Origin: an uncultured Lachnospiraceae bacterium
GTDB lineage: Bacteria > Bacillota > Clostridia > Lachnospirales > Lachnospiraceae
Length of the DNA: 64,000 nt
Reading direction: 5' to 3'
Assembly (NCBI GenBank): GCA_947593975.1
Contig: CANQDW010000004.1
Coordinates: 1-64,000, forward strand
Under the pieces are notes generated by a model. That model had not been told where the DNA came from and did no database searches. It saw nothing but the letters and a program-made list of their open reading frames with translations. Below, piece by piece: positions 1 through 64,000 of this stretch. Every line of letters starts with the position of its first letter. Position 1 is the first letter of the stretch. A program made the translations under genes and the position numbers.

Positions 1-34
1 GCTTTAGAACTTTTTCGGTCTGGAGGAAGATAGC

Positions 35-1417
35 ATGAACAAAAAGATTAAGACAGAAGCGGTGGATCACCTGTTTGAGGCAATATTGACGTTGAAAACG
101 CCGGAAGAATGGGTGGATTCTGTGATAGGATTTGAAAAAGAACAGGAAAATGTAATCCGTACAGCAGGAAGGGGAAAGAACAGACGCCGTATGCGGACAA
201 TGGCGGCGATACTTGTATGCGTGCTGGTGTGCGGCGCATGTATAACGTTTGTCGCTGCGTCCTCCGATACGTTTCGCGCGTTTCTTGCGAGGGTTTTTGG
301 GCGGCAGAATGTATCGGTAGTTCAGCTTGGCGGGAAAGATGCGCAGGGAGATGCCCGCGCAGAAGAAACTCCGGACAGAATTACGGATGCGGAGACTGTG
401 ACGCCGGATATACCGGCGGATGGCGGCGGTTTGATCAGTCTTGGAAAAGAAGATACTATGCTTGTGGGTGAGAAGGAAAGTTTTATCAGTGTGTTTCACC
501 GGGAAAAAGAATCTGAGGAAAACGTAGACCATGTATATACTGTGGCAGAAGACGGATTAAAAGAACTGCCGATCCGGCATATAGAGGGAGCCTTTGAGGG
601 AAATCCGTTTTCTTTCGAGTATGTGACCCAAAACGGGGAAATCTATGGATTCAATCAGCAGGGCGAGGTCTGCGAGGTATTTCATCACATGGACGGTAAT
701 GTGGTTTATGTCACGTTCTGGCAGGTGGAAGACGATATAGTACAGCGGGAGTGCATTGCGTCTGTTGATCTTGTGACCGGTAAGACGGTGAGATTGTCGG
801 ACGACGATATGATCTGCAATTTTTCAATGTCGCCGAACGGCAAAGTGATCCTGTGCGGTCATAGCGCGGACGGGTACTGGTCTGTATTTGACATTGCGGC
901 GCGGACGGATAAAAAAGTGCCGGCGATCAACGGATATGCGCGAACGGATGAGATCGAATATCTGGATGATTACCATATCCTTACGCTGGGCAAGCCCGTT
1001 ATTAAGAAAAATACGGAAATTTACAAGACGATACGGGTGAATCTTGCGACAGGCGAAGCGGAACAGGAGTATGATGGTTATGGCGAGATAGGGATGCAGT
1101 GGTCTTATAAAGTTAAAGGCCGGGCGCTTACCGTATACGGCATCACAAACGACAGTTCCTTTTCAGTCGAAGGTGTGAACAAGCATACGCATCCTTTGGC
1201 TGCGCAGGGAACCTATGCGCTCTTTGGCGCTCTTGAGGAGCCGGATGACGCCTTTTATCTTGTCAATATGGAGAAGCAGACATGGATGAAGTTAGATCTG
1301 CCCGAGGAAATGCGTCGGGACGGAGTGGATATCCATCTGGTGGGAGACCGAGGGAAAATGCTGTTTATGAACTATGATGAGGCGAAAGCTTATCTGGTGG
1401 ACATCAGTTCGCTGTAA
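35..1417 (+). CDS. Chimeric membrane protein: YerC/TrpR-like N-terminal stub fused to an anti-sigma-like TM protein with a large ectodomain
   Basis: ORF with RBS ggagga; N-term KIKTEAVDHLFEAILTLKTPEE resembles the YerC/YecD TrpR family, followed by a TM segment (MAAILVCVLVCGACITFVAAS) and an extracytoplasmic domain. Confidence 0.6.
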   Translation: MNKKIKTEAVDHLFEAILTLKTPEEWVDSVIGFEKEQENVIRTAGRGKNRRRMRTMAAILVCVLVCGACITFVAASSDTFRAFLARVFGRQNVSVVQLGGKDAQGDARAEETPDRITDAETVTPDIPADGGGLISLGKEDTMLVGEKESFISVFHREKESEENVDHVYTVAEDGLKELPIRHIEGAFEGNPFSFEYVTQNGEIYGFNQQGEVCEVFHHMDGNVVYVTFWQVEDDIVQRECIASVDLVTGKTVRLSDDDMICNFSMSPNGKVILCGHSADGYWSVFDIAARTDKKVPAINGYARTDEIEYLDDYHILTLGKPVIKKNTEIYKTIRVNLATGEAEQEYDGYGEIGMQWSYKVKGRALTVYGITNDSSFSVEGVNKHTHPLAAQGTYALFGALEEPDDAFYLVNMEKQTWMKLDLPEEMRRDGVDIHLVGDRGKMLFMNYDEAKAYLVDISSL

Positions 1418-1517
1418 AAGAAATATTGCACGCAGGATAAATGTCGTGATAAAAGTGACCAAATATGGCATAAAGTGTGTTATAATGTGTGATTACAATA
1501 ACATCGGAGGACAAAAA

Positions 1518-2135
1518 ATGAACTGTAAAATAGAAGAAAACAGCAGATTGTTTGATATTTTTTTCGAATTAAGAGATGGTTATGAAAGCGGTAGTTTTAG
1601 AAGCTTTTTTCAGTATTTGGCATATGATTACAACTTTGACGCTGTAAGAACATATTTTAATAACGGTAATCCCATAAACATATGCGATGAAAACGGCAGT
1701 TCTCTCTTGACGGCATTTCTTGGCGGCTATGCGAATTATGGTGATAATGCTGAAAATGAAGAAGAACTGCTGGCGGTTCATGATGAATGTGATCATGGAT
1801 TTTGGGACAGGTTTTTATCAGAGAAGCAGAAAACGCCGCTTATTGAGCGAAACGGCGGGAGTATTGTTAAGCAATTAGATTGGTTTATTTCTAATGGAGC
1901 AGATCCTAAGGTTTGGCTGTTTTCAGCTGATCATAAAGAACAGGACTATGAAAAATGGCTGATAGAGCATATGGATGTAAAGATGATGGAATCCGAAGGA
2001 GAGAAATTTTATAACGAGCTTCGTATTGCTGCTCTTCTTGCACACTATGGGCTGGATGACTTTAATGGAATATGTATCTCGATTGATAAGGAAAAAAGGA
2101 TTGTCAGCGGTCGCTATCCGGAGGTGAAATTTTAA
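1518..2135 (+). CDS. Hypothetical protein, ankyrin-like
   Basis: ATG at 1518 preceded by ggagg; the longer ORF start at 1374 has no RBS; weak ankyrin-like motifs (INICDENGSSLLTAFLGG). Confidence 0.6.
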   Translation: MNCKIEENSRLFDIFFELRDGYESGSFRSFFQYLAYDYNFDAVRTYFNNGNPINICDENGSSLLTAFLGGYANYGDNAENEEELLAVHDECDHGFWDRFLSEKQKTPLIERNGGSIVKQLDWFISNGADPKVWLFSADHKEQDYEKWLIEHMDVKMMESEGEKFYNELRIAALLAHYGLDDFNGICISIDKEKRIVSGRYPEVKF

Positions 2136-2180
2136 CAATAACTTTGTTGAGATGTTTTTAACTTTAAATAAATAGACTTG

Positions 2181-2277
2181 ATTCTGCATAAAACCTGCAA
2201 AATCAGATATATTATAATTGACATTATGCTAAAATAAGGTATAATACATATATGATTTTGCAAAAATAATGCAGAAT
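2181..2277 (+). promoter_or_regulatory. Consensus sigma-70 promoter (TTGACA-16-TATAAT, 2218-2245) centred in a long interrupted inverted repeat
   Basis: Arms 2181-2189/2269-2277 (attctgcat/atgcagaat, perfect) and 2196-2210/2248-2262 (14 of 15 matching). Confidence 0.7.
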
Positions 2278-2289
2278 GGAGATGATAAT

Positions 2290-3603
2290 ATGCTGTTAGA
2301 ATTTAAAACTAAGAATTACAAGTCCTTTTTGGAATATGCTGACCTAATCATGACTGCAGCGCCAAAACAGAAAGGGCTTGATTATAGTTTGTGCAGAGAA
2401 AAGATTAAAGGCAAAGAAATCCGTGGACTTAGTACTTCCATATTATACGGTCCAAATGCATCTGGAAAGACAAATATTATAGGTGCGATGGATGCCCTGA
2501 GAGCAATCGTGCTTCGCGGCAACATACGGAATACAGAAGAGCAGATTGTGCCGAATCCGGCAGCAGCCAATCTGGAGCTTATACCGAATAATCAATACGG
2601 AGATGACAAACCGGTAGAATTTGTGATAGAGTTTACGGAGGGCGGATACAGGATTCGCTATGAACTTGTTCTGTATCTTGGAACATTCATGGAGGCCGCG
2701 GCAAAAAGAAGGGTCGTTTTAGAAATATTAACGGTAAATGGAGAGACAATATTTGAGAGAAATGACCATCTAAAGATCGGGGAACTGAAATCTATCTCTG
2801 AATATGCACAAAATGATTTTTCCGATAATTTGTTGGAAATTGCAGAAAATGGATTGAATCCTGAAGAACTGTTTCTTACCAATGGATTCAAATTAATCTA
2901 TTCAGGTACATTTGCGAAGCTAATTACGGATTGGTTTGCAAATAAGTTCATGGTAATATGCCGTGCAGATTCTATACAATTGATCAAACGTTTTTCCGAT
3001 CCGCAAAAGTCTGCGATATATATCGAGAAAACTACCAATGACGCGGCAAAAATATTTGGTATCAATTCCAATGCGGTTGGGTATGTGGTGTCAGATGATG
3101 AGTCAGAAACAAGACTTTGTTCAATTTTTAAAGGATTAAAGAACAAGAAGACTGTGGCGATCGCTGCCGATATTTTTGAGTCTTATGGAACGATTCGTTT
3201 TATTACAATTTTTCCGCTGGTCATCAAAGCGCTACTTACAGGTGCGGTTCTGGTTGTAGATGAGTTTGATGCATCCATTCATCCTATGGCGCTTAACAGC
3301 ATTATCAATGTATTTCATAATGACGATATAAATGTGAAACATGCACAGTTGATATTTAATACACACAATCCGATTTTTTTAAACTCCAATATTTTTAGGA
3401 GAGATGAGATTAAGTTCGTAGAGCGGGATGAAGAGACAAATCAAAGTATTCTCTATGCGCTGTCAGACTTTGGAACCACAGGCGACAAAGGTGTAAGACA
3501 GCATGAAGATTATATGAAAAATTATTTTATTGGTCGTTACGGCGCAATAAAAGATATCGATTTTACTCCAATCTTTGAAGAACTTCTCGGGCAGGGGAGG
3601 TGA
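2290..3603 (+). CDS. AAA ATPase, RloA/AbiLi-like (ATP/GTP phosphatase family)
   Basis: Walker A GPNASGKT, LVVDEFDASIHP Walker B, FNTHNPIFL; followed by a RloB-like gene; start moved to ATG 2290 with RBS ggagatgat. Confidence 0.8.
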   Translation: MLLEFKTKNYKSFLEYADLIMTAAPKQKGLDYSLCREKIKGKEIRGLSTSILYGPNASGKTNIIGAMDALRAIVLRGNIRNTEEQIVPNPAAANLELIPNNQYGDDKPVEFVIEFTEGGYRIRYELVLYLGTFMEAAAKRRVVLEILTVNGETIFERNDHLKIGELKSISEYAQNDFSDNLLEIAENGLNPEELFLTNGFKLIYSGTFAKLITDWFANKFMVICRADSIQLIKRFSDPQKSAIYIEKTTNDAAKIFGINSNAVGYVVSDDESETRLCSIFKGLKNKKTVAIAADIFESYGTIRFITIFPLVIKALLTGAVLVVDEFDASIHPMALNSIINVFHNDDINVKHAQLIFNTHNPIFLNSNIFRRDEIKFVERDEETNQSILYALSDFGTTGDKGVRQHEDYMKNYFIGRYGAIKDIDFTPIFEELLGQGR

Positions 3604-3607
3604 CTGA

Positions 3608-4276
3608 ATGATTAAGCGCAAAAGTACGTTAAAGTATTACTTTAGTGTAGAAGGAGAGACAGAACAGTGGTATCTGGAATGGCTGCAGAAACAGATTAAT
3701 GATAATCCCGCATCAAGCAATAAAGTATCTTTTAATCATCAGATACAGAAAAATCCGCTGAAGCGGGCAAAATCGCTTGCAATAACGGACAAAGTGGAGA
3801 TATGGCATTTGTCTGATTATGAGAGCTCTGAGGAAGTTCATGTAAAGCAATTTACAGAGACTATGGATCGAATGGCAGATACTAAGAGTTTGAAGAAGCA
3901 GATATCTTACAAATTTGGCTATAGCAACTTTACTTTTGATCTTTGGATGATCCTGCATAAGATGGACAGCCGAGGAGCTTTTTCTAATAGAAAACAGTAT
4001 ATTACGCTGATAAATAAGGCTTATGGTGAGAACTTTGAGAACATGGATGAGTTTAAACATGAGGCGAACTTCAAAAGGTGTCTTAAGAAACTTTCTATAG
4101 AAAATGTGATAGAAGCGGTGGATAGAGCTAAAGCAATTATGGAGATAAATAAACAAAACGGATATACGCTGCATCGGTATAAAGGATATTGTTATTATAA
4201 GGAAAATCCATCGCTCACGGTATGGGAAGTCATAGAAAAGATACTGATAAATTGTGGATTACTAAGGATCATGTGA
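3608..4276 (+). CDS. RloB-like / AbiLii-like protein
   Basis: YYFSVEGETEQWYLEWL Toprim-like N-terminus and FTFDLWMILHK; gene starts 5 bp after the ATPase. Confidence 0.75.
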   Translation: MIKRKSTLKYYFSVEGETEQWYLEWLQKQINDNPASSNKVSFNHQIQKNPLKRAKSLAITDKVEIWHLSDYESSEEVHVKQFTETMDRMADTKSLKKQISYKFGYSNFTFDLWMILHKMDSRGAFSNRKQYITLINKAYGENFENMDEFKHEANFKRCLKKLSIENVIEAVDRAKAIMEINKQNGYTLHRYKGYCYYKENPSLTVWEVIEKILINCGLLRIM

Positions 4277-4402
4277 TGAATATGGTCCTTTTATTATGCA
4301 AAATGGTACTGTCCTATAAAAAATTAAAAATTGATTTTACAACTCCATAATATTGTCCAGGTATACTATAAAGTTATAAAACAAAGAAAGCGAGATGTTA
4401 AA

Positions 4403-5056
4403 ATGGCGAATATTCTGGTCGTTGAGGATGATAAATCCATAAATGATTTGATCGTGATGAACTTAAAATTAGCAGGGCATACATGCCGGCAGGCATTTGA
4501 CGGCGAAGAAGCCGTTCGAATGGTAAAAGAGAGGCAGATGGATCTGGTCTTACTTGATGTACTGCTTCCTTATCGGGATGGTTTTTCGCTAATGGAACAA
4601 AAAGTGTTTCGGGATAAACCTGTTATCTTTCTGACGGCTAAAAACGCCACGGCGGATAAAGTGAAGGGATTAAAACTCGGAGCAGATGATTATATAGTAA
4701 AACCATTTGAAACTGTGGAGCTTTTGGCGCGCGTAGAAGCGGTTTTGCGGCGTATGGGACCTTCGCAGCGTGTTTTTGAGATCGGAAATACAGTTGTATA
4801 TTTAGACCGGCGTACAGTAACGGTTGATGGTATTTTGACAGAACTGACTAACCGGGAATTTGAACTGCTTGAGGTTTTGATCAACAACCGCAATCTGGCT
4901 TTGTCACGCGAGAAACTTCTGGATTTGGCGTGGGGCTATGACTATTACGGCGATACGCGTACAGTGGATGTACATATAACTAAGCTGCGCAAAAAATTGA
5001 AATTGGAAAACGAAATTAAAACAGTATATAAACACGGGTACAGGTTGGAGGTATAG
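4403..5056 (+). CDS. OmpR-family response regulator
   Basis: Receiver domain (VVEDDKSINDL, LLDVLLP, KPFE) and winged helix; RBS before ATG 4403. Confidence 0.9.
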   Translation: MANILVVEDDKSINDLIVMNLKLAGHTCRQAFDGEEAVRMVKERQMDLVLLDVLLPYRDGFSLMEQKVFRDKPVIFLTAKNATADKVKGLKLGADDYIVKPFETVELLARVEAVLRRMGPSQRVFEIGNTVVYLDRRTVTVDGILTELTNREFELLEVLINNRNLALSREKLLDLAWGYDYYGDTRTVDVHITKLRKKLKLENEIKTVYKHGYRLEV

Positions 5057-5057
5057 T

Positions 5058-6458
5058 GTGAAATTCTGGCAGAAAATATTTTTGGGAACGCTTATTATTT
5101 TTATAGCCGCATTTGATGCGGGAGTCTATATTTTAACGACATACGCGTACGATTTCAACAGGCAGAGGGAAACTGAAAATGGAATCAGGGAACAGAGCGT
5201 AATTGTCTCATCTGTTACGGGAAGGATCGCAAATGCGGAAACGATTTATTATGACGCGTCAACAAATAAGGAACGCCTGGCTGCCATTTTGCAGCCGCTT
5301 TCTGATTATTACGAACCTCAGGGCGTCCTTCTTGGATTGTTTGACGGAGATACGGAGATTTGTTCTGATATAGGAAATTTTGATAAACGCCTGTTAGAAC
5401 TTAACAGTACGCAAACTAAAAATACTATGGATAGTTTATCAGATGACAGACGCTATGTTTTTGTAGCTTCGCAAATCCCGGAATACCCGCATTTGACTTT
5501 TGTATATGCCCGTGATATCAGCCGGATTGACGCTTTTCGCAAAGATATAAGCCGTATCTTTTTGGCTCTGAATATAGTGGTTATTGTATTCATGGGTGTT
5601 TCAATATACCTGCTGCTAAGATATATGACGCGTCCGATTAAGGAACTGAACAAGGTTACGACTGAGATTGCAGGGGGCGCGTACGAAAAAAGGGCGGCGC
5701 TGAACCGGACGGATGAGTTCGGCAGCTTGGAGCGCAATTTTAACCTTATGGCGGATTCAGTCGAGAAAAACATGGAACAGCTTAAAAATGCCGCAGAGGA
5801 GCGTCAGCAATTCATTGATGACCTGACGCACGAAATGAAGACTCCGATGACATCCATTTTGGGTTATGCCGAATATTTGCAAAATGCAAAAAGTACATGT
5901 GAAGATCGTGAAATTGCTCTGGCAAATCTGTATGACGCGGCATTGCGTTTAGGAAACTTATCGGAAAAGCTGACTGAAATTGCGTACCTCAGAGGAGAAA
6001 AACTTGAAATGCAGAGCGTAAACGTAAATGAGCTTTTTGATACTTTGTCTAATATGACGCGCCCTGTTTTAGAAAACCGTCAGCTTACGCTTGAGACACA
6101 TGCAGATGTTGCCGAAATCAAAGGCGATGAAACACTTTTGATTTCCATGCTCACAAATTTGGTGGAAAATGCGGCGAGGGCTTCAAAAGCGTTAAGTACG
6201 ATCAAAGTAAGCGCATTTATGCGCAAGACGCCTGTAATTGAAGTAAAGGACTTTGGATGCGGCATTGAATACAGTCAAATACAAAAGATAGTCTCCCCGT
6301 TTTATAGGGTGGATAAGTCCCGCTCCAGAAAATTTGGGGGAGTAGGATTGGGACTCAGTATTGTTTCGCAAATTGCGGCGCTTCATGGCGCGGAGCTGGA
6401 AATAGATTCAGAGCCGGGAGTTGGTACGACTGTGCGTATAATTTTTGCAGCTTTATAA
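5058..6458 (+). CDS. Sensor histidine kinase (HAMP-HisKA-HATPase)
   Basis: GTG start; HEMKTPMTSILGYAEYL H-box, GVGLGLSIVSQIAALHG. Confidence 0.9.
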   Translation: MKFWQKIFLGTLIIFIAAFDAGVYILTTYAYDFNRQRETENGIREQSVIVSSVTGRIANAETIYYDASTNKERLAAILQPLSDYYEPQGVLLGLFDGDTEICSDIGNFDKRLLELNSTQTKNTMDSLSDDRRYVFVASQIPEYPHLTFVYARDISRIDAFRKDISRIFLALNIVVIVFMGVSIYLLLRYMTRPIKELNKVTTEIAGGAYEKRAALNRTDEFGSLERNFNLMADSVEKNMEQLKNAAEERQQFIDDLTHEMKTPMTSILGYAEYLQNAKSTCEDREIALANLYDAALRLGNLSEKLTEIAYLRGEKLEMQSVNVNELFDTLSNMTRPVLENRQLTLETHADVAEIKGDETLLISMLTNLVENAARASKALSTIKVSAFMRKTPVIEVKDFGCGIEYSQIQKIVSPFYRVDKSRSRKFGGVGLGLSIVSQIAALHGAELEIDSEPGVGTTVRIIFAAL

Positions 6459-6541
6459 CAACTCTCTATCATCCGGATAATCATTTGCCGGTATTATATG
6501 CAATGAACAAACAAAAATACGTTCAGGTTTGGAGGATGCTT

Positions 6542-7213
6542 ATGAAGATCAGAAATCATAAAGGAGATATTGCAGCGCTTATCATTACGGTTATTGTACC
6601 GGTATTCAGTTTTATTATAATGTCGTCTGCACTTGAATCCGCCGCAGCCTCATCGGATATTCAAACCGCAGCGGCTGACACGATTGCTTTGCAGATAAAC
6701 AAAGCGTCCGGCAATACGCAAAGTCCGGATATTAACGCTGTTTCAGAAGAGCAGGCAGTCAAAAACGCTATAGCAGCGCTTGAGTCGCTCGGTTTTGATA
6801 CAGATGATTTTGAAAAAGAGCCCGCGGAAATAAGGTACGTATCGGAAAATGCCCCGGCGGGCAATCCTGTTTGGGCTGTTATCTTTCGTGATGACAATGA
6901 AGGATATGCCGTTGCTTTTGGGGATGACGTAAATGATGAAGTCAGAAAAAAGATCGCCGCTGCAGGCAAAACGGAGAAATGTACCGATGAAAATGGCATA
7001 CCCGGTATTCGCGCTCATTATAGCTATACCAGGTACACACTTGTAGAGATCAACGCGCTAAACGGCGAATACGTCCGCCACGGAGAGAGTATTGTTGAAT
7101 ATGGGAAACCGCTCAAAATAGAAGAAACATATTGGGCGCCGACTACAAAAGAAGCCTGGGAGACGGAACGAAAGCGGCAGGAACAATTAGAAAACGCTTT
7201 AGGACAGGAATAA
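6542..7213 (+). CDS. Membrane-anchored/exported hypothetical protein
   Basis: ggagg at 6531 gives ATG 6542; N-terminal TM segment; in the two-component/ABC operon. Confidence 0.6.
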   Translation: MKIRNHKGDIAALIITVIVPVFSFIIMSSALESAAASSDIQTAAADTIALQINKASGNTQSPDINAVSEEQAVKNAIAALESLGFDTDDFEKEPAEIRYVSENAPAGNPVWAVIFRDDNEGYAVAFGDDVNDEVRKKIAAAGKTEKCTDENGIPGIRAHYSYTRYTLVEINALNGEYVRHGESIVEYGKPLKIEETYWAPTTKEAWETERKRQEQLENALGQE

Positions 7214-7237
7214 CAAACAGGAAGGAAAAGGTTAAAA

Positions 7238-7951
7238 ATGAAAAATTGGAAATAAGGCGCGAAGATACTGTTCGCCGCGCTTGTATTATTATGCGCTTTG
7301 ACGGCTTGTAATCCCAAGAAAAATGATGCCGATAAAGCGGCAGGGGCGCAGATTATGCCGGGCCTTGCCGAAGATCAGCCGCAGCAGGATGATATACCGC
7401 AAAAGCAGCTTGGAAAGATGGGAGAACCAATCGGCGCTATGGATGTAAAAAACGGAAAAGCTGTTGCTTGCGCCATGTTTTATACAATAAGTAAAGCGGC
7501 GCTGTTTGATAATTTTGAAATGGCCGGAATTGAGACGGATGAGATGGTTTCTTTTTTGACGGATGAAAGTTTGACTGACGGAAATGGTGAACTAAAACCA
7601 AGTGTAAAATTCCTGTTTATTGAATTGACCGCGCAGAATGTAAAAGCCAACCCGGAACGAAACATTACAGATTTGCGCATAATTAGCGCCCAAACCGCTT
7701 CTTATGGCGGCAAGGATACAAAAGACAGCTTTTTTGATCTGTATCCGGCTGAGCCTGTTTATTTTTCTAATCCCAAAGGAAAGAGGATTGGCGATGACTG
7801 GAAGGAATACTATGATTACAAACTTCCTGTAGGGCAAACCAAGACTTTTAGGGTTGGATGGTATGTAGATACAGAGAAATATGATGTGAAAAATATGTAT
7901 TTGACTTTCGGCTATGAAGAATACCAAAAGTATATCAGGATTGAAATTTAG
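7238..7951 (+). pseudogene. Lipoprotein gene (DUF5027-like?) interrupted by an in-frame TAA in the signal peptide
   Basis: ATG 7238 reads MKNWK*GAKILFAALVLLCALTACNPKK; the ORF track's 7298 start is a TTG in the same frame just before the lipobox cysteine. Confidence 0.65.
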
Positions 7952-7954
7952 GAG

Positions 7955-8839
7955 ATGACGGACATGTTATGGAATACTTTAAAGCTGGAATGTAAAAAGG
8001 CTGTCCATAATAAATTCTTTTTGACCGCAGTGCTTACGGGTATCGCCATTACATTTTTAAGCCTGATACCAATGCTTAAGAGCTATGCGGATGATATGAA
8101 AAACCATATGCAGATTTCAGAGGAATTTGGTCTGCGAAATCCTCTTATGCCGATGGAAACGCTTTTTAATCATTGGATTGGCGGCGAACCGTACACACCC
8201 GGCTCAGCGGATTATTTTTTCATGTTCCCGCTGCTTGTATCTATTCCTTATGGCTGGTCTTACTGCTCCGAGAGGCGCAGCGGATATCTGAAAAATATGG
8301 TAGTAAGGGCGGGAAGGATGCGCTGCTATTTGTCAAAGTATATTGCTTTGTTTCTTTCAGGCGGCCTTGCTATGGTAATTCCTCTGCTCTTTAATTTTTT
8401 GCTTGCGGCGATGTTTATACCGGCAGTCATGCCCGACCCGTCGTATATTACGGCATACGGTATCGGTTCGTCTTCGTTTATGTCCATGATTTTTTATTCG
8501 CATCCGTTTATCTATGTGTTTCTGTATCTGTTTACAGACTTTTTGTTTGGCGGGCTTACTGCGTGTTTGTGCTTCGCTGTTTCGGATATAGTGAAAAATC
8601 GTGTTGTTGTTACCCTTCTGCCGTTCTTTATCCTGCTTGGCTTTAATTATCTCTGCTATTCGTTTGTATATACATCGGCGGCGAAGATCTATATGGAGCT
8701 TTCGCCTATAGTCTTTTTGCGGCCTGCTCCGGCTTCGTACGATACGACATTCGCTGTCGTTTTAATATGGGGCGCGGCGCTGTTTGCATTTACCTTTTTG
8801 ATGACAGTTGTGAGGGGGATAAGACATGAGATATATTAA
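7955..8839 (+). CDS. ABC transporter permease-like membrane protein
   Basis: Six or so TM segments, neighbours an ABC ATPase. Confidence 0.7.
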   Translation: MTDMLWNTLKLECKKAVHNKFFLTAVLTGIAITFLSLIPMLKSYADDMKNHMQISEEFGLRNPLMPMETLFNHWIGGEPYTPGSADYFFMFPLLVSIPYGWSYCSERRSGYLKNMVVRAGRMRCYLSKYIALFLSGGLAMVIPLLFNFLLAAMFIPAVMPDPSYITAYGIGSSSFMSMIFYSHPFIYVFLYLFTDFLFGGLTACLCFAVSDIVKNRVVVTLLPFFILLGFNYLCYSFVYTSAAKIYMELSPIVFLRPAPASYDTTFAVVLIWGAALFAFTFLMTVVRGIRHEIY

Positions 8840-9653
8840 ACTCCTGTGGTTTGATATTCGCCGGGGTCTGCTTGGAAAACCTTTGCTCTTTACAATTCCG
8901 GTCGTTGTATCGCTTATTGCATGTTTTGATCTGGCAAACCGCGCGGAGGCGCTTAATATGTATTTTAATACAGGGTTTGCCGACTTTATTATATACATTT
9001 ACGGCGGTATGGATATATATACTCCTGATTTAGGAAATCCGTTTCGGTTCCTTGTACGCTGGAGCGCCGTATTTTTATCCGCCGCGTTTATTACGCTGAA
9101 TTATCCGTATAATGATATGCATACTTATGGACAGCAGATCCTTATCAGGACAAAAGGACGTACAGAATGGTGGTTATCCAAATGCAGTTGGAATATCATA
9201 AGCGTACTTGTTTATCACGGCATGATTTTCCTTACCGTGATATCATTCTGTATTTTTGCGGAATTAAATGTAACAGGCGCGGTCAATAAAGAACTGCTTT
9301 ATACCGTTTTTCAGACAGCGGCTTATCATATGACGCCCGGCGCTGCGGTATGGACGTTTACAATGCCGCTTACGCCTGTATTTGTATCCGTGGGGATGAA
9401 TCTGATGCAAATGGCTGCAGCTTTGTTCATTAAGCCTGTGTTTGGTTTTCTTGTTACGGTGTTTTTGATGATCACGTCAGCATATTTCACCATGCCGTGC
9501 TTTATTGGAAATTATGCTATGTCAATGCGATTAGATGTCATGATTACAGACGGCGTAAACGCCTCTGCGGGTATCCTTATTTCGGCAATATTAGCTGCCG
9601 CCGCCATAGTTATAGGGATTATCCGGTTTAATCGATATGATATTATAAGCTGA
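8826..9653 (+). CDS. Integral membrane protein, probable second ABC permease
   Basis: Overlaps the previous CDS by 14 bp; multiple TM segments. Confidence 0.65.
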   Translation: MRYIKLLWFDIRRGLLGKPLLFTIPVVVSLIACFDLANRAEALNMYFNTGFADFIIYIYGGMDIYTPDLGNPFRFLVRWSAVFLSAAFITLNYPYNDMHTYGQQILIRTKGRTEWWLSKCSWNIISVLVYHGMIFLTVISFCIFAELNVTGAVNKELLYTVFQTAAYHMTPGAAVWTFTMPLTPVFVSVGMNLMQMAAALFIKPVFGFLVTVFLMITSAYFTMPCFIGNYAMSMRLDVMITDGVNASAGILISAILAAAAIVIGIIRFNRYDIIS

Positions 9654-9668
9654 ATCGGGAGGTTTTAA

Positions 9669-10331
9669 ATGACGGTTATTGAGATAAAAAATCTATGCAA
9701 AATAATAAACAAACAGACGGTCATACAGGATGTCTGCGTATCTATGCAGTCAGGAAAGATATACGGCTTTCAGGGGATAAACGGATCGGGAAAGACTATG
9801 CTTATGAGGCTTATTTCCGGACTTATCTTTCCCACATCGGGGAGTATAGAAATCAATAAAAAGACGCTGGGAAAAGATATCGCTTTTCCGGACAGCATCG
9901 GATTATTTTTGGAAAATGCGGCTTTTTTGGACAGCTACTCAGGATTTCAAAATTTAAAAATGCTTGCGTCCATCAAAAATAAAATTGATGATGCGCAGAT
10001 AAGCGATACGCTAAGCGCTGTAGGGCTTGATCCGGCAGATAAAAAGAAATACCGAAAGTATTCTTTGGGAATGAAACAGCGGTTGGGAATTGCCGCGGCT
10101 ATTATGGAAAAGCCGGATATAATAATCCTTGATGAGCCGACAAATGCTTTGGATGCAGATGGTATCGCGCTGGTAAAGAAAATCCTTGAAGAACAGCGTG
10201 GGAGGGGCGCGTTGGTTATTATCTCCTGTCACGACCTTTTTATATTGCGGGAGATGTCGGATGAAATTCTTTTGTTTGATTCCGGCCGCATAAGCGCGCA
10301 TTTGTATGCGCCGGATTTTCAAGATCAATAG
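9669..10331 (+). CDS. ABC transporter ATP-binding protein
   Basis: GINGSGKTMLMRLI Walker A, SLGMKQRLGIA signature, IIILDEPTNALD. Confidence 0.9.
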   Translation: MTVIEIKNLCKIINKQTVIQDVCVSMQSGKIYGFQGINGSGKTMLMRLISGLIFPTSGSIEINKKTLGKDIAFPDSIGLFLENAAFLDSYSGFQNLKMLASIKNKIDDAQISDTLSAVGLDPADKKKYRKYSLGMKQRLGIAAAIMEKPDIIILDEPTNALDADGIALVKKILEEQRGRGALVIISCHDLFILREMSDEILLFDSGRISAHLYAPDFQDQ

Positions 10332-10346
10332 GGAGGAACTTACGGC

Positions 10347-10949
10347 ATGAAAAAAATATGTATCGTAATTACGGGCATCCTCATCATTTCGGCTTCATGG
10401 GGCATACGCTTTTATTTAGTCAATAAAGATGTGGATGCTCCTGTTATACAGGTGTACGAAAAAGGCGAGGAAGTTCCGATAGGAAAAGATTTCTTTGACT
10501 ATGCGAGTGAGGGGATGGACGGTTATACGATTACCGTTTTGGATGCAGAGCTGCTTCCCGCGGCGGATTTCCTGCAAAAATATGATGCCGCGGATCAGGC
10601 GGAAAACCTCGGATTGTTCACGGACTATATTTATACAGTACACATTCTGGCGGCCAACCGGCATAACCCGTACACGGGCGAAAAAGGCGTTGCCCTGCAG
10701 CAGTATGTTCTGCAGGGGACGGACTATGTTTTAAGTCTGGAGGATACCTGTTACCGGATAGCCAATCCCGATATGCCGGGGACTTCATTTTCACTCAGGG
10801 AGGGAACAGACATGGAAATAACCCTGACCTTTGACGTTATGTCCGGGACTACCGGTATACGGCATATCATGGATGATCCGCCCGGGCTGCTGATCACGCA
10901 GTATCCTCATAAGAAAGTGATTGAAAATATATACCCTGTTACAGACTAA
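10347..10949 (+). CDS. Membrane-anchored hypothetical (DUF5028-like)
   Basis: N-terminal TM then ectodomain; last gene of the cassette. Confidence 0.5.
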   Translation: MKKICIVITGILIISASWGIRFYLVNKDVDAPVIQVYEKGEEVPIGKDFFDYASEGMDGYTITVLDAELLPAADFLQKYDAADQAENLGLFTDYIYTVHILAANRHNPYTGEKGVALQQYVLQGTDYVLSLEDTCYRIANPDMPGTSFSLREGTDMEITLTFDVMSGTTGIRHIMDDPPGLLITQYPHKKVIENIYPVTD

Positions 10950-11003
10950 GGTGATAATATATAAGTGAAAACTTTGTTTAATCCCATAAGAGAAGGTGAT
11001 TCT

Positions 11004-11966
11004 ATGATCATTAGCGCAAGCAGGCGTACAGATATACCGTCTTATTATTCGGAATGGCTGATAAATAGATTAAAGGAAGGATATGTATATGTAAGGAATC
11101 CGATGAATACGCATCAGGTGAGTAAAATAGATTTATCGCCTAACGTCGTTGATGCAATAGTATTTTGGACTAAAAATCCCGCGCCGATGCTGCCGCGCTT
11201 AGAAGAACTCAAAGATTATACATATTATTTTCAGTTTACGATCAGCGCGTATGGTCCCGATACAGAAAAAAATCTGCCGTCAAAAAGCAGGGTTATTATT
11301 CCGTCGTTTCAACGGTTATCGAAAGAGATTGGGAAAGAAAAAGTTATATGGAGATATGACCCGATTTTCTTTAGCGCAAAATATTCGATGGAGTATCACT
11401 GCAGGAGTTTTGAAGAGTTGGCGTCTCAATTAGGGGATTACACAACAAAATGCACCGTGAGTTTTATTGACATGTATAGAAATACAGAAAGAAACGTAAA
11501 ATCTCTTAATATTATCAGGGAAACGTATGAAATGCAGGCGGAACTGCTGCGGCGATTTGCAAAAACAGCAAAAGAACATGGATTATATATTGATACCTGC
11601 GCCGAAGCAGAAGATTTTCATAACATAGGGGTTGAACATGCGCATTGTATCGATAAAGAACTGATAGAAAGGATTGGCGGATTTAAACTCGATGCGGGTA
11701 AAGACAGCAATCAGAGAAAGGAATGCGGATGTGCGGCAAGCATCGATATAGGTGCTTATAATACTTGTAAAAACGGATGTTTATATTGCTATGCAAACTA
11801 TAGCGCCAATACGGTTAAAAAGAATTTTTGTATGCATGATCCAAAATCCCCGTTATTATTTGGTGAATTGGATGATAACGATATTATAAAAGAAAGAGAA
11901 ATAAGGTCATTTAAGAATGATCAAATGAGTTTGTTTGATTGCAGCTGGTATAGAAAAATGTATTGA
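11004..11966 (+). CDS. DUF1848 family protein
   Basis: MIISASRRTDIPSYYSEWL...VRNPMNTHQVSKIDLSP...FWTKNP, C-terminal CKNGCLYCYANYS cysteines; RBS agaaggtg. Confidence 0.85.
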   Translation: MIISASRRTDIPSYYSEWLINRLKEGYVYVRNPMNTHQVSKIDLSPNVVDAIVFWTKNPAPMLPRLEELKDYTYYFQFTISAYGPDTEKNLPSKSRVIIPSFQRLSKEIGKEKVIWRYDPIFFSAKYSMEYHCRSFEELASQLGDYTTKCTVSFIDMYRNTERNVKSLNIIRETYEMQAELLRRFAKTAKEHGLYIDTCAEAEDFHNIGVEHAHCIDKELIERIGGFKLDAGKDSNQRKECGCAASIDIGAYNTCKNGCLYCYANYSANTVKKNFCMHDPKSPLLFGELDDNDIIKEREIRSFKNDQMSLFDCSWYRKMY

Positions 11967-12020
11967 CGAATGACCGTCGGCATGATAGAATCAAATTACC
12001 TGATGGGTAATTTGATTCTA
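11963..12020 (+). promoter_or_regulatory. Promoter TTGACG-17-TAGAAT with a perfect 15-bp palindrome overlapping the -10
   Basis: tagaatcaaattacc (11986-12000) / ggtaatttgattcta (12006-12020), 5-nt loop, 20 bp before the toxin gene. Confidence 0.7.
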
Positions 12021-12039
12021 TTGCTTTAGGAGGGAGAAC

Positions 12040-12411
12040 TTGGAATTAGTATATACATCTGATAAAGTCGAAAATCAATGTACCGGCGTAAAAGCTGCAA
12101 AGAAACTATTCGGCGGAGATACATTGCTTGCAACTAGCCTTCTTGCAAGAATAAATGCATTGGAAAAGGCTGAGACTATAAGAGATATTATAGTTCAGCC
12201 GGCATTTCATTTTCATAACTTAGGGAATAAGCGAGGAAAAGATTTACAAGGTTTTTTTGCAATTGATGTTAAATCCAGGAGAGAACAATGGCGCATTATT
12301 CTTCGACCTCTTGATGAGAATAAGAAACCTTATGAACCGTGTTACATAGATCAAATATCGTCGTATGTTAGAATAGTAGAGATAAAGGAGGTTAGCAAGC
12401 ATTATGAGTAA
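12040..12411 (+). CDS. HigB/RelE-like toxin
   Basis: KAAKKLFGGDTLLATSLLARINALEKAETI...LQGFFAIDVKSRREQWRIILRP; TTG start with RBS; overlaps the HigA-like gene by 8 bp. Confidence 0.7.
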   Translation: MELVYTSDKVENQCTGVKAAKKLFGGDTLLATSLLARINALEKAETIRDIIVQPAFHFHNLGNKRGKDLQGFFAIDVKSRREQWRIILRPLDENKKPYEPCYIDQISSYVRIVEIKEVSKHYE

Positions 12412-13480
12412 TTATATTGAATATAATGACAAAATTGCTTTTCATCCGGGGTATTATATTAAGGAGATAGTTGAGGAAAGTGGCTTGACGCAGGAGGATT
12501 TTGCTAAACGGCTTGACACTACTCCAAAGAACCTTAGTCTTCTGATTAGGGGCGAACAGAGTCTTTCTATTGATATTGCAATGAAATTGTCAAGGATGAT
12601 TGGGACAAGTGTTTCTTATTGGCTTAATTTGCAGAATGCTTTTGATGCTTTGATAGCAGAGTTTAAATCCGGCGAAGAACTTGTGCAGGAAAGAACAGTT
12701 TTTTCATTTATTGATTATAAGTACTTTCGTGAGAATTTTAATCTGCCGGATTTGCCCAGAAAAATTGATGAACAGATTGTACAGGTTAGAAACTTTTTGA
12801 ATGTGGCTACTCTTACTGTTTTTATGAAAAGAGATATGGCAGTAAGTTTTCGCAGTGTCACGGGTGAACTGTCAGAAGCTAATATTGTAAAGGCCAATAT
12901 TATGGTACAATTAGCAGCCAATATTGCCTTAAAAACAGCTGCGCCGAAGTTTAACAAAGTTCTTTTTGAAGAAGCAGCAAGGTACGCGCTTACATTAACA
13001 AATAGTCATAGTACGTTCTATCCACTCATAAAAGAAGCATTTTATAAGGCGGGTGTTATTTTTGTAATCCTTCCCAATATTTCCGGGTCAAAAATTAACG
13101 GCGCAACGAAAAAAGTGGGAAATAACATTATGCTGATGGTGAATGACAGACGGCTTAATTCGGATACATTCTGGTTCTCATTATTCCATGAGATTGGACA
13201 TATTATGAATGGTGATTATGGTATTTCTTTTGATGCAGAAACTTGCGGACAGGAAGAGATTGCTGATAAATATGCGGAGGATATGCTGATCCCGTCTGAA
13301 CAGTATAAGCAATTCATTGAGGAAAATAGATTTGATGCCAAAGCAATTAAAACATTTGCAAAAAAAATTGACCGGGATCCGGGAATAGTACTGGGACGAT
13401 TACTGAATGATAAAAAAGTTGACTATAATGACTGGACGTTACACGGGCTTAGGCACAAATATAGAGTAAAAACAACTTGA
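12404..13480 (+). CDS. HigA-type antitoxin: HTH fused to ImmA/IrrE (M78) metallopeptidase domain
   Basis: HPGYYIKEIVEESGLTQEDFAKRL HTH; WFSLFHEIGHIMNGDYG HEXXH; YAEDMLIPSEQY. Confidence 0.85.
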   Translation: MSNYIEYNDKIAFHPGYYIKEIVEESGLTQEDFAKRLDTTPKNLSLLIRGEQSLSIDIAMKLSRMIGTSVSYWLNLQNAFDALIAEFKSGEELVQERTVFSFIDYKYFRENFNLPDLPRKIDEQIVQVRNFLNVATLTVFMKRDMAVSFRSVTGELSEANIVKANIMVQLAANIALKTAAPKFNKVLFEEAARYALTLTNSHSTFYPLIKEAFYKAGVIFVILPNISGSKINGATKKVGNNIMLMVNDRRLNSDTFWFSLFHEIGHIMNGDYGISFDAETCGQEEIADKYAEDMLIPSEQYKQFIEENRFDAKAIKTFAKKIDRDPGIVLGRLLNDKKVDYNDWTLHGLRHKYRVKTT

Positions 13481-13565
13481 TTTCATTCACCACGAATTCA
13501 TAAGCAAAAGAATATTATTATACCGGAAAAGAAAACGGTAAAATTCAGTTAAAACGGAGGTAAAT

Positions 13566-14087
13566 ATGGAATTAATTGTATCAATAATTGCTATAGTAAT
13601 ATCACTTATTTCTATTATCGTATCGGTGGTGATATATCGGGGAGAAGTTCAAAGAGAAAAGAAAGAAGCGACTCTTAATGCATATAATGTTTTGCAGGAA
13701 CAGGCGCTTGATAATATTAATCAATATAAAAAAGCTGAGATCAAAGAAATCTGTGATGAATGGAAAAAGATAATAGACTGGCAAAAGAAAATGGAGAAAG
13801 AGGGCAGCAGACTAAACTTTACGGCTAAACAGCAGGAATGGATAGAAAAGTATAATAAACTGTCGGGATATTTGGCGCGGATAGAACATTTTGCGCTTGG
13901 TGTTAATACGGGTATATATGATGCAAAAACTGCAGAGAGAGCGGGAACTTATTATATAATAAATTTGCATAAAAAACTTGAGCCTTTAATTGAAGGAAAA
14001 GGAGGTGCCGAATTCTATGGTGAATTTAAAAAACTTGTTGATAAGATAGCTAAAATTGAAAAGAAAAGACGATCAGGGGGGAGATAA
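13566..14087 (+). CDS. Single-pass membrane protein with cytosolic coiled region (DUF4760-like)
   Basis: N-terminal TM IVSIIAIVISLISIIVSVVIY then charged region; directly before the next gene. Confidence 0.55.
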   Translation: MELIVSIIAIVISLISIIVSVVIYRGEVQREKKEATLNAYNVLQEQALDNINQYKKAEIKEICDEWKKIIDWQKKMEKEGSRLNFTAKQQEWIEKYNKLSGYLARIEHFALGVNTGIYDAKTAERAGTYYIINLHKKLEPLIEGKGGAEFYGEFKKLVDKIAKIEKKRRSGGR

Positions 14088-14089
14088 AG

Positions 14090-15706
14090 ATGCCGAAAAA
14101 TCGGGATATGATAAATAAAGAAGTGCAGGAACTGGTTAAAAAAATACAATCCGGTGATAACGAGGCATTGAACAGCCTGTATGTGCACGTTGAAAAATAT
14201 ATTCATTCCCGCGCATGGAAGTGCTTGAATAAGTATAAGATAGATTCAAAACAGAAAGAGGATACAGAGAAGGACCTGTATCAGGCAGGATGGATGGGTC
14301 TGTTGACCGCTTTAAAGAACTATGATCCGGATAAGGGAACGTTGTTTTTGACATATGCCACACATTTTATTGACAGGGAAATGTCAAAAGTAATGAGATC
14401 AGAAATAAGGAGTTCTTCACATGAAGTTAAGAAAAAGGCGGATTATTCGCCTGGTATTGATATTAAAAAAATAAGACGGCTGTTTTCAGACGGAGAGGGA
14501 CTTTCGGTTGCGGAGGCGCCTGACCGCGGGAAATACAGCGCGGTAAGGTGCGCTCTTCAGATTCTTAGAGTCCTTTTTATTTGTACGGATGAAACACATA
14601 GCCTGTCAAAAAAAGAATTAAACGATCTGCTGCAACTTTACCGCAGCGCAAAATATGACAACGGTACTCCCATAGAAGCGAGAAATACGATCACAAGCAT
14701 TTTGGAGGATATTCTGATGGAGTTTGATCCATTGGAATATACAGGTGACAATGATAAAGATTACAAAATCAGATACGAAGGTTATAAAGAGAACCGTCTG
14801 AAAACCAAACATAGCGGGGAAAAAGGAAAAAAGGCGGAGAAAATAACCGGATTTTCCTATGTACATATATTTGATCCTTCGGAATACGATAGGCTGATAC
14901 AGCTGATATGTTTTTCGGATATGTTTTTAAATGAAGAGAAAAGGCGTCTTGTAAGTAAGCTTGTTTCTACAGCCGGCATGTACTATGAGACGCCGTTTTT
15001 TGACGGCGATGAAATCAGATTCATATCCCAATCGATACACGGCAGGTTCAGTACGAGGGCAATGAAGGATAAAAAGCAGTTTGTGGAAAACATCAATTTG
15101 ATCAAACAGGCAATGAATGATCTGTGTCAGATACGGTTTAAATTTAACTGTTATACGGCGGAACACACAATGAGGCCTGCGACAGAATATCTGCATATTT
15201 TAAGCCCTTATCATTTGGTGGTTTATCATGATAATTACTATTGCATTGGCATGAAAAAAGAGGACAGGCGCATATGGCATTACAGAGTGGATCTGATGTC
15301 GGAAGTGGAGATCCTTATGGATGAAAACAAAAAACCTGTTCCCATAGATCTATGCGCGTTTGAAGGACTTCCCATCTGCAACGCATGCTGGGATCCGGAG
15401 AAGTATATGGCGGAACACCTTTACATGGCGTATGACGAACCAAAGGAGATACGCATTAAGATAAGGAATACGGGCTATACCATACTGCATGACTGGTTCG
15501 GGGATCATTATGAGAAGACAGATGAAATAATTGAAACCGATGAGAACGGACGCGGGGCGCAGTATGATATCGTAAAGGTCAGAACTTCGCCGTCAATGAT
15601 TGTACATTGGGCCATGCAGTATGCCGGAGCGGTTGAAATTTTGGACGAGGAAATCAGGGAGAAGATTCGTGATGAAATTGCAAAACTGAAGAAAAAGTAT
15701 GAATAA
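14090..15706 (+). CDS. Sigma-70 region 2-like domain / HTH / WYL-domain fusion regulator
   Basis: DLYQAGWMGLLTALKNYDPDKGTLFLTYATHFIDREMSKVMR (sigma region 2); YSAVRCALQILRVLFICTDETHSLSKKELNDLL (WYL-type HTH); HILSPYHLVVYHDNYYCIGMKKEDRRIWHYRVDLMSEVEI (WYL). Confidence 0.75.
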   Translation: MPKNRDMINKEVQELVKKIQSGDNEALNSLYVHVEKYIHSRAWKCLNKYKIDSKQKEDTEKDLYQAGWMGLLTALKNYDPDKGTLFLTYATHFIDREMSKVMRSEIRSSSHEVKKKADYSPGIDIKKIRRLFSDGEGLSVAEAPDRGKYSAVRCALQILRVLFICTDETHSLSKKELNDLLQLYRSAKYDNGTPIEARNTITSILEDILMEFDPLEYTGDNDKDYKIRYEGYKENRLKTKHSGEKGKKAEKITGFSYVHIFDPSEYDRLIQLICFSDMFLNEEKRRLVSKLVSTAGMYYETPFFDGDEIRFISQSIHGRFSTRAMKDKKQFVENINLIKQAMNDLCQIRFKFNCYTAEHTMRPATEYLHILSPYHLVVYHDNYYCIGMKKEDRRIWHYRVDLMSEVEILMDENKKPVPIDLCAFEGLPICNACWDPEKYMAEHLYMAYDEPKEIRIKIRNTGYTILHDWFGDHYEKTDEIIETDENGRGAQYDIVKVRTSPSMIVHWAMQYAGAVEILDEEIREKIRDEIAKLKKKYE

Positions 15707-15714
15707 AATTATTA

Positions 15715-15732
15715 TGTTCAAAATCTTGAACA
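15715..15732. promoter_or_regulatory. Perfect 7-bp inverted repeat TGTTCAA-aatc-TTGAACA upstream of the HAD-like gene
   Basis: Seen directly; adjacent AT-rich promoter-like sequence. Confidence 0.5.
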
Positions 15733-15784
15733 TTGACATTTACATAATATATATTGAGAATAAAACAGTAAAGGGAGAGATTGA

Positions 15785-16288
15785 ATGAAAAAACACCATA
15801 ATAATTTTGTGGTATTTTTAGATGTTGACGGTGTGTTTAATACCCGGACAACAGTCCAGCGCACGCCTGACGGCTACCAGGGTATAGATGATGCGCGTGT
15901 TAAACTTTTGGCAGATGTAATAAACAAATATGGCGGGGCAGATATTGTTTTATCCTCGGATTGGAAGGAAATGGAACAAACAGATGATGATTATATCTAT
16001 CTTGCCTCAAAGCTTGAAAAGTATGGTTTATCAATATCGGGACATACGGAAGATAAAGCCGGCAAAAACAACAGAGGAGCCGGAATCATAGCATATCTGG
16101 AGGAGCATCCGGAGATAGAGGAATATGTTATTTTGGATGATCATGAATATGATTTTGAAGATTATAAAAAACTTTGGGAAAGATTGCTGCTTACGTCCGG
16201 TTTGGAAAAAGCCCGGTTCGCTGCAAAAGAGCCGGCTGTTGAAGCGATTTTGTTTAGTGACTATATGAGAGAAATTGAGGAACAATGA
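15785..16288 (+). CDS. HAD-like phosphatase (HAD domain of Swiss Army Knife RNA repair type)
   Basis: VVFLDVDGVFNTR motif I; ADIVLSSDWKEM; YVILDDHEYDF. Confidence 0.75.
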   Translation: MKKHHNNFVVFLDVDGVFNTRTTVQRTPDGYQGIDDARVKLLADVINKYGGADIVLSSDWKEMEQTDDDYIYLASKLEKYGLSISGHTEDKAGKNNRGAGIIAYLEEHPEIEEYVILDDHEYDFEDYKKLWERLLLTSGLEKARFAAKEPAVEAILFSDYMREIEEQ

Positions 16289-16347
16289 AAGGGAAAGTTA
16301 TTATAAAAAATATGGGAAAAATCTGAAGCCGGTGAAAGGAGAAGCAA

Positions 16348-17037
16348 ATGAGTTTTGTGATTGCAGGTGATACACATGGTACATTGGATCTTGCTAAGGT
16401 GATGCAGTATTACGAGGGCAGAGATGCAGAGTTCTCTAAGGATGAGGATTATCTGATTATTTTAGGTGATGTCGGTGTTTGCGGTTTTTCTGCTTCGGAT
16501 GAAGCATTGACAAGAACTACACTTAGGAATCTTCCTGTTACAACATTGTTTATTGACGGTAACCATGAAAATTTTGAACACTTAAATTCATATACGGTAG
16601 ATAAATGGAATGGTGGAAAGGTTCATTTTGTTGAATCGGATATTATTCATTTAATGCGCGGGCAGGTGTTTGATATTGATGGAACAACTTTTTTTACCTT
16701 TGGCGGAGCATACAGTATTGACCGCATGTATAGAGCGGAAGGAATATCTTGGTTTCCGGAGGAATTACCAAACTATAAAGAATATGAGGAAGGTTGGAAT
16801 AATTTGGAATCCTGTGGGTTTAAGGTGGACTACATCTTAAGTCATTCCTGTCCGCGAGAGGTTGCTGCTGCTATGGGATATGGTGAAATGTCTGATGACG
16901 AAGTGGAACTTAGACAATACTTTCAGCGAGTGGCAGATAATACAGAATTTACGGCATGGTATTTCGGTCATTTTCATGAGGATATGGAAGTGGAGGATGT
17001 GTTTTTTTGCCTCTATGATGAATTGACAACGATCTAG
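16348..17037 (+). CDS. Metallophosphoesterase
   Basis: IAGDTHGTLD, ILGDVGVCG, FIDGNHENF, LSHSCP, WYFGHFH metallophosphatase motifs. Confidence 0.9.
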   Translation: MSFVIAGDTHGTLDLAKVMQYYEGRDAEFSKDEDYLIILGDVGVCGFSASDEALTRTTLRNLPVTTLFIDGNHENFEHLNSYTVDKWNGGKVHFVESDIIHLMRGQVFDIDGTTFFTFGGAYSIDRMYRAEGISWFPEELPNYKEYEEGWNNLESCGFKVDYILSHSCPREVAAAMGYGEMSDDEVELRQYFQRVADNTEFTAWYFGHFHEDMEVEDVFFCLYDELTTI

Positions 17038-17063
17038 CAACATTGTGAAAGGAGGTTGTGAAA

Positions 17064-18230
17064 ATGTCAGAGACTAAGATTACGTATTATGAGGATGAAT
17101 GGTTTGATGCTTCTATTTTAAATAAAAATGAGTGTACAAATTACATAGAATTAATGAAAAAATTTTTGAAAGACGGCAAGTACTGCCCACAAAGAGGCAC
17201 CGTCACTTCACCACCATATTATGATCCTGATGGCAGTGATAAGCGTAAGATGAGAACATGCTCCTATTATTGGGAACTGACGCAGTTTTTAAACAAACGG
17301 GAAATATGGTTGGAAAGAGGAAGAGTGGGAGAAACAAGGTATAAATATATTGCGCCAAATAATTGCAAAAAGCCTGAAGAAGTGGAGAAAAAAGGTCAGG
17401 AAAAGGGCAGCGATACAAATGAAATAATAATAAAGGGTAAAAACAACGAAGAGAAATTCCGTTTGAAGTCGGATCAGTTCGGATTTTCGGTTGGAGAAAA
17501 AAAGAGAGAAGAAATTTTTGACAAACATCCATATGGATATCTCTGCAAATTAGTTGAAAAAGAGAAAAAAGAAGAGAAAGATAGAGTTTACGGAGTTATT
17601 GCAGAGTGTATTTATCATACACGAACCCTTGGCGGTGGATTTTTGTGGCAGGTTGATGCAGGGACTCAAAACGGCATATATGAATATAATAGTGGCAGGG
17701 GAAAACCCTACATAGAAGACAGGGTTGATTTGACGCTGTTAGAGATTAAGCATCTGTTTGATTGGATAGAGTTGGAGATGCCGGAAGAAAACGCACAAAA
17801 GAAAGAGGCGGTAGATCTTTTTAATAGAATAGGGGATGAAACGAAGAATGGTCTTTATGCTAAAGTAAAAAAATGCAAGGAAAGACCGGGTGTATCAGAG
17901 TACATAAAATGGCTGCTGCATTTTGGCACGTTTGAAAACTATATTAAGTTTTTCTGTTTCGATGAATTTGTAGATAGTAAGTATAAGACATGGATGCCGT
18001 TTGATATTATGGAATCGAAACTGGTATGGAATGATAAAAGTAAAAGCCTGAGTTGGGACAAAGTAGTTTTTTTGGAAGATCCGACGAAATATAAACAGCG
18101 CAAGAAGTATTCTGTCTATCATCCAGATCGGACTGCCGCAGAATTGGAACAAATGATAGAAAATGTTCGTATTATGACCCTTGCCCGCTCTTATCGTATG
18201 CAGAAAGTTATAGATGGCACTTCAGATTGA
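17064..18230 (+). CDS. Hypothetical protein
   Basis: ggagg at 17051 gives ATG 17064; C-terminal motif shared with the next gene. Confidence 0.65.
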   Translation: MSETKITYYEDEWFDASILNKNECTNYIELMKKFLKDGKYCPQRGTVTSPPYYDPDGSDKRKMRTCSYYWELTQFLNKREIWLERGRVGETRYKYIAPNNCKKPEEVEKKGQEKGSDTNEIIIKGKNNEEKFRLKSDQFGFSVGEKKREEIFDKHPYGYLCKLVEKEKKEEKDRVYGVIAECIYHTRTLGGGFLWQVDAGTQNGIYEYNSGRGKPYIEDRVDLTLLEIKHLFDWIELEMPEENAQKKEAVDLFNRIGDETKNGLYAKVKKCKERPGVSEYIKWLLHFGTFENYIKFFCFDEFVDSKYKTWMPFDIMESKLVWNDKSKSLSWDKVVFLEDPTKYKQRKKYSVYHPDRTAAELEQMIENVRIMTLARSYRMQKVIDGTSD

Positions 18231-18268
18231 CATGGCTATTTTTAGAATCTATGAAATGGAGATGTATT

Positions 18269-19255
18269 ATGGAAACGATTACAGAGTATTTACAAAATAA
18301 TCCGGTATATTATGATTTTTCCGATGACTGTACGGAGAGCGCTGCTTACCGGGAAAAGAAAGGATATGAAAAATATTTTATTTACCGTTCTCCCAAGCCT
18401 GACGTAAAAGAAATCTATCCGGCTGCTGCCTCCGCCATAGAAAAGAATTATCAGTTATATGGCAAGGTAGGCGATCCGGATGCAGAAAGCAATCTTCTGC
18501 AAAACATTTATTCGCTTTTATGGCCGGAGATCAAAGAAAAGAAAAACGGATATATGATGTATAAGGACAGGGAATCAGGTGAGGACAGAATCTATTCCGA
18601 TACGATGACGAGCTGCCAGACCGTTTTAAACAGCTATGTGAAAAGCAAGATGCCGGAGGTATTCGAAAAGTATGATGTAAAATACGTGTCCGTCAAAATG
18701 TGCATAGAACTTTATGAAACGGATCCTGCATTTAAAAAGCTGCTTGAAGAAAGTAAAGATTTAAAGAATTTTATCAAGGTGTACCATACGCTTGGGAATT
18801 ACATTCCGGTTCCTTATGGGTTTAATGGCGCCAGAAGCGGTTATTTCGGTTCGCATGACAGCTGGGACTTAACTTTGATGAAAATAAAAGAATACTATGA
18901 CGCCGTAAAGGAAAATCCGAGTAATTCCGGAGAACTATTCGTATGTCCTTCGGAAATAAGAATAATGGAATTGCTGCATTGTGACAAAGAAATGCTCAGC
19001 TGTTATCAATGGCTAAATAGTTTTGCGGGATGGGAAGATTTTATTGAGAAAAATTTCCTTCAGGACTTTGTCGGAGAGGATTATCAGCCGATTCCGTTTT
19101 GTAAGGACCACTCCTGGAAACGCCCGCAGATATTGGATAATTTCGATGAATTTTTCAGGAACGCAGGGCAGATGATTGAGAAGCGAAGCGGAAGGATGAT
19201 CGAAGAGATCAAAGAGATAGAAAAAAGAAAGAGGCAGTCTATACGGATAAGTTGA
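18269..19255 (+). CDS. Hypothetical protein, C-terminus paralogous to 17064-18230
   Basis: RBS ggagatg before ATG 18269; WLNSFAGWEDFIEKNFLQDFVGEDYQPIPF motif. Confidence 0.65.
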   Translation: METITEYLQNNPVYYDFSDDCTESAAYREKKGYEKYFIYRSPKPDVKEIYPAAASAIEKNYQLYGKVGDPDAESNLLQNIYSLLWPEIKEKKNGYMMYKDRESGEDRIYSDTMTSCQTVLNSYVKSKMPEVFEKYDVKYVSVKMCIELYETDPAFKKLLEESKDLKNFIKVYHTLGNYIPVPYGFNGARSGYFGSHDSWDLTLMKIKEYYDAVKENPSNSGELFVCPSEIRIMELLHCDKEMLSCYQWLNSFAGWEDFIEKNFLQDFVGEDYQPIPFCKDHSWKRPQILDNFDEFFRNAGQMIEKRSGRMIEEIKEIEKRKRQSIRIS

Positions 19256-19273
19256 AAGAAGGGGGGATCTGTC

Positions 19274-20179
19274 ATGAGAAGTAATCAGGTAAGCATATTG
19301 ATTGAACGTTTCGGTAAATATGTGCCAAAGGACTATCCGGCGGACGTGCAGAGGATCAGCGTGTATTGTGATGACTTTCAATCTGTTTATGCGGCGCTTT
19401 CCAAGGCGTACGCAATGGCGGTAAACGAGCTGAATGAATATGAAAGCATCGGTGTTAGGGCGGATGTTTCCACCAATGAATTTTCTTATGTAGATTACAG
19501 AAAAATGCACGGCACGATACCAAAATCACGGCGCAGTTATAACGATGATATTGATTTGGAATACGTGGATACAAGATTGACTCTTCTGAGGGATTACGCA
19601 TGGAGCTATGAGCACTGCGGTGAGATCATGGAGGTCATTAAAAGTTCGGTAAAAGAAGATGTTGTCCCGGCGCTCCGGGAGCGTTTTGAGCTGGATGATG
19701 TTCAAGTCAGAAAACTTTTGCAGCTCCGGATGGATATGCTTGATCGGGACAGCTATGAGGAAATCTGCCGGGAGATTGAAGATTTGGAACGGGAACAGAA
19801 GGAAAATTGCAATAATGTTCCGAGAGAAACGAATAGGGCGAAAAGATGTATTTACTTGAAAAATAAGATACGGGAACGAAAAAAAGAAATTGATGCGATC
19901 AAAGCCTATTTCACCGCCGCAGACCACTATGAGAATATTATTCGGGTATTGCGGGATTCCCAAGAAGACGAGTATATGGAATATATGAAAAATACTTATG
20001 GTTTTTCACCTGAACAGGCGAGAGCGATTAAGTATGCTCCGGCGGAGTATTACAGCAGACAGGGGAGAAGCAGGCAGGAAGAAAAACTGAAGCGGTTGGA
20101 AGAAGATCTGAAGGACTGTCAGAAATGGTTGGAGGAAGCGTCTGCAGTTTATTCTAAAGTTGACGAAAGGAGAGGATGA
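19274..20179 (+). CDS. Hypothetical coiled-coil protein with GyrA/ParC C-gate-like motifs
   Basis: LRERFELDDVQVRKLLQLRMDMLDRDSYEEICREIEDLEREQ and MKNTYGFSPEQARAIKYAPAEYYSRQ. Confidence 0.6.
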   Translation: MRSNQVSILIERFGKYVPKDYPADVQRISVYCDDFQSVYAALSKAYAMAVNELNEYESIGVRADVSTNEFSYVDYRKMHGTIPKSRRSYNDDIDLEYVDTRLTLLRDYAWSYEHCGEIMEVIKSSVKEDVVPALRERFELDDVQVRKLLQLRMDMLDRDSYEEICREIEDLEREQKENCNNVPRETNRAKRCIYLKNKIRERKKEIDAIKAYFTAADHYENIIRVLRDSQEDEYMEYMKNTYGFSPEQARAIKYAPAEYYSRQGRSRQEEKLKRLEEDLKDCQKWLEEASAVYSKVDERRG

Positions 20180-21769
20180 ATGATGAGCAAAGTTATTTTA
20201 CATTATAATGATGATAATAAGGATGAGATTAAGAAACAAATTGAGGAGTATTCACATTATGATAATAATTCGAATCTGGTTATAGATAAATATGTGCATG
20301 TCATTGTAGATGAGGGCGTAACCAGCATTGGAGAAAGTGCGTTTATTTTCTGCAGCAGCCTTACAGGTATAAAGATACCGGAAAGTGTAACTGGTATAGG
20401 GGATATGGCATTTGCTGGCTGCAGCAGTCTTACGAGTATAGAGATACCGGGAAGCGTGACCAAAATAGGAAAGGGTGCATTTGGTGGATGCAGCAGCCTT
20501 ACAGGTATAGAGATACCAGGGAGCGTAACCGACATAGGGGATAAGGCATTTTTGGGCTGCAGCAGTCTTACGAGTATTAAAGTAGCAGATAATAATAAGA
20601 TTTATGATAGCAGAGATAATTGTAATGCAATTATTAAAACAGAATCCAACACGTTAATTGCAGGCTGTAAAAACACCAAAATACCGGGAAGTGTAACCGG
20701 CATAGGGTATAGAGCATTTGAGGAATGCAGCAGTCTTGCGGGTATAGAGATACCGGGAAGTGTAACCGACATAGGGGATATGGCATTTGCTGGCTGCAGC
20801 AGTCTTGCGGGTATAGAGATACCGGGAAGTGTAACCGACATAGGGGATATGGCATTTGCTGGCTGCAGCAGTCTTACGAGTATAGAGATACCGGGAAGCG
20901 TAACCGGCATAGGGTATAGAGCATTTGAGGGATGTAGCAGCCTTACGAGTATTAAAGTAGCAGAAAATAATAAATTTTATGATAGCAGAAACGATTGTAA
21001 TGCAATTATTGAAACAGAAAGCAATACACTAATTTCAGGCTGTAAAAACACTAAAATACCAAAAAGCATAACCAACATTGACGAATGTGCATTTGCCGGA
21101 TGCAGCAGTCTTACGAGTATAGAGATACCGGGAAGCGTGACCAAAATAGGAAAGGGTGCATTTGGTGGATGCAGCAGCCTTACAGGTATAGAGATACCAG
21201 GGAGCGTAACCGACATAGGGGATATGGCATTTGATGGATGCAGCAGTCTTACGAGTATAGAGATACCGGGAAGCGTAACTGGTATAGGGTATAGAGCATT
21301 TGGTGGCTGCAGCAGCCTTACGAGTATAGAGATACCGCAAAGCGTAACCGGTATAGGGCATTGGGCATTTGGTGGCTGCAGCAGTCTTATAGGTATAGAG
21401 ATACCGGAAAGCGTGACCAAAATAGGAACGGGTGCATTTGGTGGCTGCAGCAGCCTTACGAGTATTAAAGTAGCAGAAAATAATCAATTCTATGATAGCA
21501 GAAATGATTGTAATGCAATTATTAAAACAGAAACCAACATGTTGATTACGGGCTGTAAAAACACTAAGATACCGGAAGGCATTACGAGCATAAGGAATTA
21601 TGCATTTAGTGGCTGCAGCAGTCTTACGAGTATAGAGATACCGGGAAGCGTAACCAGCATAGGGTATAGTGCATTTGAGGGCTGCAGCAGCCTTACGAGT
21701 ATTATATGGCAGGATAAGACCTACGGCAGCGCATATGAATTTATAAAGGCGTTTAAAACCGGACAGTAA
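20180..21769 (+). CDS. BspA-type (LRR_5) leucine-rich repeat protein
   Basis: Repeated 23-aa units AFxGCSSLTSIEIPGSVTxIGxx; no signal peptide. Confidence 0.85.
   Translation: MMSKVILHYNDDNKDEIKKQIEEYSHYDNNSNLVIDKYVHVIVDEGVTSIGESAFIFCSSLTGIKIPESVTGIGDMAFAGCSSLTSIEIPGSVTKIGKGAFGGCSSLTGIEIPGSVTDIGDKAFLGCSSLTSIKVADNNKIYDSRDNCNAIIKTESNTLIAGCKNTKIPGSVTGIGYRAFEECSSLAGIEIPGSVTDIGDMAFAGCSSLAGIEIPGSVTDIGDMAFAGCSSLTSIEIPGSVTGIGYRAFEGCSSLTSIKVAENNKFYDSRNDCNAIIETESNTLISGCKNTKIPKSITNIDECAFAGCSSLTSIEIPGSVTKIGKGAFGGCSSLTGIEIPGSVTDIGDMAFDGCSSLTSIEIPGSVTGIGYRAFGGCSSLTSIEIPQSVTGIGHWAFGGCSSLIGIEIPESVTKIGTGAFGGCSSLTSIKVAENNQFYDSRNDCNAIIKTETNMLITGCKNTKIPEGITSIRNYAFSGCSSLTSIEIPGSVTSIGYSAFEGCSSLTSIIWQDKTYGSAYEFIKAFKTGQ
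20300..21720 (+). repeat. 69-bp coding tandem repeat array (LRR units)
   Basis: By-eye exact 69-bp tandem copies at 20727-20795 and 20796-20864; 124-bp exact copy 20420-20543 = 21101-21224. Confidence 0.85.
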
Positions 21770-21827
21770 TATTAAGATAGTACAAGGAGTCTGTTGTTAT
21801 TGACGAAACGGAAATAAGGAGAAAAAA

Positions 21828-22328
21828 ATGAAAAAGGATGATAATACACGTACAGAACCTCAGTATCATGAAAAAGCGGTTGTTTTACATTATAATGATG
21901 ATAATAAGGATGAGATTAAGAAACAAATATTTTATTCTGAGAGACCGGTTCATGTGATTGTAGATGAGGGCGTAACACGCATAGGGAATGATGCATTTAG
22001 AGGATGCAACGGTCTTACGAGTATTAAAGTAACAGAAAATAATCAAATATATGACAGCAGGAATGATTGTAATGCAATTATTGAAACAGAAATCAACATG
22101 TTGATTAGGGGCTGTAAAAACACCAAGATACCGGAAGGCATTACAAGCATAGGGAATTATGCATTTTGTGATTGCGACAATCTTGCGAGTATAGAGATAC
22201 CGGGAAACGTAACTAGCATAGGGTATGAGGTATTTTGGGGCTGTAGCAGCCTTACTAGTATTATATGGCAGGATAAAACCTACGGCAGCGCAGATGAATT
22301 TAAAAAGGCACTTAAAGCCGGACAGTAA
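21828..22328 (+). CDS. BspA-type LRR protein, short paralog
   Basis: Shares N-term VLHYNDDNKDEIKKQI and C-term SIIWQDKTYGSADEF with neighbours. Confidence 0.8.
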   Translation: MKKDDNTRTEPQYHEKAVVLHYNDDNKDEIKKQIFYSERPVHVIVDEGVTRIGNDAFRGCNGLTSIKVTENNQIYDSRNDCNAIIETEINMLIRGCKNTKIPEGITSIGNYAFCDCDNLASIEIPGNVTSIGYEVFWGCSSLTSIIWQDKTYGSADEFKKALKAGQ

Positions 22329-22387
22329 TATTAAGATAGTACAAGGAGTCTGTTATTATTAACAAAACGGAAATAAGGAGGAAAAAA

Positions 22388-23107
22388 ATGAAAAAGGATG
22401 ATAATACACGTACAGAACATCAGTGTCATGAAAAAGCGGTTATTTTACATTATAATGATGATAATAAGGATGAGATTAAGAAACAAATTGATGAGTATTC
22501 ACATTATGAAGTTCATGTTAATTATTTGAAGCTGGTTATAGATAAATATGTGCATGTCATTGTAGATGAGGGCGTAACTGACATAGGGTATAGAGCATTT
22601 GAAGAATGCAGCAGTCTTATAGGTATAGAGATACCGGGAAGCGTAACCAGTATAGGGTATGGAGCATTTAATGGCTGCAGCAGTCTTACAAGTATAGATA
22701 TACCGGGAAGCGTAACCGATATAGGGAATATTGCATTTAATGGCTGCAGCAGTCTTAAAAGTATAAATATACCGAGAGGCGTAACCGACATAGGTGAAAA
22801 AGTATTTGCTTACTGCAGCAGCCTTACGGGCATAGAGATACCGGGAAGCGTAACCAGTATAGGGGATTGGGCATTTGCTGGATGCAGTAGTCTTAAAAGT
22901 ATAAATATACCGAGAGGCGTAACCGACATAGGTAAAAGTGTATTTTGGGGCTGCAGCAGCCTTACGGGCATAGAGATACCGGGAAGCGTAACCGGCATAG
23001 GGGATAATGTATTTTGGGGCTGCAGCAGCCTTACGAGTATTATATGGCAGGATAAGACCTACGGCAGCGCAGATGAATTTATAATGGAATTTAAAGCTAG
23101 GCAGTAA
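22388..23107 (+). CDS. BspA-type LRR protein, paralog
   Basis: Same N-/C-terminal caps, 23-aa repeats; preceded by a near-identical intergenic segment. Confidence 0.8.
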   Translation: MKKDDNTRTEHQCHEKAVILHYNDDNKDEIKKQIDEYSHYEVHVNYLKLVIDKYVHVIVDEGVTDIGYRAFEECSSLIGIEIPGSVTSIGYGAFNGCSSLTSIDIPGSVTDIGNIAFNGCSSLKSINIPRGVTDIGEKVFAYCSSLTGIEIPGSVTSIGDWAFAGCSSLKSINIPRGVTDIGKSVFWGCSSLTGIEIPGSVTGIGDNVFWGCSSLTSIIWQDKTYGSADEFIMEFKARQ

Positions 23108-23141
23108 TATTAAGATAATACAAGGGAGGAAAAAGTAAGAT

Positions 23142-23633
23142 ATGTCAGTTATTTTTTATATTCTAACTTCAGTAGTGCATATAGTCGTTTGTTTAATTAT
23201 GGTTTTCTTTTTGGTGCCGTTGATTTCCAGAGACTGGAATGAACATGGGGGACAGTTACATATCCCGGGGATAATTACAGGATTTTGCCTGTTGGAAATG
23301 CTTATTATCAAGTCCTCTGCTGCCTCAAAGGTTATACGAATCTGTTATAATTTTTTGAGCGACCCGTTTGGACGGCGCCGGGCAAAGGAAGGGCTTCTCT
23401 TTAAGGCTGCGGGCGGAGGAGAAATTCTTTTTTGGATCCTGCTTGTAATTATGATTGCTGCATTGATAAAATTCATACAGATGAATTGGGGACACCTGCG
23501 GAAGGCGCTTCCGATTTTTCTGTTTTTGGTTTTGGAAGGATGTATTTTATCAATGATGTTGCTTTCCGGCAGAGTTATTGATATCATCTGTCTTATGATA
23601 TACATCCCGTTTATGTTTTTTGCAGCGGTATAG
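23142..23633 (+). CDS. Hypothetical integral membrane protein
   Basis: About four TM segments; RBS gggagg upstream. Confidence 0.6.
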   Translation: MSVIFYILTSVVHIVVCLIMVFFLVPLISRDWNEHGGQLHIPGIITGFCLLEMLIIKSSAASKVIRICYNFLSDPFGRRRAKEGLLFKAAGGGEILFWILLVIMIAALIKFIQMNWGHLRKALPIFLFLVLEGCILSMMLLSGRVIDIICLMIYIPFMFFAAV

Positions 23634-23721
23634 CAAAAGCCGGTACAAAACTAAGTTTCTTTATTTATAAACTTATCAAAATCAAATATAAGCAGATAAA
23701 AAATGAAATGGAGGATGAACG

Positions 23722-24348
23722 ATGAGTAAAGTTATTTTATTGAATGGAAGCGCCAACAGGCATGGATGTACAGCGACGGCGCTTGAAGAGATGATAGGGG
23801 TATTTGAAGCAGAAGGTATAGAGACCGAACTTATCCAAATAGGAACGGAAGATATACGTGGATGCATCGCCTGTAACAAATGCAGTGAAACAGGCAGGTG
23901 CGTGTTTGATGACCTTGTGAATGAAGTGGCTCCGAAGTTTGAAGCTGCGGATGGTTTGGTGGCAGGAAGTCCCGTATATTATGGATCTCCGAACGGAAAT
24001 ATTCTATCCTTCATGGACAGATTGTTTTACAGCACACATTTTTCAAAGCATATGAAAGTGGGAGCTGCGGTAGTCAGCTGCAGAAGAGGCGGCAATACTG
24101 CAAGTTTTGATGTGCTGAACAAGTATTTTACGATAAGCAGTATGCCGGTAGCTTCTTCAACATACTGGAATCAGGTGCATGGTTTTACGGCTGAGGATGT
24201 AAAAAAGGATACGGAAGGGCTGCAGACCATGAGAAATCTTGCCAGAAATATGAGTTTCATGATAAAAGCGTTTGCCGACGCTAAAAGTAAGTATGGTTAT
24301 CCGGAACAGGAAAGAGATTTCTTTACCAGCTTTCCTGACGGGAAATAA
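23722..24348 (+). CDS. Flavodoxin-family / NADPH-dependent FMN reductase-like protein
   Basis: LLNGSANRHGCTATALEEM; IRGCIACNKCSETGRCVFDD; GSPVYYGSPNGN. Confidence 0.85.
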   Translation: MSKVILLNGSANRHGCTATALEEMIGVFEAEGIETELIQIGTEDIRGCIACNKCSETGRCVFDDLVNEVAPKFEAADGLVAGSPVYYGSPNGNILSFMDRLFYSTHFSKHMKVGAAVVSCRRGGNTASFDVLNKYFTISSMPVASSTYWNQVHGFTAEDVKKDTEGLQTMRNLARNMSFMIKAFADAKSKYGYPEQERDFFTSFPDGK

Positions 24349-24379
24349 ATTTAGTTTTTTATTTTAAGATTATTAGGAA

Positions 24380-24426
24380 CAAAAATAATAAGCCTGTCTG
24401 CATAATGCAAATAGGCTTAATTTTTA
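24380..24426. terminator. Bidirectional terminator-like hairpin between convergent genes
   Basis: aaaaataataagcct...aggcttaattttt. Confidence 0.55.
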
Positions 24427-24645
24427 TTCATCTTGTTCTTTTTCAAGTTCCTGCAAAAATTCTTCGGGAGTAATGTCGGCAGGAATGATACCCAAAAGCG
24501 ACTTGGCGGTTTCCACTCTGTCGGCGTTCGGGTTTGTAAGTTTTGCGACTACCTTACCGTTTTTGGTGATGTAAATATCTTCGTTTTCGGCAAGCGCCAG
24601 ATATTTTCCAAGATTGAGTTTAAATTCGGTAGCAGTAACAGACAT
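24424..24645 (-). CDS. Phd/YefM-family antitoxin (no toxin alongside)
   Basis: MSVTATEFKLNLGKYLALAENEDIYITKNGKVVAKL; aggagg 8 bp before ATG. Confidence 0.8.
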   Translation of the reverse strand: MSVTATEFKLNLGKYLALAENEDIYITKNGKVVAKLTNPNADRVETAKSLLGIIPADITPEEFLQELEKEQDE

Positions 24646-24686
24646 AGTAAGCACCTCCTGTAAGCAGTGTTTGCTTTCCTATATCT

Positions 24687-24731
24687 ATTATACTCAAATC
24701 GAACGATTTTGCCAAGAGCTTCGTTCGATTT
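24687..24731 (-). promoter_or_regulatory. Promoter TTGGCA-17-TATAAT (minus strand) with 11-bp inverted repeat
   Basis: -10 complement attata 24687-24692, -35 complement tgccaa 24710-24715; aaatcgaacga (24696-24706) / tcgttcgattt (24721-24731). Confidence 0.7.
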
Positions 24732-25055
24732 TTCTGTATTCCGGCGCACGGTCATACCAATCCTATACTGCCTGTTGCGGCGGAACTGTTTCAGCGTGGG
24801 AATGTAGTCATATTCTATTCGTTTAACGAATTTGAGAAGAAAATCGCAGCGACCGGTGCGGAATATCTTGTGATTCATATCTTCCGAAGCTGACAAATTT
24901 GCCCCGACGTCGTGTATACGGATTTCTATAACAAATGTATTGAAGCGTTTAAAGAATGGAATGCGGATGTCATTATATCCTGCGGTAATGCGATAGAGCC
25001 TGACAATTTTTGCGTATTGCCGCATGCTATAGGCAGGGAATTGTTTTGTAAATCT
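24729..25055 (+). pseudogene. Remnant of an MGT/YjiC-like glycosyltransferase
   Basis: FCIPAHGHTNPILPVAAELFQRGNVVIFYSFNEFEKKIAATGAEYL then stop; later VVYTDFYNKCIEAFKEWNADVIISCGNAIEPDNFCVLPH in another frame. Confidence 0.65.
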
Positions 25056-25104
25056 TGTCATTTTAAATTGATATTTATAAATTTGTATATTATACTATCA
25101 TAAG

Positions 25105-25170
25105 AAGAGGATATGTTGCCTGGTTCAGACATGTTATCATGCCCCCAGGTCTTGAACAACATATCCTCTT
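25105..25170. repeat. Inverted repeat, 14-bp perfect outer arms with imperfect inner extension
   Basis: aagaggatatgttg / caacatatcctctt; inner ttcagac/gtcttgaa. Confidence 0.7.
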
Positions 25171-25240
25171 ATTTCACGGTTTGGACGTACGAGGAAGGCT
25201 TTTGGCATGACTCACCTGAGATGCTCCTTTTGTATCATTT

Positions 25241-26020
25241 TTACCCTTTTTGGTTCATTTTATTGACGAAGGAAGCGTTTTTTGCAGTCATTTCAATCCA
25301 TGCGGGGCGAAAACCGCTCTTAATTGCGTTGCGGACTGATTTGATATTTGACCAGGCGGCGCAGTAAAACGGCGCTTTGCCGCGTTCCAAAATCTCAAGA
25401 GCCAGGCGGCTTGTAAGAGCCGATGCAATGCCCTGTCTTCGATAGGCGGGAAGCACGTCAATTCCAATCTGCCACATGGTTTCACAATCGGCGGAACATG
25501 CCGCAAGACCGATTAAAGTATCGCCGTCATATGCGCCGACACCCAGAGTATTAAGTTCACGGTACGTTTCACACAGCGCATTGTTCCACCCGGAAGCATA
25601 AAGCGCTGAAAAGTCTTTCGGGTACAGCAGCTTTGTTGTATAGGGACAGTCCAAGATCTTTAGCCGGTGAAGGTCGGGAAGGAAATATTCCGCCATAAAA
25701 CAGATCCTCAAATCTTCTTTCTGCAATTCGTCGTTCAGGACGTGCAGATTCGGAGTTTCAAAGCAGTGTTCAATAGGGAATCGGTTGATGTATTCTGATA
25801 TGATGGCGCGGTATTTTTCATTTATGGAAGCTACAATATTATTCCCGTAAGAAATCAGATTGCAGTCAAGCGGGAGAGACAGATACCGTCGCGCGTTAGG
25901 GTTTGCAGCAGATGTAACGATAACGTTTTCTGACCGCATAAAATCTTTTTCATTACAATTTGCATCAACTGCGGATTGCTGCATCGCAATCTGTAATATA
26001 TCAGAGTTTGTAAAATTCAT
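25241..26020 (-). CDS. GNAT family N-acetyltransferase
   Basis: IDVLPAYRRQGIASALTSRLALEILERG acetyl-CoA binding motif. Confidence 0.85.
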   Translation of the reverse strand: MNFTNSDILQIAMQQSAVDANCNEKDFMRSENVIVTSAANPNARRYLSLPLDCNLISYGNNIVASINEKYRAIISEYINRFPIEHCFETPNLHVLNDELQKEDLRICFMAEYFLPDLHRLKILDCPYTTKLLYPKDFSALYASGWNNALCETYRELNTLGVGAYDGDTLIGLAACSADCETMWQIGIDVLPAYRRQGIASALTSRLALEILERGKAPFYCAAWSNIKSVRNAIKSGFRPAWIEMTAKNASFVNKMNQKG

Positions 26021-26283
26021 ATCCGGCCTCCCTAAAAATCATGAAATATTGTACAATATAACATACACCGCATGGATATACAAGGTTTCTTAAAGATTCA
26101 AAGTGACATTTCTTTATTAATTGTGATATACTTCTATATAGATGAATTATTGTTTATTGTAGAACGGAACGATGAAATAATAAATAAATTACTACGAAAT
26201 TGCAATTTGACTGTTATATTTGGAAAGAATAGCTATTGTTAAGCTATATAAATGATTTCTGAAATACAAGGAGATGATATCAC

Positions 26284-26586
26284 ATGAATGATATAGTATT
26301 TACATTAGAAAGCATCATAACTATGGTAAAACCAATTGCTGAAAAATATCAGGTTCAGCAGATTTATTTGTTTGGGTCATATGCAAGGGGGGAAGCCGAC
26401 ATAAACAGCGATTTAGATTTTTTGGTATATGGCGGAGAAAACTTTAAGCTTACTAAAATCTTTGCACTTGCGGAAGAATTAAGGGAAGTGCTTAACAAGA
26501 AGGTGGATGTATTTGAAATTCATGAGATTAATACTGATAGCGATTTTTATAATACAATCATGAAAGAGAGGTTACTTGTGGCATGA
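26284..26586 (+). CDS. mntA: MntA-type nucleotidyltransferase antitoxin
   Basis: YLFGSYARGEADINSDLDFLVYG (GSX10DXD); adjacent HepT. Confidence 0.85.
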   Translation: MNDIVFTLESIITMVKPIAEKYQVQQIYLFGSYARGEADINSDLDFLVYGGENFKLTKIFALAEELREVLNKKVDVFEIHEINTDSDFYNTIMKERLLVA

Positions 26587-26924
26587 AATATTCGGATCAA
26601 CAGCGTATTCAAAGGATATATGACAATGCAGTAAAATTATATAAATATATAAGTGAAAACCATGTAAGCAAAGAAGATTTGTTAAATGATTTTTCTATGC
26701 AGTGGCTTGTTACGACGCCGCTATATAATATAGGCGAACATGTTTATAACTTGTCGAAGGATTATAAAGAAGCTCATAGTGAAATTCAATGGGCGCTGAT
26801 TGCCGGAGTCAGACACCGATTGGTTCATGACTATGATGGGACGAATTGGAATATAATAGCCGATGTTGTTTTTGAAGAACTACCGGTTTTAATAGAACAA
26901 TTAAAAGAAATTATGGATAAATAG
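26583..26924 (+). CDS. hepT: HepT-like HEPN toxin
   Basis: RHRLVHDYDGTNWNIIADVVFEELP (RX4HXY motif); 4-bp overlap with mntA. Confidence 0.85.
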   Translation: MKYSDQQRIQRIYDNAVKLYKYISENHVSKEDLLNDFSMQWLVTTPLYNIGEHVYNLSKDYKEAHSEIQWALIAGVRHRLVHDYDGTNWNIIADVVFEELPVLIEQLKEIMDK

Positions 26925-27034
26925 TAGTGATTTTGATTAAACTTATCCCATAACTCTTGTGGGTGGCGAGAGTTAATATCGAGGGACTGCCGCCCCATAG
27001 TCGCTCTCTCAGAAATTGAAAGGAGACAGAGACT

Positions 27035-27718
27035 ATGAAACAAAAGTTAATCAACGATGTTATTCAAGAAATGTTGCCTTTTTTGAATAATGCGCAAACT
27101 GAAAGGCTGCAAGACGTACTTCAGCACGTACTTTGGTACTATGAAATCTGTGAAACAGAAAACGAAGAAATTGAACAGGAGCAGGATTTAGTTGCAATGT
27201 TCCTGTCAGCAAAAAGGATTGAGGGATGTTCGGAAAAATCCCTGAAATACTATCAGTCAACAATTCAATCCATGCTTGATAACTTTGGGAAAAAGGTAAA
27301 AGAAATTGTAACAGAAGATATACGAGGATATTTGATGAATTATCAATGTAAGAATCAGTCAAGCAGAGTGACAATAGATAATATCCGTCGTATTCTGTCT
27401 TCGTTTTTCTCTTGGCTTGAAGATGAGGGCTATATCCTCAAAAGTCCGGTAAGGAGAATACATAAGGTTAAAACAGCAAGTAATATTAAGGAAACGTATT
27501 CGGATGAAACGCTTGAACTTATGAGAGACAATTGTTCGGAAAGGGATTTGGCAATGATTGACTTGCTTGCATCTACAGGGATGAGAGTTGGTGAGATGGT
27601 ACTTTTGAACCGAAATGATATAGATTTTAATGAACGAGAATGTATTGTGTTCGGTAAGGGCGATAAAGAACGAATGACAATAGGTGGTATTGAGATTCCT
27701 TTACAGTTGAGGGACTGA
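27035..27718 (+). pseudogene. Truncated tyrosine recombinase/integrase
   Basis: Core-binding domain and start of catalytic domain (ASTGMRVGEMVLLNRNDIDF, FGKGDKER) present; HxxR and catalytic Tyr region absent. Confidence 0.8.
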
Positions 27719-28511
27719 CAGACAAGCATATTGTTAAATGCCAGAAAGATTTTTGGAGCACTTTAAATGATAGAAATAAGGTATCCAAGAATATTTTGTT
27801 GAATCATCATGTACAGACTGTCGAAGTAGAAGACAAAAAGATTCTTAGAATTGATATCCCGGCGGCAGACAAGCATGATAAACCGGTTTATATTGGAACG
27901 AATCCAATGAAAGGTACTTATAAAAGAGATTATGAAGGTGACTTTATCTGTACTGAAGAGGCAGTAAGGGCAATGTTCGCAGACCAGAGAGATGTGTCCG
28001 GTGATGTGGAAGTGCTGGATGAGTTAGGATTGGATGTGCTGAACAAGGATACGATAAAAGGCTATAGAATTATTTTTGAACAGCTCCATAGCGGACATCC
28101 ATGGAATGCCCTTGAAAATGATGAGTTTCTTATGAAGTTAAGGGCTGCGGCAAAGAATAAGAACGGAACATTATCTCCAACGATAGCAGGGCTTTTATTC
28201 TTTGGAGAAGCTTACCATATTACTGAGATTTTTCCTGATTATTTTCTTGATTATCGTGAGGAATGTGATGATAAAGCGGTACGTTGGCTGTTTCGCACAC
28301 ATTCTAATGAGGGTGATTGGAGTGGTAATATATACGACTTTTTCTGTAAGGTGCGTACAAGAATGGAAGTATTTCAACGCAGAAAGTAATGGAGACATGC
28401 GATTATAAATCCAGAACCGGAGCAAGAAAGTTAATAGATAAAATGATTAATGCAGGTCTGATAGAAAAATTTGGTGAAAGAGCAAATACAATTTATAGAA
28501 TAAAAAAATAG
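27694..28511 (+). pseudogene. Remnant of an AlbA_2 (Schlafen-like) putative DNA-binding/transcriptional regulator
   Basis: DSFTVEGLTDKHIVKCQKDFWSTLNDRNKVSKNILLNHHVQTVEV... lacking N-terminus, stop at 28389, then frameshifted C-term KSRTGARKLIDKMINAGLIEKFGERANTIYRIKK. Confidence 0.65.
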
Positions 28512-28517
28512 ATTGAT

Positions 28518-28628
28518 GGTCACTTTAAATACTAGAATGACCAATAGGTGGTCACTTTTATGATTAAGTGACCACTAAGTGGTCACTGGAGTCCACCGAG
28601 TGACCATCGAGTGACCACCGAGTGACCA
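28518..28628. repeat. Cluster of seven GTGACC/GGTCAC hexamers
   Basis: Read directly in both orientations. Confidence 0.7.
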
Positions 28629-28671
28629 CCCGAATCAATGTGAAGAGTAATCTATGCAGGCAGAACTGTAG

Positions 28672-30036
28672 TCATACGGATTTATCTTCACATTTCTTAA
28701 ATATCCTCTTTAAAAATACAACAGCGGCAGCAGAGAGGATCAGTTCGGCGCAAAATTGCGAATAGCTCAGGCCGTATAAAGGAAACAGCCTGTCAAGGAT
28801 AACTATTGCCGGTATCTCGAGTATGCATTTCCTAAGGACTGCAAATATGAGCGAGTACATCCCGAAACCGCATGCCTGAAATACTCCGACTGCAAGAAAA
28901 TCCATACACAAAAACGGAAGCGCAAGGCAGAATCCGCGCAGCATGATCTTGCCGTGACTTATGATCACATCGTTCTTTATGAATAAACCTGTGAGCATAC
29001 CTGAATTTATATAATAAAATACTGCGATCGCAGTTATAAATGCGATTGATAATTTAGCTGTAAACATGAAAGCTTTTTTCATTCTTTTAGAATCCCTGCT
29101 GGCGTAATTATAGCTTACGAGCGGCATTATTCCCTGTGAGAGGCCAAATACAATATATGTTGGGATCATATTTATTTTCTGTGTGATGCCTATTGCCGCA
29201 ACGGCGTCAGAGCCGTATGAAGAAGCAAGATTGTTGAGTATAGTCATTCCGGTCACATTGAGAAGATTCTGTATTGATGCCGGGATCCCCACGGAAAATA
29301 TACCTTTCAAAATATGTTTTTTAAATGATATAAAAGAAGGTTTAATGCATACGAAGGTATTATTTTTTTTGATAAATATGTATATGAAGAAATACATACA
29401 GGCGGCGCAGTTTGATATAAATGTTGCCAGGCCTGCGCCTGCAGCGCCCATATCAAGGAAATTGTGATGTATAAACAGCGGGTCAAGTATGATGTTCAGG
29501 ATACATCCGCTCATAGTCCCTATACTTGCATGAAAAGATGCTCCTTCTGCGCGTACGAGATATGCAAGCACCACATTCAGTATAGCAGGCGTGGCCCCGC
29601 ATGTAACGGTCCAGAAAAGATAATCCGAAGTAGGGGATATTGTATCGGCGGCAGCTCCGAGCGTGTGAAGAAGCGGCGCATTAAATACAGTATATAAAAG
29701 AGAAAATATAATACCGCATAGAAGGCTCATATAGAATCCAAGGCAGGAGCTTCTGTATACGGTATCATAATGTTTGCTTCCGAGAGCGCGGCTCATCATA
29801 CTTGACGAACCAACCCCAAACAGGTTGTTTACGGCATTAAAAGCAAGCAAAACCGGCGCTGCCAGCGTAATGGCGGCATTTTGTACGGGATCATTTATCA
29901 TTCCGACAAAAAATGTATCGGCAAGATTATATATGATCATTACAAGAGAACTTAGTATTGTAGGAACTGCAAGCTTTGCCACGGCTTTAGATACGGGCAT
30001 CTGTTCAAACAGATATATCTTATCTTCATTATTCAT
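28672..30036 (-). CDS. MATE family efflux transporter
   Basis: PTILSSLVMIIYNLADTFFVG; about 12 TM segments. Confidence 0.9.
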   Translation of the reverse strand: MNNEDKIYLFEQMPVSKAVAKLAVPTILSSLVMIIYNLADTFFVGMINDPVQNAAITLAAPVLLAFNAVNNLFGVGSSSMMSRALGSKHYDTVYRSSCLGFYMSLLCGIIFSLLYTVFNAPLLHTLGAAADTISPTSDYLFWTVTCGATPAILNVVLAYLVRAEGASFHASIGTMSGCILNIILDPLFIHHNFLDMGAAGAGLATFISNCAACMYFFIYIFIKKNNTFVCIKPSFISFKKHILKGIFSVGIPASIQNLLNVTGMTILNNLASSYGSDAVAAIGITQKINMIPTYIVFGLSQGIMPLVSYNYASRDSKRMKKAFMFTAKLSIAFITAIAVFYYINSGMLTGLFIKNDVIISHGKIMLRGFCLALPFLCMDFLAVGVFQACGFGMYSLIFAVLRKCILEIPAIVILDRLFPLYGLSYSQFCAELILSAAAVVFLKRIFKKCEDKSV

Positions 30037-30264
30037 ATAACGGTCTTCTTTCATTCACGTATAAAAATTGCAGTGTTATGATATCATAAAGGAGAAAGTT
30101 TTACAACGTTTAGAACAGATGACGCATATGATAAGAATCATAATGCTTAACGTATGAGAGCCGCCTTATGTGCGGTTTTTTTGTTTTAGTTTATCACACC
30201 TTGGCGCATAGTATTGATAGGTTTATGCATTTATGATAAAATATGCTCACTTATTAGGAGAAGG

Positions 30265-30954
30265 ATGAAAAACGGTATGTTAAACGGCAGAGTTATTATC
30301 GCAGAAGATGATATCATGTTAAATAAGGCTTTGTGCAGGACGTTTTCAAACGCGGGATATGAAGCGCGCTCAGCTGCGTCCGTACGGGAAGCGGAAGCTT
30401 TTATGAAGGAGGGAGCGTCGCTTATGATAATCGACGTGGGACTTCCGGACGGGGACGGTTTTTTTCTCTGCAAAAAGGCGCGCAAAACGCAAAACCTTCC
30501 GGTTATTTTCCTTACGGCGCGTGATGAAGAGACCGATATGCTGAGAGGATTTGACTGCGGCGCGGATGATTATCTTGTAAAGCCGTTTTCCATGCCTGTG
30601 CTGTTAAAGCATGCGGAGGCTGTTTTGCGAAGGACGAAAAGCGATGAGCCGGAGATATTTTTTTATGAGGATATCAGTATAGATTTTGAGCGCAAAAGGG
30701 TGTTAAGGCAGGGAGAGACCGTCAATTTGACGTTAAAAGAGTACAGTCTGCTTGAACTGCTTGCAAAAAACAGGAAAAAAGTGATCACAAGACAGATGAT
30801 GTTAGAGAAACTATGGGACAGCAGCGGTTCATTCGTAGAGGAAAATACAGTAAATGTCACGCTGTCAAGGCTTAGGAAAAAAATTGAGCCGGATCCGGCA
30901 AATCCCATTTATATAAAAAATGTGTTTGGAATAGGATATACGTTTGGAGATTGA
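30265..30954 (+). CDS. OmpR-family response regulator (BceR-like)
   Basis: Receiver plus winged helix; followed by HK and BceAB-type ABC genes. Confidence 0.9.
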   Translation: MKNGMLNGRVIIAEDDIMLNKALCRTFSNAGYEARSAASVREAEAFMKEGASLMIIDVGLPDGDGFFLCKKARKTQNLPVIFLTARDEETDMLRGFDCGADDYLVKPFSMPVLLKHAEAVLRRTKSDEPEIFFYEDISIDFERKRVLRQGETVNLTLKEYSLLELLAKNRKKVITRQMMLEKLWDSSGSFVEENTVNVTLSRLRKKIEPDPANPIYIKNVFGIGYTFGD

Positions 30955-30956
30955 TC

Positions 30957-31793
30957 ATGTTTCAAAAAAGGAAAGAGATGGAGACGTTTTCCCTTATGTT
31001 GGATAAGCTGTTAAACGGGGAAGATCTGGACGCCCACATTGAGTATCTGGATGACCTGCCGTCTAAGATACGGTATCAGCTGCTGCGTCTGTCAGAGAAA
31101 ATGAAGGAAATAAAAGCTCAATCGGAAAAAGAGCGAAACGAGGTGCGCAGGCGCATCGCCGAGACCGCGCATCAGATGCGAAGCCCTCTTGCCAATATGA
31201 AAAGTTATCTGGAACTTTTAGAAAATGCAGAAAGCGAAAAAGAACGGGCGGAGTATACCAAGGCGGCGGAAAATGCGGGAGAGCAGCTGCATTTCCTGAC
31301 AGAAGGGTTTATAAAGACGGCAAGGCTTGAAAACCATATTATCCAGATAAGGCGCGAGGCGGATGCGCTTTCGCATACGATCATGCAGAGTATCTTAAAG
31401 GTAAAAAAAGCGGCGGATGAAAAACATATCTTTATCGAACTTGATATGGATGAAAAGCTTGAAACCGCCCACGACGCAAACTGGCTTGGCGAGGCTGTGT
31501 ATAATATCCTTGAAAACAGCGTAAAATATTCGCCGGAGGGTTCCGTAATACATGTGTCGGCAATTAAGAATGAGATGTATACGCATATTGCCGTGTCGGA
31601 CGCGGGGATCGGTATTGAAGAAGGAGAGGAAGGAAAGATATTCCGGCGGTTCTACCGGGGAAAGAAAACGAACGGGCAGCCGGGATTCGGGCTGGGACTT
31701 TATATTGCAAGGGAGATCGTCCTTATGCACGGCGGTTTTGTGAAAGCCGCGCGGAAAGATCCGGGATTGGAAATCTCTGTTTTTTTGCCGTAA
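30957..31793 (+). CDS. Sensor histidine kinase
   Basis: AETAHQMRSPLANMKSYLELL H-box; FGLGLYIAREIVLMHGG. Confidence 0.88.
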   Translation: MFQKRKEMETFSLMLDKLLNGEDLDAHIEYLDDLPSKIRYQLLRLSEKMKEIKAQSEKERNEVRRRIAETAHQMRSPLANMKSYLELLENAESEKERAEYTKAAENAGEQLHFLTEGFIKTARLENHIIQIRREADALSHTIMQSILKVKKAADEKHIFIELDMDEKLETAHDANWLGEAVYNILENSVKYSPEGSVIHVSAIKNEMYTHIAVSDAGIGIEEGEEGKIFRRFYRGKKTNGQPGFGLGLYIAREIVLMHGGFVKAARKDPGLEISVFLP

Positions 31794-31824
31794 TGTAAGC
31801 AGATTGTAAGAACTTCCTGTTAAG
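31794..31824 (+). promoter_or_regulatory. TGTAAG-N5-TGTAAG direct repeat (response-regulator site candidate)
   Basis: TGTAAG at 31794 and 31805, TGTTAAG at 31818, upstream of the ABC genes. Confidence 0.5.
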
Positions 31825-31853
31825 ATCAGCATATAAAGACGGGAGGGTTAAAA

Positions 31854-32519
31854 ATGGATATATTAACAACAAAGGATTTAAAGAAAATCTATCGGACTCC
31901 GTCAGGCGAAGTGCGCGCCCTGGACGGAGTTTCTATTTCTGTAGAAGAGGGCGCGTTTGTTTCTGTTACGGGTTCGTCGGGAAGCGGAAAGACTACGCTT
32001 CTTAATATGCTCGGAGGCTTAGATAGCCCTACGGAGGGATCTGTTATCGTACGCGGGGAGGATATAAGCAAATTAAAGAACGACGAACTTACCGTGTTTC
32101 GGAGAAGGAATATCGGGTTTGTATTTCAGGATTACAATCTCGTTCCGGTGCTCAATGTGTATGAGAATATCATGCTTCCGCTCAGGCTGGATGGCAGAGA
32201 GGCCGATGATGCGTTTATTGAGCGCATTATCGATACGCTAAAGCTGTGCGACAAACTTGACAGTATGCCGTATATGCTGTCAGGCGGCCTGAAACAGCGC
32301 GCTGCGATCGCAAGGGCGCTGTCTGCGAAGCCGGCAGTGATACTTGCGGACGAGCCGACCGGAAACTTAGATTCCGTTACGGGAATGGAAGTAGTCGGCC
32401 TGATGAAATCCAGCGCGGAGCTGTTTCATCAGACTATTGTAGTCGTAACGCATAATGAAGAGATTGCGCAGATGACGGATTATATTATCAGGATCGAAGA
32501 CGGTAAGGTGAGGGGTTGA
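31854..32519 (+). CDS. ABC transporter ATP-binding protein (BceA/MacB type)
   Basis: GSSGSGKTTLLNMLGGLD; VILADEPTGNLDS. Confidence 0.92.
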   Translation: MDILTTKDLKKIYRTPSGEVRALDGVSISVEEGAFVSVTGSSGSGKTTLLNMLGGLDSPTEGSVIVRGEDISKLKNDELTVFRRRNIGFVFQDYNLVPVLNVYENIMLPLRLDGREADDAFIERIIDTLKLCDKLDSMPYMLSGGLKQRAAIARALSAKPAVILADEPTGNLDSVTGMEVVGLMKSSAELFHQTIVVVTHNEEIAQMTDYIIRIEDGKVRG

Positions 32520-32523
32520 AAGT

Positions 32524-35082
32524 ATGAAGAATAATAATAAAAAAGTAATAGTTCAGTTTGCCAAAAAGCAGTATAAAGCCGAGTTTAAGCGGCATATGGT
32601 CCTTATCTTCGCAGCTGCGTTTGCGGTAATGACGCTTTTTTCCGTATTCAGTTTTGCATACGGAAAACTTGAAACCGATATGCTGCGTGAAGCAAGGATG
32701 AGAGGCGCGGTATCGAATACGAAGCTTGAAGATGCCACAAAAGAACAGTATGAGCAGATAAAAAAGCTGCACTACGTTAAAGATGTCGGCAAATGCATAC
32801 AGTTTGGCAATTTATCCGTGTCAACATGCGCGGTACTTGACGACGCTGCGTGGGAAAAAATAAAAAAACCCGCATTTACGGATATATGCGGGACATATCC
32901 TAAAGAAAAAATGGAGATCATGCTTCCTGTGAGCGTACTTGACGCAATGCAGATAAAAGAACCGTATGTGGGCATGAAAGTACACGCAGGCATTTCCTTT
33001 TTTGATGAGAACGCTAAAGCCGGGGAATATGACTTCGTTTTGTCAGGATACTATACGGAATATATCGACACTGTGCGGTACGGACTTCCGGAGACGTATT
33101 TTTCCAAGGAGTTCCTTGATTCTGTGAGCGGCACCGGCTATCCCGATATGACGCTGTATATCAGGCAGAATGACACAATGAGCGGGATAGATGCCGAGAA
33201 CGCGCTCTATCGCGATGTTGAAACGCGCGATGTAAACCAGCAGTTTCTGGGATATGACACGGCGGCGGGAAAGGCGTTTTTTACTCTGGCGGGAGGATTT
33301 GATACAGCGCTTATACTTGCGGTTGTTATCTTGATTAGCGCAGGGCTTCTCATATATAATGTGCTTCATATCTCTTTTCAGAGTAATGTGCGCGGATACG
33401 GACTTCTAAAGACTATCGGAACGACAAAAAAGCAGCTTAAGGATATTGCGCGCCTGCAGATCAAAAAGGACGTCTTATACGGAAGCCTGATCGGAATGAC
33501 CGCGGGTATACTTATTGCGCTTGTACTTATCCCGGCGCTGTTATCAAGGATGTATCTGTACGGATTCGGAAGCGCTGCGGGGATGATAACTTTCCATCCG
33601 CTTTTTCTTGCGGCTTCGGTCATTTTTGTTGGCATAGCCGCATATTTTTGTTCCATGCTCGCCGTAAGGCGCACGCTTAAGCTTACGCCCGTAGAGGCGA
33701 TGGGCTATATGGAAAATATTGGCGGCGTAAACTTAAGGAAAAAGAGTATCCGCAAAAAAAGGCATATTGTTTCCGTGCCGTATATGGCGTGGCGCAATAT
33801 CCTCCGGTTTAAAAAGCGTTTCTTTATCAGCGCCGCATGCCTTAGCCTTGGATTTATAGTATCGCTTGGCATAATTATGATTTCTAAAGGTGTGGATACA
33901 AAAAATGAAATCGAATACGATCTGCCTGATATCTCTGTCATAACAAGGATGAATGAAAATTTTTATCAGTCATATAAACCGTGCGATATTTTCCCGGACA
34001 GCCTGATAAACCGTATACAGGCGGTCTGCGAAAACCAAAACTGCGTTGTCGAAAGAGGAGGCTTTGGGGAGATAGCGGTAGAAAACGAAGTGTTTGACCC
34101 GGTACGGGAAGGCATGGATACGTCAATCTATTTTTACCGCATGCCGTGCACGGTCCAGATCAAGAGCGATGAATACTTAAGCCGATTAAAGGCATTTGCG
34201 GAAGAACAGGGACTGTATCTTGACGTGGATCCCGTACTTAACGGCGATGGCGTGATATTTCTCCATGACCATAGGCTTTCCCATGAAGGTATTGAGATGA
34301 GTAAAGATACGATCGGAAAGACGTTGGAAATATATGGCGAAAATAATACAAAAGCGGATATGCGTTTTTGCGGTTATCTGGATATAAGGCAGGAAAACCT
34401 GCCTGACATCAATAATACCTGGATGAGCGGAAACGGCGTTTTTCTTATTGTAAGCGAAAAAGGGTTTGGGAATATACCGGTAACGAAACAAAACTTTCTC
34501 GTGAATATATGCGCGGACGCTGACAAAAGGGCCGCCCTGGGACGCGAAGTAAAAAAACTTACCGAAGAGTATAACAGCCTGTATCCTCCGGATGAATACG
34601 GCAATCAGGATTTCAGAACGCTTGATATACAGCTTAAAACCGATATCCTGCAGGAAATGAGGGATTATATCGTTTCAAACAGGCTGGCGCTCGGAGCCTT
34701 ATGCGCGGTTTTGCTCCTTATGGGCATCGTTAATTATATGGATGTGGAGATTGCGGGTATTTCCATAAGGAAAAAAGAACTTGCGGTAATGGAAAGCATA
34801 GGGCTTACGGGAAAGCAGCTTAAGCGGATGCTGATCCTTGAGGGAGTTTTTTACAGTACGATAATTACGGCGATTACAGGATTTTTCGGCGGAGGGATTT
34901 TATTTCTGGCGGGAAGGATAATGAGTAAAAGGATGGATTATTTTGTGTTCCGCTATCCGATCGCGGAATTTATCGTCTGCGCCGTAGCGCTGTTTATTTC
35001 ATGCGCCGTCATCGTGCTTTTGCTGTATCAATGGTACGGCAAAAGGAGCGTTTCCGAAAAGCTTAGGATGTATACGGATTAA
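32524..35082 (+). CDS. FtsX-like permease (BceB type)
   Basis: 852 aa, FtsX domains: YGLLKTIGTTKKQLKDIARLQ; LAVMESIGLTGKQLKRMLILEG. Confidence 0.88.
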   Translation: MKNNNKKVIVQFAKKQYKAEFKRHMVLIFAAAFAVMTLFSVFSFAYGKLETDMLREARMRGAVSNTKLEDATKEQYEQIKKLHYVKDVGKCIQFGNLSVSTCAVLDDAAWEKIKKPAFTDICGTYPKEKMEIMLPVSVLDAMQIKEPYVGMKVHAGISFFDENAKAGEYDFVLSGYYTEYIDTVRYGLPETYFSKEFLDSVSGTGYPDMTLYIRQNDTMSGIDAENALYRDVETRDVNQQFLGYDTAAGKAFFTLAGGFDTALILAVVILISAGLLIYNVLHISFQSNVRGYGLLKTIGTTKKQLKDIARLQIKKDVLYGSLIGMTAGILIALVLIPALLSRMYLYGFGSAAGMITFHPLFLAASVIFVGIAAYFCSMLAVRRTLKLTPVEAMGYMENIGGVNLRKKSIRKKRHIVSVPYMAWRNILRFKKRFFISAACLSLGFIVSLGIIMISKGVDTKNEIEYDLPDISVITRMNENFYQSYKPCDIFPDSLINRIQAVCENQNCVVERGGFGEIAVENEVFDPVREGMDTSIYFYRMPCTVQIKSDEYLSRLKAFAEEQGLYLDVDPVLNGDGVIFLHDHRLSHEGIEMSKDTIGKTLEIYGENNTKADMRFCGYLDIRQENLPDINNTWMSGNGVFLIVSEKGFGNIPVTKQNFLVNICADADKRAALGREVKKLTEEYNSLYPPDEYGNQDFRTLDIQLKTDILQEMRDYIVSNRLALGALCAVLLLMGIVNYMDVEIAGISIRKKELAVMESIGLTGKQLKRMLILEGVFYSTIITAITGFFGGGILFLAGRIMSKRMDYFVFRYPIAEFIVCAVALFISCAVIVLLLYQWYGKRSVSEKLRMYTD

Positions 35083-35097
35083 AAATCATAAATATAC

Positions 35098-35126
35098 TTG
35101 CACAAATGTCCGGTAAAGTGTAAAAT
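35098..35126 (+). promoter_or_regulatory. Promoter TTGCAC-17-TAAAAT upstream of cysK
   Basis: Seen directly. Confidence 0.6.
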
Positions 35127-35180
35127 CTAATTGATTATATAAAAGAACCTGAAATATGGTCATTGAAAGGGAATATTAGG

Positions 35181-36107
35181 ATGTTTTATGAAAATATACT
35201 GGATGCGATAGGCAATACCCCGATCATCAGGCTGAACCGTATGACAAACCCGGACGATGCAAGGATACTTGTCAAATTTGAAGGCTTGAATGTGGGCGGT
35301 TCGATTAAAACGAGAACTGCCTACAATATGATATGCGCAGCTGAAGAAAAGGGAATCCTGAAACCTGATTCTATAATAGTAGAACCTACGAGCGGCAATC
35401 AGGGAATAGGCCTTGCGCTTGTTGGCGCGGTGAAAGGGTATAAGACGATAATAATCATGCCGGACTCGGTAAGCAAGGAAAGAAAGATGCTTGTAGAACA
35501 TTATGGGGCGGAAGTTATACTGGTGCACGATAAGGGAAATATCGGCGACTGTATCGATGAGTGTATACAAAAGGCGGATGAGATGGGAAAGAGCGATCCG
35601 CGCGTTTACATACCGCAGCAGTTTGAAAACGATGCGAACCCGCAGGCGCATAAGATACATACCGGTATTGAGATACTAAAACAAGTAGACGGACCTATAG
35701 ACGGTTTCTGTTCGGGAATAGGAACCGGCGGAACGATCACGGGAATCGGAGAGACGCTAAAGAAGGTCAATCCGGACATTACGATATGGGCAGTAGAACC
35801 CGAAAACGCCGCGATATTGGCAGGAGGTACCGTCGGCGCGCATATCCAGATGGGAATAGGCGACGGGGTGATCCCGGGAGTGCTGAATCAGAACATCTAT
35901 GAAGATATAGTCGTTATATCGGATAAAGAGGCGCTTCAGACTGCTAAAGACCTCGCACGTTATGAAGGGATCATGTGCGGCATCTCAAGCGGCACCAATG
36001 TGGCGGCTGCGCTTAAGCTGGCGCGCAGGCTTGGAAAAGGAAAGACAGTGGTGACGGTTCTGCCGGATACTGCGGAGAGATATTTTTCTACGCCTTTGTT
36101 TGAGTAA
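35181..36107 (+). CDS. cysK: Cysteine synthase A
   Basis: NILDAIGNTPIIRLN; GGSIKTRTAYNMI; PTSGNQGIGLA. Confidence 0.92.
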   Translation: MFYENILDAIGNTPIIRLNRMTNPDDARILVKFEGLNVGGSIKTRTAYNMICAAEEKGILKPDSIIVEPTSGNQGIGLALVGAVKGYKTIIIMPDSVSKERKMLVEHYGAEVILVHDKGNIGDCIDECIQKADEMGKSDPRVYIPQQFENDANPQAHKIHTGIEILKQVDGPIDGFCSGIGTGGTITGIGETLKKVNPDITIWAVEPENAAILAGGTVGAHIQMGIGDGVIPGVLNQNIYEDIVVISDKEALQTAKDLARYEGIMCGISSGTNVAAALKLARRLGKGKTVVTVLPDTAERYFSTPLFE

Positions 36108-36131
36108 AATATAAAAAGAAAGAGGTATTTT

Positions 36132-37031
36132 ATGGGGGACTATATAATAAGCTGTTCGTCAACCGCGGATCTGTCGAAAGAGCATTTTGAAAAAAGGGAT
36201 ATAAAGTATATATGTTTTCATTTTGAGCTTGACGGGAAACAGTATACTGACGATCTGGGGCAGTCTATTGCGTTTGAAGATTTCTACAGGGCTATGGAAA
36301 ACGGCGCGATGACGAGGACGTCGCAGATCAATGCGGATGAATTTGAAGAACATTTTGAAAAATACGTTTCCTGCGGGAAGGACCTTATCCATGTGAGCTT
36401 GTCGTCGGGGATTTCGGGCGTGGTCAATTCCGCGATGATCGCAAAGGCAAACCTTTCTGAAAAATATCCCGACAGAAAAATATATGTTGTCGATTCTCTT
36501 GCCGCATCGTCGGGCTATGGACTGCTTATGGATAAAATGGCGGATCTGCGCGATGAAGGCATGGGTATAGAAGAACTGTACAATTGGGTTATGGATAACA
36601 GGCTTGGCGTACAGCACTGGTTCTTTTCAACCGACCTGAAATATTATGTGCGCGGCGGAAGGATATCAAAGGCAGCAGGATTTTTCGGCGGAGCGCTGAA
36701 TATATGTCCGCTTCTTAATGTGGATAATGAAGGAAAGCTCATACCGCGCATGAAGATAAGGACTAAGAAGAAAGTTATCCGCGCCATAGCGGACATGATG
36801 GAAGAAAATGCTAAGGACGGACTTGATTATTCAGGCAAATGTTATATATCGCATTCCGCCTGTATAGACGACGCCAAAGCCGTGGCTAAGCTTGTTGAGG
36901 AAAGATTCCCAAATATTAACGGAAAGGTCCTGATCAATAATATAGGGACTACGATAGGAAGCCATACAGGACCGGGAACGGTAGCGTTGTTTTTCTGGGG
37001 AAACGGCTTAAACAGGGATTATACGTCTTGA
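36132..37031 (+). CDS. DegV family protein
   Basis: IISCSSTADLSKEHFEKRDIKYICFHFELDG; TSQINADEFEEHFE; HVSLSSGISG. Confidence 0.9.
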   Translation: MGDYIISCSSTADLSKEHFEKRDIKYICFHFELDGKQYTDDLGQSIAFEDFYRAMENGAMTRTSQINADEFEEHFEKYVSCGKDLIHVSLSSGISGVVNSAMIAKANLSEKYPDRKIYVVDSLAASSGYGLLMDKMADLRDEGMGIEELYNWVMDNRLGVQHWFFSTDLKYYVRGGRISKAAGFFGGALNICPLLNVDNEGKLIPRMKIRTKKKVIRAIADMMEENAKDGLDYSGKCYISHSACIDDAKAVAKLVEERFPNINGKVLINNIGTTIGSHTGPGTVALFFWGNGLNRDYTS

Positions 37032-37043
37032 ATGAAAGTATGT

Positions 37044-37085
37044 AATATGGAGCGCTGCCGCTTTGGCTGAAGCTCCATATTTGTT
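37044..37085. terminator. Bidirectional terminator hairpin
   Basis: aatatggagc ... gctccatatt between convergent genes. Confidence 0.65.
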
Positions 37086-37101
37086 GTACCGCTTAAAAAG
37101 A

Positions 37102-37287
37102 TCATTCAGCTTTCATCTTGAAAGATTCGCAGTCAGTACATTCTACTTGTGTAGGATTGCTTTCGTGCGTGCCAATCTGGATTTTGTCCAATGAACAATA
37201 GTCGGCAGTCTGGCAGTGATGCGCGCAGTTGTTTATTGTGCACTGAATAGATTCATTTTTTTCGGTATTGCAGTTATCGCAGGACAT
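37102..37287 (-). CDS. DUF1540 domain protein
   Basis: Cys-rich: IQCTINNCAHHCQTADYCSLDKIQIGTHESNPTQVECTDCESF. Confidence 0.85.
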   Translation of the reverse strand: MSCDNCNTEKNESIQCTINNCAHHCQTADYCSLDKIQIGTHESNPTQVECTDCESFKMKAE

Positions 37288-37393
37288 TTTGTCACCTCCT
37301 TTGGCTTATTTATATATAGTATTGCCTTTATTGCGATTAATATAATAGCCGATTTAAAATAATTTTTAGGATATGTTTTTGGGAAGTGTTTTT

Positions 37394-38287
37394 ATGAAGA
37401 TAAGAAACGGCAGGTTTTCGCGTTTCGCCATATGTGCGGTAACGGCTGCATTTTTGATGTTTGCCGGCTGCGCGTATGAAAAAACGGATATTTCTTATAA
37501 TACCGCGGAATGTGACTTAAGCGATATACCTGAATTTGACGGCGAACCGTATGAAGTGTTAAACGGGAATATACCTGAGTTTGATGAAGAGGATTATACT
37601 ACGGAAGCGTTTGAAGAGTACAGCAAAAAGGACAGCCTCGGAAGATGCGGTACGGCGTATGCAAATATATGCGAGGAGATCATGCCCGATAAAAAAAGGG
37701 AAGATATAGGCATGGTCAAACCGTCGGGATGGCATACCGTAAAATATGACTGCGTGGACGGACTGTATCTGTACAACAGATGCCATTTGATAGGTTATCA
37801 GCTTTCGGGCGAAAACGACAATGACAGAAACCTTATAACCGGGACAAGGTATATGAACGTACAGGGCATGCTGCCGTTTGAAAATATGGTTGACGATTAT
37901 GTTGAAGATACGGGAAACCATGTTTTATACAGAGTAACGCCGGTATATGAGGGAGACGACCTTGTGGCAAGCGGCGTGCAGATGGAAGGCTGGTCGGTAG
38001 AAGACGAAGGCGAGGGCATATGCTATAACGTCTTTGTATATAACAGCCAGCCGGGCGTCGATATAGATTACGCAACGGGTGACAGCAGGCTTTCGGAGGA
38101 TGAGCCCGCGCAGGATGAGGAGCAAAAAGAAAGCGGATACGTGCTTAATACCAATACAAAGAAATTCCATTATAGTTCATGTGAAAGCGTATCTTCTATA
38201 TCGGAGTATAATAAAGAGATCTCATATGAGAGCAGACAAAAGCTTATAGATGAAGGTTATTCCCCGTGCGGAAGGTGCAGGCCTTAA
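37394..38287 (+). CDS. Secreted lipoprotein DNA/RNA non-specific endonuclease with C-terminal FHxxxC module
   Basis: LMFAGCAY lipobox; YLYNRCHLIGYQLSGENDNDRNLITGTRYMN; KKFHYSSCESVSSI...GYSPCGRC. Confidence 0.85.
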   Translation: MKIRNGRFSRFAICAVTAAFLMFAGCAYEKTDISYNTAECDLSDIPEFDGEPYEVLNGNIPEFDEEDYTTEAFEEYSKKDSLGRCGTAYANICEEIMPDKKREDIGMVKPSGWHTVKYDCVDGLYLYNRCHLIGYQLSGENDNDRNLITGTRYMNVQGMLPFENMVDDYVEDTGNHVLYRVTPVYEGDDLVASGVQMEGWSVEDEGEGICYNVFVYNSQPGVDIDYATGDSRLSEDEPAQDEEQKESGYVLNTNTKKFHYSSCESVSSISEYNKEISYESRQKLIDEGYSPCGRCRP

Positions 38288-38314
38288 CATAAGCGTATGG
38301 ATAAGAGGGATATT

Positions 38315-38803
38315 ATGATAGCTGTGATAGCGGCGTATTCAAAGAACAGCAGGGCCATTGGCAGAAACGGCAAACTTATATGGGATATTCCTTCGGATAA
38401 GCAAAGGTTTAGAAAGCTTACCTGGGGAAATGTAGTCATAATGGGAAGAAAGACTTATGAGGAAATAGGAACTCCTCTGCGCGGCAGGATGAATATTGTG
38501 CTTTCAAAGAGCGCGCTTTATTCGGACGAAAATCTTACTTCCGCCGTTTCCTTAAAAGAAGCGCTTGATATATGCGAAAAAGACGCCTCCTTAAAAGAAA
38601 AAAAGATCTTTATATGCGGCGGGCAAAGCGTATATGCGGAGGCGATGCCTTTTGCAAACGAACTGTACCTGTCGGTAATTGACGGGGAGTATGAAGGCGA
38701 CGCGCATTTCCCGGAGTTTGACGAGCGTATGTATGAATGTGTATATAAGGAGCATATTAAAGAGGCTGTGCCTTATACGTTTTATAAGTATATAAAAAGA
38801 TAA
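38315..38803 (+). CDS. folA: Dihydrofolate reductase
   Basis: IAAYSKNSRAIGRNGKLIWDIPSDKQRFRKLTWGNVVIMGRKTYEEIG. Confidence 0.9.
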   Translation: MIAVIAAYSKNSRAIGRNGKLIWDIPSDKQRFRKLTWGNVVIMGRKTYEEIGTPLRGRMNIVLSKSALYSDENLTSAVSLKEALDICEKDASLKEKKIFICGGQSVYAEAMPFANELYLSVIDGEYEGDAHFPEFDERMYECVYKEHIKEAVPYTFYKYIKR

Positions 38804-38819
38804 ATTAAAAAGTTGTCCT

Positions 38820-38876
38820 AAAATCACACCTTACGGCATATGATTATAATTAGAGTATATGCTGTAAGGTGATTTT
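38820..38876 (+). promoter_or_regulatory. Long imperfect inverted repeat, right arm containing the SD of the SpoIID-like gene
   Basis: aaaatcacaccttacggcatat / atatgctgtaaggtgatttt immediately before ATG 38878. Confidence 0.65.
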
Positions 38877-38877
38877 T

Positions 38878-41265
38878 ATGCGAAAAAAACGGATCGTAGT
38901 GATAATAATGGCGGCGGCTATGTTTATGATATTTGCGGCAAGGGTTGCGGATATAGTAAAAAACAGGATATATGATAATAAGAGTACGGCGGGGATAGGG
39001 ATAGACAACGTATATATACCGAGGGCGCTTGCGGCGAAGATGCTTGCGCTCCTTAAGTATTCCCATAATGAGATCGCGGGGATAGAACCAGAAGAAACGT
39101 ATACGGACGCAGACGGCGGGGAGTGGTACGATAAATATTTTGCGGCGTCAGGCATGCTTGGGATAGACTGGGGAGATAAAAAGTGCAGGCCGCAGGATGA
39201 GCTGACCTGCGGGGAATGTATAGATATAGTAAGCGAAATGACAAATGATGCGGACGGAAAGACAGCGGAAGAGATAAAAAAGATCCTCGGTAAGTTTGAA
39301 TATGATGAAAAGATAAGCGCGGCCAAATGGCTTGCCGTGTATGAAGCTATACCTTCTTTGGCGGGAGATGGAAGTGATTACAGAAAGATCTTAAAAGAAG
39401 ATCTGTTTTTGCTGTCGCTTCTTGATAAAGAAGACAACTCCTGGGAAGCCGCCACCGGTTCCGGGGCGTATCATTTTGACGGGTTCGCCCTGGATGCGTA
39501 TGCAAACAGGACGCTAAGCGTATTATCCGACGGAAATGAGATCATATATATATACGGCATATCCGAAAAAGATACGGTTATACAAAATGCCTGGATCGAC
39601 AGCATAAAGGGCGAGCAGATGATACTATATTATTCGGGCGTATTTGCGGAATTTTCGTTGAGCGATGAGCTTAAGGAAAATATCCCGGCTGTGAATGATA
39701 CGGTTGCCGACGTTACGATATCCTCTGACAGGATTACCGGTGTAAAAGTAAAAGGCGAGCGTGTAAACGACAGGATACTGTCGGTAAATGACAGTTCTAT
39801 TGAAACGGCTTCATACGGAAACCTGATGTTTGCGGATAATTATAAGATATACGGGATATACGGAGAGATAAAACAGCTCGGGATATCAGACATAAGCGTA
39901 GGATATCAGGTGTCCGATATCGTTATCGATGATAATACGGTATGCGCCGTTCTTGTTAAGGGGCAGGTTGCGCCCGCAAATATAAGGGTAGCGATAATGA
40001 CAACGGGATATAAGGGATATTATCACAAAAAAGCCGTTATAGCGTCTGATATGGGTATGAAGATTTTGGTAAACGGGACCGAGAACCATTACGCGGCGGG
40101 CGAAGAGGCGGCCTTTAACGCGGATAACGAGCTCCTTAAACAGGGCAGGGTAACGATCGCTCCCGAAAACGGCGGCAGGCTTTTGTTAAAAAGCGTAAAA
40201 AGAAACGGTAAAGCGCATTATTACAGGGGAACTGTTGAACTGCGGCTTACCGATAACGGGATAACGGTAATAAATGAACTTTCAATAGATGAGTATCTGT
40301 ACGCCGTAGTGCCGAGCGAGATGCCCGTATCTTACAATATAGAAGCACTTAAGGCCCAGGCGGTATGCGCGAGGAGTTATGCCTACAGGCAGGTAATGTC
40401 GGGCGGTATATTGGAACTCGGAGCCCATGTGGATGACAGTACGGCATACCAGGTATATAACAATACGCCCGAAACGCCCGAATCAATAGAAGCGGTAAAC
40501 CAAACTTCCGGCTGCGTGCTCACTTATAACGGGGATATAGTAAGCGCCTATTATTTTTCAACTTCCTGCGGATATACCGCAAACGGTTCCGACGTATGGT
40601 TTGGGATGAAGGATGTAGGATATTTGAGCGCATTGCTGCAAAACGATATGCCGACGGATGCGGCCTATGATATGTCTGACGAAAAAACATTTAAGGATTT
40701 TATGGATAATAAACCCGTGTCTACATACGACGCATCGTTTCCGTGGTACAGATGGGAAGTGCGGCTTAGCGAAAGCATGGCGCGCTCGTCGTTTGAAAGA
40801 TCGGTTAAGGCAAGGTACGCCGTAAATCCGTCTCTTATCCTTACAAAAGACGAAAATGGAAATTATATAAGCAGCCGGATTGACGGGATAGGAAAGATTA
40901 AGAATATAAAAGTCGGCAGACGTTCGGACGGGGGCATCATAACTTCGCTCATAATAAAAGGAAGCAAAAAAACGGTAAAGATACTGTCGGAATATAATAT
41001 CAGGCTGCTTCTTGCCCCGACGGATTCGGTTATAAAAAGAAACGACAGGAGTACGGTTAACGGGCTTTCGCTTCTGCCAAGCGCATTTTTCTATATCGAT
41101 ACCACGACAGAAAACGGCGAAAAAGTATTCGTGCTTCACGGCGGCGGATACGGGCACGGCGTCGGGATGAGCCAGAACGGAGCCGGCAAAATGGCGGAAA
41201 GCGGTTATGCGTATACGGATATACTTGAACACTATTATAAGGGATGCATTGTGGAAAAACGTTAG
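38878..41265 (+). CDS. SpoIID/LytB domain protein
   Basis: LSIDEYLYAVVPSEMPVSYNIEALKAQAVCARSYAY; HGGGYGHGVGMSQNGAGKMAESG. Confidence 0.9.
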   Translation: MRKKRIVVIIMAAAMFMIFAARVADIVKNRIYDNKSTAGIGIDNVYIPRALAAKMLALLKYSHNEIAGIEPEETYTDADGGEWYDKYFAASGMLGIDWGDKKCRPQDELTCGECIDIVSEMTNDADGKTAEEIKKILGKFEYDEKISAAKWLAVYEAIPSLAGDGSDYRKILKEDLFLLSLLDKEDNSWEAATGSGAYHFDGFALDAYANRTLSVLSDGNEIIYIYGISEKDTVIQNAWIDSIKGEQMILYYSGVFAEFSLSDELKENIPAVNDTVADVTISSDRITGVKVKGERVNDRILSVNDSSIETASYGNLMFADNYKIYGIYGEIKQLGISDISVGYQVSDIVIDDNTVCAVLVKGQVAPANIRVAIMTTGYKGYYHKKAVIASDMGMKILVNGTENHYAAGEEAAFNADNELLKQGRVTIAPENGGRLLLKSVKRNGKAHYYRGTVELRLTDNGITVINELSIDEYLYAVVPSEMPVSYNIEALKAQAVCARSYAYRQVMSGGILELGAHVDDSTAYQVYNNTPETPESIEAVNQTSGCVLTYNGDIVSAYYFSTSCGYTANGSDVWFGMKDVGYLSALLQNDMPTDAAYDMSDEKTFKDFMDNKPVSTYDASFPWYRWEVRLSESMARSSFERSVKARYAVNPSLILTKDENGNYISSRIDGIGKIKNIKVGRRSDGGIITSLIIKGSKKTVKILSEYNIRLLLAPTDSVIKRNDRSTVNGLSLLPSAFFYIDTTTENGEKVFVLHGGGYGHGVGMSQNGAGKMAESGYAYTDILEHYYKGCIVEKR

Positions 41266-42065
41266 CCGTCTTTTCTGCGCCTGCTTAACGCGACGTTTAT
41301 TTCCGCGCCTATGAACAATATATACATACAGAAATACAGCCACATAAGAAGGAGTATGATAGTGGAAAGGCTTCCGTATATTGAATTTTTGAGATTGACG
41401 AAATCCATGTATATTGAATAGATATATGAGAACAGGACCATGCCGGCGGTCGTAAATACCGCACCCGGAAGCTCGTATCTGATCTTGGTTTTTCTGTCCG
41501 GGATCCACGTATAGATTATGATAAATATAAAAAAGCACATCAAAACCGCGATCATGATTCGCATATCAAAAATAACAGACGTAAAGCCTATCCATGCCGC
41601 AAGCTTGTTGCCAAATATGATAAGGGCTAAGGATGCGAGTATTATTATAATGAGTAAGAGTGTGTAGATTACGGCAAAAAAGCGTTTGAAAAAGTAATTT
41701 TGTCTGTAATCGCAGCCGTATATACTGTTTATGCTTTGTACGATTCCCCAAATGCCTTTTGATGATGACCAGAGGGCTACTATGATCGATATCGACATGA
41801 TGCCGGAGCTTGAGTTATATATTTCATGTATCCATGACGTAAGCATATCGCCTATTGCGCCGGGAGCCAGATTCTCAATAAAATTAAGAAGCACATCTTT
41901 GTCAAACGGCATATATTTTATAAAAGCAAGCAGCGCCATTATGAACGGAAAAGCCGAAATAAATAGGAAGAATGACACGTATGCCGAGTATGCCGGAACG
42001 TTATCCGACGACATCTTCGATGTGAAAAGTGAAACTCTTTTGATCGTTTTTTTAATTATCTGCAT
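41262..42065 (-). CDS. YihY/BrkB family membrane protein
   Basis: SAYVSFFLFISAFPFIMALLAF; ALWSSSKGIWGIVQSINSIYG. Confidence 0.85.
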   Translation of the reverse strand: MQIIKKTIKRVSLFTSKMSSDNVPAYSAYVSFFLFISAFPFIMALLAFIKYMPFDKDVLLNFIENLAPGAIGDMLTSWIHEIYNSSSGIMSISIIVALWSSSKGIWGIVQSINSIYGCDYRQNYFFKRFFAVIYTLLLIIIILASLALIIFGNKLAAWIGFTSVIFDMRIMIAVLMCFFIFIIIYTWIPDRKTKIRYELPGAVFTTAGMVLFSYIYSIYMDFVNLKNSIYGSLSTIILLLMWLYFCMYILFIGAEINVALSRRRKDG

Positions 42066-42233
42066 ATATCTTTTACCTGCTCAATCCTTAATATCCAATA
42101 TATATAGTTTAAGTTTGTCATATGTACATATTATAACAGAAAATGTTGGCGCGCGGCAAATTAATATGAATTATTCTGCATATTATACTTTTATAAACAT
42201 GCTGAACGTGCTATACTCACAATATACGTATTC

Positions 42234-42314
42234 TTACTCATAAAATTAGTAAAATATATGAGTAAATGAGTAAATATGCTAAAATATGAGTAATCTTACT
42301 CATATCGTGAGTAA
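42234..42314. promoter_or_regulatory. Cluster of six TGAGTAA/TTACTCA octamer-like sites
   Basis: 42234-41, 42258-65, 42266-73, 42286-93, 42296-303, 42307-14. Confidence 0.75.
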
Positions 42315-42348
42315 AAATAACGGCGGCATACAAAAGGGAGATGTAAGA

Positions 42349-42552
42349 TTGCTGAGAAAATATATAAGAAGGATAAGATTTTACATGAAACTAAAACAGG
42401 CGGACCGCTTATGGTATTATATGGGAGGGAATGGCTTCGGGCTGTTTCCGCCGTCTTTTTGCCTTAAGCATATGAAGGATATGCCGTATATTGCCGATAA
42501 AACTTTAAAGGAGCTTAAGCAGATGATCGATGAGTATATATCTGACAACTGA
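42349..42552 (+). CDS. Small hypothetical protein
   Basis: TTG start after gggag; longer ATG at 42286 lies inside the repeat cluster. Confidence 0.5.
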   Translation: MLRKYIRRIRFYMKLKQADRLWYYMGGNGFGLFPPSFCLKHMKDMPYIADKTLKELKQMIDEYISDN

Positions 42553-42618
42553 ATCGTGGGATACTTGCCAAAATCAAAAGTGTGCTGTACGATATAATGA
42601 CAGGAGGCGACTTGCGTT

Positions 42619-43986
42619 ATGAGTAGTATAAGGCAAAAAGCATCTGCCAAAGATATGACGGCGGGAAATATTATTTTTTTGCTGATACAGTTTTCGGTAC
42701 CTTTGATCATAGGTAATCTTTTTCAGATGATGTATAATACGGTGGATTCCCTTGTAGTAGGCAATTTTGTGGGAAAAGAAGCTCTTGCGGCGGTTGGCTC
42801 TACTACAATGATAATCAATATGCTTGTATTCTTTTTTAACGGCGTGTCAATCGGAGCCGGCGTTGTTATCAGCCGTTATTACGGGGCGAAAAAATACGAC
42901 AGTTTACATACCGCGGTTGAAACGACGATTTTTGTAACGCTTGTCTGCGGAGTGCTGTTTACGGTTATCGGTATATTATTGGTTCGTCCGATGCTTATTT
43001 TTATGTCCACGCCGGAAGACGTTATGGATTCGGCGACGGTATATCTGAAAATATATTTCGCCGGTATGCTCGGGCTTTTGGTCTATAATATGGGAAGCGG
43101 GATACTGCGCGCCGTAGGGGATACGAAAAGACCGCTTATGTTCCTTATCTTTACCAGCGTTGTCAATGCCGTGTTAGATCTTTTGTTTGTGATAGTCTTT
43201 CACGCGGGTATCGCGGGCGTGGCATATGCGACGATCATCGCGCAGTTTATTTCGGCGGGCATGATACTGGTTCTCCTTACGAGGACGAAAGACGTCTATT
43301 ATCTGTCCTGGAAGGATTTAAAATGCGATGTTTCGGTACTTAAGCAGATATTTACGATCGGACTTCCGACCGGAGTACAGTCTGTGATCACCGCGTTTTC
43401 CAATATATTCGTGCAGTCTTACATTAACAGTTTCGGTTCGGCGTGCATGGCGGGCTGGAGTTGTTATAATAAGCTGGATATGTTTATCATGCTGCCGATG
43501 CAGAGCGTGGCGCAGGCGGCGACTACGTTCGTAGGACAGAACGTCGGCGCGGGAAAAGAAGACCGTGTAAATAAGGGGACCGTGCAGGCTGTAACGCTTG
43601 CCGTGGGTATTACCGCGGTAATCGCCGCGTTTTTATTCGTTTTTGCTTCGCCGGCGAACGGGATCTTTACCGACGATGACGGCGTTGTGCGTTACGGCGT
43701 GCTGTTTCTTAAGACGAACGTATTTTTCATGCTGTTTAACTGCGTAAACCATACGCTTGCGGGAGCGCTCCGCGGACGTGGAGACTCGGCGGGGCCTATG
43801 GTGATAATGATATTAAATTTCGTAGTGGTAAGGCAGATATACTTATTTATAATGACGCATTTTATAAGCAATACGGAAAGGCTCGTCGGTTTAAGCTATC
43901 CGGTAGGCTGGACGGCGTGCTGTATAGTCGAGGTTGCGTATTTTTATCTGCGGTGGAAGAAAAAAGCTATAAGATCCGGCTATTGA
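42619..43986 (+). CDS. MATE family efflux transporter
   Basis: LIQFSVPLIIGNLFQMMYNTVDSLVVGNFVGKEALAAVGST. Confidence 0.93.
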   Translation: MSSIRQKASAKDMTAGNIIFLLIQFSVPLIIGNLFQMMYNTVDSLVVGNFVGKEALAAVGSTTMIINMLVFFFNGVSIGAGVVISRYYGAKKYDSLHTAVETTIFVTLVCGVLFTVIGILLVRPMLIFMSTPEDVMDSATVYLKIYFAGMLGLLVYNMGSGILRAVGDTKRPLMFLIFTSVVNAVLDLLFVIVFHAGIAGVAYATIIAQFISAGMILVLLTRTKDVYYLSWKDLKCDVSVLKQIFTIGLPTGVQSVITAFSNIFVQSYINSFGSACMAGWSCYNKLDMFIMLPMQSVAQAATTFVGQNVGAGKEDRVNKGTVQAVTLAVGITAVIAAFLFVFASPANGIFTDDDGVVRYGVLFLKTNVFFMLFNCVNHTLAGALRGRGDSAGPMVIMILNFVVVRQIYLFIMTHFISNTERLVGLSYPVGWTACCIVEVAYFYLRWKKKAIRSGY

Positions 43987-44012
43987 CAATAGCAAAATGT
44001 TCGTGCTATTAT
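43983..44012 (+). promoter_or_regulatory. Promoter TTGACA-18-TATTAT for the T-box/pheST transcript
   Basis: Seen directly; predicted TSS abuts the T-box 5' end. Confidence 0.7.
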
Positions 44013-44019
44013 ATGCGGT

Positions 44020-44278
44020 AAGGCGATGATGGTGCAAAAGAGTTATAAGATACTTACAGAGAGACGGGGTCACTGGCTGCAAGCCCTGTCAGTCCATGTT
44101 ATAACTTTAATTTCACACCGGAGTTTCGGTTCTGAACGGGTTTTTACGCCCCGGTAGGGACCTGCGTATGATGTGCGTTAAACATGACGAGGGCCCGGTG
44201 TCTGTAAGGCGTTGGGAACGAGGGTGGTACCGCGGAATATCCGTCCCTTGCAGAGTTGTCTGCAGGGGGCTTTTTTTC
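44020..44278 (+). ncRNA. T-box leader (pheST) with terminator
   Basis: AGAGAG element, gaacgAGGGTGGTACCGCGgaa antiterminator core, cccttgcagagttgtctgcagggggcttttttt terminator. Confidence 0.93.
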
Positions 44279-44322
44279 TGAAAAAGAAAAATATAAAAAA
44301 CCTTAACAGGAGGACATATGAA

Positions 44323-45342
44323 ATGAAAGATAAGCTGAACAAGATCGTGGAAGACGCAATAGCAAAAATTGATAATTCCGACAGCCTTTCCGCCCTTAAT
44401 GATATTAAGGTATTCTATCTGGGCAAGAAAGGCGAGCTGACGTCCGTGCTGAAATCCATGAAGGATGTGCAGGCGTCGGAGAGACCCGTAATAGGACAAA
44501 TGGTGAACAACGCAAGAAATACCATTGAGGAAATGCTTGAAACCAGGAAAAAGGCGTTTGAAAAGAAGATAAGGGAGGAGAAGCTTAAGGCGGAGACGAT
44601 CGACGTTACGCTTCCCGGAAGAAAGCCGCATATGGGACATAAGCATCCTAATTCTATAGCGCTTGACGATGTGGAAAGGATATTTATAGGAATGGGATAT
44701 GAGGTAGTTGAAGGGCCTGAAGTTGAGTATGACTATTATAACTTTGAGGCGCTTAATATACCGGCGAACCATCCGGCGAAAGATGAGCAGGATACGTTTT
44801 ATATTAACGATGATATAGTTTTAAGGACGCAGACGTCTTCCGTCCAGGTCCATGTAATGGAAAAGAAAAAGCTTCCTATAAGGATGATAGCGCCGGGCAG
44901 GGTATTTCGTTCGGACGAGGTAGATGCGACGCATTCCCCTTCGTTTAATCAGATCGAAGGGCTTGTAATAGATAAGGACATAACGTTTGCGGACCTTAAG
45001 GGAACTTTGGCTGAGTTTGCAAAGAGGATGTTCGGCGAAACTACGAAGGTAAGATTCAGACCGCATCATTTCCCGTTCACGGAGCCGAGCGCGGAGATGG
45101 ACGTTTCGTGTTTCAAATGCGGCGGAAGCGGCTGCAGGTTCTGTAAGGGAGAAGGATGGATAGAGATACTCGGCTGCGGGATGGTACATCCGAGAGTGCT
45201 TGAAATGAGGGACATAGATTCCGAAGAATACCAGGGCTTCGCGTTTGGTATGGGACTTGAGAGGATAGCGCTCCTTAAATATGAGATTGACGACATGAGA
45301 CTTTTGTATGAGAACGATATACGTTTTCTTGAACAGTTTTAA
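44323..45342 (+). CDS. pheS: Phenylalanyl-tRNA synthetase alpha subunit
   Basis: HPNSIALDDVERIFIGMGYEVVEGPEVEYDYYNFEALN; start at ATG 44323 with RBS. Confidence 0.95.
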   Translation: MKDKLNKIVEDAIAKIDNSDSLSALNDIKVFYLGKKGELTSVLKSMKDVQASERPVIGQMVNNARNTIEEMLETRKKAFEKKIREEKLKAETIDVTLPGRKPHMGHKHPNSIALDDVERIFIGMGYEVVEGPEVEYDYYNFEALNIPANHPAKDEQDTFYINDDIVLRTQTSSVQVHVMEKKKLPIRMIAPGRVFRSDEVDATHSPSFNQIEGLVIDKDITFADLKGTLAEFAKRMFGETTKVRFRPHHFPFTEPSAEMDVSCFKCGGSGCRFCKGEGWIEILGCGMVHPRVLEMRDIDSEEYQGFAFGMGLERIALLKYEIDDMRLLYENDIRFLEQF

Positions 45343-45365
45343 ATAATAATGAATGGAGGCATATT

Positions 45366-47807
45366 ATGAATACACCATTATCGTGGATTAAAGCATACGT
45401 ACCCGACCTTGACTGCAGCGCGGATGAATATATGGACAGGATGACTCTTACCGGCACCAAGGTTGAGGGATATCAGAAATTAGATGACGGACTTGAAAAG
45501 ATCGTAGTAGGAAAGATAATTAAGATAGAAAAGCACCCTGATGCCGACAAGCTTGTTGTGTGTCAGGTACAGGTGGATGAAGAGGGAACGGTTATACAGA
45601 TAGTGACAGGCGCGCCTAACGTGTATGAGGGCGCTATAGTCCCGGTTGTGCTTGACGGAGGACGCGTGGCATGCGACCATTCCGGAAAGAGGGTCGCCGG
45701 CGGAACGAAGATAAAGAAAGGAAAACTCCGCGGGGTTGAGTCTTTCGGGATGATGTGTTCCATACAGGAACTTGGTTCCGATACGGATATGTATCCGGAC
45801 GCATGTGACGACGGCATATACATTTTTAACGACAATAAAGAATACCGCAGCGCAAAGCTCGGAAGCGACGTGCCTGAGCTTTTGGGGCTTCGCGATGTGA
45901 ATTTTGAATATGAGATCACATCAAACCGTGTGGATTGTTTCTCGGTTATAGGTATAGCAAGGGAAGCCGCCGCGACTTTCGGAAAGAAGTTTTGTCCGCC
46001 GAAAGTTACGGTTACGGGAAATGATGAAAAAGCTTCTGATTATGTAAGCGTTGAAGTTGTTGATAAAGATCTGTGCCCGAGATATATTGCAAGGGTAGTT
46101 AAGAACATAAGGCTTGCGCCGTCTCCGGAATGGCTGCAGAGAAGGCTTGCGGCATGTGGGATAAGGCCTATTAACAACATCGTTGACATAACCAATTACG
46201 TTATGGAAGAGTATGCCCAGCCTATGCATGCGTTTGATCTGGATACGATCGCGGGAAGAAAGATCGTAGTAAGGCGCGCAAAGGACGGGGAGGTATTTAC
46301 GACGCTTGACGGACAGGACCGCATAATGGATTCCGACGTCCTTATGATATGCGATGCGGATAAGCCTGTAGGCATTGCGGGAATAATGGGAGGAGAAAAT
46401 TCCAAGATCACCGATAATGTAACTACGATGCTTTTTGAGGCGGCATGTTTTGACGGAACGAATATACGCCTTTCGGGCAAGAGGCTCGGTATGCGTACCG
46501 ATGCTCAGGCAAAATTCGAAAAAGGGCTTGATCCGGAAAATGCAATGGAAGCCATCAACCGCGCATGTCAGCTTATCGAAGAGCTTGACGCCGGGGATGT
46601 TGTCGGCGGCTGTGTGGACGTATACAGCAAAAAGAGAGAGCCAAGGGTTGTAAAATATGATGCGGATAGGATAAACAGGCTCCTTGGGACCGATATCGAT
46701 GAAGATACGATGGTTTCATATTTTGAAATGGTAGACCTTAAAACCGATAAGGAAAAGAAGGAAGTTACGGTGCCGACTTGGAGGCAGGATGTAGAAATTA
46801 TGGCGGATCTTGCAGAGGAAGTTGCGCGTTTCTACGGATATGAGAATATACCGCTTACGCTTCCCACGGGTGAGGCTACCACGGGTGGTCTGTCTTATAA
46901 ATTAAGGGTAGAGCAGATCGCGGCAAATACGGCCGAATACCTTGGATTTTCAGAGGCAAGCACATATTCGTTTGAAAGCCCGAAAGTATTTGACAAGCTG
47001 CTTATAAAAGAAGACGACAGCCTCCGCAGGACGGTAGTGATATCAAACCCTCTCGGCGAAGATTACAGTATCATGCGCACATCTTCGTTAAACGGTATGC
47101 TTACATCGCTCTCTACGAATTACAACAGGAGAAATAAAAATGTAAGATTATATGAAATGGCTAATATATATATACCAAAGCAGGTGCCGGTTACGGAACT
47201 TCCCGACGAACGCAGACAGCTCACGCTCGGAATGTACGGTTCATGTGATTTCTATGATATGAAGGGCGCGCTTGAAACAGTGCTCCACAAGTGCAGCCTG
47301 AAAAATGATATCGTATTTGATTCACATTCAAAAAGGCCGTATCTGCATCCGGGCAGACAGGCGGACGTTATTTATAAAGATACCGCGATAGGTTATATCG
47401 GCGAGATACATCCGGAAGTATGCGACAATTATCTTATTAAAGAGAAAACATATGTCGCTGTGCTGGATATGGAATACATCGTAAATTATGCCGATTTTGA
47501 CGCGGTAAAATACAAGGGCATCCCTAAATATCCTGCGGTTACAAGAGATATAAGCCTTGTGATGGATAAAGATATACAGGCGGGACAGATCGAAGAAGTT
47601 ATCACGAAAAATGCCGGAAAGCTTCTTGAGAAATGCGAACTGTTTGACGTGTACGAAGGCGACAGGCTGGATGAGGGCAAGAAATCGCTTGCTTATTCGA
47701 TAAGGTTCAGACATGCGGAAAAGACGCTTGAAGATAAGGAAGTAAATGAAGTTATGGAAAAGATCATAAACAAGCTGTCTGAGCTCGGAGCGGCGCTCAG
47801 AAGTTAG
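45366..47807 (+). CDS. pheT: Phenylalanyl-tRNA synthetase beta subunit
   Basis: 813 aa; tRNA-bind, B3/B4, B5, FDX-ACB regions. Confidence 0.95.
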   Translation: MNTPLSWIKAYVPDLDCSADEYMDRMTLTGTKVEGYQKLDDGLEKIVVGKIIKIEKHPDADKLVVCQVQVDEEGTVIQIVTGAPNVYEGAIVPVVLDGGRVACDHSGKRVAGGTKIKKGKLRGVESFGMMCSIQELGSDTDMYPDACDDGIYIFNDNKEYRSAKLGSDVPELLGLRDVNFEYEITSNRVDCFSVIGIAREAAATFGKKFCPPKVTVTGNDEKASDYVSVEVVDKDLCPRYIARVVKNIRLAPSPEWLQRRLAACGIRPINNIVDITNYVMEEYAQPMHAFDLDTIAGRKIVVRRAKDGEVFTTLDGQDRIMDSDVLMICDADKPVGIAGIMGGENSKITDNVTTMLFEAACFDGTNIRLSGKRLGMRTDAQAKFEKGLDPENAMEAINRACQLIEELDAGDVVGGCVDVYSKKREPRVVKYDADRINRLLGTDIDEDTMVSYFEMVDLKTDKEKKEVTVPTWRQDVEIMADLAEEVARFYGYENIPLTLPTGEATTGGLSYKLRVEQIAANTAEYLGFSEASTYSFESPKVFDKLLIKEDDSLRRTVVISNPLGEDYSIMRTSSLNGMLTSLSTNYNRRNKNVRLYEMANIYIPKQVPVTELPDERRQLTLGMYGSCDFYDMKGALETVLHKCSLKNDIVFDSHSKRPYLHPGRQADVIYKDTAIGYIGEIHPEVCDNYLIKEKTYVAVLDMEYIVNYADFDAVKYKGIPKYPAVTRDISLVMDKDIQAGQIEEVITKNAGKLLEKCELFDVYEGDRLDEGKKSLAYSIRFRHAEKTLEDKEVNEVMEKIINKLSELGAALRS

Positions 47808-47896
47808 CACGACATAGTTTTGACATATTTATAACACAATTTTACAATATTCTTATTTAGATTGTGATATTTGTCAGTATTAAAGGATGTGGATAT

Positions 47897-49402
47897 ATGT
47901 ATCATATAGAAAAACAGCATGCAAAAGGAAAGCTCCATGCCATAGAGAGGATTACCGGACTGTTGGACCATAACTCGTTTCGGGAGATACAGTCCGGAGT
48001 AACTAACCTTGAAGAAACGTTCGGGATAAGTCCCGGACAGTTTCCTTATGACGGAGTTATAACCGGATACGGAAGCATTAACGGAAGAAAAGTATTTATA
48101 TATTCGGAAGATTTTACCGTGATAGGCGGAACGCTCGGAAAGCAGCACGGTTATAAGATCGCCAATGTTATAAAGCTTGCGATAGAGAACCGCTGCCCGA
48201 TAATCGGTATTAATGATTCGGGCGGGGCAAGGATACAAGAAGGCGTCAACGCGCTCGCGGGATACGGAGAGATATTCTATTACAATACCCTTGCGTCGGG
48301 TTATATTCCGCAGATATCGATCATAGCGGGCAACTGCGCCGGCGGCGCGGTATATTCTCCGGGTATTACCGATTTTATATTTGTTATCGACAGCATAAGC
48401 CAGATGTATGTTACCGGACCGAAAGTTATAAAAAGCGTAACGAATGAAGATATAACGTCGGAAGAGCTTGGCGGCGCGGCAGTGCACGCATCGCAGAGCG
48501 GAGTTGCGCATTTTTACTGCAGGAATGAGCAGAGCTGCTTTAAAAAAGTAAAGAAGCTTTTGGATACGATCCCGCAGTATTACGGCGATAAGAGTAACAG
48601 CGCGCCGAATTTTACGGATTATGAGACCAATTCGGTATTCCAGTACGAGATGAACAGTATAATCCCCGCCGAAAGAAACCGCGCGTACAATATTAAAGAA
48701 GTGATAAAACTTCTTGCGGACGAGAATTCTTTTATAGAGGTTATGAGGGATTTTGCGAAAAATATCGTAGTAGGCTTCGGAAAGATAAAAGGGATCACGG
48801 TTGGATTTGTTGCAAACCAGCCGAATTTTGCCGCGGGCGCGCTTGACTGCGACGCAAGCGACAAAGGAGCCAGGTTTATAAGATACTGCGATGCGTATGA
48901 TATACCGCTGATCACGCTTACGGACGTTCCGGGATTCCTTCCGGGAAGCGGACAGGAAAAGAAAGGCATCATACGCCACGGTGCAAAACTTCTGTACGCT
49001 TATTCGGAGGCGACGACGACCAAACTTAACGTAATACTCAGAAAAGCCTACGGGGGCGCATATATCGCTATGTGCAGCAAACATCTGAGGGCAGATTTCG
49101 TATATGCGTGGCCTAATGCGGAGATTGCCGTTATGGGCGCTGAGGGCGCGGTTGACATATTATTTGCGAAAGCAATGAAAAATATTGAAGATCCTGATGA
49201 GCGCGAACAGTTCAGAAAGGAAAAGATTGCCGAATACAATCGTGATTTTATGAGTTCAAGGGTAGCTTCGATGCAGGGGTATATCGATGAGGTCATTAAA
49301 CCTGAAGCTACAAGGGAGAGGCTTTATGCCGATCTTTTGATGCTTGCCGACAAGAGAGAGATAACTTCGGTCGCAAAGAAGCACGGCAATATACCATTAT
49401 AA
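47897..49402 (+). CDS. Acyl-CoA carboxylase beta-type carboxyltransferase
   Basis: RITGLLDHNSFREI; NDSGGARIQEGVNALAGYGEIF; DVPGFLPGSGQEKKGIIRHGAKLLYAYSEATTTKLNVILRKAYGGAY. Confidence 0.9.
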   Translation: MYHIEKQHAKGKLHAIERITGLLDHNSFREIQSGVTNLEETFGISPGQFPYDGVITGYGSINGRKVFIYSEDFTVIGGTLGKQHGYKIANVIKLAIENRCPIIGINDSGGARIQEGVNALAGYGEIFYYNTLASGYIPQISIIAGNCAGGAVYSPGITDFIFVIDSISQMYVTGPKVIKSVTNEDITSEELGGAAVHASQSGVAHFYCRNEQSCFKKVKKLLDTIPQYYGDKSNSAPNFTDYETNSVFQYEMNSIIPAERNRAYNIKEVIKLLADENSFIEVMRDFAKNIVVGFGKIKGITVGFVANQPNFAAGALDCDASDKGARFIRYCDAYDIPLITLTDVPGFLPGSGQEKKGIIRHGAKLLYAYSEATTTKLNVILRKAYGGAYIAMCSKHLRADFVYAWPNAEIAVMGAEGAVDILFAKAMKNIEDPDEREQFRKEKIAEYNRDFMSSRVASMQGYIDEVIKPEATRERLYADLLMLADKREITSVAKKHGNIPL

Positions 49403-49432
49403 TAAAAAATATGTAAGAGAGGATTTCATATA

Positions 49433-50881
49433 ATGATTTTTTCAACTTATCAGTTTATATTGATATTTCTCCCAACGGTATTTGTAGTATACTTTACGCT
49501 AAATCACTTTAAATTTATACAAATGGCCAAAATCTGGCTTATAGTGGCTTCATTTTACTTTTACTCTCAGGGCAGCCCGGATTTCTTCCCGTTCTTTATG
49601 GGAAGCGTATTGGGAAATTATATACTTGGAACGACGATGAGCCGTATGAAAGAGGACAGGCTTAAGCTTGAGAGAAGGCTCCTCCTTATTGTCGGCATAC
49701 TTGCCAACGTGGCTCTTTTGGGATATTACAAGTATACGGACTTTTTTATATCTAATTATAATTTTATTACGGGATCGGATTATGCGCTTAAGCATATTAT
49801 CCTTCCTATAGGAATATCGTTTTTCACATTTCAGCTTATCGCATTTCTTGTCGATTCATACAGGGGAGAGACGGAAGAATATGACATCGTAAATTATCTG
49901 CTGTTTATTACTTTCTTCCCTCAGCTTATAGTAGGACCTATCATCCATCATAAGGAAGTAGTGCCTCAGTTCGCGGACGTAAGGAACCAGAGGATCAATT
50001 ATGATAACGTTGCCAAGGGTCTGTTTATATTTTCGATAGGCTGCGCAAAGAAAATGCTGCTTGCGGATCCCCTTACGACCAACGCGGAACATTTCTTTAA
50101 TAACCTTGACGCCCTTACGGCTGCGGGAACGCTTAAATTTCTGAATTCCTGGTTTTATTCGCTGGAGTATACGGTCTCGTATTATTTTGACCTTTCTGGT
50201 TATGCGGATATGGCTATAGGGCTTGGGCTTATGTTTAACATCGTCATCCCCCAGAACTTTAATTCGCCTTACAAGGCTAAGGATTTCCAGGAATACTGGC
50301 AGAGATGGCATATCACGCTGTCGCGCTTCCTGGGAAATTATATATTCAGGAATGTATATAAAAGGAACGTAAAGTGGCGTAATTATTATGTCGCTACAAT
50401 GGTTACGTTTTTTGTATCCGGTTTCTGGCACGGCGCCGGCTGGACGTTTGTAGTCTGGGGAATAGTAAACGGAATACTTGTATGCATAGGAAGCTACAGG
50501 AACAGGAAGAATAAGAAGACGCCGGTATGGCTCGGAGTTCCGCTTACATTTATACTGGCTATACTGACCCGTGTGCTTTTCGTTTCCAATACGTTTACCG
50601 ACGCGTGGGAAGTATATAAGGGAATGATAAACTTTGCGTCGCTCGGGCATGGCATAAGCGGTGTGTTCCATACCGTGGCAACTTTCATTGGCAACCACAA
50701 GTCCATAGGACTTACATGCCTTATCGGATTGTTCATATGCTGGTTTATGCCGAATACGAAAAGTATTTCGGATAAGTTCGATACAAAAAAATGGTATTAT
50801 CTGATATATCCGGCAATACTTTTGGCAATATGTATATTTAAGATGGATAAAGTAGTACAATTCCTTTATTTCCAGTTCTAA
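49433..50881 (+). CDS. MBOAT O-acyltransferase (AlgI-like)
   Basis: FFPQLIVGPIIHHKEVVPQF; YWQRWHITLSRFLGNYIF; FFVSGFWHGAGWTFVVWG. Confidence 0.92.
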   Translation: MIFSTYQFILIFLPTVFVVYFTLNHFKFIQMAKIWLIVASFYFYSQGSPDFFPFFMGSVLGNYILGTTMSRMKEDRLKLERRLLLIVGILANVALLGYYKYTDFFISNYNFITGSDYALKHIILPIGISFFTFQLIAFLVDSYRGETEEYDIVNYLLFITFFPQLIVGPIIHHKEVVPQFADVRNQRINYDNVAKGLFIFSIGCAKKMLLADPLTTNAEHFFNNLDALTAAGTLKFLNSWFYSLEYTVSYYFDLSGYADMAIGLGLMFNIVIPQNFNSPYKAKDFQEYWQRWHITLSRFLGNYIFRNVYKRNVKWRNYYVATMVTFFVSGFWHGAGWTFVVWGIVNGILVCIGSYRNRKNKKTPVWLGVPLTFILAILTRVLFVSNTFTDAWEVYKGMINFASLGHGISGVFHTVATFIGNHKSIGLTCLIGLFICWFMPNTKSISDKFDTKKWYYLIYPAILLAICIFKMDKVVQFLYFQF

Positions 50882-50915
50882 CTGATATACGGATAAAGGA
50901 GATTGGAGGAAAGTG

Positions 50916-52229
50916 ATGAAAAGCTCTAAAAAATGGGTCCTGACTTTTATGACGCTTATGATCTTAGTGCTCGTATTTATCTGCACCGTGAATTATGTCG
51001 TTGACCCTTACGGATATTTCCGCTTCCAGGGCGGCAATTATTTTGAGTTAAACGACGATTATTATACACGCGTCCTTAAAGCGGAGAGGATTAAAAATTA
51101 TGCGGATGAGTATGACGCATACATAATAGGCGGTTCAAAAGCAAGCGGTATAAGGGCGGACAAATTATCCGAGATCGACGGATACAGATATTATAATTCT
51201 TATATACAGTCGGGTAATTTCGAAGAATATGAGAAGTATATTAATTATATTTTTGAAAATGATAAGGATGTTAAGAAAATATTTCTGCACCTCAGCAGTA
51301 TTGAGGTAAAAGCTTATTCGAGACAGCATCTGGGAGACACGTACAAAACGCCGGCGCAGGTAGATGGGCGTTCTAAGGCGGCGGAAGTCCTTCGTATGCT
51401 TTTTAAGAATCTTAAAGTAAGCGTCCAGGAGATAAAAAAGGCGGCGGAGCATAAGACGAATCCGGTGGCTTATCCGGAACTGCCGAGCGGCGAGAGGAAC
51501 CTCGGCAAATACTATGACGCGGTAAAGATCGATAAAGAGTGGTTTAAAGAGCGTTATGTAATGAAAGACTACGATAAAAGCATTAAGGAACTGTTTGAAG
51601 GAAAACGCGAACAGTCGGATAATATGCAGCTGTGCCTTGATACCTTAAGGCGGATAAAAGCTGCATGTGATGAAAGAGGCGTTGAGCTTTTCGTTGTGTT
51701 CGGGCCTTCGTTTATTACGGAAATGGCTGTTTTTGACGGTCCGCAGTTCTGGAATTATTACGGTGAAGTCGTTAATATAGTAGGAGACGTATGGGATTTC
51801 AGCGACTATAACGATATAATGTTAAATCCGTATAATTTTTATAATAATCTTCACTTTTTCTATGACGTAGGGGAAGTGATGCTCGGCACGATAGAAAATA
51901 ACAGCAGGCAGTATAAAGGGGATGCGGATTCGCCTTTCGGTACCTTTGGATATCATGTGTATGCGGACGCCGCGGAGTGCGCTGCCGATACTTCCGGACT
52001 TGCGGTAACTGTGCCGGAATATATAAAGCATAGGCAGGAATGTTACAATATACTCAAAAACGAATATATGTCCACGGGAACGATAGCGCTCAGGTCTTAT
52101 GAGGATAAGAGCAATGTTGTTTCGGGAAGCAGATATTTTACAAGCCCCGAGCTTAAGGCAAGGGAAGGTACGAGCGACGATACCGAGCATATCTACGAAC
52201 AGACAAAGAATAATTATAAAGACAAATGA
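50916..52229 (+). CDS. Exported SGNH/DltD-like partner of MBOAT (hypothetical)
   Basis: N-terminal TM; DAYIIGGSKASGIRAD; follows MBOAT gene. Confidence 0.6.
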   Translation: MKSSKKWVLTFMTLMILVLVFICTVNYVVDPYGYFRFQGGNYFELNDDYYTRVLKAERIKNYADEYDAYIIGGSKASGIRADKLSEIDGYRYYNSYIQSGNFEEYEKYINYIFENDKDVKKIFLHLSSIEVKAYSRQHLGDTYKTPAQVDGRSKAAEVLRMLFKNLKVSVQEIKKAAEHKTNPVAYPELPSGERNLGKYYDAVKIDKEWFKERYVMKDYDKSIKELFEGKREQSDNMQLCLDTLRRIKAACDERGVELFVVFGPSFITEMAVFDGPQFWNYYGEVVNIVGDVWDFSDYNDIMLNPYNFYNNLHFFYDVGEVMLGTIENNSRQYKGDADSPFGTFGYHVYADAAECAADTSGLAVTVPEYIKHRQECYNILKNEYMSTGTIALRSYEDKSNVVSGSRYFTSPELKAREGTSDDTEHIYEQTKNNYKDK

Positions 52230-52282
52230 TATATAATATATTATAATCTGAATTGTATCTGCTGTTTTATGGAGGTCATGAC

Positions 52283-54781
52283 ATGACGGAAGATTTTATT
52301 TGTAAGGATTATCGTTTTGATAACGCGGTATTTAGCGGGATATTCCAAGTGCCTTGCGGGTTTAAGCCCGATAAGGTGTATTTTAAAGACATCAAAAACA
52401 ACAGATACTGCTATGACGTGTCATATGGCCCGGGCGAAAATGATAATGAATATTATATAAGCGTTGATTGTGAAAATGCCACATTCCATTCGGGAACGTG
52501 GCATCCTGTTATGGAAGGGAACGGCCAAAAACAGTATTTCTTTTTCTACAGGAGTATGAAAAATGAAAAAAAGCAGGCGAAGATGCTGAAACTTTCAAAG
52601 GATACCCTCTTTTTTGAACCTTCTTTAAGATATCATTATATGGCGGCGATCGATAAAGATTCCCTTTTTACTTTAAGAAAATGGAGAAATAAGGCAAAAA
52701 GCGTAAGAAAGACTTATGTATATATCAAAAGTTATGAAAGCTTGGGAATGAAAGTAAGGTTTAACCTTATAGAAAGCGGATTAAAACCCGCAAAACAGGC
52801 CGAGCTTTGGCTTTGGAATAAGAATATCAGGGAAGTATACCGTATTACCCTTAATTCCAAGGATATAAACAACCTGAGTTTTGAAGTGGATTTTACCGAT
52901 TTTTACGATAAATACGGAAAAGAGATAATCAGGCAATGGGATGTTTTCCTTGCCTGCAACAGAGGCGGGGCTTATTATCAGTCGAGGATAGTTTTAAAGG
53001 ACGATAAAAAATATGCGAATAATGTTGCCGTGCAGAGCAGCGACGACAGCGACCGGTATATATTTAACCTGCCGGATACGGATAAGGACGGCGTCGTGCT
53101 GTCGGCGTTCCAGATGTTTTTTGACGGGATACTCAGGCTATGCGTAAAGACCGTGCAGCCGGTATATATGTACCGCGGGGTATACAGGGAATGTGTCGAG
53201 TCGTTTTTTATGAAAGACGGGATACTTAACATAAAGATCAGATGCATGAATTCGGAATTTTCGGACAGAAGGCTTATAATAAGGCATAAAACAGGCGGCG
53301 CGGATACTTTGGGCGAAGATGTCTGCGAATATAAGCCTACAAGCGTAGAAAACACGATAGGCGGAAAAATACTGACATTTACGATAGACTGCCGCAGCAT
53401 TAAATGGACCCCTCCGAGATACGAGATCATCCTTCTTGCTGCGAAGGGCAAAAATGAATATGAATTCCGGCTCGTCGGAAGCGGAAAGAAGTTTGACAGG
53501 CTGCTTACTTCCGTGTATAAAAACATGTATACTACAGATGAAGAATATCTTATATATCCTACGAGGACGATAAGCGGCAAGATAGTTATGGAGTGCAGGC
53601 AGAAAAGCAGGTACGATCTTAAAAAATACCGTACGAATGAAAAGATCGCATCGGTCGTTTATTTCCTGTTAATGCCTTTCTACAAGTGTAAGAAGAATTT
53701 TCTCTTCTTTGAAAAGTTCTGTACCGCGGCTCAGGATAACGCATATTATATGTTCAGATATTTTGTCCATAAGAAGAACAGGAGGATAAGGCCGCTTTAT
53801 ATAATTGAGAAGGACAGGCCTGTCTATAATGAACTAAAGGCGCAGTACGGCCGCAGGATAGTAGATTTTATGAGTATAAGGCATCTGATATATCTGCAGG
53901 CATCGGATCTGTTTATCTCTACCGACTCAAAACGCCACTGTTATAAATGGAGCGCGGGAAGCGTAAGGATCTTAAATATGCTTAATAATAAAAAAGCGGT
54001 ATTTTTGCAGCACGGAGTGCTTGGTTTTAAGCGGGTGGACAATATCTATGGCAAGCAGTACGCAAACCGCTCGGATCTGTTTATAGTGTCTTCGGAGGAA
54101 GAAAAGGAGATCGTAACAAGATATTTCGGATATGACAAAAAGGAAGTTGCCGTTACCGGGCTTGCAAGGTGGGATAAGCTTGTATCGTCGCCGAAAAACC
54201 CGCGGGAAATATTTTATATGCCTACGTGGCGGAGCTGGATCACCGAACTTAGCGATGAAGAATTTGTGAAAACGGATTACTTCAGAGCGTACGCAGAGAT
54301 ACTTAATTCGAAAGAACTTTCGGATATACTGGAAAAAAACGACCTGTATATGCTGTTTTGCTTTCATCCGAAGTTCAGGAACTATATGCATCTGCTTGAT
54401 GTGAACAAAAAAAGGATAAAGATGATAAGCTATGATGATGATATAAGGATAAATAAGCTGCTTATGGAGTGCAGTATGTTTATAACGGATTATTCCAGCG
54501 CGTCATGGGATGTTTATTATATGGATAAACCGGTATTGTTTTACCAGTTTGACTATGAGAAGTATAACGAGAGACAAGGGTCATATATTAATATGGAGAG
54601 AGGATTGGCAGGCGATCGGGTTACGGATTTTGACGGCTTTATAAAGAAGCTTTCAAATGCTGCGGAATGCGGCTTCGTAAGGGATCCGGGCTCTGACGGT
54701 ATGATCGCGGAGCATCTGCCGGCAAAGAGGGGCGGTCATAGAAAGAGGATATATGAGGAAATAACCAAAAGATTCTTATGA
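52283..54781 (+). CDS. CDP-glycerol glycerophosphotransferase-domain protein
   Basis: FLQHGVLGFKRVDNIYG; YMPTWRSW; FITDYSSASWDVYYMDKPVLFYQFD. Confidence 0.85.
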   Translation: MTEDFICKDYRFDNAVFSGIFQVPCGFKPDKVYFKDIKNNRYCYDVSYGPGENDNEYYISVDCENATFHSGTWHPVMEGNGQKQYFFFYRSMKNEKKQAKMLKLSKDTLFFEPSLRYHYMAAIDKDSLFTLRKWRNKAKSVRKTYVYIKSYESLGMKVRFNLIESGLKPAKQAELWLWNKNIREVYRITLNSKDINNLSFEVDFTDFYDKYGKEIIRQWDVFLACNRGGAYYQSRIVLKDDKKYANNVAVQSSDDSDRYIFNLPDTDKDGVVLSAFQMFFDGILRLCVKTVQPVYMYRGVYRECVESFFMKDGILNIKIRCMNSEFSDRRLIIRHKTGGADTLGEDVCEYKPTSVENTIGGKILTFTIDCRSIKWTPPRYEIILLAAKGKNEYEFRLVGSGKKFDRLLTSVYKNMYTTDEEYLIYPTRTISGKIVMECRQKSRYDLKKYRTNEKIASVVYFLLMPFYKCKKNFLFFEKFCTAAQDNAYYMFRYFVHKKNRRIRPLYIIEKDRPVYNELKAQYGRRIVDFMSIRHLIYLQASDLFISTDSKRHCYKWSAGSVRILNMLNNKKAVFLQHGVLGFKRVDNIYGKQYANRSDLFIVSSEEEKEIVTRYFGYDKKEVAVTGLARWDKLVSSPKNPREIFYMPTWRSWITELSDEEFVKTDYFRAYAEILNSKELSDILEKNDLYMLFCFHPKFRNYMHLLDVNKKRIKMISYDDDIRINKLLMECSMFITDYSSASWDVYYMDKPVLFYQFDYEKYNERQGSYINMERGLAGDRVTDFDGFIKKLSNAAECGFVRDPGSDGMIAEHLPAKRGGHRKRIYEEITKRFL

Positions 54782-54793
54782 CGTCGACTTAAT

Positions 54794-54822
54794 TTGACTT
54801 TAATGTAAACTATTGGTATAAT
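54794..54822 (+). promoter_or_regulatory. Promoter TTGACT-17-TATAAT
   Basis: Seen directly upstream of the GTG at 54858. Confidence 0.7.
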
Positions 54823-54857
54823 TGCTGTGTTTATTATGTAAATAGGAGGCATAGTCT

Positions 54858-57122
54858 GTGGATATTAGCGTTATTGTACCTTATCACGGAGAGAAAACAT
54901 ATCTTAAAGACTGTCTGGATAGTCTCAGGGAACAGAGTTTTAAGGATTTTGAAGTTATCCTTGTGGTTTCCGAGGCTGATATTCCCGAAGATTTAGTGGA
55001 TATTTATCAGACTGATATAAACTTAAAATGTTTAAGCTGTGAAAAAAGCGGAGTAGCGGCGGCAAGGAATAAAGGGATGTCAGCGGCGGAAGGAACATAT
55101 GTGACATTCGTTGACTGTGACGATTATCTGGATGTCAGATGTCTTCAGAGATTACATGAATTATGCGTAGCCGACTGCTGCGATCTGATGTTTGGAAAGA
55201 TTGAAAATACCTGGTATAAGAGAAGCATTTATCTTGATAATGCGGAATCTGCGCCTGATGAGAGCGGAGACGGCGGTTCCGATGAAGAAAACGGCGGAGA
55301 CGACGAACAGGGCAGACAGTTCCTTTTCTTTATAGAAGCGGGGGACAGCGAAGAAGTAATAAGACAAAAGCGCGCCGAAGCCGCTAACAGGTATCTTATA
55401 ACCAGACGCAAATCAATGCAGAATATAACTGCGCTGGGAATCCTATTTAAAAGGGAGTTTTTGACAGATAACGGCATAACTTTTGACGAGACGCTTAAAT
55501 ATTACTCTGACTGGCCGTTTTTATGCAGGGCGCTTGATCTGGCGGAAAAATGCGACGGGGACAAGGAAGCGGTATATTTAAAAAGGACGCATAACGACCC
55601 GATACATTCGCCGTCTCTTATCCAGGATATAGGAAAGAAAGATTTTGAATACAGGATGGAGGCTTATGAGCGCTCAAGAGATAGTATAGAAGGAAAATCG
55701 CCGTATACAAGAGCGTATATGGATAACAAGCTTATACAGTATTTTGCGTCTGATGTCGCGCCGGAGATAAGAAAGAACGAGGATAAAACCTGGCGTAAGA
55801 AAAGGATGCCGGTGATAAGGGAATATATATCGGCTATGGACGCTAAGGTTATTAAAGGCGCGGGCATGTACAGAAGAAGGCTTTCTTCCGCCCTTATCGC
55901 AAATGATGTTAAGAAGCTCTGCAGGCTTTCACGCAATAAGAACCTGTATAACTGGGCCGCACGGATAATAAAAGGTCCTAAGAGGCTTAAGATCATAAAA
56001 GAGTTTATGTACAGGCATGTGTACTCCGCAAAGCCGCTCATGGAAGACGTTGTGCTTTTTGAAAGCTTTTTCGGAAAGAGTTATTCCGACAGCCCGAAAT
56101 ATATTTTTGAAAAGCTTAACCAGATGTATCCGGGAAAATACAGATGCGTATGGATAATAGATAAAAAGACCCGACTTCCGTATCCCGCAAAGCAGATAAA
56201 GAGATTCAGCTTCGCGTACTTTAAATATCTTGCAAGGAGCAAATATATCGTTTTTAACAGCAGGCAGCCGAAGACCTTTATAAAAAGGAAGGGAAATGTA
56301 TTCCTTCAGACATGGCACGGAACGCCGCTTAAAAAGCTTGTATTTGATATGGAGGAAGTAGTGAGCGCTTCCCCGATGTATAAAAAGACTTTTTATATAC
56401 AGTCAAGGTCATGGGATTACCTTGTCGCAGCAAACGCATTTTCGGAGGAAGTATTTACGAGGGCGTTTGTGTATGATAAGCCTATGCTTAAGTTCGGTTA
56501 TCCGAGAAATGATATACTCCATGCGGACAATAAAGAGAGTATCGCGGCCGATATAAGAAAACGGCTGGGTATACCGGAAGGTAAGAAAGTTATACTGTAC
56601 GCGCCGACATGGCGCGACGATGAATATTACGAGTCCGGCAAATATAAGTTTGACCTTAAGTTAGATTTAAAGTATATGAAAGAAAAGCTTTCGGACGAAT
56701 ATGTCGTGATACTGAGGACGCATTATTTCATTGCGGATAATATTGATGTGACCGGACTTTCGGATTTTGTGTTCAATCTAAGCAAATATGACGATATAGC
56801 GGAGCTTTATCTTATATCCGACATACTGATAACGGACTATTCTTCGGTATTTTTTGATTATGCCAACTTAAAGAGGCCTATGCTGTTTTTCACATATGAC
56901 CTTGATAAATACAGGGATGTTTTGAGAGGATTTTATATAGATATGGAGCGGGAGCTTCCGGGACCGCTGTTGTTTACAACTAAGGAGATCGTGGATGCTA
57001 TACTTGATATCAGAACCGTAAATGGCAGATATGCCGAAATATACGATAAATTCTACGAGAGGTTCTGCGGCTGGGAAGACGGACATGCTTCGGAAAATTG
57101 TATAAAAACCGTCTTTAAGTAG
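54858..57122 (+). CDS. GT2 glycosyltransferase fused to CDP-glycerol glycerophosphotransferase
   Basis: ISVIVPYHGEKTYLKDCLDSLREQSFKDFEVI; FLQTWHGTPLKKLVFDM; ITDYSSVFFDYANLKRPMLFFTYD. Confidence 0.9.
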   Translation: MDISVIVPYHGEKTYLKDCLDSLREQSFKDFEVILVVSEADIPEDLVDIYQTDINLKCLSCEKSGVAAARNKGMSAAEGTYVTFVDCDDYLDVRCLQRLHELCVADCCDLMFGKIENTWYKRSIYLDNAESAPDESGDGGSDEENGGDDEQGRQFLFFIEAGDSEEVIRQKRAEAANRYLITRRKSMQNITALGILFKREFLTDNGITFDETLKYYSDWPFLCRALDLAEKCDGDKEAVYLKRTHNDPIHSPSLIQDIGKKDFEYRMEAYERSRDSIEGKSPYTRAYMDNKLIQYFASDVAPEIRKNEDKTWRKKRMPVIREYISAMDAKVIKGAGMYRRRLSSALIANDVKKLCRLSRNKNLYNWAARIIKGPKRLKIIKEFMYRHVYSAKPLMEDVVLFESFFGKSYSDSPKYIFEKLNQMYPGKYRCVWIIDKKTRLPYPAKQIKRFSFAYFKYLARSKYIVFNSRQPKTFIKRKGNVFLQTWHGTPLKKLVFDMEEVVSASPMYKKTFYIQSRSWDYLVAANAFSEEVFTRAFVYDKPMLKFGYPRNDILHADNKESIAADIRKRLGIPEGKKVILYAPTWRDDEYYESGKYKFDLKLDLKYMKEKLSDEYVVILRTHYFIADNIDVTGLSDFVFNLSKYDDIAELYLISDILITDYSSVFFDYANLKRPMLFFTYDLDKYRDVLRGFYIDMERELPGPLLFTTKEIVDAILDIRTVNGRYAEIYDKFYERFCGWEDGHASENCIKTVFK

Positions 57123-57142
57123 GATTTAGGAGTTAGTTTAGT

Positions 57143-57937
57143 ATGAATATTTCAGATTTACATGTAATTGCCAATTTTAAAAAGTACAGATATCTTTTAT
57201 CGCAGCTTGTGGTAAAAGATATCAAATTAAAGTACAGAAGATCTTACCTGGGTATATTGTGGACGCTTGTAGAACCGCTTCTTACAATGATAGTGCTTAC
57301 AATGGTGTTTTCTACATTTCTCGGACGAAACGGCATAAGAGGAGGACTGCCGTTTCCTGTGTATATACTTGCGGGACGTCTTTTGTACTCTTTTTTCAGC
57401 GGCGCGACAAAGGGCGCGATGAAGTCGGTAAGGTCAAGCGCGGCAATGATAAAGAAAGTGTATGTCCCAAAGTATATGTATCCTTTATCGTCCATACTGG
57501 CCAATTTTATAACCTTCCTCATATCGCTGATAGTGCTTGTGGGAGTGTCTGTGGTGCTTAAGGTGCAGCCTACGTGGTGGATGCTTGCCGCAGTGGTGCC
57601 GCTTGTGATACTGCTTATCATGACTGTGGGAGTGGGACTTATACTGTCAACCCTTTCAGTATTTTTCAGGGACCTGGAGTATCTGTGGGGCGTTGCGCTT
57701 ATGCTCATAATGTATACCTGCGCGATATTCTATGACGCGGACAGGCTCAGCAAATACAAGTGGCTGCTTAACTGCAATCCCGTATACGGTGTGATAAGGA
57801 ACTTCAGGGACTGCATAAGCGGAGTGGGATTTCATATGCCGTCTCTGATATATACGCTGGTATTTGGGATAGTTACCGCTGTAGTCGGAGTTGTGTTATT
57901 CTATAAAAGGCAGGATGAGTTTATTCTGCACTTATAA
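57143..57937 (+). CDS. tagG: Teichoic acid/polysaccharide ABC exporter permease (TagG-like)
   Basis: LVVKDIKLKYRRSYLGILWTLVEPLLTMIVLTMVFSTFLG. Confidence 0.88.
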   Translation: MNISDLHVIANFKKYRYLLSQLVVKDIKLKYRRSYLGILWTLVEPLLTMIVLTMVFSTFLGRNGIRGGLPFPVYILAGRLLYSFFSGATKGAMKSVRSSAAMIKKVYVPKYMYPLSSILANFITFLISLIVLVGVSVVLKVQPTWWMLAAVVPLVILLIMTVGVGLILSTLSVFFRDLEYLWGVALMLIMYTCAIFYDADRLSKYKWLLNCNPVYGVIRNFRDCISGVGFHMPSLIYTLVFGIVTAVVGVVLFYKRQDEFILHL

Positions 57938-57976
57938 TGTACTTAAGTATGGATTTTTATACGGAATGGAGTAAGG

Positions 57977-58759
57977 ATGAAAAAAAAGATTGCCATAAAA
58001 GCCGAAAATGTCGGTATGAGGTTTAACTTAAGCGCTGACAAAGTGGATAACTTAAAAGAATATTTTATCAGATTTGTAAAGAGGAGCATAACTTTCAAGG
58101 AATTTTGGGCGCTTAAGAATGTAAGCTTTACCGTGGAGAAAGGCGACAGGGTTGCAATCCTTGGTTATAACGGCGCGGGAAAGAGCACGCTTCTTAAAGT
58201 TATTGCGGGAGTGTTAAAGCCCACCGAAGGAAGCGTGAAAACTTACGGCAGGGTAGTGCCGCTTTTGGAACTCGGAGCGGGATTTGACCCGCAGTATACG
58301 GGAGCCGAAAATATATATCTGTACGGGGCGATACTCGGACATACGAAGGAGTTCATAGAAGAAAGATACGACAGTATAGTTGAGTTTTCCGAACTCGGGG
58401 ATTTTATAAATGTGCCGGTTAAAAATTATTCGTCGGGAATGAAATCAAGGCTTGGTTTTTCGATAGCTACTGTTGTAGAACCGGAAATACTCATACTTGA
58501 TGAAGTGCTTTCGGTAGGCGACGTAAAGTTCAGGAAGAAATGCATGAAATATATAAATCAGATGATGGATGGCGGAGTCACGGTACTGTTTGTGTCGCAC
58601 TCGGTAAACCAGGTAAGGAAAGTGTGCAATAAGGGGATCTTTCTTGACCATGGCGAAGTAACGTTCGCGGGAGACCTTGAGAAAGCTATTGAGATATATG
58701 AAAGCGACGAACAGTACGGAAAGTCGAAAAAAAGAAGGAGGAGGCTTAACAGGCTATGA
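57977..58759 (+). CDS. tagH: Teichoic acid/polysaccharide ABC exporter ATPase (TagH-like)
   Basis: GYNGAGKSTLLKVIAGVLKPTEGSV; YSSGMKSRLGFSIA; ILILDEVLSVGD. Confidence 0.88.
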   Translation: MKKKIAIKAENVGMRFNLSADKVDNLKEYFIRFVKRSITFKEFWALKNVSFTVEKGDRVAILGYNGAGKSTLLKVIAGVLKPTEGSVKTYGRVVPLLELGAGFDPQYTGAENIYLYGAILGHTKEFIEERYDSIVEFSELGDFINVPVKNYSSGMKSRLGFSIATVVEPEILILDEVLSVGDVKFRKKCMKYINQMMDGGVTVLFVSHSVNQVRKVCNKGIFLDHGEVTFAGDLEKAIEIYESDEQYGKSKKRRRRLNRL

Positions 58760-59148
58760 AAAAGGTAATTACTTACGGAACGTACGATCTGCTCCATGTA
58801 GGGCATATTAATCTGCTGCGGAGGGCCAAAGAGCTTGGTGATTATCTTGTGGTAGTGCTGTCTACCGATGAGTTTAACGCGATAAAGAATAAAAAAGCTT
58901 ATCATCCGTATGAGGACAGAAAGATCATACTTGAGTCGATAAAGTATGTAGATGAAGTGCTCCCGGAATACAACTGGGAACAGAAGATAGACGACGTGCG
59001 CAATAATGATATCGATATATTTGTAATGGGCGACGACTGGAAAGGAAAATTTGATTTTCTGAAAGATTATTGTGAAGTTGTATATCTTCCGAGGACCGAG
59101 GGAATATCCACTACGAAGATAAAAGAGGACTTAAGTCTTGGGGATTAG
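58756..59148 (+). CDS. tagD: Glycerol-3-phosphate cytidylyltransferase
   Basis: ITYGTYDLLHVGHINLLRRAKELGDYLVVVLSTDEFN; PRTEGISTTKIK. Confidence 0.93.
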   Translation: MKKVITYGTYDLLHVGHINLLRRAKELGDYLVVVLSTDEFNAIKNKKAYHPYEDRKIILESIKYVDEVLPEYNWEQKIDDVRNNDIDIFVMGDDWKGKFDFLKDYCEVVYLPRTEGISTTKIKEDLSLGD

Positions 59149-59156
59149 GGGATTGT

Positions 59157-61328
59157 GTGATGAAGAAACTCAGTATAATAATTCCTTTTAATAAGGGATT
59201 GTGCTATCTGGACGACTGCTTCGGAAGCATACTTGCGCAGGATCTTAATAAAGACGAGTACGAGGTTATATGCCTTGGCGACATGCCTGAAGAAGGCATA
59301 GTCGCAAAAATAGAACAATATGAGAAAAAGGATCTTCCGGTAAGATATGTGCAGTGGATACCGGCTTACGGCGCCGGTTATGCAAGGAACGCGGGCATAA
59401 AGATGGCTGAAGGGGAATATGTGTATTTTCTGGACTGTGATGATTATATTCTTGACGGCTGTCTTAAGCGTATGCTTTCATACGCAAAAGAGCATGACGC
59501 GGACGTAGTTTCGGGCGGGATAAAGCACACATTTTTTAAACGGGACGCTTTTTTAGCCGATCCGAAAGAAGATTTTATTAATATGGACAGAAAGGGAACA
59601 GATACCGATATTGCAAAGATTTTCGCAGATGAGGTAACTGTTCTTAATATGTTGATAAGAAAAGACGTGATTGACGCAAATGATATAAAGTTTGCTGATA
59701 ATGTGTCTTATTTTTCTGATATGCCCTTTGTAATGAAGCTTTTATCGGTTACGAACGGGTTTTTCCTTGTAAGCGGCGCGTATCTTGCGAAGCGTGAGCG
59801 AAACGATCCCATACATCTTCCGCAGCTTAATCAGAGCATGGCAAAGGAGCCGCAAAAAATGCTTAACGATATGCTTTTGGTATATCCCGAGAGCATTAAA
59901 TATACCGAAGGACAGCCCAAAAGAAGAAATATCGTAATGTATATGCTCTGTAAAAATCTGCTTAAAGTAATGGAGGCGGGATACAGGCCCAAAAAGGAAC
60001 TTGCGGTATGCGCCGAATATACTAAGCAGGCTGTGAAAAATGTATCTTCGCGGTTTAGGTTCGCGGAGCGCATGGCGCTTTCATGCATTGCCGCAAAAAG
60101 GCCCGCGCAGGCGCGCATATGCACGGCGTATATGATCATAAACAAAAAGAAGGACGGCAGGTTCGGAAATAAGATACAGTGGTTCCGCTTTATCGACAAA
60201 CTCATTTTTTCACATATGGGAAGAAAAGATAACTGGATAGTGTTTGAAAGCTTTTTCGGCAGGGGCTATAACGACAGCCCGAAGGCGATATACGACTATA
60301 TGCTTGCCGCTTACGGCGACAGGTTCAGATATATATGGATCCTTAGCGATAAGCATAAAAAGACCGGCAAAAGCACCAGATATGCCGTATATAACGGGCT
60401 TAGGCACGTATATTACGCGTCGCGGTCGAAGTATCACGTATATAATGTGCGCCAGCCCGGCTGGTTTGTAAAAAAGAAAGGCATGGTCTTTCTTGAAACG
60501 TGGCACGGCACGCCGCTTAAGAGGCTCGTATTTGACATGGATGACGTGTATTCCGCAAACAAAAACCATAAGGCGGAATTTTACAGGGATTCACGGAAAT
60601 GGGACTATCTGCTCTCGGACAACCGTTTTTCCACGGATATATTTGAACATGCATTTGATATGGACAGGGATAAGATAATAGAAACGGGGTATCCGAGAAA
60701 CGATATACTGTACTCCGAAAACGCGCCCGATATCATAAAAAAGGTAAAAAATAATATAGGCATACCTGAAGATAAAAAGGTTATCTTATACGCGCCCACA
60801 TGGCGTGATAATGAGTATTATGAATCGGGAAAATACAAATTTGATATGGCGCTTGATTTTTCTCTGTTAAAAGAGCGCCTGTCAGACGAGTGGGTCCTGC
60901 TTTTGCGCACGCATTATTATGTCGCGGAAAAGCTTGATCTGTCGGAATACGAAGGCTTTGTGTACAATGTATCGGGTTATGGCGACATATCGGAGCTGTA
61001 TCTGATATCGGACATATGCATTACCGATTATTCCTCGGTATTTTTCGATTACGCAAATCTTAAGCGCCCTATCCTTTTTTATGTATACGATATTGAGACT
61101 TATAAGAATGAACTTAGGGGAATGTATCTGGATATGGAAAAGGACCTTCCCGGACCGCTCCTTTATACGAGTGGGGAAGTGCTTTGCGCGATAGAGAACA
61201 TTTCCGCGGTAAGCGAAGAATACCGCGAAAAATATGATGGGTTTTATGAACGTTTCTGCAGCCTTTCGGACGGACAGGCTTCTAAGCGCGCCGCCGAATT
61301 GCTGTTAGGCAAAAGGAGGACCGAGTGA
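59157..61328 (+). CDS. GT2 glycosyltransferase fused to CDP-glycerol glycerophosphotransferase
   Basis: LSIIIPFNKGLCYLDDCFGSI; FLETWHGTPLKRLVFDMDD; ITDYSSVFFDYANLKRPILFYVYD. Confidence 0.9.
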   Translation: MMKKLSIIIPFNKGLCYLDDCFGSILAQDLNKDEYEVICLGDMPEEGIVAKIEQYEKKDLPVRYVQWIPAYGAGYARNAGIKMAEGEYVYFLDCDDYILDGCLKRMLSYAKEHDADVVSGGIKHTFFKRDAFLADPKEDFINMDRKGTDTDIAKIFADEVTVLNMLIRKDVIDANDIKFADNVSYFSDMPFVMKLLSVTNGFFLVSGAYLAKRERNDPIHLPQLNQSMAKEPQKMLNDMLLVYPESIKYTEGQPKRRNIVMYMLCKNLLKVMEAGYRPKKELAVCAEYTKQAVKNVSSRFRFAERMALSCIAAKRPAQARICTAYMIINKKKDGRFGNKIQWFRFIDKLIFSHMGRKDNWIVFESFFGRGYNDSPKAIYDYMLAAYGDRFRYIWILSDKHKKTGKSTRYAVYNGLRHVYYASRSKYHVYNVRQPGWFVKKKGMVFLETWHGTPLKRLVFDMDDVYSANKNHKAEFYRDSRKWDYLLSDNRFSTDIFEHAFDMDRDKIIETGYPRNDILYSENAPDIIKKVKNNIGIPEDKKVILYAPTWRDNEYYESGKYKFDMALDFSLLKERLSDEWVLLLRTHYYVAEKLDLSEYEGFVYNVSGYGDISELYLISDICITDYSSVFFDYANLKRPILFYVYDIETYKNELRGMYLDMEKDLPGPLLYTSGEVLCAIENISAVSEEYREKYDGFYERFCSLSDGQASKRAAELLLGKRRTE

Positions 61329-62527
61329 ATATAAAGATGTTCTTAAGGAAGATATTAAAAGCGTCATGTATAGCGCTGTACAGGGTCATGAACGCAGTCC
61401 TTCCGGTAAAGAAAAACAGAATAGTCATTGCCTCAAGCCTTGGGAAAAGTTATTCGGGCAATCCCAAAGCGCTGTATGAAACAATTATTTCACAAGATCT
61501 TGATAAAATCTACGAATGTATATGGTTTTATGAAAAAAAGAGGTTTGAGATACCCGGAAACAGCATCCAGGTAAAGTACGGCAGGCTAAGATATCTGTAT
61601 TATATGGCTACGGCGGCATTTTGGATATTTGACGCTAGGTGCCCGGCGTTCATAAAAAAAAGAAAAAATGTATCTTATCTGCAGACGTGGCACGGCACGC
61701 CGCTTAAAAAGCTTGCGCTTGACATGGACAACGTATATATGGCGGGTGAAACAAGCATAGAAGAGTACAAGGATAATTTCCGTAAAAACGCGTCCATGTG
61801 GGATTACCTTATATCGCAGAATCCTTTTTCAAGCAGCGTATTTAGGAGAGCTTTCTGCTATAAGGGAAAGATGCTTGAGACCGGATATCCGAGAAACGAC
61901 GCGCTGTTTAAAAAGAACAATGATAAAGACATCGCGGCGCTTAAAAAGGAATTTAACATACCAAAGGATAAGAAAGTTATCTTATACGCGCCGACATGGC
62001 GTGATGACGAGGCGTCTGGAATAGGGAAATACCATTTTTCAAGAGCCCTTGATATGAAAAAGATGTACGAAACGTTCGGAAAAGACGCGGTAATGATAAT
62101 AAAATACCATTATCTTGTGGAAGATGATACCGATTGGTCGGTATATGGAAATTTTATACATGTTTTTGATCAGAGCATAGATATTTCATATCTCTACCTT
62201 GTTTCTGACATACTTATAACCGATTATTCATCTGTAATGTTTGATTACAGCTTATTAAAAAGGCCTATGTACTTTTACTGCTATGATATAAAAAAGTATA
62301 AGAATGTTTTAAGGGGATTTTATTTTGATTTTGAAAATATGTCTCCGGGACCCATAAGCGTAACGACGGATGAGCTTATAAGGGATATAACCGAGGAACG
62401 TCACGAAAAATACGCCGAAAGGTACGAAAAGTTCATAGAAGCCTATAATCCGTGGGATACGGGGGAGGCTTCGAAAAAGGTGCTTTATGAGTTTCTTTGC
62501 GGCGGGAAGGATATGGTAGGGGCATGA
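61325..62527 (+). CDS. CDP-glycerol glycerophosphotransferase family protein
   Basis: YLQTWHGTPLKKLALDMDN; LYAPTWRDDE; ITDYSSVMFDYSLLKRPMYFYCYD. Confidence 0.9.
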   Translation: MNIKMFLRKILKASCIALYRVMNAVLPVKKNRIVIASSLGKSYSGNPKALYETIISQDLDKIYECIWFYEKKRFEIPGNSIQVKYGRLRYLYYMATAAFWIFDARCPAFIKKRKNVSYLQTWHGTPLKKLALDMDNVYMAGETSIEEYKDNFRKNASMWDYLISQNPFSSSVFRRAFCYKGKMLETGYPRNDALFKKNNDKDIAALKKEFNIPKDKKVILYAPTWRDDEASGIGKYHFSRALDMKKMYETFGKDAVMIIKYHYLVEDDTDWSVYGNFIHVFDQSIDISYLYLVSDILITDYSSVMFDYSLLKRPMYFYCYDIKKYKNVLRGFYFDFENMSPGPISVTTDELIRDITEERHEKYAERYEKFIEAYNPWDTGEASKKVLYEFLCGGKDMVGA

Positions 62528-63633
62528 AAGAAATAGCATATATATTATTTTCGGTTATGTACTTTTTCGGCCGTATATTTCCTTTAAGAAAAGACAGGTA
62601 TTTCTGCGTGATGACGCATGACGCAAGCAGCGACAGCAGCGTCGGAGTGGTAATAAAGAAGCTTAAGGAGACATATAAGGACCCCGTATTTTACTATGTA
62701 AGAAAAAGCGACAAGAACAAATCGGCGCTTGCGAAGCTTATATTTGTAAAATCAATAGAGATGGCGCGTTCGCAGACTATACTTATGGATAATGAGTTTC
62801 TGCCGCTTGCGTACGTAAAACTTAGGAAAAACGTAAGGGTAGTGCAGTTGTGGCACGGCACCGGGACCATTAAAAAATTCGGACATGATATAAACGAAGG
62901 GAAGATGCTTAGGATCGTAAAGAAAGCGGATTCGAAAATAACGCATCTTATCGTTAATTCGGATTATACGAAAAAGCTTTATGCTCGGGCGTTCGGGGTT
63001 CCGTACGATAAAATATACATTACCGGGATACCGCGTACCGACGTTTTATTCGATGATAAAATAAGAAAAAAAGACATTGATTCGTTTTTTGATGAATATG
63101 AGGATTTAAAAGGCAGAAAACTAATATTGTACGCGCCTACGTTTAGGGATAATGAAGTTAAGGATCCAAAGATCATGCTTGATATAAAGGAATGGACAGA
63201 TAATATTGACAGCGATGCCATTCTTTTACTAAGGCTTCATCCGCATGTTTCAAAAGCTTTTGACGATAATATGCTTATGAGGTATAAAGGAAAGGTCGTT
63301 AATATGTCGGATCATGCCGATGTAAATACGCTGATGTTCGTTTCTTCGGCGCTTATAACAGATTATTCGTCGATTATATTTGAATATATACTGCTTGATA
63401 AGCCGATATATTTTTACGCTTATGACAGAGAGCGGTTTGAAAAAGACAGCAGGGGCTTTTATGAAGATTATGAGAGTTATGTTCCGGGACCTGTCGCATA
63501 TAATACAAAAGAACTTATAGAAGCTGTATGCGGTGAAGATGCATACGGCGAAAAGAGAAAACAGTTTAAGGAAAGATCTTATAAATATACCGACGGTTTG
63601 TCAACAGACAGGCTGATCGATATATTGCGGTAA
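62524..63633 (+). CDS. CDP-glycerol glycerophosphotransferase family protein
   Basis: VVQLWHGTGTIKKFGHD; LYAPTFRDNE; ITDYSSIIFEYILLDKPIYFYAYD; 4-bp overlap with previous gene. Confidence 0.88.
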   Translation: MKEIAYILFSVMYFFGRIFPLRKDRYFCVMTHDASSDSSVGVVIKKLKETYKDPVFYYVRKSDKNKSALAKLIFVKSIEMARSQTILMDNEFLPLAYVKLRKNVRVVQLWHGTGTIKKFGHDINEGKMLRIVKKADSKITHLIVNSDYTKKLYARAFGVPYDKIYITGIPRTDVLFDDKIRKKDIDSFFDEYEDLKGRKLILYAPTFRDNEVKDPKIMLDIKEWTDNIDSDAILLLRLHPHVSKAFDDNMLMRYKGKVVNMSDHADVNTLMFVSSALITDYSSIIFEYILLDKPIYFYAYDRERFEKDSRGFYEDYESYVPGPVAYNTKELIEAVCGEDAYGEKRKQFKERSYKYTDGLSTDRLIDILR

Positions 63634-63673
63634 TATGACAGAAATATAATACGGTTGATTGTTGGAGGTACTT

Positions 63674-64000
63674 ATGAAACATTTATTGAGTAAGAAAATA
63701 GGGCTTGTATTTATAATAGTCCAGTTTTTATTTACGGTTGGGTTTGCGGGGCTTGCGCTGTATGTGGATATGATCCCGACGAAATATCTGCTTGCGGTTT
63801 CGCTCGTGCTCATTTTTATAATGCTGTATACGTTTTTCAGCCAGATGTCAAAAAGGATGTATGTGCTGGGCAGGGTCCTGTCGGGCATTTTCTGCGTATT
63901 GATGCTTATCGGCGCGGGGTATCTCTGGCAGGGATACAGCACGCTTGATAATATGGCGGAAGCGAACGTAAAAGTAGACGAGATCTCGGCGATAGTCATG
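63674..64000 (+). CDS. LCP (LytR-CpsA-Psr)-like protein N-terminus, truncated by window end
   Basis: ggaggtactt ATG; MKHLLSKKIGLVFIIVQFLFTVGFAGLALYVDMIPTKYLLAVSLVLIFIML... three TM segments typical of LCP proteins; ORF stays open to 64000. Confidence 0.6.
   Translation, partial: MKHLLSKKIGLVFIIVQFLFTVGFAGLALYVDMIPTKYLLAVSLVLIFIMLYTFFSQMSKRMYVLGRVLSGIFCVLMLIGAGYLWQGYSTLDNMAEANVKVDEISAIVM

Follow-up and report, generated by a model that had tools for sequence, protein, structure and literature searches.

A sigma-70 region 2 fused to a WYL transcription factor in gut Clostridia: a proposed ligand-gated, sigma-like initiation factor without region 4

Introduction

Sigma factors normally carry two tethered promoter-reading domains and are switched by separate proteins. 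One gene in the window, by which we mean the whole 64,000-nucleotide stretch of DNA analysed, raises the question of what a single chain does when it joins a sigma domain directly to a ligand-sensing regulator. The initial annotation had assigned its N-terminal ~110 aa to sigma-70 region 2, its middle to an HTH and its C-terminus to a WYL domain, had seen no obvious region 4, and had inferred a ligand-gated factor that contacts core RNA polymerase (RNAP) or the -10 element. Our literature search, which did not extend to subscription papers or UniProt architectures, found no paper describing sigma region 2 together with WYL, and among the WYL fusions named in the part of PMC4012209 available to us none includes a sigma domain. 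Each part is known; a combination of sigma and WYL modules like this one did not turn up in that search. Our preferred reading, to which we give a probability of about 0.6 and for which there are no bench data, makes the protein a ligand-gated, sigma-like initiation factor dedicated to one operon.

Domain composition of the fused protein

The reading frame of the fused gene is intact (Table 1); its ATG start follows a ribosome-binding site, GGGGGGAG, and a DUF4760 gene ends two bases upstream of position 14090.

Table 1. Features of the fused gene and of the region downstream of it, with the evidence for each.
Feature	Position	Strand	Residues and evidence
Sigma2-wHTH-WYL-WCX protein	14090..15706	+	538 aa; ORF and translation, Pfam, homologues
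Sigma-70 region 2 domain	14114..14413	+	residues ~9-108; Sigma70_r2, PDB profile, AF2/Foldseek
Linker without region 4	14414..14539	+	residues ~109-150; pLDDT, split-sigma alignment, TIGR02937 coverage
Winged HTH	14540..14785	+	residues ~151-232; split-locus WYL protein start, AF2, Foldseek
Helical middle segment	14786..15088	+	residues ~233-333; AF2
WYL domain	15089..15313	+	residues 334-408; Pfam E 3e-7, 30.8 bits, cut-off 21.8
WCX-like C-terminal extension	15443..15700	+	weak Pfam WCX E 0.14; PADLOC WYL model, Foldseek
Palindrome TTCAAAATCTTGAA, putative dimer operator, -38 to -25	15717..15730	+	no binding data
CATAAT, putative -10	15743..15748	+	transcription start predicted near 15755
HAD_SAK_2 phosphatase-like gene, first behind the putative promoter	15785..16288	+	Pfam E 8.5e-21
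Calcineurin-like metallophosphatase	16348..17037	+	Pfam E 4.2e-10
DUF6994 protein, probably same operon	17058..18230	+	Pfam E 6.7e-10
Second DUF6994 protein	18227..19255	+	Pfam E 1.3e-11; 4-nt overlap with the first

At the N-terminus, Pfam detected Sigma70_r2 at residues 61-104 (E 8.1e-8, 32.4 bits vs a cut-off of 24), and many NCBIfam sigma models hit the protein at residues 4-150 only. A profile of the N-termini (33 rows) gave 74 PDB matches at E ≤0.01, the best at 1e-12 (1l0o chain C); the 60 matches listed of these 74 were exclusively sigma factors. The AlphaFold2 (AF2) model of residues 1-125, computed from 33 alignment rows, reached pLDDT 82 with four helices (3-20, 24-47, 53-77 and 86-108), and its best 50 Foldseek matches were all sigma factors, at modest E-values (2e-3 and up), a probability of ~1 and a target-normalised TM of ≤0.78. 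A prediction without the region 2 fold would have refuted the initial annotation; sequence, profile and predicted structure instead agree with it.

Region 4 was not found in the fused protein: TIGR02937 covers only model positions 2-86 of 165 (34.6 bits vs a cut-off of 42.9), and the two split relatives compared, L035 and L041, align over nearly the whole model. The stretch that forms region 4 in those split sigma factors has no counterpart in the alignment of fused proteins, and Pfam did not find region 4 in the two other fused members on which it was run. Residues 108-123 of the linker have low pLDDT in the AF2 model. We also considered a region 4 hidden in the longer linkers of L023-L027 and rejected it, the inserts being unlike region 4 of the split relatives in the alignment.

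The winged HTH (wHTH) begins at the point that matches the start of the stand-alone WYL proteins in split loci. AF2 placed its helices at 151-165, 174-189 and 198-212, and Foldseek found similarity to full-length PafBC and DriD; both this HTH and the C-terminal WYL domain, which exceeds its Pfam cut-off, had been correctly recognised in the initial annotation, as had the lack of an obvious region 4. From its position, we infer that the helical segment which follows is the counterpart of the linker or three-helix bundle in WYL activators. The PADLOC WYL model covers residues 327-532 (E 5.7e-18), and the alignment of fused relatives contains residues conserved across WYL-WCX. The full-length AF2 model (pLDDT 76) matched PafBC bound to RNAP (E 1e-9), DriD, BrxR and CapW in Foldseek; because its pTM is 0.50, the placement of the domains relative to one another remains uncertain. 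The protein therefore satisfies the wHTH-WYL-WCX criterion for a WYL transcription factor, the WCX match being weak. Of the criteria for the sigma-70 family it has region 2, in sequence and in fold, and lacks region 4; because this last criterion fails, we refrain from assigning it to that family. Pfam found no receiver domain, so that the criterion for a PhyR-type mimic fails as well.

Distribution of fused relatives

A contig scan identified 38 loci encoding relatives, mostly from Lachnospiraceae and other gut or rumen Clostridia. The fused architecture is common to ~30 Lachnospiraceae/Clostridia genomes, and the relatives come from metagenome-assembled genomes as well as from isolates (Eubacterium ruminantium FB3002, Lachnospiraceae AB2028 and NC2008). 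The 28 fused relatives aligned share 37-67% identity with the 538-aa protein. An artefactual merger of two adjacent genes by sequencing error, the other outcome that would have undone the initial annotation, is ruled out because ~30 fused homologues exist, several of them from isolates.

Within the family, fused relatives are rare: among 397 genomes they were found in the source genome, G135, G357, G335 and G313, and the other matches were sigma-less or truncated. The fused gene also occurs in two genomes from another family of the same class. Phage and plasmid records hit the sigma part or the WYL part, each separately. We rejected phage origin or carriage, since the single viral contig found matches the WYL part only and no viral contig carries an exact promoter match.

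Split relatives and repeated fusion

In four loci (L035, L037, L039 and L041) the wHTH-WYL protein is encoded separately, as 403-420 aa with 37-41% identity to residues ~140-537 of the fused protein. Directly upstream, overlapping the WYL gene or ≤13 bp away from it, lies the gene of a 185-217 aa sigma factor. Two of these sigma factors exceed the TIGR02937 cut-off of 42.9 bits (L035, 45.6 bits, model positions 8-163; L041, 46.4 bits, positions 4-164), region 4 included in the aligned span, and that of L039 has Sigma70_r4 at E 3.8e-5. In the alignment, fused members match the sigma gene up to residue ~110 and the WYL gene from residue ~150. Within the loci compared, the layout of SigO-RsoA, in which regions 2 and 4 lie on two proteins, does not apply, since the split sigma factors carry both regions and the fused proteins lack region 4.

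In trees of the wHTH-WYL part, the main fused group forms one clade (support 100/99 and 99/99 in two trees), the split loci fall outside it, and the sigma-less WYL proteins serve as the outgroup. L088, which is fused and without region 4, pairs with the split locus L041 (support 100/99), and a constraint placing all fused proteins in a single clade was rejected (p-AU 9.6e-5; the group was defined after the similarity of L088 and L041 had been noticed). From this grouping and this rejection we therefore infer, on phylogenetic grounds, that the sigma and WYL gene pair was fused at least twice, with region 4 lost each time.

Region 2 was retained in every complete member of the main fused clade. 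Its dN/dS was 0.07-0.39 in 10 of 11 pairs (0.81 in the remaining pair, which has low dS); WYL-WCX evolved more slowly, at dN/dS ~0.1 in most pairs. The top-conserved positions of region 2 include L63, G67, T88, Y89, A90 and I94, and the region 2.3 motif F-x-T-Y-A-x-x-x-I is among the most conserved: T88, A90 and I94 are each present in 31 of 32 sequences and Y89 in 29 of 32, with F otherwise. An ungapped alignment to a housekeeping sigma factor pairs T88 and Y89 with the region 2.3 residues that in sigma-70 hold the flipped -11 A.

A further split locus, L036, has a sigma gene (L036:5676-5999) from which region 2 is gone; only the region 4 part is left, and it overlaps the end of carB. The locus keeps its WYL gene and one promoter motif despite this. 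In three genomes (L035-L037) the sigma-WYL pair lies directly downstream of carB, and the fused loci lie in many different places; this difference in setting therefore suggests that the sigma-WYL cassette moves.

A composite promoter motif downstream of the regulator

A conserved block first surfaced when the gap behind the fused gene was aligned. All loci were then searched with the -10 block CTCCATAATATnnGTG alone, the palindrome not being part of the query, and many copies were found, preceding genes that lie downstream of the regulator; a single locus often had several. Upstream of each copy lay a palindrome at one fixed distance. The resulting consensus, which precedes genes downstream of the regulator, is a palindrome TTCAAAATnTTGAA, exactly 12 nt, and then CATAATAT-nn-GTG. 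In the 47 instances outside the window, each CATAAT letter is 91-100% conserved and T at -1 is 100% conserved. If CATAAT is the -10, the palindrome falls at -38 to -25, the normal site of sigma region 4. The copy in the window (15717-15748) has the same 12-nt spacing and departs from the consensus at +1.

A position weight matrix (PWM) built without the window detected one site in its 64 kb (15713-15762, score 29.3), all else scoring ≤8; the maximum in ten random 64-kb sequences (640 kb) was 8.5, and leave-locus-out scores were 17.5-64.4. Hits were present in 32 of 36 loci. L011 and L021 lack the motif where the contig sequence stops at the gene, and L020 and L040 lack it despite having downstream sequence, and so are real exceptions. 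All 56 hits scoring ≥20 in related loci share the regulator's strand, and 42 of them fall within 150 bp before the next start. The motif occurs in loci of the split, the fused and the independently fused kind; in the loci of sigma-less WYL relatives nothing scored above 16, and the motif is absent there.

The palindrome is symmetric at a mean of 5.83 of 7 pairs at offset 0, vs 0.8-2.7 at other offsets and 2.45 expected for random letters. Its halves change together by lineage (TGCAAAATTTTGCA in L031-L032, TTAAACATGTTAAA in L037), and none of 5000 swaps reached the observed symmetry. Because the instances are related by descent, these statistics are descriptive and overstate independence. The -10 block is constant across split and fused loci while the palindrome varies by lineage, a pattern that, as far as sequence comparison can tell, fits two separate readers. 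No conserved sigma-A -35 hexamer was found alongside the motif.

Upstream of the fused gene itself, no conserved promoter was found across clade 1; in clade 2 a sigma-A-like TTGACA..TAAAAT lies there. In L041 the split sigma gene itself is preceded by a motif, at position 3756, a hint of autoregulation in this lineage. In four loci (L018:8482, L019:3682, L023:8850 and L027:9031) a terminator-like stem lies directly behind the predicted transcription start (in L018, GAATTG..CAATTC followed by a T-run), a possible attenuator. Another candidate operator, GATATACnGG, was rejected, its occurrences being mostly scattered inside genes.

Co-occurrence of promoter motif and gene

Searched by pattern rather than by PWM, the source genome contains the promoter only once, at 15717-15755. 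Among the 397 family genomes the pattern was found in 13, comprising all six genomes with the gene (five fused and one truncated, G330) vs 7 of the 391 others (hypergeometric p 3e-10); a control pattern matched two of the 397. The seven gene-less genomes mostly have single three-mismatch matches. In one of them, G252, the site has one mismatch and lies at the beginning of a contig, which may simply not reach the gene. Some gene-bearing genomes had fed the consensus, directly or via near-identical loci; the source genome and G357 had not. At L112 (G330:C10), the sigma2-WYL protein is reduced to its last ~100 residues, yet the locus retains two strong promoter motifs and an intact set of downstream genes.

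Proposed mechanism and competing readings

We propose that region 2 would dock on core RNAP and would recognise and melt the -10 element CATAATAT, and that the WYL-WCX part would dimerise, setting two wHTHs on the palindrome, where they would stand in for the missing region 4. The factor would be switched on when WYL binds its ligand, probably a nucleic-acid fragment or nucleotide, and the adjoining genes for phosphatases and putative RNA-end- or nucleotide-processing enzymes would then be transcribed. PafBC inserts its HTH between DNA and sigma domain 4 at a -26 motif, and DriD holds RNAP on promoters whose elements are poor (PMC11804915, PMC12340889). In the fused family the palindrome lies where the PafBC HTH binds, region 4 is missing, and the chain supplies its own region 2 alongside a nearly invariant -10. 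Most simply, then, the WYL dimer would replace region 4 and region 2 would read the -10. Domain make-up, conservation, the evolutionary series, the composite promoter and gene co-occurrence are observed; core binding, -10 reading by region 2, dimerisation, the ligand, activation as opposed to repression, and the biological role are inferred. The action at the -10 that the initial annotation had proposed is supported, though not proven, by the separate sigma neighbours, two fusions without region 4, a constrained region 2 and the conserved promoter, and its core RNAP contact and ligand gating remain inferences only. There is no direct evidence for core binding or transcription, the conserved 2.2/2.3 positions and the composite promoter being indirect only, and the faster evolution of region 2, the motif-less L020 and L040 and the +1 mismatch in the window's own copy count against our reading.

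The protein could instead be a WYL activator of the ordinary sigma-A holoenzyme, its dimer at -38 to -25 and sigma-A reading CATAAT, with the attached region 2 only tethering or competing. We hold this to be unlikely without dismissing it: PafBC and DriD work as activators of the housekeeping holoenzyme where promoters lack a good -35 (PMC11804915, PMC12340889), CATAATAT is near the housekeeping -10, sigma-A might read CATAAT, which is one base off TATAAT, and the split loci, where the sigma factor keeps region 4, show identical promoter geometry. It sits poorly, however, with a -10/+1 block, CCATAATATnnGTG, conserved far past sigma-A needs, with sigma-less WYL loci that have no motif, and with a region 2 never lost from complete fused members. 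That region 2 is under purifying selection and was joined twice also speaks against a repressor, in which the WYL dimer would block the -35 of a sigma-A-type promoter until ligand release and region 2 would have some other role or none; the motif, moreover, offers no conserved -35 hexamer of that type. We consider repression improbable, even though the fold is close to that of the WYL repressors BrxR and CapW, repression is the mode of several WYL defence regulators, the palindrome over the -35 is where repressor operators typically lie, and the motif is downstream of the regulator, on target genes.

Two further readings were weighed. The block might be no promoter and might act in the RNA leader, as a hairpin that masks the ribosome-binding site: 16 of the 47 instances allow CTCCATAATATnnGTG to pair with a downstream arm over 14-18 of 18 pairs (95% of shuffles gave ≤13, with a maximum of 16), and in most of these 16 the arm carries the Shine-Dalgarno sequence. 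Yet 27 instances have ≤12 of 18 pairs, as shuffles do, and keep block, palindrome and spacing all the same, with -11, -10 and -9 of CCATAATATnnGTG invariant in these hairpin-free instances. Present in only ~1/3 of instances, the hairpin was rejected as the cause of -10 block conservation, and if transcription began inside its 5' arm, only promoter-derived RNA would have an accessible ribosome site; this explanation is very improbable. Finally, region 2 might serve as a decoy for an anti-sigma factor or partner, in the manner of PhyR, where a sigma-like domain is reused as a mimic (PMC8103513). We find this scarcely credible: the receiver domain is absent, the annotated neighbours include no recognised anti-sigma gene (although many of them belong to unknown families), and the -10-like element in the target promoters would go unexplained.

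In L010, L013-L016, L022, L028, L034, L035, L039 and L088 the -10/+1 block and a downstream arm that contains the Shine-Dalgarno sequence form the 5' and 3' arms of an inverted repeat, so that RNA begun upstream would mask the ribosome site and RNA begun at the promoter would leave it open. The same arrangement is known from phage T4 gene e.

Neighbouring genes and possible role

The HAD protein encoded first behind the putative promoter is of the RNA-repair SAK type, and a homologue of its gene adjoins the split pair in L041. The metallophosphatase cluster recurs near the regulator in 10 other loci; homologues of the first DUF6994 protein are found in split loci L035-L037 and L041, and those of the second in L008, L012 and L025. 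Across loci, neighbour or target genes encode calcineurin-like phosphatases (one related to ApaH, PrpE and the Pnkp phosphatase), NT5C-like HAD, HD, GNAT and DUF6994 proteins and several families without a Pfam match, and an AAA_33 neighbour looks like a nucleotide or polynucleotide kinase. Similar operons are headed by sigma-less WYL relatives, one of them (L087) with a microbial PARG. Nucleic-acid ends or ADP-ribose compounds have been put forward as the signals that WYL regulators sense (PMC9503650; PMC4012209). On the basis of the neighbouring enzymes, the PARG operon and these proposed ligands, a response to RNA-end or nucleotide damage is a reasonable but weakly supported guess. A known defence system was rejected, PADLOC giving only generic WYL, AAA and HTH-ImmA matches and a DUF1848 model at 10965.

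Positions 12040-13480, immediately before the regulator, contain a small ORF followed by an overlapping HTH-ImmA/IrrE protein, in a toxin-antitoxin-like layout. Downstream of the operon (20180-22328) lie serial BspA-type leucine-rich repeat proteins, similar ones occurring near L016 and L018. In L085 (G123:C20) a sigma-less WYL relative stands directly behind an apparent CRISPR array, with Cas1- and Cas2-like genes upstream, as judged by eye.

Implications and comparison with known systems

The fused family suggests that a ligand-sensing transcription factor can take the place of the -35-reading domain of a sigma factor, so that sigma factor and one-component regulator would be joined in one chain. 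We rate at slightly better than even the broader claim of a class of initiation factors in which region 4 was replaced at least twice by a ligand-gated WYL-wHTH dimer, so that one chain senses, selects the promoter and melts it. The idea is directly testable because likely ancestors, two independent fusions and a defined target promoter are available. The family is also an entry to an uncharacterised, phosphatase-rich operon type of gut Clostridia.

Among known systems, MzaA of the MZA anti-phage system (NCBIfam NF041931) is likewise a large, defence-linked protein with a sigma-70 region 2 segment, but its match to the fused protein is weak and confined to region 2 (PADLOC E 0.0017), not full-length, and the system is a different one. 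RtcR (CARF-AAA-HTH) is alike in logic, as a nucleic-acid sensor controlling an RNA-end-healing operon, although it is a sigma-54 AAA+ activator that shares no domains with the fused protein. BrxR and CapW have the wHTH-WYL-WCX fold and adjoin the genes they control, but they lack a sigma domain and repress defence operons. In SigO-RsoA, the functions of regions 2 and 4 are separable onto different proteins (PMC8103513); that type still has region 4, whereas in the fused protein wHTH-WYL appears to replace it in the chain. Sigma-70 factors of the SigF/SigG/FliA type have a region 2 homologous to that of the fused protein in sequence and predicted fold; unlike them, the fused protein lacks region 4, and its -35 reading apparently falls to a ligand-binding regulator. 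PafBC and DriD are the top Foldseek matches of the wHTH-WYL-WCX part, and PafBC also places its HTH near -26 in place of sigma domain 4 (PMC11804915). Their WYL domain binds single-stranded DNA, whereas the ligand of the fused protein is unidentified; and where PafBC and DriD have no sigma domain and use the housekeeping sigma holoenzyme, the fused protein carries region 2 in its own chain.
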